The position numbers were made by a program, and so were the translations under genes. Shown here piece by piece: positions 1 to 44,567 of a stretch of 44,567 nt of DNA. Origin of the DNA: Arcobacteraceae bacterium. GTDB lineage: Bacteria; Campylobacterota; Campylobacteria; Campylobacterales; Arcobacteraceae. The notes below the pieces were generated by a model that worked only from the letters and a program-made list of their open reading frames with translations, ran no database searches and was not told the origin of the DNA. Every line of letters begins with the position of its first letter. Position 1 is the first letter of the stretch. Where the stretch lies: positions 1 to 44,567 of the forward strand of contig JAQUAG010000020.1 of the NCBI GenBank assembly GCA_028687375.1, given 5' to 3'.

Positions 1-1259
1 ACAACCAAACTATCTCTAAAAATGACCTTCAAGAGTTTTCAAAAGGTTTTTTTAAACACCTCCATCTTAAAGATACGAGTGATTTTGAGAGTGAAAATAT
101 CGTAGAGTTTTTGGATTTTTTAGGTGGCTTAAAATTTGATGAGTACAAAGAGACTCATGAGCAATTTCAAACGATTTATAAAGAGCTAAAAGAGATAAAA
201 CACAAACTTCAAAAGATTTATAAAGATGAGCAAGATATAGAAAATCTTAAAGAGTTTGCAAAGTTTGAGATAGAGAAAATCAGTAAAATCAATCCAAAAG
301 TAGGGGAATATGAGGAGCTTAAAGAGCTAAAAGATACGATAAGTAAAAAAGATAAAATTGAAAAAATCCTCCTTGAAGCAAAGCCATTTTTAGATAATAC
401 GCACAAAATTTCAAATGCTTTATCGATACTTGATATTGATAGTAGTTTTTTTGATGATGCGATAAATGAAGTACACAATCAATTTGAAAAGTTTTATGAC
501 AAAATCCTCTCTTTTGAAGATATGAATATCGAAGATACACTTGATAGGATAGAGGAACTTGCAGGATTGCAAAAAAAATATGGCTCAATTGAAGAAGCTA
601 TTGAGTACAAAAAGATAAAAGAAAAAGAGCTTGATGAGTATGAAAATATCACATTTGAAAAAGCTATTTTAGAAAAAAATTATAAAAAATATTCACTTGA
701 GATTGAAAAAGTGGGGATAAAATTAACTGAGCTTAGAGCTAAAGCGATGGAGATTTTAGAAACTGATATGAATATATTTTTAAGAGACTTGTATTTAACA
801 AATCTAGGAATCACTTTAAATGGTACTGAGTTAACCAAAAATGGTTATGATGAGGTGGTTTTTACCCTTAATAATACAGAGCTGAAAAAACTAAGTAGCG
901 GAGAATTTAATAGACTTCGTCTGGCACTTTTAACTGCAAGAAGTATCTATGAATGTGATAAAAATGGGATACTTTTTCTAGATGAGATAGATGCAAACCT
1001 AAGTGGAAAAGAGAGTGAATCAATCGCAAAAGTACTCAAAACTTTATCGCAAAACTACCAAATCTTTGCTATTTCACACCAACCACAACTTAGTTCAACG
1101 GCAGATCAACACTTTTTGGTGGAGAAAAAAGGGGATATCTCAGAGGTTAGAGAGCTAAGTGATAGTGAAAGAATACTAGAAATATCTAGGATGATAAGTG
1201 GTGAAAATATTACAGAGGAAGCAACACTTTTTGCGAAAACACTTTTAACAAAGAACTAA
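1..1259 (+). CDS. recN: DNA repair protein RecN, C-terminal part (cut by window start)
   Basis: RecN is an SMC-like ATPase that acts in double-strand break repair. The frame is open from base 3, so the gene begins outside the window; the first in-frame TTG at 111 is internal. The visible part is mostly a long charged coiled coil rich in Glu, Lys and Leu. The C-terminal ATPase half follows: an ABC signature close to LSSGEFNRLRLAL, a Walker B with ILFLDEIDANLSG, and a switch histidine in AISHQPQL. This order (coiled coil, signature, Walker B, His switch) is that of RecN. trpS follows after 25 bp on the same strand with no terminator between, so the two are probably co-transcribed. Confidence 0.93.
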   Translation, partial: NQTISKNDLQEFSKGFFKHLHLKDTSDFESENIVEFLDFLGGLKFDEYKETHEQFQTIYKELKEIKHKLQKIYKDEQDIENLKEFAKFEIEKISKINPKVGEYEELKELKDTISKKDKIEKILLEAKPFLDNTHKISNALSILDIDSSFFDDAINEVHNQFEKFYDKILSFEDMNIEDTLDRIEELAGLQKKYGSIEEAIEYKKIKEKELDEYENITFEKAILEKNYKKYSLEIEKVGIKLTELRAKAMEILETDMNIFLRDLYLTNLGITLNGTELTKNGYDEVVFTLNNTELKKLSSGEFNRLRLALLTARSIYECDKNGILFLDEIDANLSGKESESIAKVLKTLSQNYQIFAISHQPQLSSTADQHFLVEKKGDISEVRELSDSERILEISRMISGENITEEATLFAKTLLTKN

Positions 1260-1284
1260 ATAAAAACTAAAAAAGGATGAAATT

Positions 1285-2250
1285 TTGAGAATATTAAGTG
1301 GAATACAACCAAGTGGAATAATCCATATCGGAAACTATTTTGGGATGATAAAAAAGATGATAGAGAGTCAAGATGATGGGGAATTGTTTGCTTTTATAGC
1401 TTCATACCATGCCTTAACTTCGGTAAAAGATAGCGAATTTTTAAAAAGAAACACTTTTGAAGCAGCGGTTAATTTTCTAGCTCTTGGGATGGATCCTCAA
1501 AAATCCACTTTTTGGGTACAAAGTGATGTCCCTGAAGTGCTTGAACTCTACTGGATACTTTCAAATCATACACCAATGGGACTTCTTGAAAGGGCTCATA
1601 GTTACAAAGATAAAACAGCACGAGGGTTACCTACAAATCATGGGCTTTTCTCTTATCCTGTTTTGATGGCTGCGGATATTTTACTCTTTGACTCAAATAT
1701 CGTCCCAGTTGGAAAAGACCAAATCCAACATGTTGAGATGACAAGGGATATCGCTCAAAGTTTCAATAATCATTATGGGGAGATTTTAGTTATCCCTGAA
1801 GCAAAAGTGGACAATGAGGTGGCAACAGTCCCTGGAACTGATGGGGCGAAGATGTCAAAAAGTTATGGAAATACTATCGATATGTTTGGTGCTCCAAAAG
1901 TTATCAAAAAACAAGTGATGGGGATAGTGACTGATAGTACAGACCTAAATGAACCAAAAGAGTGGGAAAACTGCAATATTTATGCCATCTCTAAACTTTT
2001 TATGTCAAATGATGAACTGCTTGATTTACAAAAAAGATATGCGACACCAGGGGAAGGATATGGACACTTTAAACTTACACTTTTAGACAAAATCAATAGC
2101 TATTTTGAACCGTATGGACAAAAGAGGGAAGAACTTTTAAATAATCCAGAGATGGTCAAAGATATTTTAAGTGATGGAGCTAAAAAAGCTAGAGTTATTG
2201 CTAGTGAAAAGATGAGAGTTATTAAAGATGCTGTAGGGTTATCTTACTAA
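1285..2250 (+). CDS. trpS: Tryptophanyl-tRNA synthetase
   Basis: Charges tRNA-Trp with tryptophan in the cytoplasm. At 321 residues it has the usual length of bacterial TrpRS. The class I signatures are clear: the N-terminal PSGIIHIGNYFG carries the HIGH-type motif at about residues 14-17, and AKMSKS lies near residues 188-193. The start is a TTG at 1285 placed 7 nt after AAAAGGA, which fits the ribosome-binding pattern used by other genes here. It sits between recN and a receiver-domain gene, both close and on the same strand, suggesting one transcript. Confidence 0.96.
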   Translation: MRILSGIQPSGIIHIGNYFGMIKKMIESQDDGELFAFIASYHALTSVKDSEFLKRNTFEAAVNFLALGMDPQKSTFWVQSDVPEVLELYWILSNHTPMGLLERAHSYKDKTARGLPTNHGLFSYPVLMAADILLFDSNIVPVGKDQIQHVEMTRDIAQSFNNHYGEILVIPEAKVDNEVATVPGTDGAKMSKSYGNTIDMFGAPKVIKKQVMGIVTDSTDLNEPKEWENCNIYAISKLFMSNDELLDLQKRYATPGEGYGHFKLTLLDKINSYFEPYGQKREELLNNPEMVKDILSDGAKKARVIASEKMRVIKDAVGLSY

Positions 2251-2267
2251 AAGAAAAAAGGATATAT

Positions 2268-2963
2268 TTGATTTTAAAAAACTTTACAATTTTATATGTA
2301 GAAGATAGCAAAGTTCTTAGAGAATATATGAAAAATTCTTTAAAGCCTTATGTAAAAGAGATTTATACAGCCAACGATGGAAAAGAGGGATTAGAACAAT
2401 TTGTTAAAATCAAACCAGATATCGTAATCACCGATATCAATATGCCAAATATTGATGGTATGCAAATGAGTAAAATGATTAAAAACTCTTTTAAAGACAC
2501 ACCAATTGTTTTATTAACAGGATTTGATGAACCTGAGAATTTAAAAAAAGCTATTATGTTAGGTATAGACTCTTTTGTATCAAAACCTGTAAAAGAAGAG
2601 GAGTTGATAGAGATACTTAAATCAATTGCTCTAAAACTTCAAAATAAAATGGATGCAGAAAAATTAAAACAGATGCAATTACAACAAGAAAAAGTAAATG
2701 CTTTTTTAATACTTTTAAAAGAGATAGGGCATCATTGGCGTCAACCATTAAGTGCTATTATGACAATTGCAACAAGTTACGAATTGAAAAAAATTGGTAA
2801 TTGTTACAACTCAATAGAGGAAGAGATTAACGATATAAATAAAATACCAGAGCAAATAACAAAACTGTCAAATATGTTACTAGCAGTGGAAGAGATAGAT
2901 TTTAATAAGATAAAATTAGAAGAGATAGACAAAATCATTCAAATTAGCGATCCTTTGTATTAA
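2268..2963 (+). CDS. Receiver domain fused to an orphan histidine-kinase dimerisation domain
   Basis: A 231-residue signalling protein. Residues 1-118 form a CheY-like receiver: acidic pocket VED at 11-13, phosphoacceptor Asp56 in DIVITDINMP, Thr84 and Lys106. A coiled-coil linker (about 120-150) leads to an H-box, IGHHWRQPLSAI at 153-164, very like the HxWRQPL phosphoacceptor helix of many Campylobacterota kinases. The second helix of a dimerisation hairpin follows, and the protein then stops. There is no N, G1, F or G2 box, so no ATP-binding domain, and the bases after the stop do not restore one in another frame. It could take part in phosphotransfer or dimerise with a full kinase. The start is TTG at 2268 after AAAAAAGGA, 17 bp behind trpS. 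Confidence 0.8.
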   Translation: MILKNFTILYVEDSKVLREYMKNSLKPYVKEIYTANDGKEGLEQFVKIKPDIVITDINMPNIDGMQMSKMIKNSFKDTPIVLLTGFDEPENLKKAIMLGIDSFVSKPVKEEELIEILKSIALKLQNKMDAEKLKQMQLQQEKVNAFLILLKEIGHHWRQPLSAIMTIATSYELKKIGNCYNSIEEEINDINKIPEQITKLSNMLLAVEEIDFNKIKLEEIDKIIQISDPLY

Positions 2964-3085
2964 ATGCAAATTGGATAATTTATTTGAGATTTATCTTTAG
3001 AATAGATTGATGATATTTAGTGTTTAATTTTTTATTAAATGATTAAACTAAATAGGTTTAAAATCGCAAAAAACAAAGAAGCTAT

Positions 3086-3113
3086 TTGACTTTTATTTGA
3101 TTTCGTATAAAAT
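3086..3113 (+). promoter_or_regulatory. Possible sigma-70 promoter of the rhodanese gene
   Basis: A TTGACT hexamer at 3086-3091 precedes TATAAAAT at 3106-3113. The spacer is only 14 bp, so the -35 match may be fortuitous; the -10 is the stronger part. The rest of the 179-base gap (2964-3142) is AT-rich. It holds a weak TTTAAT/ATTAAA hairpin at 3023-3039 without a T-run. Confidence 0.4.
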
Positions 3114-3142
3114 ACCCTTATATAAAATATGAGGAGTTGAAT

Positions 3143-3832
3143 ATGAAAAATGTGAAGAGAGCCTTTTTATTAGGTTTATTATCGGTTGTTACTGTAAGTG
3201 GAGCAAATTTTGATTTGAAAAAGAATCCAGTAAAAATTACTTATGTTGATCCATTTGATATAAAAAGTGAATACAATATTACAAGAACACATAGTGATAA
3301 ATGTAAAGATGTTGCATTATCTGTTGATGTTGTTTGGAATGGTGACTATGCTAATGCAAATGTTCCAGCTGAATGTAAAAAAACTTATGTGACAACAGTA
3401 GGTAAAATCTCCCCTATGAAGATAAACAATGAAGTACAAACTTTGGGGGAACTTGAAGTGATTGAATTTATGCAAAAAGCTCAAACTGACAAAAATATGC
3501 TTCTTATAGATGCGAGACTTCCTGTTTGGTATCAAAAACTTACTATCCCAACAGCTGTAAATTTACCTTTTCCAAACTTTGATAAAGCAAAAAATCCAGC
3601 TGAATTTGATGATATGCTTGAGGCAATAGGTGTAACAGAAAAAAATGGTGTGTATGATTTTAAAAATGCAAAAACACTTGTCTTATTTTGTAATGGAATT
3701 TGGTGTCCACAATCAACTTGGGCTATAGAAAATCTTTTAAAACTTGGATATCCAGCAAAAAAACTTAGTTGGTATAGAGGTGGAATGTATAGTTGGACTG
3801 TCTCAAATCTAACAACAGTTGTTCCTAAATAA
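3143..3832 (+). CDS. Periplasmic rhodanese-like protein
   Basis: An exported protein of 229 residues. It starts with a Sec signal peptide (MKNVKRAFLLGLLSVVTVSGA) and has a C-terminal rhodanese domain. The presumed active-site loop is LVLFCNGIWCPQST, followed by the helix AIENLLKLGYPAKKL and the RGGMYSW segment typical of rhodanese folds. LLIDARLPVWY at the domain start matches the usual DxR element. The loop has a second Cys, so it may act in thiol or sulfane-sulfur chemistry rather than as a classic thiosulfate sulfurtransferase. I chose ATG 3143, which has GAGGAG six bases upstream, over the in-frame TTG at 3137. The gene is monocistronic: it has its own promoter region and a terminator behind it. 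The substrate is unknown. Confidence 0.82.
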   Translation: MKNVKRAFLLGLLSVVTVSGANFDLKKNPVKITYVDPFDIKSEYNITRTHSDKCKDVALSVDVVWNGDYANANVPAECKKTYVTTVGKISPMKINNEVQTLGELEVIEFMQKAQTDKNMLLIDARLPVWYQKLTIPTAVNLPFPNFDKAKNPAEFDDMLEAIGVTEKNGVYDFKNAKTLVLFCNGIWCPQSTWAIENLLKLGYPAKKLSWYRGGMYSWTVSNLTTVVPK

Positions 3833-3858
3833 AAATGCTTTGAACCGTAGTAAAACTT

Positions 3859-3893
3859 CGTCATATAAATTTTTTATATGGCGATTTTTTATT
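3859..3893 (+). terminator. Rho-independent terminator after the rhodanese gene
   Basis: An 11-bp stem (CGTCATATAAA with TTTATATGGCG, one G-T pair) closes a three-base loop and is followed by ATTTTTTATT. It lies 27 bases after the stop codon of the rhodanese gene. Confidence 0.8.
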
Positions 3894-3936
3894 AGAATCA
3901 CAATATATTCTTAAAAATCTCCAAAAGGAAAAATTT

Positions 3937-5772
3937 ATGGCTCTTTTAGAAGAAAAAAGTTTTATTAAAAAAATCACACCATTTAATAGATTAGATGATT
4001 ATGAGTTAGAAAAACTTATTGATACACTTGATGTTGTTTATTTTAAAGAAAACACAGTATTGCTTTCAAGCAATGAAAAACCAGCTTTTTTATATTTTAT
4101 AATTAAAGGTGTAGTGCAAGAACTTCAAGAGGATACAGTTATCTCTGTTTATGGAAACAATGAGTACTTTGACCCAATCTCTTTAATAGAAAATCACTCA
4201 AAACATAGTTTTAAAACAACATCTGAGACTATTTGCTATGCTCTTCCAAGGGAGACTTTTTTGGAGATAATGTATCAAAATGAGGAGCTAGAAGGATATT
4301 TTTTCCAGTCAATCTCAAAAAAACTTAATAATAGTGTTGGAAATGAACAAAGTAAAGAGTTCGTTAATCTGATGATTGCTAGGGTAAAAGATGCTTATAT
4401 GCAAAAGCCAATTATTATAGATGAAAATGAAACTATTTTTAATACGGTTCAAATTCTTAAAAAGAATAAAGCTTCTTCAATTCTTGTAAAAACAAATGAT
4501 GGGAAAATGGGGATAGTTACAGATACAGATTTTCGAGAAAAGATAGTTTTAAATAGAATTGATTTTGATGCTCCTATCTCAAAGATAGCTACTTGGGGAC
4601 TCAAAACAATCAATCAAAATGAATTTTTATTTAATGCACAAATAACAATGAATAAATTTGGAGTAAAACGACTTATCGTAATAGATGAAGTAGAAAATAT
4701 TATTGGGGTATTGGATCTTATCTCATTGACAAGTTTTTTTGCATCGCAAACTTATTCAGTTATTTTAGAAATTGATAATACTCAAAATATAGAAGAGCTA
4801 AAAATAGCAAGTGAAAAATTTGTTCGAGTGATAAGAATGCTCTATGCTAAAGGTGTAAAGGTTAGATATATAGCAAAAATTATCAGTCAACTCAATAATA
4901 AATTATTCAAACGATTATTTGAGCTTATTGCACCAGAAGAGCTTAAAATGCAATCGGCACTCATTATTATGGGAAGTGAGGGGAGAGAGGAGCAAATTTT
5001 AAGAACAGATCAAGATAATGCACTGATACTTTCAAATGATTGTACGGTAAGCAAAGAGATAATTGAAGAGTTTACACAAAATTTTACAAATAATCTAATA
5101 GAGTGTGGATACCCGAGATGTAACGGAAACATCATGGTATCAAATCCATTTTGGGTAAAAACACAAGATGAATTTGAAGAGACTATATTTGAATGGATAA
5201 ATAATCCAAGTGAAGAGAATCATATGAATTTAGCGATTTTTTATGATGCTTTTGCTGTCGCTGGTGATAAATATCTTTTAGTAAATCTTAAAAAATATCT
5301 CTTCCAAAAAGCAACAGATTCAAGTGTTTTTCATTCATTTTTTGCAAAACCAGTATTAAATTTTGAAACTCCAATTGGGATGTTTGCAAATTTTATAGTT
5401 GACAAAAAAGAGCATAAAGATGAACTTGATATCAAAAAAGGGGGAATTTTCCCAATTGTTCATGGTATACGAGCACTTTCGTTAGAGAAAAAAATTAGAA
5501 AAACAAACACAGTTCATAGAATCAAAGAGCTTGAAGAGTTAGGTGTATTAGATAGAGAATTTAGTATGGAGATTATTGAGAGTTTTAATCTATTACTTAC
5601 TTTACGACTTAAGTTTAGACTTGAAAAAATAGATTCAAAAGAACCACTTGATAACTATATCAATCCAAATAGATTGAATTCGTTAGAAAAAGATCTTTTA
5701 CGAGATAGTTTTAAAATTGTTGAAAAATTCAAAAAGTTTATCTCGTTTCATTTTAAACTCAATTTGATGTAG
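3937..5772 (+). CDS. cNMP-binding / CBS-pair / DUF294 nucleotidyltransferase-like protein
   Basis: A 611-residue cytoplasmic protein with four visible blocks. Residues 1-125 form a cyclic-nucleotide-binding-like beta roll. Residues about 150-265 are a CBS pair (MGIVTDTDFRE and IIGVLDLISL are the usual turns). Residues about 330-460 are a DUF294 nucleotidyltransferase-like domain with IIMGSEGREEQILRTDQDNA, the GSxGRxE...TDxD signature. The remainder is a helical DUF294 C-terminal domain with IVHGIRALSLE. From general knowledge, such proteins resemble GlnD-type signal transducers and in several bacteria are encoded beside acetate genes and a DnaQ-like exonuclease, as here. ATG 3937 has AAAAGGA upstream. 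The exonuclease gene begins 8 bp after its stop. The ligand and the target are unknown. Confidence 0.88.
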   Translation: MALLEEKSFIKKITPFNRLDDYELEKLIDTLDVVYFKENTVLLSSNEKPAFLYFIIKGVVQELQEDTVISVYGNNEYFDPISLIENHSKHSFKTTSETICYALPRETFLEIMYQNEELEGYFFQSISKKLNNSVGNEQSKEFVNLMIARVKDAYMQKPIIIDENETIFNTVQILKKNKASSILVKTNDGKMGIVTDTDFREKIVLNRIDFDAPISKIATWGLKTINQNEFLFNAQITMNKFGVKRLIVIDEVENIIGVLDLISLTSFFASQTYSVILEIDNTQNIEELKIASEKFVRVIRMLYAKGVKVRYIAKIISQLNNKLFKRLFELIAPEELKMQSALIIMGSEGREEQILRTDQDNALILSNDCTVSKEIIEEFTQNFTNNLIECGYPRCNGNIMVSNPFWVKTQDEFEETIFEWINNPSEENHMNLAIFYDAFAVAGDKYLLVNLKKYLFQKATDSSVFHSFFAKPVLNFETPIGMFANFIVDKKEHKDELDIKKGGIFPIVHGIRALSLEKKIRKTNTVHRIKELEELGVLDREFSMEIIESFNLLLTLRLKFRLEKIDSKEPLDNYINPNRLNSLEKDLLRDSFKIVEKFKKFISFHFKLNLM

Positions 5773-5780
5773 GGAGTTTT

Positions 5781-6377
5781 ATGTTTGATACTTTTATAAA
5801 AAATTGGAATAAACGAAAACTTACAAACTCAAAGTATGAGATTCTTTTTGAGCAGTATGATGGAGATGAGTATATTTGTTTTGATTGTGAAACAACGGGA
5901 CTTAATCCTAAAGTTGATGATATTATATCTATTGGTGCGGTAAAAATTAAAGGGAATAAAATTCTTACAAGTGAAAAATTTGAAAGATTTATTAAACCGA
6001 AAAAAAAGCTTGAAGGAGATTCTATTAAAATTCATCAGATACGAGAATGTGACTTGGTAGACGCAAAAGATATCGATGAGGTTATTTATGAATTTTTGGA
6101 TTTTATTGGGAATCGCCCTTTGGTTGGATATTATTTAGAATTTGATGTGGCAATGATAAATAAATATACAAAATCAAAAATAGGGGTAACTTTACCAAAT
6201 AGACAAATAGAGGTCTCAGCACTTTATTTTGATAAAGTAATAGGTAAAATTCCTCAAGGAAATATCGATTTAAGATTTAACACAATTATGAAAAAACTCG
6301 ACCTTCCAATGATGGGAAAACATGATGCTATCAATGATGCGATTATGACTTCGATGATATTTTTAAAATTAGGATAA
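5781..6377 (+). CDS. DnaQ-family 3'-5' exonuclease (Pol III epsilon-like)
   Basis: A 198-residue DEDDh exonuclease. The ExoI motif is CFDCETTGL (Asp35, Glu37), ExoII is GYYLEFDVAMINKYT, and ExoIII is GKHDAINDAIMT with the catalytic His and Asp. There is no C-terminal polymerase-binding tail of the kind found in full replicative epsilon subunits. It is more likely a stand-alone exonuclease working with the DUF294 protein encoded 8 bp upstream than the replicative proofreader. A strong AGGGAG ribosome site precedes ATG 5781. The two genes almost certainly form one operon. Confidence 0.88.
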   Translation: MFDTFIKNWNKRKLTNSKYEILFEQYDGDEYICFDCETTGLNPKVDDIISIGAVKIKGNKILTSEKFERFIKPKKKLEGDSIKIHQIRECDLVDAKDIDEVIYEFLDFIGNRPLVGYYLEFDVAMINKYTKSKIGVTLPNRQIEVSALYFDKVIGKIPQGNIDLRFNTIMKKLDLPMMGKHDAINDAIMTSMIFLKLG

Positions 6378-6475
6378 ATAAAATACCTTTAATTTACTTT
6401 AAAATAGTTAATAATGGCTTACAAATATAAGTTTGTGTATACTTTTGGAAATTTATTCAAATAAAAGGGAAACAA

Positions 6476-8164
6476 ATGTTTTTTTGTAATACAAAAGATA
6501 AAGATGAAGAGATAGCAAGTTTAAAAAAGAAGATTGAAGAGTATGAATCTGCAAGACTTAATGAGGATGCTTTATTTGAAGAAGTAAATGATTTACTCTT
6601 AAAGTTTGAAAAAGGTTTATATGATTTATCTGCAAAACAAACAAGTAATAATCCAAAGCTAAATAAAATAAAAGATAGCCTAAATAACGCTTTATCAACA
6701 AATGCAAAGTTTTCAAATCAAATTGTAAAAACACTTATTGAATATGGAAATGCAAACTTTGAGTACGCAGTAGATGTAGAGGCTATAAGTGGGAAAACAG
6801 GTTCTATTCTTTTAGGAGTTAGAGCTTTAGGAAGTAGTATCTCTGAACTTTTAGCGTTGATGGATTTAACTTCAAATGATTTGAATAATGAGATGAAAGA
6901 ATTAGCAAGTGCTTCAAATATGCTTGCCTCAGCTTCAAATCAACAAGCAGCATCTTTAGAAGAAACAGCTGCTGCTTTAGAAGAAGTTACAAGTACTATT
7001 ATTAATACAACTGAACATGCTGCTACTATGGCAAAGCTTTCAAATGAAGTGAGTATTTCTGCTTCTAATGGAGAAAAATTGGCTAATGAAACATTTGCAT
7101 CTATGGATAGTATAAATCATGAAGTAACAGCAATTGATGAAGCAATTGTAGTGATAGATCAAATATCATTTCAAACAAATATTCTTTCACTTAATGCAGC
7201 TGTTGAAGCTGCAACTGCTGGAGAAGCAGGAAAAGGATTTGCGGTTGTTGCACAAGAGGTAAGAAGTTTGGCTACAAGAAGTGCAGAAGCAGCTAAAGAG
7301 ATCAAAAATATTGTCCAAAAAGCAAAAGAGAAAGCAACTAGTGGTAAACAAATTGCTCAAAATATGATAAATGGATATACAACACTCAATCAAAATATTG
7401 AAAGTCAAATTAAATTAATAGCTGATGTATCACATGCAAGTTTAGAACAAAAACAAGCTATTGAGCAAATTAATGATGCTGTTAATGAACTTGATAAAAC
7501 AACACAACAAAATGCTTCTGCAGCATCACAAATTAGTTCACAAAGTCAAAGTATTCAACAATTATCACAAAAATTAGTAAATGTTGTTAGTCACACAAAA
7601 TATAATAAAATTGCACAACAACAAGTGTGTGATATAGATATGATGTTTACTTTAAATAAATTAAAACTTGATCATATTAATTTTAAAGATTCTAATTTTG
7701 CAAAATTAAATGATAAAGCTACTTTTAGAGTGACCACTCATCATGAATGTAACCTTGGAAAATGGATTGATGAAGTTGAAAAACAGGGAGAACCTTTCAC
7801 AAGAACAAATAATTGGCAACATTTAAAAGAAGTTCATGCAAAGGTTCATGGTGAGCTTCAAGGGATTGTTGATAGTAATTCTAAAGGAAATATAACAGCA
7901 ATGTTAAATGAAACTTTAGAGATAGATAAAGCAATTTCTGATGTATTTTGGAGTATTCAAGCAGTCAAAAGGGAAAAGTGTCAAGATTTTTCTTTACAAA
8001 CAAAAACGCAAAGTTACTCTATTCCAAAAGTAATGGTTGGTTCTAATCAATCAGTTAGTAAAATTGCATTAGGAACAAAACCTATAGTAAAAGCAGCATC
8101 AATAAAAGCACCAATGAAACCAATAGTTGCTAATAATGATGACGATGAATGGGCAAGTTTCTAG
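6476..8164 (+). CDS. Cytoplasmic methyl-accepting chemotaxis protein with CZB zinc-binding domain
   Basis: A soluble 562-residue chemoreceptor with no membrane helix. Residues 1-100 are a coiled, charged N-terminus. Residues about 130-390 form the MCP signalling hairpin, with the tip [17 protein letters not shown] followed by [15 protein letters not shown]. Around residues 420-470 lies a CZB domain: [12 protein letters not shown], then [10 protein letters not shown], giving the Cys and His ligands. This architecture resembles H. pylori TlpD, which reports on the internal state (oxidants, zinc). The last residues DDDEWASF end in a WxxF pentapeptide that may tether CheR or CheB. The chemoreceptor at 9057 has the same tail. 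The promoter is not clear; the gap 6378-6475 holds no other gene. Confidence 0.92.
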
Positions 8165-8175
8165 AAAATAAAAAT

Positions 8176-8201
8176 AATAAGTAGACTTTTATCTGCTTAT
8201 T
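8176..8201. terminator. Bidirectional terminator between the CZB receptor and rsuA
   Basis: A 10-bp stem (AATAAGTAGA with TCTGCTTATT, one G-T pair) and a six-base loop sit between two convergent genes. A/T-rich flanks on both sides would give U-rich tails in either direction, although neither T-run is perfect. Confidence 0.6.
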
Positions 8202-8222
8202 GTTAACTACAATAGTTTTTTA

Positions 8223-8897
8223 TTATAATATTTTATATTCTCCTTCTGCTAAATCATCAATTGTATAACTATTGAAACTTACTCTATGAAGTGCAATAAC
8301 TCTATTAGCAACAGCTCCAAACATCCTTTTTACTTGGTGATATTTCCCCTCAACTATCTCTAAAAGTACAGTTAATTCATCTACTATCGTGAGAGTTGCT
8401 GGAAGTAGTGGTTTAGTTTCTCCATTTAAAATAAGTTCACCACTTCCAAAAATAAGAGCTTCATCACCTTTTAATGGATGAGCTAAAGTGACTTTATAAA
8501 TTTTTGAAATATTACTTTTTGGACTTGTAAGTTTATGATTTAGTTCCCCATCATCTGTAAGTAAAATTGCCCCAGTAGTATCACGATCTAGTCTTCCAAC
8601 TGTTGAAAGTTTTGGATTTCTATCTTGCCATCTACTTGGAAGTAAAGAATAAATAAGCTTTCCACTATCATCATGAGAACACACTACACCTTCAGGTTTA
8701 TTCATCAAAATTGTGAGCGTTTCCCCATCAAGAGGTTCAGTATCAATTGATATGTCACTATGAATAGCTTTTAATGATGGATTAAATATTCTTTCATTTT
8801 TAATCTTTACTTCATGCATTTTCATAAACTTACGAGCATCACCTCTTGTGCAGTAGCCTAATTTTGAAAGATAACCATCTAATCTTTTTAACTTCAT
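8223..8897 (-). CDS. rsuA: 16S rRNA pseudouridine synthase, RsuA family
   Basis: A 224-residue enzyme expected to convert a uridine of 16S rRNA (U516 in E. coli) to pseudouridine. An N-terminal S4 RNA-binding domain (RLDGYLSKLGYCTRGDARKF) is followed by the catalytic domain. The catalytic Asp lies in VGRLDRDTTGAILLTDDG. Two further RsuA features are LTSPKSNISKIYKVTL and GETKPLLPATL; the latter separates RsuA from RluB/RluE-type relatives. KYHQVKRMFGAVANRVIALHR completes the family pattern. It stands alone on the minus strand, convergent with the receptor gene downstream. Confidence 0.9.
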   Translation of the reverse strand: MKLKRLDGYLSKLGYCTRGDARKFMKMHEVKIKNERIFNPSLKAIHSDISIDTEPLDGETLTILMNKPEGVVCSHDDSGKLIYSLLPSRWQDRNPKLSTVGRLDRDTTGAILLTDDGELNHKLTSPKSNISKIYKVTLAHPLKGDEALIFGSGELILNGETKPLLPATLTIVDELTVLLEIVEGKYHQVKRMFGAVANRVIALHRVSFNSYTIDDLAEGEYKIL

Positions 8898-8999
8898 ATT
8901 TATTCCTTATTACAAAATTATTACATTTCTAATATTTTAAAGATTTTAGTAGAATAAGCTTATAAATGGGGTATAAAGTATAAATCTTTAAGTATGAAT

Positions 9000-9012
9000 G
9001 TAATAGTATTAC
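9000..9012. promoter_or_regulatory. Short palindrome upstream of the sensorless chemoreceptor
   Basis: GTAATAGTATTAC is a perfect palindrome around a central base, 44 bases before the receptor start. It may be an operator. The 159-base gap 8898-9056 between divergent rsuA and the receptor also holds several TATAAA-like boxes. Confidence 0.3.
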
Positions 9013-9056
9013 TTATTAAAAATTTAAGTAAATTGGATAATAGAAAGGAAAATTGA

Positions 9057-10631
9057 ATGTTTGAATTGTTGTTTTTTAGAATGAGAGTAGTTCATTGGAT
9101 TGGTATTGTATTATTGATATTAAATGGAACATTTTTGACAAATAATATATATGGGCAGATTGTTCAGTATGTTATTGCACTTGTTATTTTTATTCATGAT
9201 TTTGATGAAAAGATAAATGGTGTCAATAAAATGGTTCAAGTTCAAAAATCATTAGAGACTTTTTTCTTATTTTTAAACAGAAAAAATCAAAAAGCCGAAT
9301 ATATTAAAATAGAATCAAATGATGAATTTGGGCAAATAGCTAAAATGATAAATGAAAATATTGCCCTTATTGAAAAAAAAGTTCATCAAGATAATATATT
9401 TATGCAAGATGCTGGTGAAGTTATGAAAAGAGTTGGAAATGGTTGGTTTTCTCAACATATAGTAGCAAATAGTGATAATCCTGATTTTCAATTTTTAAAG
9501 ACAAATGTAAATAATGCACTTGATAAACTAAAAGGTAATTTTCAAAGTATCAATAAAGTTCTTAGTGAGTATGTAACTTTAGATTACAGAAGAGAATTAA
9601 TCATTGATGGGGTTGAAAAAAATGGAGTTTTTGATGAGTTACTAAGAGACGTAACTCATCTACGAAATGCTATAACAAAGATGTTAGTAGAAAACAAACA
9701 AAATGGTCTCACTCTTGATTTAAGTACAGATATTTTGATAGAAAATGTTCAAATTTTAAGTCAAAATGCAAATCAAGCAGCTAATTCACTTGAGTCTACT
9801 GCTGAATCTATTGATAAAGTCACAAGAAAAATTTCTCAAAGTACACAAACAGTTATCAAAATGGCTGGTTTAGCTTCTAGTGTAACAAATTCAGCACATG
9901 ATGGGCAAAATTTAGCAAATGAGACAACGAAAGCTATGGATGAGATAAATTATGAAGTAAATGCTATCAATGAAGCAATAGCTATCATTGATCAAATATC
10001 TTTTCAAACTAATATCCTTTCTTTAAATGCAGCAGTAGAAGCAGCAACGGCAGGTGAAGCTGGAAAAGGGTTTGCTGTTGTTGCTCAAGAGGTAAGAAAC
10101 CTAGCAAATAGAAGTGCAGATGCTGCAAATGAAATTAAAGCTTTGGTAAGTAATGCAACACAAAAAGCAAATAATGGAAAGAATATAGCTGATAAGATGA
10201 TTGTTGGGTATAGTGAACTTAACGAGAATATTTCTCATACGATAGAATTGATAAAAAATGTGGAAATATCAAGTAAAGAGCAGTTATCTAGTATCAATCA
10301 AATCAATGATGCGATAGCACTTTTAGATAAACAAACACAGCAAAATGCGACAATAGCAAGTGAAACTTATGAGCTTACGGTTGAAACAGATACAATAGCG
10401 AAACTTGTAGTATCAAATGCTGAAGAGAAACAATTTGAAGGGAAAGAAAAAATAGTTGCATCTAAATTAAAATCAACAAGTAAAATACCACAAACTATGC
10501 TTGATAAAGTTCAAAAATCCACAATAGAAACTAAAAAAATAGAAACGACTCCATTAAAGGTGGAAGCTAAAAAAACTATAAAACCAATTGTCCGTGAGAC
10601 AAGTGGTGATGACGAATGGGCAAGTTTCTAA
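9057..10631 (+). CDS. Membrane-anchored chemoreceptor without a periplasmic sensor domain
   Basis: A 524-residue methyl-accepting protein. Two hydrophobic segments near residues 11-28 and 33-48 are separated by only a few residues, so almost nothing is exposed outside the membrane. A HAMP-like region follows ([19 protein letters not shown]), then a second conserved block ([10 protein letters not shown]). The signalling hairpin has the tip [17 protein letters not shown]. The HAMP-to-hairpin portion is clearly related to the receptor at 43667, which has a full periplasmic domain. The C-terminus DDEWASF is shared with the CZB receptor. It may sense from the membrane or cytoplasm (energy or redox state), but no PAS or heme motif is visible. 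AAAGGAAAATTGA precedes ATG 9057. Confidence 0.9.
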
Positions 10632-10634
10632 TGC

Positions 10635-10680
10635 AATAAGATAAGGTAGTTTTTATTATCTTATCTTATTTTTCAAATTT
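10635..10680 (+). terminator. Terminator after the sensorless chemoreceptor
   Basis: A perfect 11-bp stem (AATAAGATAAG and CTTATCTTATT) around a 14-base loop begins 4 bases after the stop codon. It is followed by TTTCAAATTTTC. The stem is AT-rich but placed as expected. Confidence 0.65.
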
Positions 10681-10692
10681 TCTTTCATTTTT

Positions 10693-10707
10693 GTTACTTT
10701 TAGTAAC
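10693..10707. promoter_or_regulatory. Small palindrome in the acs upstream region
   Basis: GTTACT and AGTAAC form a perfect inverted repeat around TTT, about 75 bases upstream of the acs -10 box. Possible operator; the function is not known. Confidence 0.3.
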
Positions 10708-10737
10708 TTCCTCCTTGTATGATAAGAAGATAAAATC

Positions 10738-10774
10738 AAAATGCTATTAAAATGCTATTTAACCAATTTATAAT
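10738..10774 (+). promoter_or_regulatory. acs promoter with tandem repeat AAATGCTATT
   Basis: Two exact copies of AAATGCTATT start at 10738 and 10749, 11 bp apart (one helical turn). A TATAAT -10 box follows at 10769-10774, 31 bases before the acs start codon. The repeats cover the place of a -35 box, which suggests an activator-dependent promoter of the OmpR/PhoB type. The regulator is unknown. Confidence 0.55.
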
Positions 10775-10805
10775 AAAATCAAATAAAAATTACGGAGAAT
10801 AAACA

Positions 10806-12770
10806 ATGAGCGAAATTTTCGAGCCAAAAAAATCAAGATTTAACAATCCAGCTTTTAAAAATATGTGTGAATACAATGACTTAATGAATGAGTTTAAAGA
10901 GGATTACGAAGCTACTTGGGGGAGATTTGCAAGTGAAAAAATAGAGTGGTTTAAACCGTATGATACTATTTTAGATGAATCAAATGCACCTTTTTATAAA
11001 TGGTTTGTTGGTGGGAAAATGAATGTAGCTCATCAATGTGTTGATAGACACCTTGATACGAAAAAAAATAAAGCAGCTATTATTTTTGAAGGTGATAATG
11101 GAGACCAAAGGATTATCACTTACCGAGAATTAGCATATGAAGTAAATAAAACAGCGAATATGTTCAAAAACCAATTTGATATTAAAAAAGGGGATAGAGT
11201 TGTTGTTTATATGCCAATGATTCCAGAAGCAGCTATAACTATGCTTGCTTGTGCAAAAATTGGAGCTATTCACTCTATTGTTTTTGGTGGATTTAGTGCT
11301 GAAGCTTTAAAAGATAGAATTATTGATGCTGAAGCGAAACTTGTTGTAACGGCTGATGGAGCTTTTAGAAAAGGTACACCATATATGCTTAAACCTGTAG
11401 TTGATGAAGCATTAAAAACTGGATGTGAGTGTGTCAAAAAAGTTTGTATTGTTGAGAGAAATGGTGAAGATATCACTTGGGTAGCTGGAAGAGATTATAG
11501 CTATAATGAACTTATTAAGTATGAATCAAGTAAATGTGAGCCAGAGATGATGGATAGTGAAGACCCGCTATTTTTACTTTATACTTCAGGAAGTACAGGA
11601 AAACCAAAAGGGGTTCAACATAGCAGTGCTGGATATATTCTTTGGGCTCAAATGACTATGGAGTGGGTATTTGACATCAAAGACAACGATACTTATTGGT
11701 GTACAGCGGATGTTGGTTGGATTACAGGGCATACGTATATTGTTTATGGACCATTAGCTGCTGGTGCAACTACAGTGATGTTTGAAGGAGTACCTACTTT
11801 CCCAGATGCTGGAAGATGTTGGAAAATGATTGAAGAGTATAAAATTAATCAATTTTATACTGCACCAACAGCAATTAGAATGCTTCATAAAATGGGTGCA
11901 GACGAACCAGCTAAATATGATTTAAGCTCTTTAAGAATTCTTGGAACTGTTGGTGAGCCTATTGATCCACCAGCATGGAAATGGTACTATGAAGAAGTTG
12001 GTGGAAGCCAATGTTCAATTGTTGATACATACTGGCAAACAGAAACAGGTGGACATATGATATCTCCACTTCCCGCAGCTACTCCAATCAAACCAGCTTG
12101 CGCAACATTTCCACTGCCTGGAATTATGGCTGAGATTATCGATGCTGATGGAACACCAACTGAAATTGGTGAGAAAGGTTTTATGTGTATCACAAAACCT
12201 TGGCCATCTATGATTAGAAATATTTGGGGAGATAGTGAAAGATTTGTAAAATCTTATTTTGGAGATTGTAAAAAAGATGGAAAACCTGTCTATTTTACAG
12301 GAGATGGTGCTATGATGAGTGAAGATAAATATATCACAATCACAGGACGAACTGATGATGTTATCAATGTTTCAGGGCATAGAATGGGAACAGCAGAAGT
12401 TGAATCAGCTATCAAAAAACATCCAAATGTAGCTGCAGTTGCAGTTGTCGGAAAACCGCATGATATTAAAGGTGAAGGAATTTTTGCTTATATTGTTTTA
12501 AAAGCAGTTGCAACACAAGAAGCAGACCAAACGGCTGATGAACTTGAACTTTCAAAAGAGATAAATAAAATCATCAAAAATGAAATTGGAGCTATTGCAC
12601 TTTGTGATGAAATGGCATTTGTTCCTGATCTTCCAAAAACAAGAAGTGGAAAAATTATGAGACGAATTTTACGAAGTATCGTAAAAGGGGAAGCTATCAC
12701 TCAAGATACTTCTACACTTGAAGATCCATCAATTGTTGGGAAAATAGAAAGCATTGTAAGAGGAGCGTAA
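10806..12770 (+). CDS. acs: Acetyl-CoA synthetase (AMP-forming)
   Basis: Activates acetate with ATP and CoA to acetyl-CoA through acetyl-AMP. At 654 residues it has the normal full length. Adenylation motifs are intact: [20 protein letters not shown] (P-loop), [20 protein letters not shown], the YFTGDGA and [16 protein letters not shown] hinge, and the C-terminal [11 protein letters not shown]. The lysine in that last motif is the site acetylated in other Acs proteins. The gene is monocistronic between a repeat-bearing promoter and a terminator. A DUF294/exonuclease pair, which often travels with acs, lies 4.4 kb upstream. Confidence 0.98.
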
Positions 12771-12782
12771 GCTCTCCTTTTT
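12761..12782 (+). terminator. Short GC-rich hairpin overlapping the acs stop codon
   Basis: AGGAGC and GCTCTCCT can pair with one bulged base around GTAA, which contains the acs stop codon. TTTTT follows. It is short but well placed for ending acs, and the next gene is convergent. Confidence 0.5.
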
Positions 12783-12810
12783 CAAATCAAATATATTCTC
12801 CTTAAAACTA

Positions 12811-13782
12811 TTATTCTTCAGCTAATATCTGTACTTTCTCATCAATAAGTTCTACATAAAGTTCTTTTGACCCCTTAAAATGGTAATTCTTTGTTGAATA
12901 TGTTTGGTAATATTTAATTTTAAAAATAGCTTTTTTTTCTTCATTTGGATAGGGGATAACATTAATATCTTTGAACATTATCTGTTTTTCCTCATTTTTA
13001 TCAAAAATAGATTTTTTATAAGCTTTAAATTTTTCAAAATTAGTCCCATCAGTTTTTTGAAAATTTGGTGAATAATAAGAGATATAGTTATCAAAATCTC
13101 CATTTTTCCATACTTCTTTCCAAGAATAAAAGTTACTTAAAACTTTTGCTATATTCTCTTTTGAATTATTTTCATCAATAGCATCATCTCTAATAATGAG
13201 TAAAGAATTATCAATATCGATAGTTTGTTCAAGGGTAGTAAGTTTGTCATTATCAAGGGCAATACAACCTTTTGTGTATGGGTCTCTATTGCCATTAAAT
13301 GGAACACCATGTATCCAAATGCCATTTCCTGTTTTTCTATTAATTTTGTCAAAAGTATTTGGATAACTTGTTACAAGTGCAAGTGGACCATAAAATTGAT
13401 CTAGTTTTGTTAATTTTTCAACTAAATCATAAGCACCAATAGGAGTTCGTAAATCTCCTTCTGATAATTTTGCACCAGTATTTTTTCCAGTGAGGACTGA
13501 AGATTCAAAAACTTTTTGTTTTTTATGGGTATTATTTTTAAAAATATCAATCTTTTTCATTAAAGAATCACATACAAGAAGATAATCAACAGATTCATAA
13601 TAACCATCTGAGACATCTTTGTCTTTTAAATAGTTAAGCCAAAAATCTTTATAAGTTAACTCTTTTTCTAATTGATTTTGAACATAATCTATACCTTTTT
13701 CTTTATAAAGATTAGCATATTCATAGGATGCAAATAGATGAGTTGAAATGACAGATAATAGTAGATAAATATTGATTTTCAC
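12811..13782 (-). CDS. csd6: Periplasmic YkuD-domain peptidoglycan enzyme, Csd6/Pgp2-like
   Basis: A 323-residue exported protein. It has a signal peptide (INIYLLLSVISTHLFA), a helical N-domain, and a YkuD catalytic domain with WIHGVPFNG and TKGCIAL (catalytic Cys near residue 171). The C-terminal domain of about 110 residues looks NTF2-like (WKEVWKNGDFDNYISYYS). This three-part layout is that of H. pylori Csd6 and C. jejuni Pgp2, which trim peptidoglycan tripeptides to dipeptides as LD-carboxypeptidases and set helical shape. The start is GTG at 13782 with TGGGAA upstream. It is divergent from the Csd3-like gene with 71 bp between, an arrangement that supports a joint role in cell-wall shaping. 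An ordinary L,D-transpeptidase is the alternative. Confidence 0.85.
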   Translation of the reverse strand: MKINIYLLLSVISTHLFASYEYANLYKEKGIDYVQNQLEKELTYKDFWLNYLKDKDVSDGYYESVDYLLVCDSLMKKIDIFKNNTHKKQKVFESSVLTGKNTGAKLSEGDLRTPIGAYDLVEKLTKLDQFYGPLALVTSYPNTFDKINRKTGNGIWIHGVPFNGNRDPYTKGCIALDNDKLTTLEQTIDIDNSLLIIRDDAIDENNSKENIAKVLSNFYSWKEVWKNGDFDNYISYYSPNFQKTDGTNFEKFKAYKKSIFDKNEEKQIMFKDINVIPYPNEEKKAIFKIKYYQTYSTKNYHFKGSKELYVELIDEKVQILAEE

Positions 13783-13813
13783 GAAATTCCCAAAACTTTA
13801 AGATGGGGGATTG

Positions 13814-13819
13814 TATAAT
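13814..13819 (+). promoter_or_regulatory. -10 box for the Csd3-like gene
   Basis: TATAAT preceded by TTG lies 34 bases before the start codon in the 71-base divergent region. The same AT-rich stretch read on the minus strand gives TATTATAC, which could serve the Csd6-like gene. Confidence 0.5.
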
Positions 13820-13853
13820 ATAAATCATAAAATAATAATCAAAAAAGGTCAAA

Positions 13854-15032
13854 ATGTTTAAAATTTTAATAGTTATTTTTTGTTTATTTGGATTTGCTTT
13901 TGCAGGAACAAATGAAGATCTTGAGTGGAGCAAGGGGGAAAGTTTTCTCTCTTTCTTAACGAAATACAAAATAAATAAAGATATCTATTTTAATCTATCA
14001 AAAACAGATAAAGAGCTTTGTACAGAGATAGAAGCTGGTGCTGAGTATAGACTCATTTTAGCCGACAATGGCTCACTGTTACATGCCTTGATACCTATTA
14101 GTGAAGAGATGCAAATCCATCTTTATCGAGCTGCTAATAATATTGATTATATTCTTGATATTATCCCTGTTATCTATGACACTAGAACAGAACTGTTGAC
14201 CTTTAATCTCGAATCTTCACCATATCAAGATATAGTGAATCTTACTAAAAATAAACAACTTGCAAATGAATTTATTAAAGCATTTCAAAAATCTGTAAAT
14301 TTTAAAAAAGTGCATAAAGATGATATTGTAGCTATTAAATATGAACAAAAAATTCGTTTAGGGAAATATTATGGTACACCTGTCGTACTTGGAGCATTTG
14401 TCCGATTAAAGCATCAAGAGGATAAATATGTTTTTCAAAATCTTGATGAGGGTGTTTTTTATGATGATAGTGGAAAAAGTTTGACAGGTGTTCTTTTTAA
14501 GGTGCCATTGAATTATAAAAGAATATCAAGTATTTTTACATACAAAAGATATCATCCTGTGTTAAAAATATATAGAGCACATCTTGGAGTTGATTTTGCA
14601 GCACCTATGGGAACCAAAGTATGGTCAACAGGAAATGGTAAAATATCTTTTTTTGGTAGAAAAGGTGGATATGGAAATGTAATTATTGTAAATCATGAAG
14701 GTGGATTCAAATCGTTATATGGGCATCTTTCAGCTTTTAATAAAAAATTTCGTTCTGGTTCAACAGTTAAGCAAGGCGATATTTTAGGATATGTTGGAAC
14801 AAGTGGGGTAAGTAGTGGACCACATCTACATTTTGGAATGTATAAGAATGTTAGAGCAATGGATCCTATGAAAATACTAAGTTCTTCAAAAAAATCACTT
14901 TCTGGAAAAGCTAGAAAAACATTTATGGCAAATGTAACAATGATTAAAAAAGAGTTAGAAAATGCGTTAAAAAATGGACAAGTACCGTTTAAATTAGAAA
15001 GCATTCCTCTTTATTCTAAACTAAAAAAATAA
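13854..15032 (+). CDS. csd3: Periplasmic M23 metallopeptidase, Csd3/HdpA-like
   Basis: A 392-residue exported zinc peptidase. It starts with a signal peptide (FKILIVIFCLFGFAFA). Two N-terminal regions before about residue 230 resemble the inhibitory and middle domains of H. pylori Csd3. The LytM/M23 domain shows all ligands: HLGVDFAAPMGTKV (His and Asp), LYGHLSAF, and GPHLHFGMY with the HxH pair. A helical tail of about 60 residues follows. Csd3 is a DD-carboxypeptidase and endopeptidase that relaxes crosslinks to permit curvature; the length here is close to the 403 residues I recall for it. It is divergent from the Csd6-like gene and convergent with fliH. Confidence 0.87.
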   Translation: MFKILIVIFCLFGFAFAGTNEDLEWSKGESFLSFLTKYKINKDIYFNLSKTDKELCTEIEAGAEYRLILADNGSLLHALIPISEEMQIHLYRAANNIDYILDIIPVIYDTRTELLTFNLESSPYQDIVNLTKNKQLANEFIKAFQKSVNFKKVHKDDIVAIKYEQKIRLGKYYGTPVVLGAFVRLKHQEDKYVFQNLDEGVFYDDSGKSLTGVLFKVPLNYKRISSIFTYKRYHPVLKIYRAHLGVDFAAPMGTKVWSTGNGKISFFGRKGGYGNVIIVNHEGGFKSLYGHLSAFNKKFRSGSTVKQGDILGYVGTSGVSSGPHLHFGMYKNVRAMDPMKILSSSKKSLSGKARKTFMANVTMIKKELENALKNGQVPFKLESIPLYSKLKK

Positions 15033-15056
15033 AATTTTAAGGTAAATAATTTTATT
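15028..15056. terminator. Weak AT hairpin between csd3 and fliH
   Basis: AATAAAATT and AATTTTATT form a perfect 9-bp AT stem overlapping the csd3 stop codon, between convergent genes. No GC pairs support it, so its strength is doubtful. Confidence 0.3.
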
Positions 15057-15076
15057 CTAAAAGAAGTTTTTATTTA

Positions 15077-15733
15077 TTAGAGAAATGTATCAAGAGATTC
15101 TAAAATAGTTTGTACTTTTGCTTCTATATTTCCATCAAAGTTTCCTAAATCACTTGCTATTACAACTCCACCTGGAGTTACATTTGGATCCTCTTGAATT
15201 TGAATAAAACTTTCTAAGTTAAGTTCATTTTTAAGTGTTATATAGTCTTTAGGATTAAGATGAATTGTAATTTTTGAAGCCGTTTTGATTTTATTTAATA
15301 TATTGGTGATAGTTATTCTCGCAATATTTGCAGATTGTTCACCAATTTCAACACCAATAATTTTTTTAGCAATTGACATAGAAGTTTTAAGTATTTTTGT
15401 TTCTAATTGAAAAGTAGCTTGTTCAAAAAATGTAGCATAATTTTTTAGGTCTTTGAGTGCTTGAACTATCTGTTTATCAAAATCTCTAGCACTCACTCCA
15501 TTGTTTTCTATATTTGTTACTTTTGCATCTAATTGAGCAATATATTGAGTTAATTTTTGAACTTCCATTAAAACTGGATCAATATTACCATTGATAGATT
15601 TGTCATTAAGTGTTGAAACACTTTTCATCTGAGGATTTTGTGTAGCTGAACTATTTAAAAATGTTCCAAGAGTATAAGGCTCTATTGTTGAAGCTGATAC
15701 TATTTTTGCAGATGAATTAACATTGTTATTCAT
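15077..15733 (-). CDS. fliH: Flagellar assembly protein FliH
   Basis: A 218-residue negative regulator and tether of the flagellar export ATPase FliI. An N-terminal low-complexity region leads into a coiled-coil middle (VQKLTQYIAQLDAKVTNIENN and ATFFEQATFQLETKILKTSMSIAKKIIG). The C-terminal domain has IHLNPKDYITLKNEL and DPNVTPGGVVIASDLGNFDG, as in the FliH/HrpE family. It is the last gene of the operon running from cheY and starts 2 bp after fliG. No strong terminator is seen after it. Confidence 0.9.
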   Translation of the reverse strand: MNNNVNSSAKIVSASTIEPYTLGTFLNSSATQNPQMKSVSTLNDKSINGNIDPVLMEVQKLTQYIAQLDAKVTNIENNGVSARDFDKQIVQALKDLKNYATFFEQATFQLETKILKTSMSIAKKIIGVEIGEQSANIARITITNILNKIKTASKITIHLNPKDYITLKNELNLESFIQIQEDPNVTPGGVVIASDLGNFDGNIEAKVQTILESLDTFL

Positions 15734-15735
15734 TA

Positions 15736-16743
15736 TTATTCACCCATTTCTCTTTCAATTTGACCATTTTCAATTAATTTTTGTGCAACAGCTAACATTT
15801 TTCTTTGAGCTGCTTCAACATCTTTTGGTTTTACACGGCTAAGCATTTCAAATTCCTCTTTAAATCTATCTTTTGCTCTTTGACTCATTGAACTAGCAAC
15901 AGTATCAATATCCTCTTGAGGAGATCCTTTAAGTGCAACAGCTAAATCTGCAGCATCAACTTCTGCTAAAATTTTCATCATATCTTGAGCTTCAAGTTTG
16001 AGCATATCTTCAAATACGAACATATTGTCTTTAATATTTTTAGAAAGTTCAGAATCTAATCCATTGATACTTGTAAGGATAGCTTGAGATTTTGGTCCCA
16101 TTCTGTTAAGCATATCAGCAACAACTTTTACTCCACCAACTTGTGTAATATGTGAAAGGAGAGATTCAAGTTTTTTCTCTAAAACCATCGACATTGTTCT
16201 TACAACTTCAGGGCTTACATCTTTAATTGTAGCCATTTGCATAGTAACTTTTACTTTCACATCAGGATGGAGTGTTTCAAGGAGTTCAGCTGCTTGTGCT
16301 GGATCCATATGCGATAAGATTACAGCCATAGTTTGTGGAGATTCATCTTTAATGAAATCTGCTAATTGTTTTGGATTAATATTTTCAAGGTATGCAAAAG
16401 ATGCTTTGGCTTCAGCTAATTGTGCTAATTTAGATAAGACTGAATCTGCTTCTGCTTTACCTAAAGATTTATACAGCAAATCTTTTGCATATTCAAAACC
16501 ACCAGATGTTATAAAGGCATTAGATTTTGTAAAGATATAAAACTCATCAAGTATCGCTAAAGAGGTATCTTTATCAATAGCTGAAAGTTGTGTAATTGCT
16601 GTTGAAATTTGTTCTACAAGGGCAAGTGGAAGATTTTGAAATATTTTAACAGTAGCTTCTTCTCCCATCAAAACACAAAACATAGCAATTCTATCAAGCA
16701 TAGAAATACCATTTAGTACTTCATGATTTACCTCTTTAACCAT
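15736..16743 (-). CDS. fliG: Flagellar motor switch protein FliG
   Basis: A 335-residue C-ring protein that turns stator force into rotation. N-, middle and C-domains are all recognisable: LDRIAMFCVLMGEEATVKIFQ at the start (contact with FliF), the armadillo-like middle with ESPQTMAVILSHMDPAQAAELLE (EHPQ-like patch), and the C-terminal SMSQRAKDRFKEEFEML torque helix with charged residues. The length is typical. Its start overlaps the end of fliF by 8 bp, so translation is probably coupled, which suits proteins that join MS ring to C ring. Confidence 0.96.
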   Translation of the reverse strand: MVKEVNHEVLNGISMLDRIAMFCVLMGEEATVKIFQNLPLALVEQISTAITQLSAIDKDTSLAILDEFYIFTKSNAFITSGGFEYAKDLLYKSLGKAEADSVLSKLAQLAEAKASFAYLENINPKQLADFIKDESPQTMAVILSHMDPAQAAELLETLHPDVKVKVTMQMATIKDVSPEVVRTMSMVLEKKLESLLSHITQVGGVKVVADMLNRMGPKSQAILTSINGLDSELSKNIKDNMFVFEDMLKLEAQDMMKILAEVDAADLAVALKGSPQEDIDTVASSMSQRAKDRFKEEFEMLSRVKPKDVEAAQRKMLAVAQKLIENGQIEREMGE

Positions 16744-18424
16744 TTGTTTTTCCTTGCTTTTTCAGTTTTTTATCACCTTCTGTTAATAATAATTCAATCA
16801 TTTTAGCTATATCAGCTGGATGATTATTTATTTGAGAATCAAGCTCTTCAACTAAAACTTCGTACTGTGCAGCTGTTTCTTTATCTAAGCCGTCAATATT
16901 CCCTAATATCTGATTTCTAATTTTATTTTTTAATTTATTTTTTTCTACATTTGGATTGAATGATTCATAATCAAAATCTTCTTCAGCCATACCGACTTGT
17001 TCTTTTCTAGTTCCACTACCAGTCCCACCTGAAGTATCAATACCATTTGAGGCAATAAATTTTTTATAAAAAATAAATAATAAAATAGCACTAATAAGAT
17101 ATTGGATATATTCTCCATAATCTTGAATCATTGATTTTGCAGCCATTGAAGGTAGTGAACTTGCATCATTTGTAGCATTTATATCAGATGTGATAAACTT
17201 AAAAGCTTCAACTGAAACTTTGTCTCCTCTTGTGATATTAACACCAATCCCATCTTCAACAATTGTTTTTAATTGAGCTAAAAAAGCTTCTTTGTCTGTA
17301 ATTTTATCTAAAATAGTAGAATCAAATGTAACAGCTGCTTGAATTTTATCTACTTTTGCAAAAGCATTGTCTTTCTCTTTTATAATTTTTTTAGAAATCT
17401 CATAATTGACAATATTTTTGTTTTCCTCTGTTGATGCTTTTGATTTAGTTGCTGCTGCATCTTCATTTGGGTTTTGTATATTACTTTGAACACCAGGAAC
17501 ACCAGCCTTATCTTTGTCTTTTTCTTCTTTGTTAGAAGTGGCTTCTGTTGTTTCTTGGCTTCTTATAGTTCCTTCTGGCTCAAAAATCTCTTGTTCTACA
17601 AGTTGATTTTTAAAATCTAATGATATTGTAACTCTTGCAATTACTTTATTGCCACCAATAAATGGTTCAAGAAGTGCAATAATTTTCTCTTCATAATCTT
17701 TTTCTAGTTTCTTTTTATATTTTTCATGAGATTGATATTTCATATTATCCATATCATCTTCATTTTTCTCAAGCATTGAACCATCTTGATCTATAAGTTT
17801 TATATTTTCAGGTTTCAAATTTGGAACGGCAGAAGAGATGAAATTTTTTATCCCTTCTATTTGTCTTTGAGTTAGTGTAATTCCAGGTTTTAAACTTAGA
17901 ACAGCTGATGCAGTCGGATCTGTTTTTGTCTCTGTAAAAACAGATTCTTTTGGAATGGCTATTTTTACTGTTGCAGAAATTACACCATAAAGAGATTCAA
18001 GGGAACGACTAAGTTCCCCCTCTGTTGCTCTGAGATATTTTACATTATTTTCGAAATTCGTTGAACCAAGTGAACTTTTATCGAAAATTTCCCAACCAGT
18101 GTGTTTATTTGTTACTGCTTCACTTGTTACAAGCTTGATTTTTGCAATATTGATATTTTCTTTATTAGTTTTAAGTGTTAAATTGTCTCCATTCCCCACG
18201 ATTGAAAAAGGTATCCCTGCAGCTTCTAGTTCACTTGTCGCTAACATTATTTGATTTTTTGTAAGATTTGTAGCAATTGTAAAATTTAATTTTTCATCAT
18301 TTGATTTAAGATTTGAATAGATTAATAATCCAATCAAAAAAACAAATAGAATTGAAAAACCACCTATAATTACAGCTCTTTGACCTGCATTAAGATTATT
18401 TATAAACTTAAAAATTTGATCCAT
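16736..18424 (-). CDS. fliF: Flagellar MS-ring protein FliF
   Basis: A 562-residue membrane ring protein and the base of flagellar assembly. One membrane helix lies near residues 19-38 and another near 435-455 (YIQYLISAILLFIFYKKFI). Between them is the periplasmic ring-building region with GWEIFDKSSLGSTNFENNVKY and LRATEGELSRSLESL, both strong FliF signatures. The cytoplasmic tail after the second helix is the FliG-binding part and overlaps fliG by 8 bp at the gene level. The operon neighbours are flgB upstream and fliG downstream. Confidence 0.96.
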   Translation of the reverse strand: MDQIFKFINNLNAGQRAVIIGGFSILFVFLIGLLIYSNLKSNDEKLNFTIATNLTKNQIMLATSELEAAGIPFSIVGNGDNLTLKTNKENINIAKIKLVTSEAVTNKHTGWEIFDKSSLGSTNFENNVKYLRATEGELSRSLESLYGVISATVKIAIPKESVFTETKTDPTASAVLSLKPGITLTQRQIEGIKNFISSAVPNLKPENIKLIDQDGSMLEKNEDDMDNMKYQSHEKYKKKLEKDYEEKIIALLEPFIGGNKVIARVTISLDFKNQLVEQEIFEPEGTIRSQETTEATSNKEEKDKDKAGVPGVQSNIQNPNEDAAATKSKASTEENKNIVNYEISKKIIKEKDNAFAKVDKIQAAVTFDSTILDKITDKEAFLAQLKTIVEDGIGVNITRGDKVSVEAFKFITSDINATNDASSLPSMAAKSMIQDYGEYIQYLISAILLFIFYKKFIASNGIDTSGGTGSGTRKEQVGMAEEDFDYESFNPNVEKNKLKNKIRNQILGNIDGLDKETAAQYEVLVEELDSQINNHPADIAKMIELLLTEGDKKLKKQGKTNG

Positions 18425-18442
18425 ATATAAATATTATCCTAA

Positions 18443-18850
18443 CTAATTTTTTCCAGCAGCATCAACCATCATTTTGAACCACCTAGAATCTCTTTTGATT
18501 GAATTACCAATTGCATCATTCATCACTGCATTTTTTGACATTTCACTAATTTGTTTATCAAGACTTACATTATTTCCATCATTTTGCTCTTCAAGATCAG
18601 CTACCTCATAAAGTTTCATACTTGGAGATGTTGATGTGTCTTGTTGTGAAAATGGAATATGATTTTTATGAGTAGTTGTCAATTGTAGTCCATCACTTTT
18701 TGTTTTTTTCAAATGATCATCAAAACTCAAATCTTTTGTTTTATAATCTGGTGTATTAATATTTGCAATATTTCCAGCTATAACTTTTTGTCGTTCACTT
18801 GTATAGTTTAATTTTTGATATAAAAAATTACTAACATCACTCGCATGCAT
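18443..18850 (-). CDS. flgB: Flagellar proximal rod protein FlgB
   Basis: A 135-residue rod subunit. The N-terminus has RQKVIAGNIANINTPDYK, the rod/hook family motif. The C-terminal part has NNVSLDKQISEMSKNAVMNDA, the form seen in FlgB rather than the PNVDLAEEMV form of FlgC. The length fits FlgB. It lies 5 bp after the FlgF-like gene and 18 bp before fliF. flgC and fliE, its usual companions, are not in this operon. Confidence 0.88.
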   Translation of the reverse strand: MHASDVSNFLYQKLNYTSERQKVIAGNIANINTPDYKTKDLSFDDHLKKTKSDGLQLTTTHKNHIPFSQQDTSTSPSMKLYEVADLEEQNDGNNVSLDKQISEMSKNAVMNDAIGNSIKRDSRWFKMMVDAAGKN

Positions 18851-18855
18851 ATTAT

Positions 18856-19569
18856 TTATCTTCCATCAATTTTTGTTAAAAGTTTTTCACTTAGTTCACC
18901 AATTCCAGTTATCGCTTTTTGCGCTTGTTCTAATCGTCTTTGACTATCAATAAGTGCTACCATTGTTGAAACAGCATTGATATTACTTTTTTCTATAGCC
19001 CCTAAAACCATAAATTGGTCATTGTCTATAATTGGTTTGAGTTTAGTGTCATCAGCTATTTTATAATTATTATTTCCAACTTTATTAAGATTTGAATATG
19101 AGGTTGTAACAATTGCAACTTGAGATTCAAATCCATCTGCAATATTTATTGGTTGATTATTATTGTTAAGAACTTTTTTCCCATCAAATGTTGATAAAAC
19201 ACCACCAATATTTTTAAATGAGCCATCTCTTGTAAGGAAAGTATTCCCCTCTTTATCTGCTACTTTAAAAAATGTATCATTTGTTTTGAGTGCAAAATCA
19301 AGAGGATTGTTTGTTTCAACAATAGAGCCAATTATCCCATTTATAAAATTTCCATCTATTTTAGGAACAGTGTTATTAATTGTGTCTAATTTTGTAGGTG
19401 CTATATCTTTTTTTGCTAATTTTTCCAAGTAATGGTTAAATGAACCTTCGATTAAATTATCTTCTTTAAATCCATTGGTATTTACATTTGCTAAATTATT
19501 TGAAATGACATCAACACGGTTAAGTTGATTAATCATTGCAGCTGATAAAGAGTAAACACCTTGGTTCAT
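18856..19569 (-). CDS. flgF: Flagellar basal-body rod protein, FlgF-like
   Basis: A 237-residue member of the rod/hook family. It begins MNQGVYSLSAAMINQLNRVDVISNNLANVNTNGFK, and has DFALKTNDTFFKVADKEGNTFLTRDGSF in the centre. The C-terminal helix VALIDSQRRLEQAQKAITGIGEL is the terminal rod helix. It is shorter and less conserved than the FlgG encoded at 21014, which fits FlgF (proximal rod). A second FlgG-like rod protein is the alternative. It follows cheZ with a single-base gap. Confidence 0.82.
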   Translation of the reverse strand: MNQGVYSLSAAMINQLNRVDVISNNLANVNTNGFKEDNLIEGSFNHYLEKLAKKDIAPTKLDTINNTVPKIDGNFINGIIGSIVETNNPLDFALKTNDTFFKVADKEGNTFLTRDGSFKNIGGVLSTFDGKKVLNNNNQPINIADGFESQVAIVTTSYSNLNKVGNNNYKIADDTKLKPIIDNDQFMVLGAIEKSNINAVSTMVALIDSQRRLEQAQKAITGIGELSEKLLTKIDGR

Positions 19570-19570
19570 T

Positions 19571-20458
19571 TTATGCTTCTTCTTTGTTAAATTCAGCTAT
19601 TAAGCTATCTAAATCATCTTCAGAAACAGTTTGTGAACTATCCCCTGAAATATGTTTTGCTATTTGTACTTCAGGTTTATTTGAATCATCCTCAAATAAT
19701 CCACTTAAATAAAGTGAAAGTTTTCTAATAACAGCCATAACTCTTTCTATTTTTTGTCTATTGATATCATGATACTGCATAAGCTCCATAGCTTCAAAAA
19801 CTTTATTATTTTCATCTTCAATTCCTGTTGCTATTTCAGCAAGGATATTTTTTACATCAGCAGCTTTTTCTAAATTTTGACTAAATATATCAACGTTTGG
19901 AAATTTATTACTCAGAGTTTCTAATAATTTTGTTTGGGCATCAATAAAGTCTAGAACTTGTGTTGTATTTTTTTGTAATAAATCATTTTCATCAAGTATG
20001 AAACTTAAAACATCAAAAATTTGAGATGCTTTCTCTTCACTATCTTCTGCCACTTCATTAAGTTGATTTACAACTTTATGCTCTTTTTCAACAGGCATAG
20101 GGTAAATGCCCTTGTCTATTTTGCTACCAATACTCTCATCATCTTGTTTAACTGGTGATGGTTTTTTAGTTTCAACTTTAGGTGCTGGTGCATCTTCAAC
20201 AATTCCACCAATACTAGATAACAAAGCATCCATATCAGCTTCATTAAGATTTTCATCTTCATCAGTATCAACAATTCCGTCAATTCCTGCAAGTAAGTCG
20301 TCTATATTTGTTCCATAATCATCAGAGCTTTTATCATCATCTCCATCATCAACGATTCCATCTATACCAGATAGTAAATCGTCAATATTATGTTCATCAG
20401 AACTATCTGATATGGTATCGTTCATAAGAGCTTCAATCTCTTCTTGAGTCATGCTCAT
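19571..20458 (-). CDS. cheZ: CheZ-family CheY-P phosphatase with repeated docking-like peptides
   Basis: A 295-residue protein. Residues about 140-255 are the CheZ helical hairpin. The catalytic pair is in MQYHDINRQKIERV: Asp231 and Gln235 have the same spacing as Asp143 and Gln147 of E. coli CheZ. Residues 280-290 (EDDLDSLIAEF) resemble the C-terminal CheY-binding peptide of CheZ. Unusually, the first 90 residues are acidic and carry TQEEIEALMND at the start, like the CheY-binding N-terminus of FliM, then three spaced copies of a xIDDLLxGIDGIV peptide. The product should remove phosphate from CheY-P, perhaps at the motor. It lies 10 bp after cheY in the same operon. Confidence 0.9.
   Translation of the reverse strand: MSMTQEEIEALMNDTISDSSDEHNIDDLLSGIDGIVDDGDDDKSSDDYGTNIDDLLAGIDGIVDTDEDENLNEADMDALLSSIGGIVEDAPAPKVETKKPSPVKQDDESIGSKIDKGIYPMPVEKEHKVVNQLNEVAEDSEEKASQIFDVLSFILDENDLLQKNTTQVLDFIDAQTKLLETLSNKFPNVDIFSQNLEKAADVKNILAEIATGIEDENNKVFEAMELMQYHDINRQKIERVMAVIRKLSLYLSGLFEDDSNKPEVQIAKHISGDSSQTVSEDDLDSLIAEFNKEEA
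20198..20389 (-). repeat. Three-copy acidic peptide repeat within cheZ
   Basis: Residues 24-36, 51-63 and 75-87 of CheZ read NIDDLLSGIDGIV, NIDDLLAGIDGIV and DMDALLSSIGGIV. They are spaced 27 and 24 residues apart by acidic linkers. Each resembles the EIDALLxG core of the FliM N-terminus. Confidence 0.85.
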
Positions 20459-20468
20459 GATTTATCCT

Positions 20469-20843
20469 TTAGTTTTTGAAGAATGGATCTAGTTTTTCTT
20501 TTAATGTTTGGGCATTAAATGGTTTAACAATGTAGTTGTTTACTCCAGCTTTTAACGCAGTGATAACTTCACTTTTTCCACCCTCAGTTGTAATCATAAC
20601 AGTAGGAGTTCCTCTATGAGTACTCCCTTCGCTTCTTATTTTCTTAACAAGCTCAAGACCATTCATATTTGGCATATTCCAGTCGGTTAAAATAACATCA
20701 TATTTTTTCTCTTGTAATAATTTCCAAGCTACTACACCATCTTCAGCTTCATCAAAATCACCTTTTGCAACACCCAATTGTTGAACAACATTTCCAATAA
20801 TTCTTCTCATAGTTGAACTATCGTCTACAATTAAAATTTTCAT
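20469..20843 (-). CDS. cheY: Chemotaxis response regulator CheY
   Basis: A single-domain receiver of 124 residues that switches the flagellar motor when phosphorylated. The acidic pair is Asp7-Asp8, the phosphoacceptor is Asp54 in ILTDWNMPNMNG, Thr85 is the switch residue and Lys107 is in IVKPF. It is the first gene of a seven-gene minus-strand operon continuing with cheZ and basal-body genes. AGGATGATACAA lies directly before ATG 20843. Confidence 0.97.
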   Translation of the reverse strand: MKILIVDDSSTMRRIIGNVVQQLGVAKGDFDEAEDGVVAWKLLQEKKYDVILTDWNMPNMNGLELVKKIRSEGSTHRGTPTVMITTEGGKSEVITALKAGVNNYIVKPFNAQTLKEKLDPFFKN

Positions 20844-20883
20844 TTTGTATCATCCTTTTTAATTTCAATAACATATTTGCTCA

Positions 20884-20889
20884 ATTATA
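20884..20889 (-). promoter_or_regulatory. -10 box for the cheY flagellar operon
   Basis: On the minus strand this reads TATAAT, about 40 bases upstream of the cheY start codon. It is the best promoter candidate for the seven-gene operon. No GG-N10-GC sigma-54 pattern is present in the cheY/flgG gap. Confidence 0.45.
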
Positions 20890-20933
20890 ATGAATTTAGA
20901 GTAAATTATCACTTAAAATCTAATTGTATGAAA

Positions 20934-20948
20934 GAAGAGATACTCTTC
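20934..20948. promoter_or_regulatory. Inverted repeat between cheY and flgG
   Basis: GAAGAG and CTCTTC form a perfect repeat around ATA in the 170-base divergent region. This could be an operator serving both flagellar units; the function is unproven. Confidence 0.3.
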
Positions 20949-21013
20949 AAAAGAAAAGATGATTTTAAAAAATATTACGATAAAATTAAGCTATATTAAA
21001 ATTGGAGTTTGAA

Positions 21014-21802
21014 ATGGTAAGAGGTTTATACACATCCGCAGCAGGTATGAATGCACAGCAAAATAATATTGATGTTACATCAAATAATATAGCCAATGTA
21101 AACACTACAGCATTCAAAAAAGATAGAACAGAATTTGCGGATTTAATGTATCAATCGTTGAATTATACAGCAAATGCAACAAGTGAAACGACAAATAATC
21201 CTACAGGAATTGATGTTGGGTTAGGTGTTAGAATTACAGGTATTCAAAAAAGCTTTATCCAAGGAAGTTTGATGGAAACTGGGAATGATCTTGATATCGC
21301 GATACAAGGGAAAGGATTTTTTCAGGTTACTACACCAAATGGTGATACCCAATACACAAGAAATGGTTCGTTTAAGCCAGATAGTGAGGGTGCTTTAGTA
21401 ACTGCTCAAGGATATAAAGTTGATCCAGAGATAGTTATTCCTAGTAATTTTACAAATGTTTCAATTGCACAAGATGGAATTGTTTCTGCTACGAATCCAG
21501 TAGATGGAACAATTAATGTGTTAGGACAATTGACTATTGCTGATTTCGTAAATCCAGCTGGTCTAGCTCCAAAAGGAAATAATTTATACTCAGCAACTGA
21601 TACTTCAGGAGATGTTGTAATTGGAAATCCAGGTACAGAAGCTTTTGGAAGTTTACAACAAGGGAGCCTTGAAGCTTCAAATGTTCAGTTAGTTAATGCT
21701 ATGGTTGATTTAATTACAGCTCAAAGAGCTTATGAAGCAAATTCAAAATCTTTAACAACAACGGATGCGATGTTGCAACAAGTGAATCAATTAAAGAAGT
21801 AG
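21014..21802 (+). CDS. flgG: Flagellar distal rod protein FlgG
   Basis: A 262-residue rod protein, the standard FlgG length. The N-terminus MVRGLYTSAAGMNAQQNNIDVTSNNIANVNTTAFK is diagnostic. LDIAIQGKGFFQVTTPNGDTQYTRNGSF and the C-terminal GSLEASNVQLVNAMVDLITAQRAYEANSK complete the family pattern. I chose ATG 21014, preceded by TTGGAG with six bases spacing, over the in-frame TTG at 21002, because it gives the conserved N-terminus. It is divergent from the cheY operon. The next gene starts 11 bp downstream. Confidence 0.95.
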   Translation: MVRGLYTSAAGMNAQQNNIDVTSNNIANVNTTAFKKDRTEFADLMYQSLNYTANATSETTNNPTGIDVGLGVRITGIQKSFIQGSLMETGNDLDIAIQGKGFFQVTTPNGDTQYTRNGSFKPDSEGALVTAQGYKVDPEIVIPSNFTNVSIAQDGIVSATNPVDGTINVLGQLTIADFVNPAGLAPKGNNLYSATDTSGDVVIGNPGTEAFGSLQQGSLEASNVQLVNAMVDLITAQRAYEANSKSLTTTDAMLQQVNQLKK

Positions 21803-21813
21803 TTTAGTCTAAT

Positions 21814-22260
21814 ATGAATTTAGATGAACTAAAGCAAAGACGAGAACAGAATATTCGTTTACATAAAGAGAAGAAAAAAGCTTATTATTTAAAAAAGAAA
21901 TTAGCTACTAATTCTGGTGTAACTGAAGAAAAGCATCAATTTATAGATTACGAAAAAGAGCTATTTGGTGGGGATTTACTTAGCTTCACAGCTAAAATTA
22001 AAGAGATAGCAAAAAAGCAAAAAACATATATTCAAGACAGAGAAGAGATTATAGTAGCTAAAATTGAAGAGTATAGAAATAAGAAAAAAGATTATTATCT
22101 TGAAAATAAAGATAAAAGACTTCAGTACGATAAAGATTATAGAATTAAGAAAAAAGAAGATTTAAAAAATTATCGTAAAGAGTATTATGAAAGAAATAAA
22201 GATAAAATTTTAGCAAAACAAAGAGAACACAGACTAAAATTGAAAGAGACTGATAGTTAA
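21814..22260 (+). CDS. Small, highly basic coiled-coil protein of unknown function
   Basis: I do not recognise this 148-residue protein. It is rich in Lys, Arg, Glu and Tyr and predicted helical, with no membrane segment or signal peptide. Residues 94-101 (YYLENKDK) and 124-131 (YYERNKDK) are two copies of a motif 30 residues apart, each followed by basic helix. The spacing to flgG is 11 bp. Its stop codon overlaps the start of the next gene by one base, so it is almost certainly translated with the CheC-like membrane protein. RNA binding or a flagellar scaffold role is possible, but the sequence does not show which. Confidence 0.75.
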   Translation: MNLDELKQRREQNIRLHKEKKKAYYLKKKLATNSGVTEEKHQFIDYEKELFGGDLLSFTAKIKEIAKKQKTYIQDREEIIVAKIEEYRNKKKDYYLENKDKRLQYDKDYRIKKKEDLKNYRKEYYERNKDKILAKQREHRLKLKETDS

Positions 22261-23831
22261 TGGCATCTTCTGATATATCTTTACAAATACAAGAAGCTAT
22301 CACAAGTATAATAGAAACTTCTCTTAATGGTAGTAGTAATGTATCGATACTTAAGACGTATAAAACTACCAATCAATCATTGAATGGATTAAATGTTCTT
22401 GTTGTTAATGTTTCGTTTGCTTTTGAAAAACTAACAACAAATTTAAGATTTGTTCTCCCAGCTAAAACAGCTACAATGATAGCTCATGCTATGCTTATGG
22501 AAGATACACCACCACTTGATACTATTAGTGAGGATATAGCTGATGCTATGAAAGAATCTATTACTCAAATATGTGGTACTTTACAAACAGTTATTAATAG
22601 CTCTGGTTTGGAAGATTTAGGGAAAAGTAGTTTTTCTATTGGTAATTTTGAGATTATTGATGGCTTAAATTATCAAGTTGTAAATACTTTTCTCCTTTTA
22701 AAATTATCTTGTGGTGAAAATACTTATGATTATTTTATCGATTTTGAAGAGAATATTTTACCTTTTATTGAAGAGTTATCCAAGAGTGATAGTTTTATTT
22801 TTGAAGATGAACAAGCTCAAATCGAAGCACCTAGCAATGATGTAGAAGAGATAATAGTTTCAAGTGAGGAAGATTATACACCTGAAGAATCTGCTAATAG
22901 TGAGCAAAAAGAAATATTAGGTGAAGAAGATAAAGATAATGAGATAAAAGAAAAAGAAGAAGACAATAATCCACCGCTTATAAAAGAGGATGAAAATATA
23001 GTAGAAGAGGGTGTCTCTTCTGAAGATGAAGAGAAACTTGCAAAAGTAAATAAAAAGAATAAAATCATCAAAATGGTAGTTATTGCACTTGCTACGATTT
23101 TGGGGATTGTTATCATTGGATTTTCTGTTATGCTTTATATGGGTGTATTTGATAAAGAAGAAATACCAGTAGAGAAAGTAAAGCTAGATACAAATATTAC
23201 TAAACCGTCCGAAGAATCTTTGGTTATTGCTGATATAAAAAATAAGCAAATCGATTTTAAATTAAGTATGATTGATGAAAACAGAATAAATAAAAAACTC
23301 CAATTTTTGACAAAATATGAAATTTTAGAGGAAGATGTATTGGCTAAATTTAAAAAAGCAGAAGAGGAGAGATTGTATAAATTAAAAATGGCAAAACTTG
23401 AGGAATTTGCTTTAAATAATAAAGAGGAATCGTTATACAAATCTAATGATGGAAATATGACAGGTAATAATATTAATGATGAACAAAGAAAAAATAGATT
23501 CGATGATGAGAATTTAACTGCTTCAAATCTTCCAACTACTGAACAAAATGATAAAATGATGCAAGACGAGCTTTTGATGCTTGTTAAAGTTGATCCAAAA
23601 GAATATAAAAAGTATAAAGAAGTTATTACTAAAAATAAACAAGATTCTACTCAAATCTCTATTTGTAAAGATCAAAAAGGGGTAGTGAATGTTTATGTTG
23701 GACCTATTTATTTGAAAACAGTTATAAATAATATTTTGAATGAAGCAAAAAAAGTAGATAAGAATAGTAAGAAAGATATGGGGCTTGTTTCTATTAAAAG
23801 AGGTGAATTTAATAAAATGTGTGATTTTTAA
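22260..23831 (+). CDS. CheC/CheX-like domain protein with one membrane helix and a periplasmic domain
   Basis: A 523-residue protein in four parts. Residues about 1-180 resemble the CheC/CheX/FliY fold: LRFVLPAKTATMIAHAMLME, then SEDIADAMKESITQICGTL. The usual ExxN phosphatase signature is not intact. Residues about 185-262 are a strongly acidic linker. One hydrophobic helix lies near 270-292 with lysines on its N-side (NKKNKIIK), placing the N-part in the cytoplasm. The last 230 residues should be periplasmic, charged, and end in a small domain with two Cys (SICKDQKGVVNVYVGP and EFNKMCDF). Its place behind flgG and a coupled basic protein suggests a motor-associated role. The overall architecture is unfamiliar to me. 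Confidence 0.75.
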   Translation: MASSDISLQIQEAITSIIETSLNGSSNVSILKTYKTTNQSLNGLNVLVVNVSFAFEKLTTNLRFVLPAKTATMIAHAMLMEDTPPLDTISEDIADAMKESITQICGTLQTVINSSGLEDLGKSSFSIGNFEIIDGLNYQVVNTFLLLKLSCGENTYDYFIDFEENILPFIEELSKSDSFIFEDEQAQIEAPSNDVEEIIVSSEEDYTPEESANSEQKEILGEEDKDNEIKEKEEDNNPPLIKEDENIVEEGVSSEDEEKLAKVNKKNKIIKMVVIALATILGIVIIGFSVMLYMGVFDKEEIPVEKVKLDTNITKPSEESLVIADIKNKQIDFKLSMIDENRINKKLQFLTKYEILEEDVLAKFKKAEEERLYKLKMAKLEEFALNNKEESLYKSNDGNMTGNNINDEQRKNRFDDENLTASNLPTTEQNDKMMQDELLMLVKVDPKEYKKYKEVITKNKQDSTQISICKDQKGVVNVYVGPIYLKTVINNILNEAKKVDKNSKKDMGLVSIKRGEFNKMCDF

Positions 23832-23858
23832 TATTAGAATTTGTTTGTTAAAACTATA

Positions 23859-23900
23859 AAAAAGGGTAGGTGCAAAATTGCAACTACCCTTTTTCCTTTT
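23859..23900. terminator. Strong bidirectional terminator between the CheC-like gene and purL
   Basis: AAAAAGGGTAG and CTACCCTTTTT form an 11-bp perfect stem with an inner TGCAA/TTGCA pairing. A on one side and T on the other give U-runs in both directions. It lies between convergent genes. Confidence 0.9.
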
Positions 23901-23915
23901 GAGAGAGAAGAGAGA

Positions 23916-26123
23916 TTATAAATCTTGTTCTACAATCTCTTGGAATCTATTGAAATAGATATTTTTTGCTTCTGTTAAATCTTTTTTGATACCATTGATA
24001 AATATTTCATCTCCACCAACTTTACCTATTTTTGTACATTCAACATGATTTTGTCCTACAAAAGTTTCAAATATTGCTTCATCTTCATATTTTACTTCAA
24101 CGATAGCTCTACTTAAACTCTCAGAAAAGATATCTTTTGTATCTTTTAAAGGAACAGTGATACTGATACCTTTTCCACCAACTACTGACATTTTAGCAGC
24201 ACTTATTGCAATTCCACCAACATTTACATCTTTTGCTGATTGTAAAAGTCCAGCTTTATTTGCTTCAATTACAAAATCCCAAAGTTGAAGCTCTTTTTTA
24301 CAATCTACTTCTGGATGTGTTCCAGCAACTTTATCATAGATTTTTTTCATATATAAACTTCCACCAAATTCAGGTTTTGTTTCCCCTAAAAGGTAAAGTG
24401 TACTTCCATCTTTTTGAACACAAGATGGTAAAACTTTATTCATATCATCATTTAACCCAACAGTTGCAATTGCTGGTGTTGGGAAAACACCCACACCATT
24501 TGTTTCATTATATAAAGATACATTTCCACCAATTACAGGTGTATTTAACTCTTTACAAGCTTTTTTAATCCCTTCACATGACATCATAAATTGCCACATA
24601 ACTTCTGGGTTTTGTGGATTTCCAAAGTTAAGACAATCTGTAATAGCAAGTGGACGAGCTCCAGTCATCGCAACATTTCTTCCAGCTTCCATAACAGCAG
24701 CTGCAGCTCCAAGTTCTGGATTGATATAACAATATCTTGTATTACAGTCAGCACTCATAGCTAAAGCTCTTCCTGTTTCTTTGATTCTGATAACAGAACC
24801 ATCAAGTTTCCCTGGACCTTTTATAGTATTTGTTTGTACCATTGAATCATATTGACTATAAATCCATGATTTATCAACAACTTCAATATCACTAAACATC
24901 ATATCAAATGCTTCTTGTGTTGAGATCGTTTTATCAAGAATGATATCTTTGATAGTTTTTAAATATTCAGGTTCTTTCACTGGTCTATCTAAAATAGGTG
25001 CTTCTTCACTTAAAGGTTGGATTGGAATATCAGCTACTTTATCTCCGTGCCAGAAAAGTTCCATATGCCCAGTATTTGTCACTTCACCGATTACTGCAAC
25101 TGATAATTCCCATTTCTCAAATATATCAATAATAGCTTGCTCACACCCTTTTTTAGCACAAATTAACATTCTCTCTTGTGATTCAGAAAGCATAAAATCG
25201 TATGGAGTCATCCCCTCTTCTCTTGAAGGAACAAGGTCTAGATGCATAATCATACCACTTCCACTTCTTCCAGCCATCTCAAAAGAGGAACTTGTAAGTC
25301 CAGCAGCTCCCATATCTTGGATACCGATAATCAAATCTTTTTTAAATAGTTCTAAACAAGCTTCAAGTAAAAGTTTTTCTGTAAATGGGTCACCAACTTG
25401 AACAGTTGGACGTTTACTTTCACTATCTTCATCAAATGCACAAGAACTCATAACAGCCCCACCAAGACCATCTCTTCCAGTTTTAGATCCAACATACATA
25501 ACTGGATTTCCAATACCTTCAGCTTTTCCAAGGAAAATTTCATCAGTTTTTACAAGTCCTAATGTAAATGCATTTACAAGATTATTTCCTGCATAACACT
25601 CTTCAAAATTTGTTTGACCTCCAATAGTTGGAACTCCCATACAGTTACCATAACCACCAATACCAGCAACAACACCTCTTAAAAGGTATCTGTGTTTTTT
25701 TGCAGTTTCACTATTCCCTTCAATTCCAGCAAATTGGATAAGGTTCATATTTGCAATTGGACGTGCACCCATTGTAAAAACATCTCTTAAAATCCCACCA
25801 ACACCAGTTGCTGCCCCTTGATATGGTTCAATAAAACTTGGATGATTGTGTGATTCCATTTTAAATACAGCTGCATAGCCATCACCAATATCAATAACTC
25901 CTGCATTTTCCCCTGGACCTTGGATAACCCATGGAGCTTTTGTAGGAAAACCGTTTAAATATTTTTTACTTGATTTGTAAGAACAATGTTCAGACCACAT
26001 AGCAGAGATGATACCTATTTCAGTATAATTTGGTTCTCTTCCTAACATATGGACTATTGTTTCGTATTCATCTTTTGTTAAAGAGTGTGCTAAAGCAATC
26101 TCTAATGGAGTTTTTTCGCTCAT
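23916..26123 (-). CDS. purL: Phosphoribosylformylglycinamidine synthase subunit PurL
   Basis: Catalyses the ATP-dependent fourth step of purine synthesis, from FGAR to FGAM, with PurQ and PurS. At 735 residues it is the small-type PurL. Signatures include [62 protein letters not shown] and a second half with [18 protein letters not shown] and [13 protein letters not shown]. purQ and purS are not adjacent. It is divergent from glyQ with a shared, nearly symmetrical promoter region. Confidence 0.98.
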
Positions 26124-26151
26124 TTGTTGTACCTTTGTTGATATAAATTAC

Positions 26152-26161
26152 CGCGATTTTA
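26152..26161 (-). promoter_or_regulatory. purL -10 box with GC discriminator
   Basis: On the minus strand TAAAAT is followed at once by CGCG, 29 bases before the purL start codon. A GC-rich discriminator is typical of growth-rate-controlled promoters. The glyQ promoter opposite has almost the same sequence. Confidence 0.45.
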
Positions 26162-26184
26162 TCTAAAAATTATTTAGTATTAGG

Positions 26185-26196
26185 TAAAATCCGCGA
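26185..26196 (+). promoter_or_regulatory. glyQ -10 box with GC discriminator
   Basis: TAAAAT at 26185-26190 is followed by CCGCGA, 27 bases before the glyQ start. It mirrors the purL promoter as an imperfect inverted repeat. Confidence 0.45.
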
Positions 26197-26216
26197 TATT
26201 TCAAAAGGAAAAATTG

Positions 26217-27104
26217 ATGATAACATTTTCAAAACTATTACTAAAACTTCAAGAATTTTGGAGTGAACAAGGTTGTAATATTGTACAACCATACGATATT
26301 CCAGCAGGTGCAGGGACATTTCATCCTGCAACACTTTTAAGAAGTCTTGATTCAAAACCTTGGAGTGTAGCTTATGTAGCCCCTTCAAGAAGACCAACAG
26401 ATGGAAGATATGGAGAAAACCCAAATAGATTAGGAAGTTACTACCAATTTCAAGCACTCATCAAACCAAGCCCAGATAATATTCAAGATTTGTATTTAAA
26501 ATCTCTAGAATTTTTAGGGCTGGATTTATCAAAACACGATATTAGATTTGTAGAAGACAACTGGGAATCACCAACTTTAGGCGCTTGGGGACTTGGTTGG
26601 GAAGTTTGGCTTGATGGTATGGAGGTAACACAATTTACCTATTTCCAACAAGTTGGAGGAATCGCTTGTGACCCTGTTGCTGTTGAGATAACTTATGGAA
26701 CTGAACGACTTGCTATGTATCTACAAAATGTTGATAATGTGTTTGATATAGTTTGGAATGAAAATGAACATGGGATTACAACGTATAAAGATATCCATTT
26801 TGAAGGTGAAGTTGAATTTTCTAAATATAACTTTGAAGTAGCCTCAACTGATATGTTATTTAAACATTTTGAAGATTATGCAAAAGAGTGTAAGTTATGT
26901 TTAGACAAAGAACTTCCACTTCCAGCATATGATCAATGTATGTTGGCAAGTCATACTTTTAATACACTTGATGCTAGAAAAGCAATCTCTGTAACTGAAA
27001 GACAAAATTATATTTTAAAAGTACGAGAATTAGCTCTTGGTTGTGCAAATTTATATAAAGCACAAGAGGAAGATAGAAATAAAAGATTAGCTGGAATTAA
27101 ATAG
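26217..27104 (+). CDS. glyQ: Glycyl-tRNA synthetase alpha subunit
   Basis: The catalytic alpha chain of tetrameric GlyRS. At 295 residues it has the usual length. Recognisable stretches are [58 protein letters not shown] and [22 protein letters not shown], which hold the class II core. ATG 26217 lies seven bases behind AAAAGGA and is preferred to the TTG at 26214. The beta subunit (glyS) is not next door, as is usual in Campylobacterota. The next gene overlaps by one base. Confidence 0.97.
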
Positions 27105-27841
27105 TGAAAATCAAAGAGATTTACGATTTTCTAAATGCCATTTCCCCTTTTGCACTTCAAGAGGTTTGGGATAATAGTGGACTTATCTTAGGAAATATGG
27201 AAGATGAATTTACTGAAGTATATATCTCACTTGATATAGATTTTGAAGTTTTAAATCAACTTTCAAATGGAACACTTTTAATAACGCATCATCCACTTAT
27301 TTTTAGTGGATTAAAAAAGATAAATTTTGATAGTTATACGACAAAACTGCTTGAAGTGATGATAAAAAAAGATATCAAACTTATCTCAATGCATACAAAT
27401 ATTGATAAAACACATCTTAATCGTTATGTGATGGAGAAAGTTTTAGGGTTTGAAATAGTAAGTGAAGATGAGTTTATTTTAAGTGCTAAAATAAAAGAGA
27501 TGAGCTTTGATAATTTTTATAACATTATCAAAGAAAAGTTTGGGTTGGAATTTAAAAAAGTAGTAAAATGTAGTGAAACTATAAGTTCATTTTCACTTAC
27601 AACAGGAAGTGGAATGTCACTTTTACCGTTGGTAAAAACAGATATTTTTCTAACTGGAGATATCAAATATCATGATGCGATGGAAGCAAAAATGAGAGAA
27701 ATTTCATTAATTGACATCGGACATTATGAAAGTGAAGTTCATTTTAATACCGTAGTTTACGCTATTTTAGAAAAATATTTGAAAAAAAATAAAATATTGG
27801 CTATAATGGGTCAAAATCAAAACCCATTTGAGTACAAATAA
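27104..27841 (+). CDS. Nif3-like dinuclear metal-centre protein (HP0959 type)
   Basis: A 245-residue member of the conserved Nif3/YbgI family, whose members form hexameric toroids with two metals per subunit and whose role is still unclear. Metal-ligand segments are visible: LLITHHPLIFSGLKKI, SMHTNIDKTHLN, and DIGHYESEV near the C-terminus. The start is a GTG whose G is the last base of the glyQ stop codon, indicating translational coupling. Its place between glyQ and the zinc-ribbon gene is as I recall for H. pylori HP0960-HP0959-HP0958. Confidence 0.92.
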   Translation: MKIKEIYDFLNAISPFALQEVWDNSGLILGNMEDEFTEVYISLDIDFEVLNQLSNGTLLITHHPLIFSGLKKINFDSYTTKLLEVMIKKDIKLISMHTNIDKTHLNRYVMEKVLGFEIVSEDEFILSAKIKEMSFDNFYNIIKEKFGLEFKKVVKCSETISSFSLTTGSGMSLLPLVKTDIFLTGDIKYHDAMEAKMREISLIDIGHYESEVHFNTVVYAILEKYLKKNKILAIMGQNQNPFEYK

Positions 27842-27852
27842 TTGTCGAAGAT

Positions 27853-27953
27853 GAGAGGAACTCGTTTCTCTCTTTAGGATTTGTTACTTTAAGTTTGATT
27901 TTCAAACTGTTAAAAGTAAACATTAAACAACTTGTCCCTTTTTAAATGGGACA
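27853..27953 (+). ncRNA. Structured intergenic leader upstream of the FlgZ-like gene
   Basis: Three hairpins follow one another in a 130-base gap. The first is GAGAGGAA with TTTCTCTC (27853-27872). The second is TTACTTT..AGTTTGA with TCAAACT..AAAGTAA (27884-27919). The third is TGTCCC with GGGACA (27933-27953), ending just before the ribosome site AAAAGGA. It could be a regulatory 5' leader or a processed spacer RNA. I do not recognise a riboswitch class. Confidence 0.4.
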
Positions 27954-27971
27954 TTTTAAAAGGATATAGCA

Positions 27972-28685
27972 TTGAATAAACACTTAGAGCAACTTGTAAA
28001 ATTATCAAAATTTGATAAAGATATTGTAGGATTTGAACCACAAATAAAAGGTCAAAACGATAAATTAAAAGTTTTTTTAAAAACTGTTGATGAGTTAAAT
28101 GAAAAAATAAATAAACTTTATGTTGAGATTGATGATTCTAAAAATAAAAGAATCAAAAATGATATCCACTTAAAAGAGTTAGCGGATAGAATTAAAGAGA
28201 TAAATACAAAATATGATTCAGTTAAAAATGAAAAAGAAGCAAAAGCTCTTCAATTAGAAGAAGAGATAGCAAAAGAACAAATTGCATTTGCAAACAATGA
28301 AATTGTAAGACTTGATGAAATTTCATCTTCAAAAGAGAAAATTTTAGAAGAGTTAAAAATTGAGCTTAAACAAGAAGAAACAGATGTTGAAGAACTTAAA
28401 AATTCAATCTCTGCAAATATTGAAGAGTTAGAATCAAAAAGAGAAGTTGTTTATAAAGAAAAATCTGAACTTGTTGAAAAAATAGATGGTAAAGTACTTT
28501 CATTTTATGAAAAAATTAAAAGATGGGCTGGAAATAGTGCTGTTGCTCCTATTAAAAACCAAGCTTGTTATGGTTGTCATATGAAGCTTACAAATAGAGC
28601 ATATAGTGATTTCTTAGTTACTGAAGAGATTTTTACTTGTCCTCATTGTGGGAGAATCATCTACAAAGAAGAAAATCAAGAATAG
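27972..28685 (+). CDS. flgZ: Coiled-coil zinc-ribbon protein, FlgZ/HP0958-like
   Basis: A 237-residue protein. Residues 1-180 are a long antiparallel coiled coil rich in Lys and Glu. The C-terminus is a C4 zinc ribbon: ACYGCHMKLTN and FTCPHCGRIIY. In H. pylori the homologue HP0958 protects the flagellar sigma factor RpoN and binds flagellin mRNA. Identification rests on the fold and on the conserved order glyQ-nif3-this-waaA. Whether this organism has RpoN cannot be told from the window, and flagellar genes here show no sigma-54 sites. The start is TTG at 27972 with AAAAGGA eight bases upstream. Confidence 0.85.
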   Translation: MNKHLEQLVKLSKFDKDIVGFEPQIKGQNDKLKVFLKTVDELNEKINKLYVEIDDSKNKRIKNDIHLKELADRIKEINTKYDSVKNEKEAKALQLEEEIAKEQIAFANNEIVRLDEISSSKEKILEELKIELKQEETDVEELKNSISANIEELESKREVVYKEKSELVEKIDGKVLSFYEKIKRWAGNSAVAPIKNQACYGCHMKLTNRAYSDFLVTEEIFTCPHCGRIIYKEENQE

Positions 28686-28804
28686 AAACGGTTCTTTTTA
28701 AAATATACTTTGTTGAAGTTAATTTTTTATTCAGTCACATACTTTAGTATGCTCCTTTATAAAAAATTAACTTCGCCTTGCCTATTTCAAAAATAACAAG
28801 TTTC
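28685..28804. repeat. 120-bp nested palindromic element between flgZ and waaA
   Basis: A perfect 16-bp inverted repeat (GAAGTTAATTTTTTAT at 28715-28730, its complement at 28759-28774) encloses the 14-base palindrome CATACTTTAGTATG. Outside it a second imperfect arm continues: GTTCTTTTTAAAATA at 28691-28705 against GTTATTTTTGAAATA read back from 28797-28783, then GAAAC at 28685 against GTTTC ending at 28804. It fills almost the whole gap and could act as a terminator, an mRNA stabiliser or a small mobile palindrome. There is no second copy in the window. Confidence 0.7.
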
Positions 28805-28826
28805 CTTCTTGATTTTGGAGAATACT

Positions 28827-30002
28827 ATGTTTAAATATATCTATTTTCTATTATCTTTTTTTCTTTATCTTCTTGCAATCCCGTATTTACTACTAAAATC
28901 AAGAACTCCAAAATATCGTGAAGCAATCCCTGCAAAATTCTTTCTAAAAAACAATCCACCATTTGATGAAGATAAGATTTGGTTTCATAGTTGTTCTATG
29001 GGTGAAACAAGAGCATTAAAACCAATTCTTGAACAATTTATTAAAGATGAGATAAATCTAAGTGTTATTACAAATACAGGTTTTGAAGAAGCTCAAAAGT
29101 TAGTAAACAATGTACGATATCTCCCTTTTGAGATTTTTTTGCCATTTTGGATAAAAAAACAAAAAATTCTTTTAGTTATGGAAGCTGAACTTTGGTATAT
29201 GCTTTTTTTGGTTGCTTCACAAAAAGGGACTAAAACAGTTTTAATCAATGCACGGATAAATGATAAATCATATCAAACATATAAAAAATATAGTTTTTTA
29301 TATAAACATATTTTTAAGCATATTGATAAAATATTTGCACAAAGTCAAATAGATAAAGAAAGACTTGAAAATCTTGGTGGAAAAAATATTGAAGTGATTG
29401 GTAATATTAAATTAGCAAGTCTACCAAAAGTTACAAAACAATATATGAAGCCAAATGGCATTTTGATAACAGCTGGAAGTACCCATAAAAGTGAAGAGGA
29501 ACTGATTTTAAATAGTTGGAATAGAAAGCAAGGACAACTGATAATTGTCCCACGACATCCTGAAAGATTTGATGAAGTTTGGGAACTGATTGTAAAAAGA
29601 TTTGAAAAAAGTAATTTAAGTTTTCATAGATTGAGCCAAAAAGATGATTTGTTTGGTGATATTGTATTGGTTGATAAAATGGGAGAATTAAATAATATCT
29701 ATGCTGTAAGTGATGTAGTGATACTAGGTGGTGGATTTATAAAAACAGCAGGCGGACACAATCCAATTGAACCTGCATTTTTTGGATGTAAACTTATAAG
29801 TGGAAAAGTGATATTCAATCAAAAATCACTTTTTGAATGTGTTGAAAATTATTACTTATGTGATAATAGTGAATTAAAAGATTATTTGGATAAAATTGAT
29901 GTATTAGAGAAAACATCAATAGGACAAAGTGGTGATATTCAGCCGATAATTGATGAGATAAATAAAGAAAAAAAGATGGCAAATATTGCTTTAGCAATTT
30001 AA
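28827..30002 (+). CDS. waaA: 3-deoxy-D-manno-octulosonic acid (Kdo) transferase
   Basis: Transfers Kdo from CMP-Kdo to lipid A precursor at the inner membrane. It has 391 residues with an N-terminal membrane anchor (YIYFLLSFFLYLLAIPYLLL). The glycosyltransferase pattern is IWFHSCSMGETRALKPIL, LVMEAELWYMLF, ITAGSTHKSEEELIL, IIVPRHPERF, and the C-terminal VILGGGFIKTAGGHNPIEPAFFG. ATG 28827 has TGGAG six bases before; the TTG at 28809 would place residues ahead of the anchor without a ribosome site. In H. pylori the same gene (HP0957, kdtA) follows HP0958. Confidence 0.94.
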   Translation: MFKYIYFLLSFFLYLLAIPYLLLKSRTPKYREAIPAKFFLKNNPPFDEDKIWFHSCSMGETRALKPILEQFIKDEINLSVITNTGFEEAQKLVNNVRYLPFEIFLPFWIKKQKILLVMEAELWYMLFLVASQKGTKTVLINARINDKSYQTYKKYSFLYKHIFKHIDKIFAQSQIDKERLENLGGKNIEVIGNIKLASLPKVTKQYMKPNGILITAGSTHKSEEELILNSWNRKQGQLIIVPRHPERFDEVWELIVKRFEKSNLSFHRLSQKDDLFGDIVLVDKMGELNNIYAVSDVVILGGGFIKTAGGHNPIEPAFFGCKLISGKVIFNQKSLFECVENYYLCDNSELKDYLDKIDVLEKTSIGQSGDIQPIIDEINKEKKMANIALAI

Positions 30003-30028
30003 GCCATAACATATAAAAAGGAAAAAAG

Positions 30029-30772
30029 ATGGCAAAAGATAAAGCATACAAACTACTTGCAATTCAAGAGGGAATTTCAAATGGTAAAGCAAAAGAGCTA
30101 ATAGATAAAGGAATCGTAACTTGTGAAGGGAAAAAACTTCTAGTTGCAAGGGGTGAAATAAGTGATAAGAGTGTTTTTAAAATAAAAGAGATACCACAAG
30201 TAAAAGTGATATTTCAAGATAATGATATTTTAGCTGTTGATAAGCCAGCATATCTCAATGCTAGTGAAGTGGAAGAGATGTTCCCTCATGCAAAACTTTT
30301 AAATAGACTTGACAAAGAGACAAGTGGTGTGATGCTCTTAGCTAAAAATGAAGAATTTAGAGGAAAAGCTATCAAAGAATTTATGGATAATAAGGTCTAT
30401 AAAGAGTATGTTGCAATAGTTGATGGAAAAGTTATCGATGAGTTTAAAGTGGATCTTCCAATTTTAACAATTAAAGGAAAAACTGCAAAAAGTAAAATTG
30501 ACCTTGTAAAAGGGAAACCAGCTTTAACAATTGTAACACCATATATGGTAGAAGGTCACAAATCAAAAGTTCAAATAGTTATTGAAAATGGAAGAACACA
30601 CCAAATTAGAGTTCATCTTCAATATGCAGGACATCCAATTATTGGAGATATTCAGTATGGAAAGCCTTCAAGTCAGGTGCAAAGGGTGATGTTGCATAGT
30701 AAAATTACAAAGATTTTAGACTATGAATTTGAGGCAAAAGAACCAAGAGAATTTTTCCATTTTGGTTTTTAA
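30029..30772 (+). CDS. RluA-family 23S rRNA/tRNA pseudouridine synthase
   Basis: A 247-residue enzyme with an N-terminal S4-like segment (KLLAIQEGISNGKAKELIDKG) and the RluA catalytic domain. The catalytic Asp is in LNRLDKETSGVMLLAKN. IENGRTHQIRVHLQYAGHPIIGDIQYG is the conserved C-terminal part. The exact uridine target cannot be assigned. It is placed 26 bp after waaA with a good AAAAGGAAAAA ribosome site; I recall a pseudouridine synthase in the same place in C. jejuni. Confidence 0.92.
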   Translation: MAKDKAYKLLAIQEGISNGKAKELIDKGIVTCEGKKLLVARGEISDKSVFKIKEIPQVKVIFQDNDILAVDKPAYLNASEVEEMFPHAKLLNRLDKETSGVMLLAKNEEFRGKAIKEFMDNKVYKEYVAIVDGKVIDEFKVDLPILTIKGKTAKSKIDLVKGKPALTIVTPYMVEGHKSKVQIVIENGRTHQIRVHLQYAGHPIIGDIQYGKPSSQVQRVMLHSKITKILDYEFEAKEPREFFHFGF

Positions 30773-30774
30773 GT

Positions 30775-30795
30775 TAATCTAATTTTAAGAATTGT
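30775..30795 (+). promoter_or_regulatory. Shared flagellin-type upstream motif, copy 1 (before the giant lipoprotein)
   Basis: Contains CTAATTTTAAGAATTGT (30779-30795), ending 38 bases before the lipoprotein start. It matches the sequence at 37734-37754 before flagellin 2 in 20 of 21 positions. Confidence 0.55.
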
Positions 30796-30833
30796 TTAGC
30801 AATAATTCTTATTATTTAGTATAGGAAAGTATT

Positions 30834-33800
30834 ATGAGTCAATTCACAAATTTTATAATTGTTTTTGTTGTTACCCTTTTTTTAACAGCTTGTGGCGGTG
30901 GTGGTGGAACAACAACTTCATCTGCGTCAATTGATTTAAATGGGATAGCAGTTGATAACTATATAAGTGGTGCAACTGTTTGTATAGATACAAATAAAAA
31001 TAACACTTGTGATAATGGGGAAAGAAATACTACTACAAATAATCTTGGAGAATTTACATTCACAGATGTCTTACCAACTGATGATATGGTTATCATCGCT
31101 TATGGTGGTAGGGATGCTGATACAAATGTAACTTTTCCATATATTATTAAAAATATTGCTACAAATACAGATTCAAATAGTAAAGTAGTTCTTTCAAGTT
31201 TGAATTCACTTGTAACTGATTACAAATTTTCAGCAAATACAACACTATTGGATGCAAAAAATAAAATTTTAAATTTTGTGGATTTGAATAGTACCGCTTT
31301 ACTTATAGCTGATTTAGTGGCAAATAAAAATAGTTATCCAGAAGTATTTGCAAAAAGTTTACAAATTTTTCAAATGATAGAAAAAATTAATACTACTGCT
31401 AATTTAACAAATAATTATACAAATAGTGCAAAAGGTTTTAATGCTCTTGCTGTAGCTATAAAAAATAGTACAACACCAATAAAATATAATGATGCGAATA
31501 TAAATGTTACTATCAATAGCACAACTATAAATGCAGCGGTTACAAATATGAAACCTGTATTTATCTCTTCTCCAACTGTATGGGTAAATGAAAATCAGAC
31601 AAATGCGATAACATTAGTGGCACATGATGACAATAGTAGTTTAACATATAGTGTCAGTGATACTACAAACTTTAATATAGATAGTGCAAGTGGAGTGGTA
31701 ACATTTAAAAATACACCAGATTTTGAGTCTGCGACAACAACATATAGTTTTATAGCTAGTGTATCTGATGGAAGTTCAACTGTTACACAAGATATAACTA
31801 TCAATCTACTTAATGTAAATGAAGCACCAACTACGACATTTTCTTCTTTTTCAACAAATGAAGATACTATCTACAATGGGACATTAACAGGAACAGATGT
31901 TGAGGGGAGTAATTTAACTTATTCTATAGAATCAAATACAACGAATGGAGTACTTAGCCTAAATTCAAATGGAACTTTTACATATACTCCAACTGCAAAC
32001 TTTAGTGGAACGGATAGTTTTACATATAAAGTAAATGATGGCTTATTGAATAGTGCAATACAAACAGTAACTATATCTGTAACAGGTATAAATGATTCAC
32101 CAATAGCAACATATTCTTCTTTTACAATAGATGAAGATAGTGTTAAAAGTGGACAATTAACTGGAACAGATTTAGAGGGAAGTAGTTTAATTTACTCAAA
32201 AGTGTCTGACCCCTCACATGGAAGTGTAACTATTAATGCAAATGGAACCTTTACATATACTCCAACTGCAAACTTTAATGGAACAGATAGCTTTACATAT
32301 AAAGTAAATGATGGTTCACTTGATAGTACTATGAAAACAGTATCTGTTACAGTTAGTAGTGTAAATGATGCACCAATTTTTACAAATGGAACAAATCCTT
32401 TAAATATTGAAGTATTTGAAAATCAAACAGCTGCAGTAACTGTAAATGCTACTGATGCAGATAATGATACTTTGACCTATGCATTATCTGGTACAGATGG
32501 AAATAGCTTTACTATTGATAATCAAGGGGTGGTAACATTTATAAGTGCACCAGATTATGAATCTGTCAAAAAAACATATAATTTAATTGTGACTGTAAGT
32601 GATTCTAATGGAGCAAGCACAACTAAAACCATATTAATAACAATCAAAAATCAAAATGACAATAGTCCAATATTTAATAGTACAATACAAGCAACAGTGA
32701 ATGAAAATCAAAAATCTGTAATGACTCTCTATTCTACAGATGCTGATAATGATACACTATCTTATAGTATCAGTGGGGATGATGTAAACTATTTTGATGT
32801 AAATACATCAACAGGGGTCGTAACATTCAAAAATAATGCTGATTACGAAATAAAAACATCTTATACTTTTACAGCAACAGCAAGTGATAATGTTCATACT
32901 GATAGTAAAGTAGTTACTATTTTACTAAATAATCTTAATGATAATGTACCAATTTTTACAAATGGTTCATCGGTTAGTAAAGCAGTTGATTCCAATGAAA
33001 CATTGGCTATTAGACTTCAAGCAGCTGATATCGATGGACTTTCAGCTTTATCATATAGTATAAGTGGAACGGATGCAGGTTACTTTAATATTGACAATAC
33101 AACTGGAGTTGTTTCATTTATTAATAGACCGGATACTAATCTTTCTAAAACATCATATCAATTTGTAGCAACAGTAAGTGATGGAGATATATCACACGAT
33201 CAAAATCAAACAGTGACAATATATATCAATAGTTTAGTGGTTGGCACACCAGTTTTTACGAGTGCAAATTATGATTTAGTAGTAAATGAAAATTTTACAG
33301 GAACATTGATAGATTTAAATGCAACAGACCCTAATAGTGATCCAATAAGTTACGGTATAGTTGTTGTGGGTGATGGTGATTTATTTAATATTAATTCAAC
33401 AACAGGATTTGTTACATTTAAAAATGCACCAGACTTTGAATCTGGAAAAACAAGTTATTCTTTCACTGTAACGGCAAGTGATGGTACAAATACGGTTAAT
33501 AAAGATATAACAGTTACTATTTTAAATTTAAATGATAATGTGCCTGTATTTACTTCAAATGCAACTGTAACTGCAAATGAAAATCAAACGAGTGCAATCA
33601 CATTAAGTGCTACTGATGCGGATAATAATACATTGGCATATAGTATAAGTGGAACAGATGCAAGTTATTTTACTAATACATCAGGTGTTATTACATTTAA
33701 TAATGCACCAGATTACGAATCTGGGAAAATAACTTATACTTTTGTAGCCACAGTAAGTGATGGAGAGAGTGCTCATGATCAGAATCAAACTATTACAATT

Positions 33801-35519
33801 AATATAGGAAACTTAGCGGATAATCCTCCAATCTTCACTTCAGGTGCAACAGCAACTAAAAGTGTAAATGAAAATCAAACAAGTGCTATTTCATTAGCTG
33901 TAACTGGTGGAAATTCGGCATTATCATATAGTATAAGTGGAACAGATGCAGGATACTTTAATATTGTGCCAACTACAGGAGTTGTAACATTTAAAACTGC
34001 ACCAAATTTTGAATCTGGAAAAACAACATATACATTTACAGCAACTGTAACAGATGGTACTTCAACACCAAGTCAAATAGTTACTATTACTATTTTAGAT
34101 GCAAATGATGTTGCTACATTTATTACATCTCAAGCTAATACTACAATTTATCAGGGAGAATATTTTGAATACACAGCAAAAGCTAAAGATGTAGATGCTG
34201 GTCAAACATTGACATATCAAACTCATGTATCAGTTAGTGGTTTTTCTATAGCAACACTTCCAAATACAGATAATACTAATCAGGTTGAAATTTTTGTAAA
34301 TGGAACACCAAGTGACATTAGTGTAGGGATAGCTATTTTTAAATTGAAAGTCAAAGAAAATGCGACTGGAAATTATATAACACAAGATTTTAATGTTACT
34401 GTCCTTGATATAAATGACGCACCAAAATTTACAACAACTCCATCTGATGTAAATATTTCATTTGGGGCGACACTTGACTTAGCAAATTTTACTATTGAAG
34501 ATGGAGATAGTAAAGTTACGCAACTTCTTGATATAAATGCAACAAGTAGTAATACTAATGTTGTTTCAATCAACAGTATAGTAAATAATAGTGGTATAGT
34601 TACATTAAAACTAAATGGATTAGAAGTAGGAGAATCAAATATTACTATTAATTTACATGATAATGGTGGGATAGCACATGGTGGACATGATACTACTTCA
34701 TTTACATTTAAAGCAACAGTTAGAGCAAATGGTTGGAAAATATATGAAAATCAAAAAGCTTCAAACTATACAAATAACAGTATAAATTTTGATGGAATCA
34801 CTTATGTCTGGGATAGTACAAATAGATGGTATTCAACAGTTGATGCAAATGTATCGTTGGAAAAAATATTAATGCCAGTAGGATTATTAACTTCATATAA
34901 TACGGCAGAAAATATGACTAAAGTTGGTGATGGACATTTCTATGTCTTAAAAAATAACTATATAAATAACGCTAAAAAAGGTGAAGGAATTTCAAATACT
35001 ACATCTACAACTTATGATGTAGTATCTGGAAGTCCTATGGTTTTAAAGTCTACAAAAATGCAACATGATCCTCTTCATCATCTTTTTGTAAGTAAAGTTG
35101 TATTAAAAAGTGACTATACCGAAGATGGTAAAACATATTATAGTATCTTTGGTACACCTACTTTTGTGAATTCGCCAGAAAGTAATACAACATATGGGAC
35201 TGATGTAAATGTATCAATTGCATATGCAAATAAGAATGTATACATAGATAATAAGAATAATGGAACTAATTATTGTAAAACAATTTTTGGGGCTGGATGG
35301 AGAATACCAACTTCATACGAAGCAGGTATTAATATATTAAGTGGAAATTCTTATAAAGGCTTTGTTCCAGCGTATCTAGATGAGAGTACTACTCCATTGA
35401 TGACTAGTACTAAATATAACAGTAATACTAGTATTTGGGAATTAAAAAATACTGGATATTCAAGAGATGCAACTACGTCTACAACTTTAAAAATAAGATG
35501 CGTATATGGACTATTTTAA
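30834..35519 (+). CDS. Giant outer-membrane lipoprotein with cadherin-like repeats and a lectin-like C-terminus
   Basis: A 1561-residue surface protein. The signal peptide ends in the lipobox LTAC (Cys20), followed by five glycines and a Thr/Ser linker. Residues about 34-120 resemble a SdrD-B/carboxypeptidase-regulatory type domain (ATVCIDTNKNNTCDNGER). From about residue 239 to 1299 come eleven repeats of roughly 90 residues: cadherin-like ones with NENQTSAITLSATDADN and VVTFKNAPDFESGKTSY, two VCBS/tandem-95-like ones with GTFTYTPTANFNGTDSFTY, and two diverged Ig-like ones. Asp/Asn-rich turns suggest calcium binding. The last 260 residues carry CKTIFGAGWRIPTSYEAG and end RCVYGLF, as in C-type-lectin/DUF1566 domains. 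Adhesion or self-aggregation is the likely role. Confidence 0.88.
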   Translation: MSQFTNFIIVFVVTLFLTACGGGGGTTTSSASIDLNGIAVDNYISGATVCIDTNKNNTCDNGERNTTTNNLGEFTFTDVLPTDDMVIIAYGGRDADTNVTFPYIIKNIATNTDSNSKVVLSSLNSLVTDYKFSANTTLLDAKNKILNFVDLNSTALLIADLVANKNSYPEVFAKSLQIFQMIEKINTTANLTNNYTNSAKGFNALAVAIKNSTTPIKYNDANINVTINSTTINAAVTNMKPVFISSPTVWVNENQTNAITLVAHDDNSSLTYSVSDTTNFNIDSASGVVTFKNTPDFESATTTYSFIASVSDGSSTVTQDITINLLNVNEAPTTTFSSFSTNEDTIYNGTLTGTDVEGSNLTYSIESNTTNGVLSLNSNGTFTYTPTANFSGTDSFTYKVNDGLLNSAIQTVTISVTGINDSPIATYSSFTIDEDSVKSGQLTGTDLEGSSLIYSKVSDPSHGSVTINANGTFTYTPTANFNGTDSFTYKVNDGSLDSTMKTVSVTVSSVNDAPIFTNGTNPLNIEVFENQTAAVTVNATDADNDTLTYALSGTDGNSFTIDNQGVVTFISAPDYESVKKTYNLIVTVSDSNGASTTKTILITIKNQNDNSPIFNSTIQATVNENQKSVMTLYSTDADNDTLSYSISGDDVNYFDVNTSTGVVTFKNNADYEIKTSYTFTATASDNVHTDSKVVTILLNNLNDNVPIFTNGSSVSKAVDSNETLAIRLQAADIDGLSALSYSISGTDAGYFNIDNTTGVVSFINRPDTNLSKTSYQFVATVSDGDISHDQNQTVTIYINSLVVGTPVFTSANYDLVVNENFTGTLIDLNATDPNSDPISYGIVVVGDGDLFNINSTTGFVTFKNAPDFESGKTSYSFTVTASDGTNTVNKDITVTILNLNDNVPVFTSNATVTANENQTSAITLSATDADNNTLAYSISGTDASYFTNTSGVITFNNAPDYESGKITYTFVATVSDGESAHDQNQTITINIGNLADNPPIFTSGATATKSVNENQTSAISLAVTGGNSALSYSISGTDAGYFNIVPTTGVVTFKTAPNFESGKTTYTFTATVTDGTSTPSQIVTITILDANDVATFITSQANTTIYQGEYFEYTAKAKDVDAGQTLTYQTHVSVSGFSIATLPNTDNTNQVEIFVNGTPSDISVGIAIFKLKVKENATGNYITQDFNVTVLDINDAPKFTTTPSDVNISFGATLDLANFTIEDGDSKVTQLLDINATSSNTNVVSINSIVNNSGIVTLKLNGLEVGESNITINLHDNGGIAHGGHDTTSFTFKATVRANGWKIYENQKASNYTNNSINFDGITYVWDSTNRWYSTVDANVSLEKILMPVGLLTSYNTAENMTKVGDGHFYVLKNNYINNAKKGEGISNTTSTTYDVVSGSPMVLKSTKMQHDPLHHLFVSKVVLKSDYTEDGKTYYSIFGTPTFVNSPESNTTYGTDVNVSIAYANKNVYIDNKNNGTNYCKTIFGAGWRIPTSYEAGINILSGNSYKGFVPAYLDESTTPLMTSTKYNSNTSIWELKNTGYSRDATTSTTLKIRCVYGLF
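31548..34730 (+). repeat. Eleven tandem cadherin/Ig-like coding repeats
   Basis: Units of about 270-320 bases each end near an xxxNxND/DAP-type boundary, for example LLNVNEAP, VTGINDSP, VSSVNDAP, LNLNDNVP. Units 2 and 3 are close copies of each other (shared FTYTPTANF and GTDSFTYKVNDG). Units 8 and 9 share ENQTSAI and SYSISGTDA. This suggests recent duplication. Confidence 0.85.
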
Positions 35520-35537
35520 ACTAAATTTAAGAAATGT
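35514..35537 (+). promoter_or_regulatory. Shared upstream motif, copy 2 (before flagellin 1)
   Basis: TTTTAAA then CTAAATTTAAGAAATGT, ending 42 bases before flagellin 1. It agrees with the copy at 37790-37813 in 22 of 24 positions. It overlaps the stop codon of the giant lipoprotein. Confidence 0.6.
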
Positions 35538-35539
35538 TG

Positions 35540-35559
35540 TAATATACTTTTGTATATTA
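35540..35559 (+). promoter_or_regulatory. Perfect hairpin in the flagellin 1 leader
   Basis: TAATATAC and GTATATTA pair around TTTT, 21 bases before the start codon. No T-run follows, so a leader structure, an operator, or a -10 region is more likely than a terminator. Confidence 0.4.
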
Positions 35560-35579
35560 TTCTAAGAAAGGAGTAAAAG

Positions 35580-36458
35580 ATGAGAATTAACACAAATATA
35601 GCTAGTCTAAATGCAATAGAGTCTGGAACAAATAATAATATTGGAACTACAAATTCTTTAGAAAAATTAAGTTCAGGATTACGAATAAATAAGGCAAGTG
35701 ATGATGCATCAGGGTTAGCAATAGCAGATAAGTTACGAACACAGCAAAATAGTATTGGTCAAAGTATTAATAATGCAAATAGTGCAGTAGCTATGATACA
35801 AATAGCTGATAAGGCTATGGGAGAACAATCAAATATACTTGATATTGTGAAAACTAAGCTGATTCAATCTGCAACTGCAACTACAAGTGATGAAGGTAGA
35901 AAAGCTTTAGGTAAGGATATTAATAAATTGTTAAATCAGCTTGATAGTATTGCTGGACAGACAAATTACAATGGAATGTCACTTTTACAAAAATCAGAGG
36001 GGGATGCTAATGTGGCAGTTTCTTTAGATTTTCAAATAGGTGAAAAAAGTAGTGATTTAATCTCAACAACAGGGACTATTCAATCAAATACTACTGGATT
36101 GGCAAAATCTGCCCCTTTAGATTCTTTAGCAGATTTAAAAACAGATACATCTGGTGATGGTTCTGGATTGACAGATACTAAGTCAAAAACATATTTAGCT
36201 GTAATTGATTTGGCTTTAAATGATTTGAATAGTTTTAGATCAAATTTAGGGTCAACTCAAAACCAAATCGAATCAGCTACGAGAAATATGATGACGCAAA
36301 AAACAAATATTGCTGCAGCTGAATCTGTGATAAGAGATATTGATTATGCACAAGAATCTGCAAATTTTAATAAATTAAATATAATGGGGCAGGGATCTAC
36401 TTATGCCCAAGCACAAGCAAATAGTAGACCAAACGACATATTAAAACTTCTCCAATAA
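35580..36458 (+). CDS. flaA: Flagellin 1
   Basis: A 292-residue filament protein. The N-terminal D0/D1 is MRINTNIASLNAIESG then SLEKLSSGLRINKASDDASGLAIADKLRTQ. The C-terminal D1/D0 is NLGSTQNQIESATRNMMTQ and SVIRDIDYAQESANFNKLN, ending LKLLQ. The central variable part is short, so D2/D3 are nearly absent, as in Arcobacter flagellins. AAAGGAG lies eight bases before ATG. The symbol is for orientation only; which of the two flagellins is FlaA or FlaB cannot be decided here. It is followed by a strong terminator. Confidence 0.95.
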   Translation: MRINTNIASLNAIESGTNNNIGTTNSLEKLSSGLRINKASDDASGLAIADKLRTQQNSIGQSINNANSAVAMIQIADKAMGEQSNILDIVKTKLIQSATATTSDEGRKALGKDINKLLNQLDSIAGQTNYNGMSLLQKSEGDANVAVSLDFQIGEKSSDLISTTGTIQSNTTGLAKSAPLDSLADLKTDTSGDGSGLTDTKSKTYLAVIDLALNDLNSFRSNLGSTQNQIESATRNMMTQKTNIAAAESVIRDIDYAQESANFNKLNIMGQGSTYAQAQANSRPNDILKLLQ

Positions 36459-36478
36459 AACACAAAAAACTCCTTTCT

Positions 36479-36518
36479 TAAAAAAAGCCTTTGAGTCATC
36501 GCTCAAAGGCTTTTTTTG
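36479..36518 (+). terminator. Strong terminator after flagellin 1
   Basis: GCCTTTGAG and CTCAAAGGC form a 9-bp GC-containing stem around TCATCG, flanked by a run of A and seven T. It is the best intrinsic terminator in the window, fitting a highly expressed gene. Confidence 0.95.
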
Positions 36519-36580
36519 TTATACTCCAAACTTTAAATATTAGCCGACTATGGTCAGGTTTACAAAAATAGGATTTATAT

Positions 36581-37717
36581 ATGCAATGTGATTATTTTAA
36601 TATTTGTGGTGGTTGTAGTCTTGGTGGACTTACTTATGATGAGCAACTGACAAAGAAAGTAGAGATAGAAAAAGAAAGATTTAGTTCTCTTTATTCTAAT
36701 TCTTTTGATATTGTTAAGAGTAATGATGGTAGTTTTAGAAATAGAGCAGAGTTTCGTATTTGGAAAATATTTGATGTAAACAATAATTTCACACTTCATT
36801 ATGCGATGAATGATAAAGATAAAAATATCTTGCCTATTAAGAGTTGTAGTATCGTAAATGGTTCAATAGCAAAACTTATGCCAGATTTACTTTTAGAATT
36901 AGGAAATTCAAAAGTTTTAAATTATAAACTTTTTTCAATTGAATTTTTAAGTAGTATGACAAATGATATGTTGGTGACTTTAATATATCATACAGCATTA
37001 GATGAAAATTGGAAAAGTGAAGCTAAAAAACTAGAAGATAAATTTGCTCTGAAAATCATAGGACGAAGCAGAAAACAGAAAATAGTTTTGAGTGAAGATT
37101 TTATAACAGAACAACTCAAAATTGAAAATGCAACATTTAATATTAGATACAAAGAGGGTGGATTTACACAACCAAACCAAAAAGTAAATGTAGAGATGAT
37201 TGAATGGGTTTTAGATAATATTAATGCAAGTGATGATTTATGTGAACTTTATTGTGGAGGGGGTAATTTTACTTTGCCACTTAGTCAAAAATTTAATAAA
37301 GTGATAGCTACAGAGATAAGTAAAACTTCTATAAATAGTGCAAAAACAAATTGTGAATTAAATGGGATTGAAAATATTAAATTTATAAGAATGTCAAGTG
37401 AAGAGTTTGTTGAAGCTAGAGAGGGTAACAGAGCGTTTAGAAGGTTGGCTTTGGACAATGTTAAACTTGATGATTATAACTTCTCTACCATCTTTGTAGA
37501 CCCACCAAGGGCTGGACTTGATGATACAACTAGAAAACTTTGTGGGGAATTTTCTCAAATTATCTATATATCGTGTAATCCGCTTACTTTAAAACGAGAT
37601 TTGGATGAATTGACTCAAACTCATACTATCGAAAAGTTTGCTTTTTTTGATCAATTTGCTTTTAGTCACCATATAGAAAGTGGTGTAATTTTAAGAAAAA
37701 AGATAGAAAATATTTAA
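36581..37717 (+). CDS. trmA: TrmA-type tRNA (uracil-5-)-methyltransferase with N-terminal Cys cluster
   Basis: A 378-residue SAM-dependent RNA methyltransferase. Methyltransferase motifs are ELYCGGGNFTLPL, VATEISKTSINSAKTNCELNG, VDPPRAGLD, and the catalytic YISCNPLTLKRDL. FDQFAFSHHIESGVIL at the end is the TrmA form, so m5U54 of tRNA is the likely product. Unlike E. coli TrmA it begins CDYFNICGGC, with a further Cys in KSCSIVN: the Cx5Cx2C...C pattern that holds a 4Fe-4S cluster in RlmD. It could therefore have rRNA or dual targets. It lies between the two flagellin genes. Confidence 0.85.
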   Translation: MQCDYFNICGGCSLGGLTYDEQLTKKVEIEKERFSSLYSNSFDIVKSNDGSFRNRAEFRIWKIFDVNNNFTLHYAMNDKDKNILPIKSCSIVNGSIAKLMPDLLLELGNSKVLNYKLFSIEFLSSMTNDMLVTLIYHTALDENWKSEAKKLEDKFALKIIGRSRKQKIVLSEDFITEQLKIENATFNIRYKEGGFTQPNQKVNVEMIEWVLDNINASDDLCELYCGGGNFTLPLSQKFNKVIATEISKTSINSAKTNCELNGIENIKFIRMSSEEFVEAREGNRAFRRLALDNVKLDDYNFSTIFVDPPRAGLDDTTRKLCGEFSQIIYISCNPLTLKRDLDELTQTHTIEKFAFFDQFAFSHHIESGVILRKKIENI

Positions 37718-37733
37718 GTATTATACATGCAAA

Positions 37734-37754
37734 TAATCTAATTTTAAGAAATGT
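37734..37754 (+). promoter_or_regulatory. Shared upstream motif, copy 3 (distal to flagellin 2)
   Basis: TAAT then CTAATTTTAAGAAATGT (37738-37754), 106 bases before flagellin 2. It has 20 of 21 positions in common with the copy before the giant lipoprotein. Confidence 0.55.
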
Positions 37755-37789
37755 CTATAAAGCCCATCAGTAAGGGATTCTATTGATTT

Positions 37790-37813
37790 TTTTAAACTAT
37801 ATTTAAGATATGT
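37790..37813 (+). promoter_or_regulatory. Shared upstream motif, copy 4 (proximal to flagellin 2)
   Basis: TTTTAAA then CTATATTTAAGATATGT, ending 47 bases before flagellin 2, at nearly the same distance as copy 2 from flagellin 1. Confidence 0.6.
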
Positions 37814-37860
37814 TTAAATACAATACACCATATAAGATTATACAAGATCAAGGAACTTAA

Positions 37861-38709
37861 ATGAGAATCAATACAAATGTGGCATCGCTTACGGCACTCG
37901 AGTCAAATACACAAGTAAATAATAATTTAACAAATTCATTGGAAAAGTTAAGTTCAGGTCTTAGAATTAACAAAGCTTCAGATGATGCTTCTGGTCTTGC
38001 AATTGCTGATAAACTTAGAACTCAAGCAAATGCAGTTAGTCAGGCAGTATCAAATGGAAATTCAGCTGTAGCTTTAATCCAAATTGCTGATAAAGCTATG
38101 GCTGAACAGTCAAATATTCTTGATATTGTAAAACAAAAATTAATTCAAGCTGCAACGGCTACTACATCTAACGAAGGTAGAATTGCTATTGGAAAAGATA
38201 TTGATAAGTTATTAACACAGCTTAATGAAATTGCAAATCAAACAAATTACAATGGAATTGGCTTATTGCAAGGAAGTGCTTCTGGAGCTACAAGTTCATT
38301 AACATTCCAAATGGGTGAATCTTCTGGAAATGTTGCAAGTTTAAATGCAACGGTACAAGCTAATACGAATGGTTTAAGTGGAATGTCAGGACTGAAAGCT
38401 AGTGCAGCTACTGGAACTTGGTCTGCTGGAGATGTTAGAGCACATTTAAAAGCAGTTGATTCAGCATTGAATGAGTTAAATACATGGAGAGCAGATTTCG
38501 GTTCTACTCAAAATCAAATTGAGTCAGCTATAAGAAACATGATGACGCAAGTAACAAATATTAAAGCAGCAGAATCAGTGATAAGAGATGTTGACTATGC
38601 AGCTGAGAGTGCAAACTTTAACAAGCAAAATATTATTGCGCAGGCTGGAACCTATGCTATAAGTCAAGCAAATCAAGTGCAACAAAACATCTTAAAATTG
38701 CTTCAATAG
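37861..38709 (+). CDS. flaB: Flagellin 2
   Basis: A 282-residue filament protein, closely related to flagellin 1 at both ends (LEKLSSGLRINKASDDASGLAIADKLRTQ; DFGSTQNQIESAIRNMMTQ; ESANFNKQNI, ending LKLLQ). The middle is shorter and differs in sequence. AAGGAAC lies six bases before ATG 37861. Two copies of the shared upstream motif precede it, while flagellin 1 has one. No intrinsic terminator separates it from the small ORF downstream. The naming relative to flagellin 1 is arbitrary. Confidence 0.95.
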   Translation: MRINTNVASLTALESNTQVNNNLTNSLEKLSSGLRINKASDDASGLAIADKLRTQANAVSQAVSNGNSAVALIQIADKAMAEQSNILDIVKQKLIQAATATTSNEGRIAIGKDIDKLLTQLNEIANQTNYNGIGLLQGSASGATSSLTFQMGESSGNVASLNATVQANTNGLSGMSGLKASAATGTWSAGDVRAHLKAVDSALNELNTWRADFGSTQNQIESAIRNMMTQVTNIKAAESVIRDVDYAAESANFNKQNIIAQAGTYAISQANQVQQNILKLLQ

Positions 38710-38731
38710 TACAGTAATCTAGTGAAAAAAA

Positions 38732-38923
38732 GTGACTTCAAATAAATCTATCTCAGATGACATCTTAAAAATTCAAAAAAAGATGTGTCAGTTTGAGGTA
38801 GGGTCTCGTAACTACAAAAAATATCAAAAAATCTTAGCAAAACATGTTAAAAAATACACGATGAAAGCTCGTGTTAATTCAAATATAAAAACAATTGAAG
38901 TGATTAAAGATTTAGAAAAATAA
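38732..38923 (+). CDS. Small basic protein of unknown function
   Basis: A 63-residue ORF starting at GTG, 22 bp after flagellin 2 on the same strand. It is Lys-rich and predicted helical (SDDILKIQKKMCQFEVGSRNYKKYQKIL), with no signal peptide. No clear ribosome site precedes it. The even use of AT-rich codons and the position argue for a real gene read through from flagellin 2, but I do not recognise the family. Confidence 0.5.
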   Translation: MTSNKSISDDILKIQKKMCQFEVGSRNYKKYQKILAKHVKKYTMKARVNSNIKTIEVIKDLEK

Positions 38924-38926
38924 TTT

Positions 38927-38958
38927 TTAACACTTACTTAACACTTTTTTGATAAAAT
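38927..38958 (+). promoter_or_regulatory. Tandem TTAACACTT repeat before the ABC cassette
   Basis: TTAACACTT occurs at 38927-38935 and 38938-38946, 11 bp apart. GATAAAAT (38951-38958) follows as a possible -10. The layout is like a PhoB-type box. The -10 is so close to ATG 38965 that the transcript would be almost leaderless. Confidence 0.4.
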
Positions 38959-38964
38959 TAAAAG

Positions 38965-39216
38965 ATGAAATTCAAAACAAAATTATTTACACGATTATTT
39001 TTTATTTTAAGTATTACTTTTGTATCTGAACTATTGTATTTATCTAAATTGTTTCCTTCAGGTGAGAAAAAAAGATCAAATCTGACATCCATTCCAAATC
39101 TAGCTATATCTTCCGATAACCTTTATTTAAGAGCTAAAAGTTATGCAAATGTAGGAGATATCCTTTTAAATGATGGGGAACTTCCTAACTCTTCAAAACT
39201 AGGTTTTGTATATTGA
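38965..39216 (+). CDS. Small membrane-anchored protein, first gene of the ABC cassette
   Basis: An 83-residue protein with one hydrophobic N-terminal helix (LFTRLFFILSITFVSELLYL) and a short polar tail, probably periplasmic (SSDNLYLRAKSYANVGDILLND). There is no cysteine or lipobox. Its stop codon overlaps the TTG start of the permease by four bases (TTGA), so the two are coupled. I do not recognise the family; a small accessory or assembly subunit of the transporter is likely. Confidence 0.65.
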   Translation: MKFKTKLFTRLFFILSITFVSELLYLSKLFPSGEKKRSNLTSIPNLAISSDNLYLRAKSYANVGDILLNDGELPNSSKLGFVY

Positions 39217-40391
39217 AAAAAATCAATCTATATCTTTTTGAGTTTGCACTCAATTCTCTTTTGCGACAAAAAACAAAAAATATTTTTATAGTAGCTACTT
39301 TTACAATATTGATTTTTTTAGTATCTTCAATTTTTCAAGTTTCTAATGGCTTAAAAAAAGAAGTTTTAAGTAATATTGAAAGTATGCCAGAGATAACAAT
39401 ACAAAAACAAAAAGCTGGTAGAACAAATTTTATAGAACAAAATATAACAGATAAACTTCTACAAATAAATGGGATTTCGTATGCTAATGGTAGAGTTTGG
39501 GGGTACTATTATTTTGCTTCGAAAGATGTTTATTTTACCCTTATTGGAATTGAGCAATTTGAAGAACAATACAAAAAAGACTTTGAAAGAGTTACGAAGA
39601 AATATGACTTTGATACTTTGCAAAATAGTATGATTGTTGGTGCTGGTGTAGAAAAAATACTCAAAGAAAGCTATTTTGATGAGTATTTTAATTTTATTAC
39701 ACCAAAGGGTGATGTAAAAAAAATAAATATTGCAGGAAGTTTCAAAAGAGATAGTTCACTGGAAACAAATGATGTTATTTTGGTTCCTAAAGAGTTAGCT
39801 TATGAAATTTTTGATTTGAATACAACTCTAGCTAGTGATATTGTGGTTACAGTTTTAAACAAAGATGAGATAGAAACAATTGCAACAAAAATAAGAACAA
39901 TGTTTCCCGATTGTAAAGTGACAACGAAAAATGATTTAAAACGAAGTTATGAAGAGATGTTTAACTATAAAGGTGGAGTTTTTTTGGCTCTTTTTATTGT
40001 TTGTTTATTTACTTTTTTTATGATTATTTATGATAAAAGCAGTGGACTTAATAGTGAAGAGAAAAGAGAAATTGGAATTTTAAAAGCGGTTGGTTGGAGT
40101 ACAAATGATATTTTAAAATGGAAATTTTATGAAAGTGCCATTATATCAAGTATCTCATTTTTACTTGGGTTTATTGTTTCATTTTTTTATGTGTATATTT
40201 TAAAAGCACCACTTCTTAAAGATTTATTTTTTGGTTCATCCTCTTTGAAACCTGACTTTAATATAGCATTTGACTTAAATCTAGAGCTTTTGGCTGTAGT
40301 GTTCTTTATTTGTATTCCTATGTATTTAGCTGCAACTATTTTTCCATCTTGGAGAGCATCTATAGGTGAAGCAGACGAGGTTTTAAGATGA
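39213..40391 (+). CDS. FtsX/MacB-type ABC transporter permease
   Basis: A 392-residue inner-membrane protein. One membrane helix lies near residues 25-42, followed by a periplasmic domain of about 200 residues. Three C-terminal helices have the FtsX pattern (EEKREIGILKAVGWSTNDILKWKFYESAIISS, then the final PSWRASIGEADEVLR). This is the MacB/LolC/LolE topology used for extracting lipoproteins or driving periplasmic partners, not for solute import. It overlaps both neighbours by four bases (TTGA before, ATGA after). The substrate is not evident. Confidence 0.88.
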   Translation: MKKINLYLFEFALNSLLRQKTKNIFIVATFTILIFLVSSIFQVSNGLKKEVLSNIESMPEITIQKQKAGRTNFIEQNITDKLLQINGISYANGRVWGYYYFASKDVYFTLIGIEQFEEQYKKDFERVTKKYDFDTLQNSMIVGAGVEKILKESYFDEYFNFITPKGDVKKINIAGSFKRDSSLETNDVILVPKELAYEIFDLNTTLASDIVVTVLNKDEIETIATKIRTMFPDCKVTTKNDLKRSYEEMFNYKGGVFLALFIVCLFTFFMIIYDKSSGLNSEEKREIGILKAVGWSTNDILKWKFYESAIISSISFLLGFIVSFFYVYILKAPLLKDLFFGSSSLKPDFNIAFDLNLELLAVVFFICIPMYLAATIFPSWRASIGEADEVLR

Positions 40392-41068
40392 TAATTTTAA
40401 AAAATATAACAAAAAAATACAAAGTAAATAGTGAAGAGATAATTGCACTTGATGATATAAATCTTGAAATATTAGAGGGGCAAACGGTCGTTTTAAAAGG
40501 TGCAAGTGGAAGTGGAAAAAGTACAATCCTTTCAATATTAGCGAATATGACAAAACCCACAAGTGGAGAAGTTATCGTAAAAGATATGAGAATTTCAAAA
40601 CTAAGTGATGATTTTTCTTCAAAATATCGTCTTTCTAATATTGGATTTATTTTCCAAAAGTACAATCTTATTCCAAACCTTACAGTGCAAAATAATATTA
40701 TTTTGCCACTTATTCCTCAAAATTTAGAAGAGAGTTTTATCAACAATAGGCTAGATGAACTACTTGACTTTTTCCAAATCCAAGATAAAAAAGATATTGA
40801 AGTATATAAACTTTCAGGTGGAGAGCAACAAAGAGTGGCAATTGCAAGAGCATTAGTGAATAATCCAGATATTATTTTAGCTGATGAACCAACAGCAAAT
40901 CTTGATCTTAAACTCTCACTAGAATTTATAGCAAATTTAGAAAAACTCAAACTTTTAAACAAAACTATCATCATAGCTACCCACGACCCATTATTCTTTG
41001 ACCATCAACTTGTTGACAAAATCATCGAGATTAAAAATGGCAAAATTATTTGTACTTTGGATAATTAA
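40388..41068 (+). CDS. ABC transporter ATP-binding protein, LolD/MacB type
   Basis: A 226-residue ATPase with Walker A GASGSGKST (residues 38-46), Q-loop FIFQKYNLIPNLTV, signature LSGGEQQRVAIARAL, Walker B IILADEPTANLD and switch His in IIATHD. The sequence is of the LolD/MacB/FtsE class that pairs with FtsX-like permeases, here the gene immediately upstream. Its stop codon abuts the start of the next gene. Confidence 0.95.
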   Translation: MIILKNITKKYKVNSEEIIALDDINLEILEGQTVVLKGASGSGKSTILSILANMTKPTSGEVIVKDMRISKLSDDFSSKYRLSNIGFIFQKYNLIPNLTVQNNIILPLIPQNLEESFINNRLDELLDFFQIQDKKDIEVYKLSGGEQQRVAIARALVNNPDIILADEPTANLDLKLSLEFIANLEKLKLLNKTIIIATHDPLFFDHQLVDKIIEIKNGKIICTLDN

Positions 41069-42028
41069 ATGTTTTTAAATCCAAATGTTGAGATTATTTT
41101 ATTTCTTGATTTTATTTTTCTATTTTTTCTAGCAATCTCTTTATATTTTAGCATTGAGATATTTTTCAAATGGGATTTTCAATCAAATTCAAATCAACAG
41201 TATAAATTTGAAAAGAGAAGTTATCTTATATCGACAATTATAAAATATATATTTTTTTTAAAACTTCCACTTTTTTTATTTTTTATCTATACGATTGATG
41301 GTTTATCTGACATTATCATTGGTGCTATGTGTAGTGCTGGAGTTATTGATGCAAGTAGTTATGGGATACCATTGCTTATTTTAAAACTGCTTAATTTATA
41401 TCTTTTTGGTTTTTGGATTATTATCCATTATGGAGACTTAAAATATGAAGATTTACGATTTACAAAGGTAAAGTTTGGATTTTTTATCATAGCTGGATTT
41501 TTTATTATACTTGAAATAATTTTAGATTTTTTGATGTTTGATAGTATTGACCCTTCAAAAATAGCACTTTGTTGTAGCTCTTTGTTTTCAAATGCATCAA
41601 ATTCCTATCTTGGATTTTTATTTACAATTGATTTAAAATATTTTGTGATTTTATTTTATCTTACTTTTATCACGTTGTTTGTAGCTTTTTTGAGAAAAAA
41701 TGATTATATGTTTTCTTTAGCAAATATTTTCTTTTTAATTATTTCCATAATTTCTTTGATTATGGTTTTTAGTACTTATATTTACGAACTTCCTACTCAT
41801 CATTGCCCATTTTGTATTTTGCAAAAAGAGTATGATTATATTGGGTATTTTTTGTATATTTTTTTATTTTTAGGGACGTTCTTTGGTATTGGATTGACTG
41901 GAGCCAATTTAGTTGAAGATGATAAAAAGAAGTACTATAAATTGTCACTAATCTTCAATACAGTGTATCTTTTCATTGTTTCTTATTTTTTCATTGGATA
42001 TTATTTGATAAATGGAGTTTGGCTTTAA
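41069..42028 (+). CDS. Polytopic membrane protein with CPxC and CC motifs, linked to the ABC transporter
   Basis: I do not recognise this 319-residue protein with about eight hydrophobic helices. Conserved-looking polar spots are GAMCSAGVIDASS (Cys near residue 88), ALCCSSLFS, and THHCPFCILQKEYDYIGY, where a CPxC pair stands beside two histidines between helices. Paired cysteines at helix ends are typical of thiol-redox membrane proteins (DsbB or VKOR style) or metal-binding sites. It starts at the base after the ATPase stop, so it belongs to the same operon. A role in redox, copper or cofactor handling with the transporter is a guess. Confidence 0.7.
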   Translation: MFLNPNVEIILFLDFIFLFFLAISLYFSIEIFFKWDFQSNSNQQYKFEKRSYLISTIIKYIFFLKLPLFLFFIYTIDGLSDIIIGAMCSAGVIDASSYGIPLLILKLLNLYLFGFWIIIHYGDLKYEDLRFTKVKFGFFIIAGFFIILEIILDFLMFDSIDPSKIALCCSSLFSNASNSYLGFLFTIDLKYFVILFYLTFITLFVAFLRKNDYMFSLANIFFLIISIISLIMVFSTYIYELPTHHCPFCILQKEYDYIGYFLYIFLFLGTFFGIGLTGANLVEDDKKKYYKLSLIFNTVYLFIVSYFFIGYYLINGVWL

Positions 42029-42051
42029 CTAACATAGATCGAGTTTTTTTA

Positions 42052-42104
42052 ACCTAAAAAAGTATAATTATGATTGAGGAACTTACTTTTTAGGTATGCC
42101 TCAA
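42052..42104. repeat. Interlocked inverted repeats between the ABC cassette and phrB
   Basis: ACCTAAAAAAGTA (42052-42064) pairs with TACTTTTTAGGT (42084-42095). TTGAGG (42074-42079) in its loop pairs with CCTCAA (42099-42104) outside it. The order A-B-A'-B' is that of an H-type pseudoknot. The element lies between convergent genes and neither strand has a T-run after a stem. Confidence 0.5.
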
Positions 42105-42118
42105 GATGAGTTGGTTAA

Positions 42119-43417
42119 TTAATCTGAACAATTTTTAAACAACGCAATTGCTTGTTTACTTGATATTTTTGTATTGACTATTGCATTTTTATTCTCTTTA
42201 TGAAGTTCTTTTGGTGGAGTGTTTTGAAATTCTTTTAAAACACTTTTGATAAAAATTGCTTCTTTGTCAAATTTAGCACTTTGCAAATAGGGATTGAAAA
42301 CTCTAAAATATGGAACACTATCCGCTCCAGTACTTGCTCCCCATTGCCAAGAACCAACATTTGAACTTGTATCATAATCAAGAAGTTTCAAAGCAAAATA
42401 TCTCTCTCCCAATCGCCAATCACATAGTAAATTTTTACATAAAAAAGAAGCTACAACCATACGAAGACGGTTTGGCATAGTTCCAGTAGAATTGAGATGT
42501 TGCATTGATGCATCTATAATTGGAACACCAGTTTTTCCATCACACCAAGCTTGAAATTTTTTCTCATCATTTTCCCAAAGGATATTTTTTTGATTGAAAT
42601 TTTCAAATTCACTTTTTGGAAAATGGTATAAAATAGTGTTGTAAAATTCTCTCCAAAAAAGTTCTCGTATAAAAAAATCAGCTCCATCAAAGTTGCGAAT
42701 GAGATTGAATATTTGTTTTGGTGAAATAATTCCAAATCGTAAAAAAACAGATAGATTTGATGTACCATCTTTATAAAAAAAATCTCTATCCTCTTTGTAA
42801 TCTTCAAGTTTCTCTTTTAAATTTTCAATAAGTTCCAAAGGTGATTTCTTTAAAAAATGAGGTTGCAAGGTTTGTGTAAATCCAAGTTGTTCTAATGTGG
42901 GATATGTTGCATAATCATAATTTACTAACTTTAGATTTTGGTTTGGACTATATTCTTTGATATGAACACTCTCCCAAATAATTTGAAGATTTTTATAAAA
43001 AGGGGTAAAAACTTTATAAGGTGTACCATCAAGTTTCAAAGTTTCATCTGGATGAACTAAATAGGAGTCATAAAATCTTCTCATGGGTATAATCTGCTCA
43101 ATCTCTTTATCTCTAGATATTGCATAACTATCAAAATCACAACTACAAAGCACTTCATCAAAATCATTTTGAAGCTGTATAAAAATATCCTTTGGAACGC
43201 CAAAAAAAATAACCAAATCAAGCCCAATGTTTTGTAACTCTTTTTTAAGATTTAATATACTTTTATAAATAAACGAAACCCTTTTATCATTTGCAGGCAA
43301 AGTGGCTAAGATATTTGTATCAAAAATAAATATTGGTAAAACTTCATCTTTCCCATTTGCTAAAATAGCATTATCGCTAGCTCTTAAATCTCTTCTAAAC
43401 CATAAAATTTGTTTCAT
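42119..43417 (-). CDS. phrB: Deoxyribodipyrimidine photolyase (class I CPD photolyase)
   Basis: Repairs UV-made cyclobutane dimers using light and FADH. It has 432 residues with an N-terminal Rossmann-like antenna domain (LWFRRDLRASDNAIL) and a helical FAD domain. FAD and substrate motifs are SNLSVFLRFGIISP, FFIRELFWREFYNTILYHFP, WCDGKTGVPIIDASMQHLNSTGTMPNRLRM and YDTSSNVGSWQWGASTGADSVPYFRVFNP. The asparagine in YDTSSNVGSWQW is at the position facing FAD N5. The gene is monocistronic on the minus strand and suggests a lifestyle exposed to light. Confidence 0.95.
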   Translation of the reverse strand: MKQILWFRRDLRASDNAILANGKDEVLPIFIFDTNILATLPANDKRVSFIYKSILNLKKELQNIGLDLVIFFGVPKDIFIQLQNDFDEVLCSCDFDSYAISRDKEIEQIIPMRRFYDSYLVHPDETLKLDGTPYKVFTPFYKNLQIIWESVHIKEYSPNQNLKLVNYDYATYPTLEQLGFTQTLQPHFLKKSPLELIENLKEKLEDYKEDRDFFYKDGTSNLSVFLRFGIISPKQIFNLIRNFDGADFFIRELFWREFYNTILYHFPKSEFENFNQKNILWENDEKKFQAWCDGKTGVPIIDASMQHLNSTGTMPNRLRMVVASFLCKNLLCDWRLGERYFALKLLDYDTSSNVGSWQWGASTGADSVPYFRVFNPYLQSAKFDKEAIFIKSVLKEFQNTPPKELHKENKNAIVNTKISSKQAIALFKNCSD

Positions 43418-43592
43418 TTAATTCTCATCTTATTTTATTTTAAAACATTATATTAAAGATTTTTGTTTTTTTGTAGAGTATTTTTGTTACAAATAAGACT
43501 TTTTATAAATCAAAAGTAATTCTTAAAATTAAATTAATAAGTAATTAAGTAATCTATGAGTATATTGCCAAGGATTACGTTAACAATAGGCA

Positions 43593-43611
43593 TTTGTAAC
43601 TATTTTGTAAC
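43593..43611 (+). promoter_or_regulatory. Tandem TTTGTAAC repeat before the third chemoreceptor
   Basis: TTTGTAAC occurs at 43593 and 43604, 11 bp apart, with a related TAACAAT at 43581 and an inverted TTGTTAC near 43485. They lie 55-75 bases before ATG 43667 in the 249-base gap, the largest in the window. No gene is seen in that gap. Confidence 0.4.
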
Positions 43612-43666
43612 AATATTAGCATGTTGTTTTTCTTAGAAAAAAGATTTAAAAAGGGGAATTTAAGAA

Positions 43667-44567
43667 ATGGATTTTTTTAAAAATTTAGCTGTTGCTAAAA
43701 AAATTTATGTGTTGGTGTTTTCATCATTGATTATTATTGTTGGAACAAGTTTAGTTACATATACTCAACTCAATACTGCTCTTTCAAAAGCATCAAATGC
43801 TACGCAAACAAATAGAATTATTAAAGGGATGTTGGAAGCAAGAATTGCTGCAAAAAATTATATGACATATAAAGATAGTGAGTCTATTGCAAAATTTGAT
43901 AAAGCACATAATGAAATGTTAGCTGAGGCTAAAAAACTTCAAGATACTTTAAAAGATCCAAAAGATAAAAAAAGTGTTCAAGTATTTATAGATGAATTCA
44001 CATCATATGACAAAGAATTTAAAGTCTATATTGATCATCATAAACCAGAATTTGAAAAAGCCCAAACAGATCCAGATGAAGTTGGTATGAAAGCTAGTGC
44101 TGGAAATGCTTATTCAAGCCTTGATGGGCTTAGAAAAATTCAAAATGATAAAAGAGATAGTGCTATAAGCACACTTGAAATTGTTATGGTTATCGCTACT
44201 ATTTTTGCAATTGTATTATTGCTTGTCATTGGAACAGTTATTATTAATACAATTAAGTCTTCATTAAATGAGTTTAAATCTGGACTGATTAGTTTTTTTG
44301 CATTCTTAAACAGAGAATCAACAAAAGCAAATACTATCAAAATAGATAGCACAGATGAATTTGGAGAGATGGCAAAATTTGTAAATGAGAATATCAAAAA
44401 AATAGAAGAGACTATTACGAAAGATGTTGAACTTATAGCTGATGCAAAAGTTGTAATGTCTAGAGTTTCAAACGGTTGGTATAGTCAATTTATCGAAAAA
44501 TCTACACCAAATCAATCCTTGGAAGATTTTAAAAATAATGTAAATACTATGATTAAATCAACAAGAG
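43667..44567 (+). CDS. Methyl-accepting chemotaxis protein with periplasmic helical sensor (cut by window end)
   Basis: The frame is open from ATG 43667 to the window end (300 codons), so the signalling hairpin lies outside. Residues 10-35 are a first membrane helix (KIYVLVFSSLIIIVGTSLVTY). A periplasmic region of about 130 residues follows, helical and charged, of the four-helix-bundle kind (ARIAAKNYMTYKDSESI; FIDEFTSYDKEFKVYIDHH). A second membrane helix lies near 170-192. Then comes a HAMP-like region with DEFGEMAKFVNENIKKIEE and a block with SNGWYSQFIE. The part after the second helix is clearly related to the sensorless receptor at 9057. AAAAAGGGG lies upstream of the start. The ligand is unknown. 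Confidence 0.88.
   Translation, partial: MDFFKNLAVAKKIYVLVFSSLIIIVGTSLVTYTQLNTALSKASNATQTNRIIKGMLEARIAAKNYMTYKDSESIAKFDKAHNEMLAEAKKLQDTLKDPKDKKSVQVFIDEFTSYDKEFKVYIDHHKPEFEKAQTDPDEVGMKASAGNAYSSLDGLRKIQNDKRDSAISTLEIVMVIATIFAIVLLLVIGTVIINTIKSSLNEFKSGLISFFAFLNRESTKANTIKIDSTDEFGEMAKFVNENIKKIEETITKDVELIADAKVVMSRVSNGWYSQFIEKSTPNQSLEDFKNNVNTMIKSTR

Follow-up and report, generated by a model that had tools for sequence, protein, structure and literature searches.

The phosphatase CheZ carries a C-terminal tail peptide that tethers CheY-P for attack by an Asp/Gln pair. The CheY-binding peptides of FliM and of CheZ occupy a single face of CheY (alpha4-beta5-alpha5; PMC3774744), and the cooperativity and oligomerisation of E. 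coli CheZ are disputed (PMC2673030). In Helicobacter, D189 and Q193 of CheZ are needed in vivo (PMC11237671). Removing the C-terminal region of the H. pylori protein abolishes phosphatase function, but removing residues 1-39, which include a FliM-like peptide, leaves it unaffected (PMC11237671). As of 2024, the function of the N-terminal region of Campylobacterota CheZ was called unknown (PMC11237671). In Arcobacter, a CheY named CheYz is encoded beside CheZ within the largest flagellar locus and is the CheY that is predicted to bind FliM; W58, K91, and K119 are conserved in CheYz and not in the other Arcobacter CheYs (PMC9321776).

We analysed a 44,567-nucleotide stretch of DNA (the window; contig JAQUAG010000020.1) from an Arcobacteraceae bacterium with a genome of 2.54 Mb. 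It encodes a CheZ whose nearest relatives are also from Arcobacteraceae. The original prediction had placed this gene correctly; it gave no strand, which is minus. The features are:

19571..20458, minus strand: cheZ, 295 aa, from the ORF list and a match to NCBIfam NF041271 (Phos_CheZ) over residues 96-291
20469..20843, minus strand: cheY (CheYz of Arcobacter), 124 aa, immediately upstream of cheZ; Pfam Response_reg, E = 1.2e-29
20417..20458, minus strand: docking-like peptide 1, FliM-type N-terminus, residues 1-14 (MSMTQEEIEALMND); matches E. coli FliM SQAEIDALLN; AlphaFold2 (AF2) helix 5-15
20342..20389, minus strand: docking-like peptide 2, residues 24-39 (NIDDLLSGIDGIVDDG); core motif; AF2 helix 25-33
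20261..20308, minus strand: docking-like peptide 3, residues 51-66 (NIDDLLAGIDGIVDTD); core motif; AF2 helix 52-60
20189..20236, minus strand: docking-like peptide 4, a diverged copy, residues 75-90 (DMDALLSSIGGIVEDA); core motif; AF2 helix 73-83
19694..20083, minus strand: long helical hairpin, residues 126-255 (helices 126-185 and 190-255); AF2, pLDDT of about 90 over most of it
19739..19789, minus strand: active-site segment, residues 224-240 (MELMQYHDINRQKIERV), with Asp231 and Gln235; aligns with the Helicobacter DIHRQ site
19583..19624, minus strand: docking peptide 5, CheZ C-tail, residues 279-292 (SEDDLDSLIAEFNK); core motif; AF2 helix 280-294

The ATG start of cheZ lies 10 bases past the stop codon of cheY, with AAAGGA upstream, and flagellar genes follow downstream. 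Since cheY adjoins cheZ here and in 56 of the 57 relative loci that we tested, the locus matches the published CheYz/CheZ arrangement of Arcobacter (PMC9321776). Elsewhere in the window, a 523-aa ORF (22260-23831, plus strand) has a weak CheX-like stretch (PF13690, E = 0.0037), a linker rich in acidic residues, and a hydrophobic segment that resembles a membrane segment, and is possibly a membrane-anchored CheX/FliY-like protein. Between it and a flagellar rod-type gene lies a K/E/R-rich, highly charged ORF of 148 aa (21814-22260, plus strand).

The protein is clearly homologous to CheZ, as had been predicted. It matches the Campylobacterota CheZ profile NF041271 over residues 96-291 (E = 7.8e-33) with a score of 114 bits, short of the 350 bits that the curated equivalog level requires. 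This profile was matched by 97 of 104 genomes of Arcobacteraceae, none of which reached 350 bits; across Campylobacterota, 23 of 298 genomes did. The Pfam CheZ profile gave only a non-significant match to the protein (E = 0.12) and found nothing in a search of the whole genome, and a PDB sequence search with the protein had no CheZ among its matches.

The phosphatase core is intact, again as predicted. Asp231 and Gln235 form a D-x-x-x-Q site within MQYHDINRQ that is invariant across 13 aligned sequences. We also built an AF2 model of the single chain from 13 sequences, in which the site lies within the long helical hairpin. Across 7 relatives, the hairpin is 96% identical over residues 126-158 and 93% identical over residues 216-250. 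The CheZ structure 1kmi has a long antiparallel helical hairpin. A Foldseek search with the model gave E = 0.86 for 1kmi_Z, and helical hairpins resemble many unrelated folds, which makes a fold search uninformative for such a shape.

To describe the putative docking peptides, we used the core pattern [DENSTQAK][ILVM][DEN]x[LIM][LIVM], which was devised with the known E. coli peptides and the window protein in mind. Within residues 1-40 of E. coli FliM it matches once (at residue 10), and in E. coli CheZ it also matches once (at residue 204, in the C-tail); both matches fall at the known CheY-docking peptides. In the window CheZ it matches five times, inside residues 1-14, 24-39, 51-66, 75-90, and 279-292. 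All five matches have the hydrophobic-[DE]-x-[LIM]-[LIV] core of FliM- and CheZ-type peptides, and AF2 places a helix on each of them. The first four are separated by coil with pLDDT below 50, and the confidence of the helices in the arms is modest. The last match is in the predicted C-terminal docking helix (SEDDLDSLIAEF), which shares its core with the C-tail of E. coli CheZ and is kept in nearly all relatives. The original prediction also described three copies of IDDLLxGIDGIV in an acidic tail. Two are true copies and all look like docking peptides, but the third is diverged (MDALLSSIGGIV), and all of them lie in an acidic N-terminal extension (31% D+E over residues 1-110) rather than in the C-terminal tail.

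The array is not a chance occurrence, because the core pattern occurs 0.19 times per 100 aa across the ORFs of the window, versus 5 matches in CheZ, and because the three internal matches compare with a mean of 0.17 in shuffled versions of the linker. As the pattern was tuned to known peptides, the weight rests on independent tests. Across Arcobacteraceae, CheZ has a mean of 2.40 internal motifs per protein, versus 0.27 after shuffling. With one protein from each of 17 genera, we counted 42 internal motifs, versus 4.5 in shuffled sequences (maximum of 11 in 500 shuffles); the shuffle tests take only partial account of relatedness. In a de novo count of 6-mers in a reduced alphabet across all Arcobacteraceae linkers, hydrophobic-acid-acid-hydrophobic-hydrophobic-polar ranked first, with 116 occurrences versus 5.2 in shuffled linkers. 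The consensus of 215 motif instances is [DE]-I-[DE]-[DE]-L-L-[SAN]-x-I-[ED], which parallels QVDDLLDSLGF of E. coli CheZ. Furthermore, Q-[DE]-E-I-[DE]-A-L is encoded at just two sites in the genome, the starts of CheZ and of FliM, and the reversed control pattern had no matches across the genome.

The FliM-like N-terminus was present in all 88 of the Arcobacteraceae CheZ proteins that we analysed and in 46 of 48 from other Campylobacterota, including Helicobacter. The original prediction was therefore right about this feature, but it is not special to this protein. We did not find a prior mention of the resemblance between the CheZ N-terminus and FliM in the literature that we searched, whose coverage was incomplete, and it may have been noticed earlier. 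Internal copies were absent from the 48 CheZ proteins from outside Arcobacteraceae, which have linkers of 33-68 aa. This distribution implies that a CheZ with a peptide at both termini is probably ancestral in Campylobacterota and, as judged from these sequences, that the internal array is an addition of the Arcobacteraceae.

By its own terms, the original prediction would have been refuted if the repeats were absent from relatives. This check did not refute it: 89 of 91 relatives have at least one internal motif, and two have none by the strict motif. The number in Arcobacteraceae ranges from 0 to 5, with five strict matches in two genera (g3 and g9). Given this range and the two relatives without any, the internal array is not essential. 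The most extended relative that we saw (L155, from G034) is 431 aa long and, besides five strict internal motifs, carries looser ones.

Such variation in copy number is what might suggest neutral drift, with the repeats having spread through an acidic disordered spacer after a docking peptide was duplicated. We disfavour this explanation and consider it very improbable, as nearly all of the relatives retain an internal motif and, within the same proteins, the peptides are 66-100% identical among the closest relatives while the spacers of the N-terminal arm are 21-36% identical. Also, internal copies 1 and 2 differ mainly at synonymous positions (7 codons differ synonymously and 3 non-synonymously), which indicates that the copies are old and have been kept through selection on the protein. 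The synonymous differences also rule out a fresh tandem duplication of the DNA.

Two other observations came from the survey of relatives. First, many Arcobacteraceae have another CheZ-like paralogue, which is short (about 120-165 aa) and has a DxxRQKIERV site (for example L138, G000:C47:171295-171537). In L140, L141, and L142, it starts with MTQEELDA[LM]M and has an acidic end of the type [ED]EL/IE[AR]LIA, making it a mini-CheZ with a docking-like peptide at each end. Second, a metagenome bin titled Helicobacter pylori PMSS1 (L031, CAMCYD010000002.1) contains an Arcobacteraceae-type cheZ that is 73% identical to that of the window; the title looks wrong.

What would the peptides bind? The neighbouring CheY is 50% identical to E. 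coli CheY and retains the equivalents of D57, W58, Y106, K109, and K119. Because the peptides of FliM and CheZ compete for a common face of CheY, extra peptides should let each CheZ hold more CheY-P but should not bind any single CheY more tightly. We propose, with a probability of about 0.6, that this protein is the flagellar CheY-P phosphatase of Arcobacteraceae, in which two flexible arms with helix-forming docking peptides flank the catalytic helical hairpin, and that it gathers several CheY-P. Each of the five peptides would capture one CheY-P (of the CheYz encoded next door), so that one chain would gather several around its active site. This would raise the apparent affinity of CheZ for CheY-P, and it would keep CheY-P off FliM, whose peptide the N-terminus of CheZ copies. 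At the level of sequence, the proposed docking by all five peptides is well supported. With one CheY-P per peptide, and with residues of the docking face kept in the neighbouring CheY, collecting several CheY-P per chain would most likely be the role.

Alternatively, the internal peptides might bind other receivers of chemotaxis or signalling, such as the other CheY paralogues or a ChePep-like receiver, and CheZ would be a hub or drain for several pathways instead of a sponge for CheYz. About 70 receiver-like matches were counted in the genome, and the internal peptides are not alike in detail. In Arcobacter there are five CheY homologues, and the ancestral cheYZ was taken over by an F7 pathway of lateral origin (PMC9321776); in H. 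pylori, ChePep localises CheZ (PMC7750401). We nevertheless think that this alternative is unlikely, as the other Arcobacter CheYs do not conserve W58, K91, and K119 and are poor candidates for binding FliM- or CheZ-type peptides (PMC9321776), and cheY adjoins cheZ in nearly every locus tested. On balance, then, we prefer capture of CheYz.

Short acidic amphipathic helices can also serve other partners. The repeats might be helices that mediate self-association, target the protein to the pole, or bind another partner, in which case their likeness to docking peptides would reflect only convergence or common origin. In Azorhizobium, CheZ can be directed to the pole by its N-terminal region alone (PMC7750401). 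The N-terminal region of H. pylori CheZ, which phosphatase function does not require and whose function is called unknown (PMC11237671), would fit as well, and in the genus of the window CheZ the repeat runs past the docking core (GIDGIVDDG). However, the enriched core is exactly the part that is common to FliM and CheZ peptides, and the flanks vary among genera. We doubt this explanation, and docking of CheY-P remains our preferred reading. The H. pylori deletion does imply that the N-terminal peptide is dispensable for catalysis in that organism. The peptide could instead tune affinity, buffer CheY-P, or compete with FliM, or could have another role.

The original prediction also held that multiple docking would make the control of signal decay steep. 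We examined this with a toy steady-state model with arbitrary parameters, in which maximal sensitivity rose from 1.5 to 2.15 if five peptides all fed one active site, but was lowered to 1.1 if the extra peptides only held CheY-P. Steepening thus hinges on the hand-over of CheY-P from the peptides to the active site: in this model the claim holds only if the peptides feed catalysis and fails if they only hold CheY-P. As a general claim, automatic steepening is ruled out by this model (with its arbitrary parameters); multiple docking may sharpen switching but need not do so.

A broader scenario, which is speculative and which we consider rather unlikely, is that Arcobacteraceae CheZ is a multivalent scaffold for CheY-P. 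As a dimer, it would have up to ten or more docking sites, would mimic FliM with its N-terminus and titrate CheY-P away from the motor, and might cluster in a CheY-P-dependent manner. Its origin would lie in growth of the repeats when the foreign F7 array took over the ancestral cheYZ.

Our analysis suggests what the N-terminal region could do in Campylobacterota CheZ, in a concrete form that can be tested: it would be a copy of the CheY-binding peptide of FliM on the phosphatase. Furthermore, the CheZ proteins of Arcobacteraceae form a natural series in which the number of docking-like peptides per enzyme runs from about 2 to 7. This series would allow the effect of docking valency on a push-pull signalling switch to be measured, a question that has so far been treated mostly via models and disputed data on the cooperativity of E. 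coli CheZ.

In summary, the window CheZ shares its homologous core and D-x-x-x-Q site with H. pylori CheZ (HP0170, a remote CheZ orthologue). CheZ from Helicobacter relatives also has the FliM-like start (MTQEELDALM) and a C-tail peptide (DIEALIASF), but H. pylori CheZ lacks the internal docking-like copies. E. coli CheZ also has the catalytic Asp/Gln pair, and its C-terminus docks CheY through VDDLLDSLGF; in contrast to the window protein, it has one docking peptide and no FliM-like start. Finally, the N-terminal CheY-binding peptide of FliM is matched within the same genome, as FliM begins with MAEFLSQDEIDALLG and the window CheZ begins with MSMTQEEIEALMN. The FliM peptide is located on the motor switch, whereas its counterpart in CheZ is located on the phosphatase.
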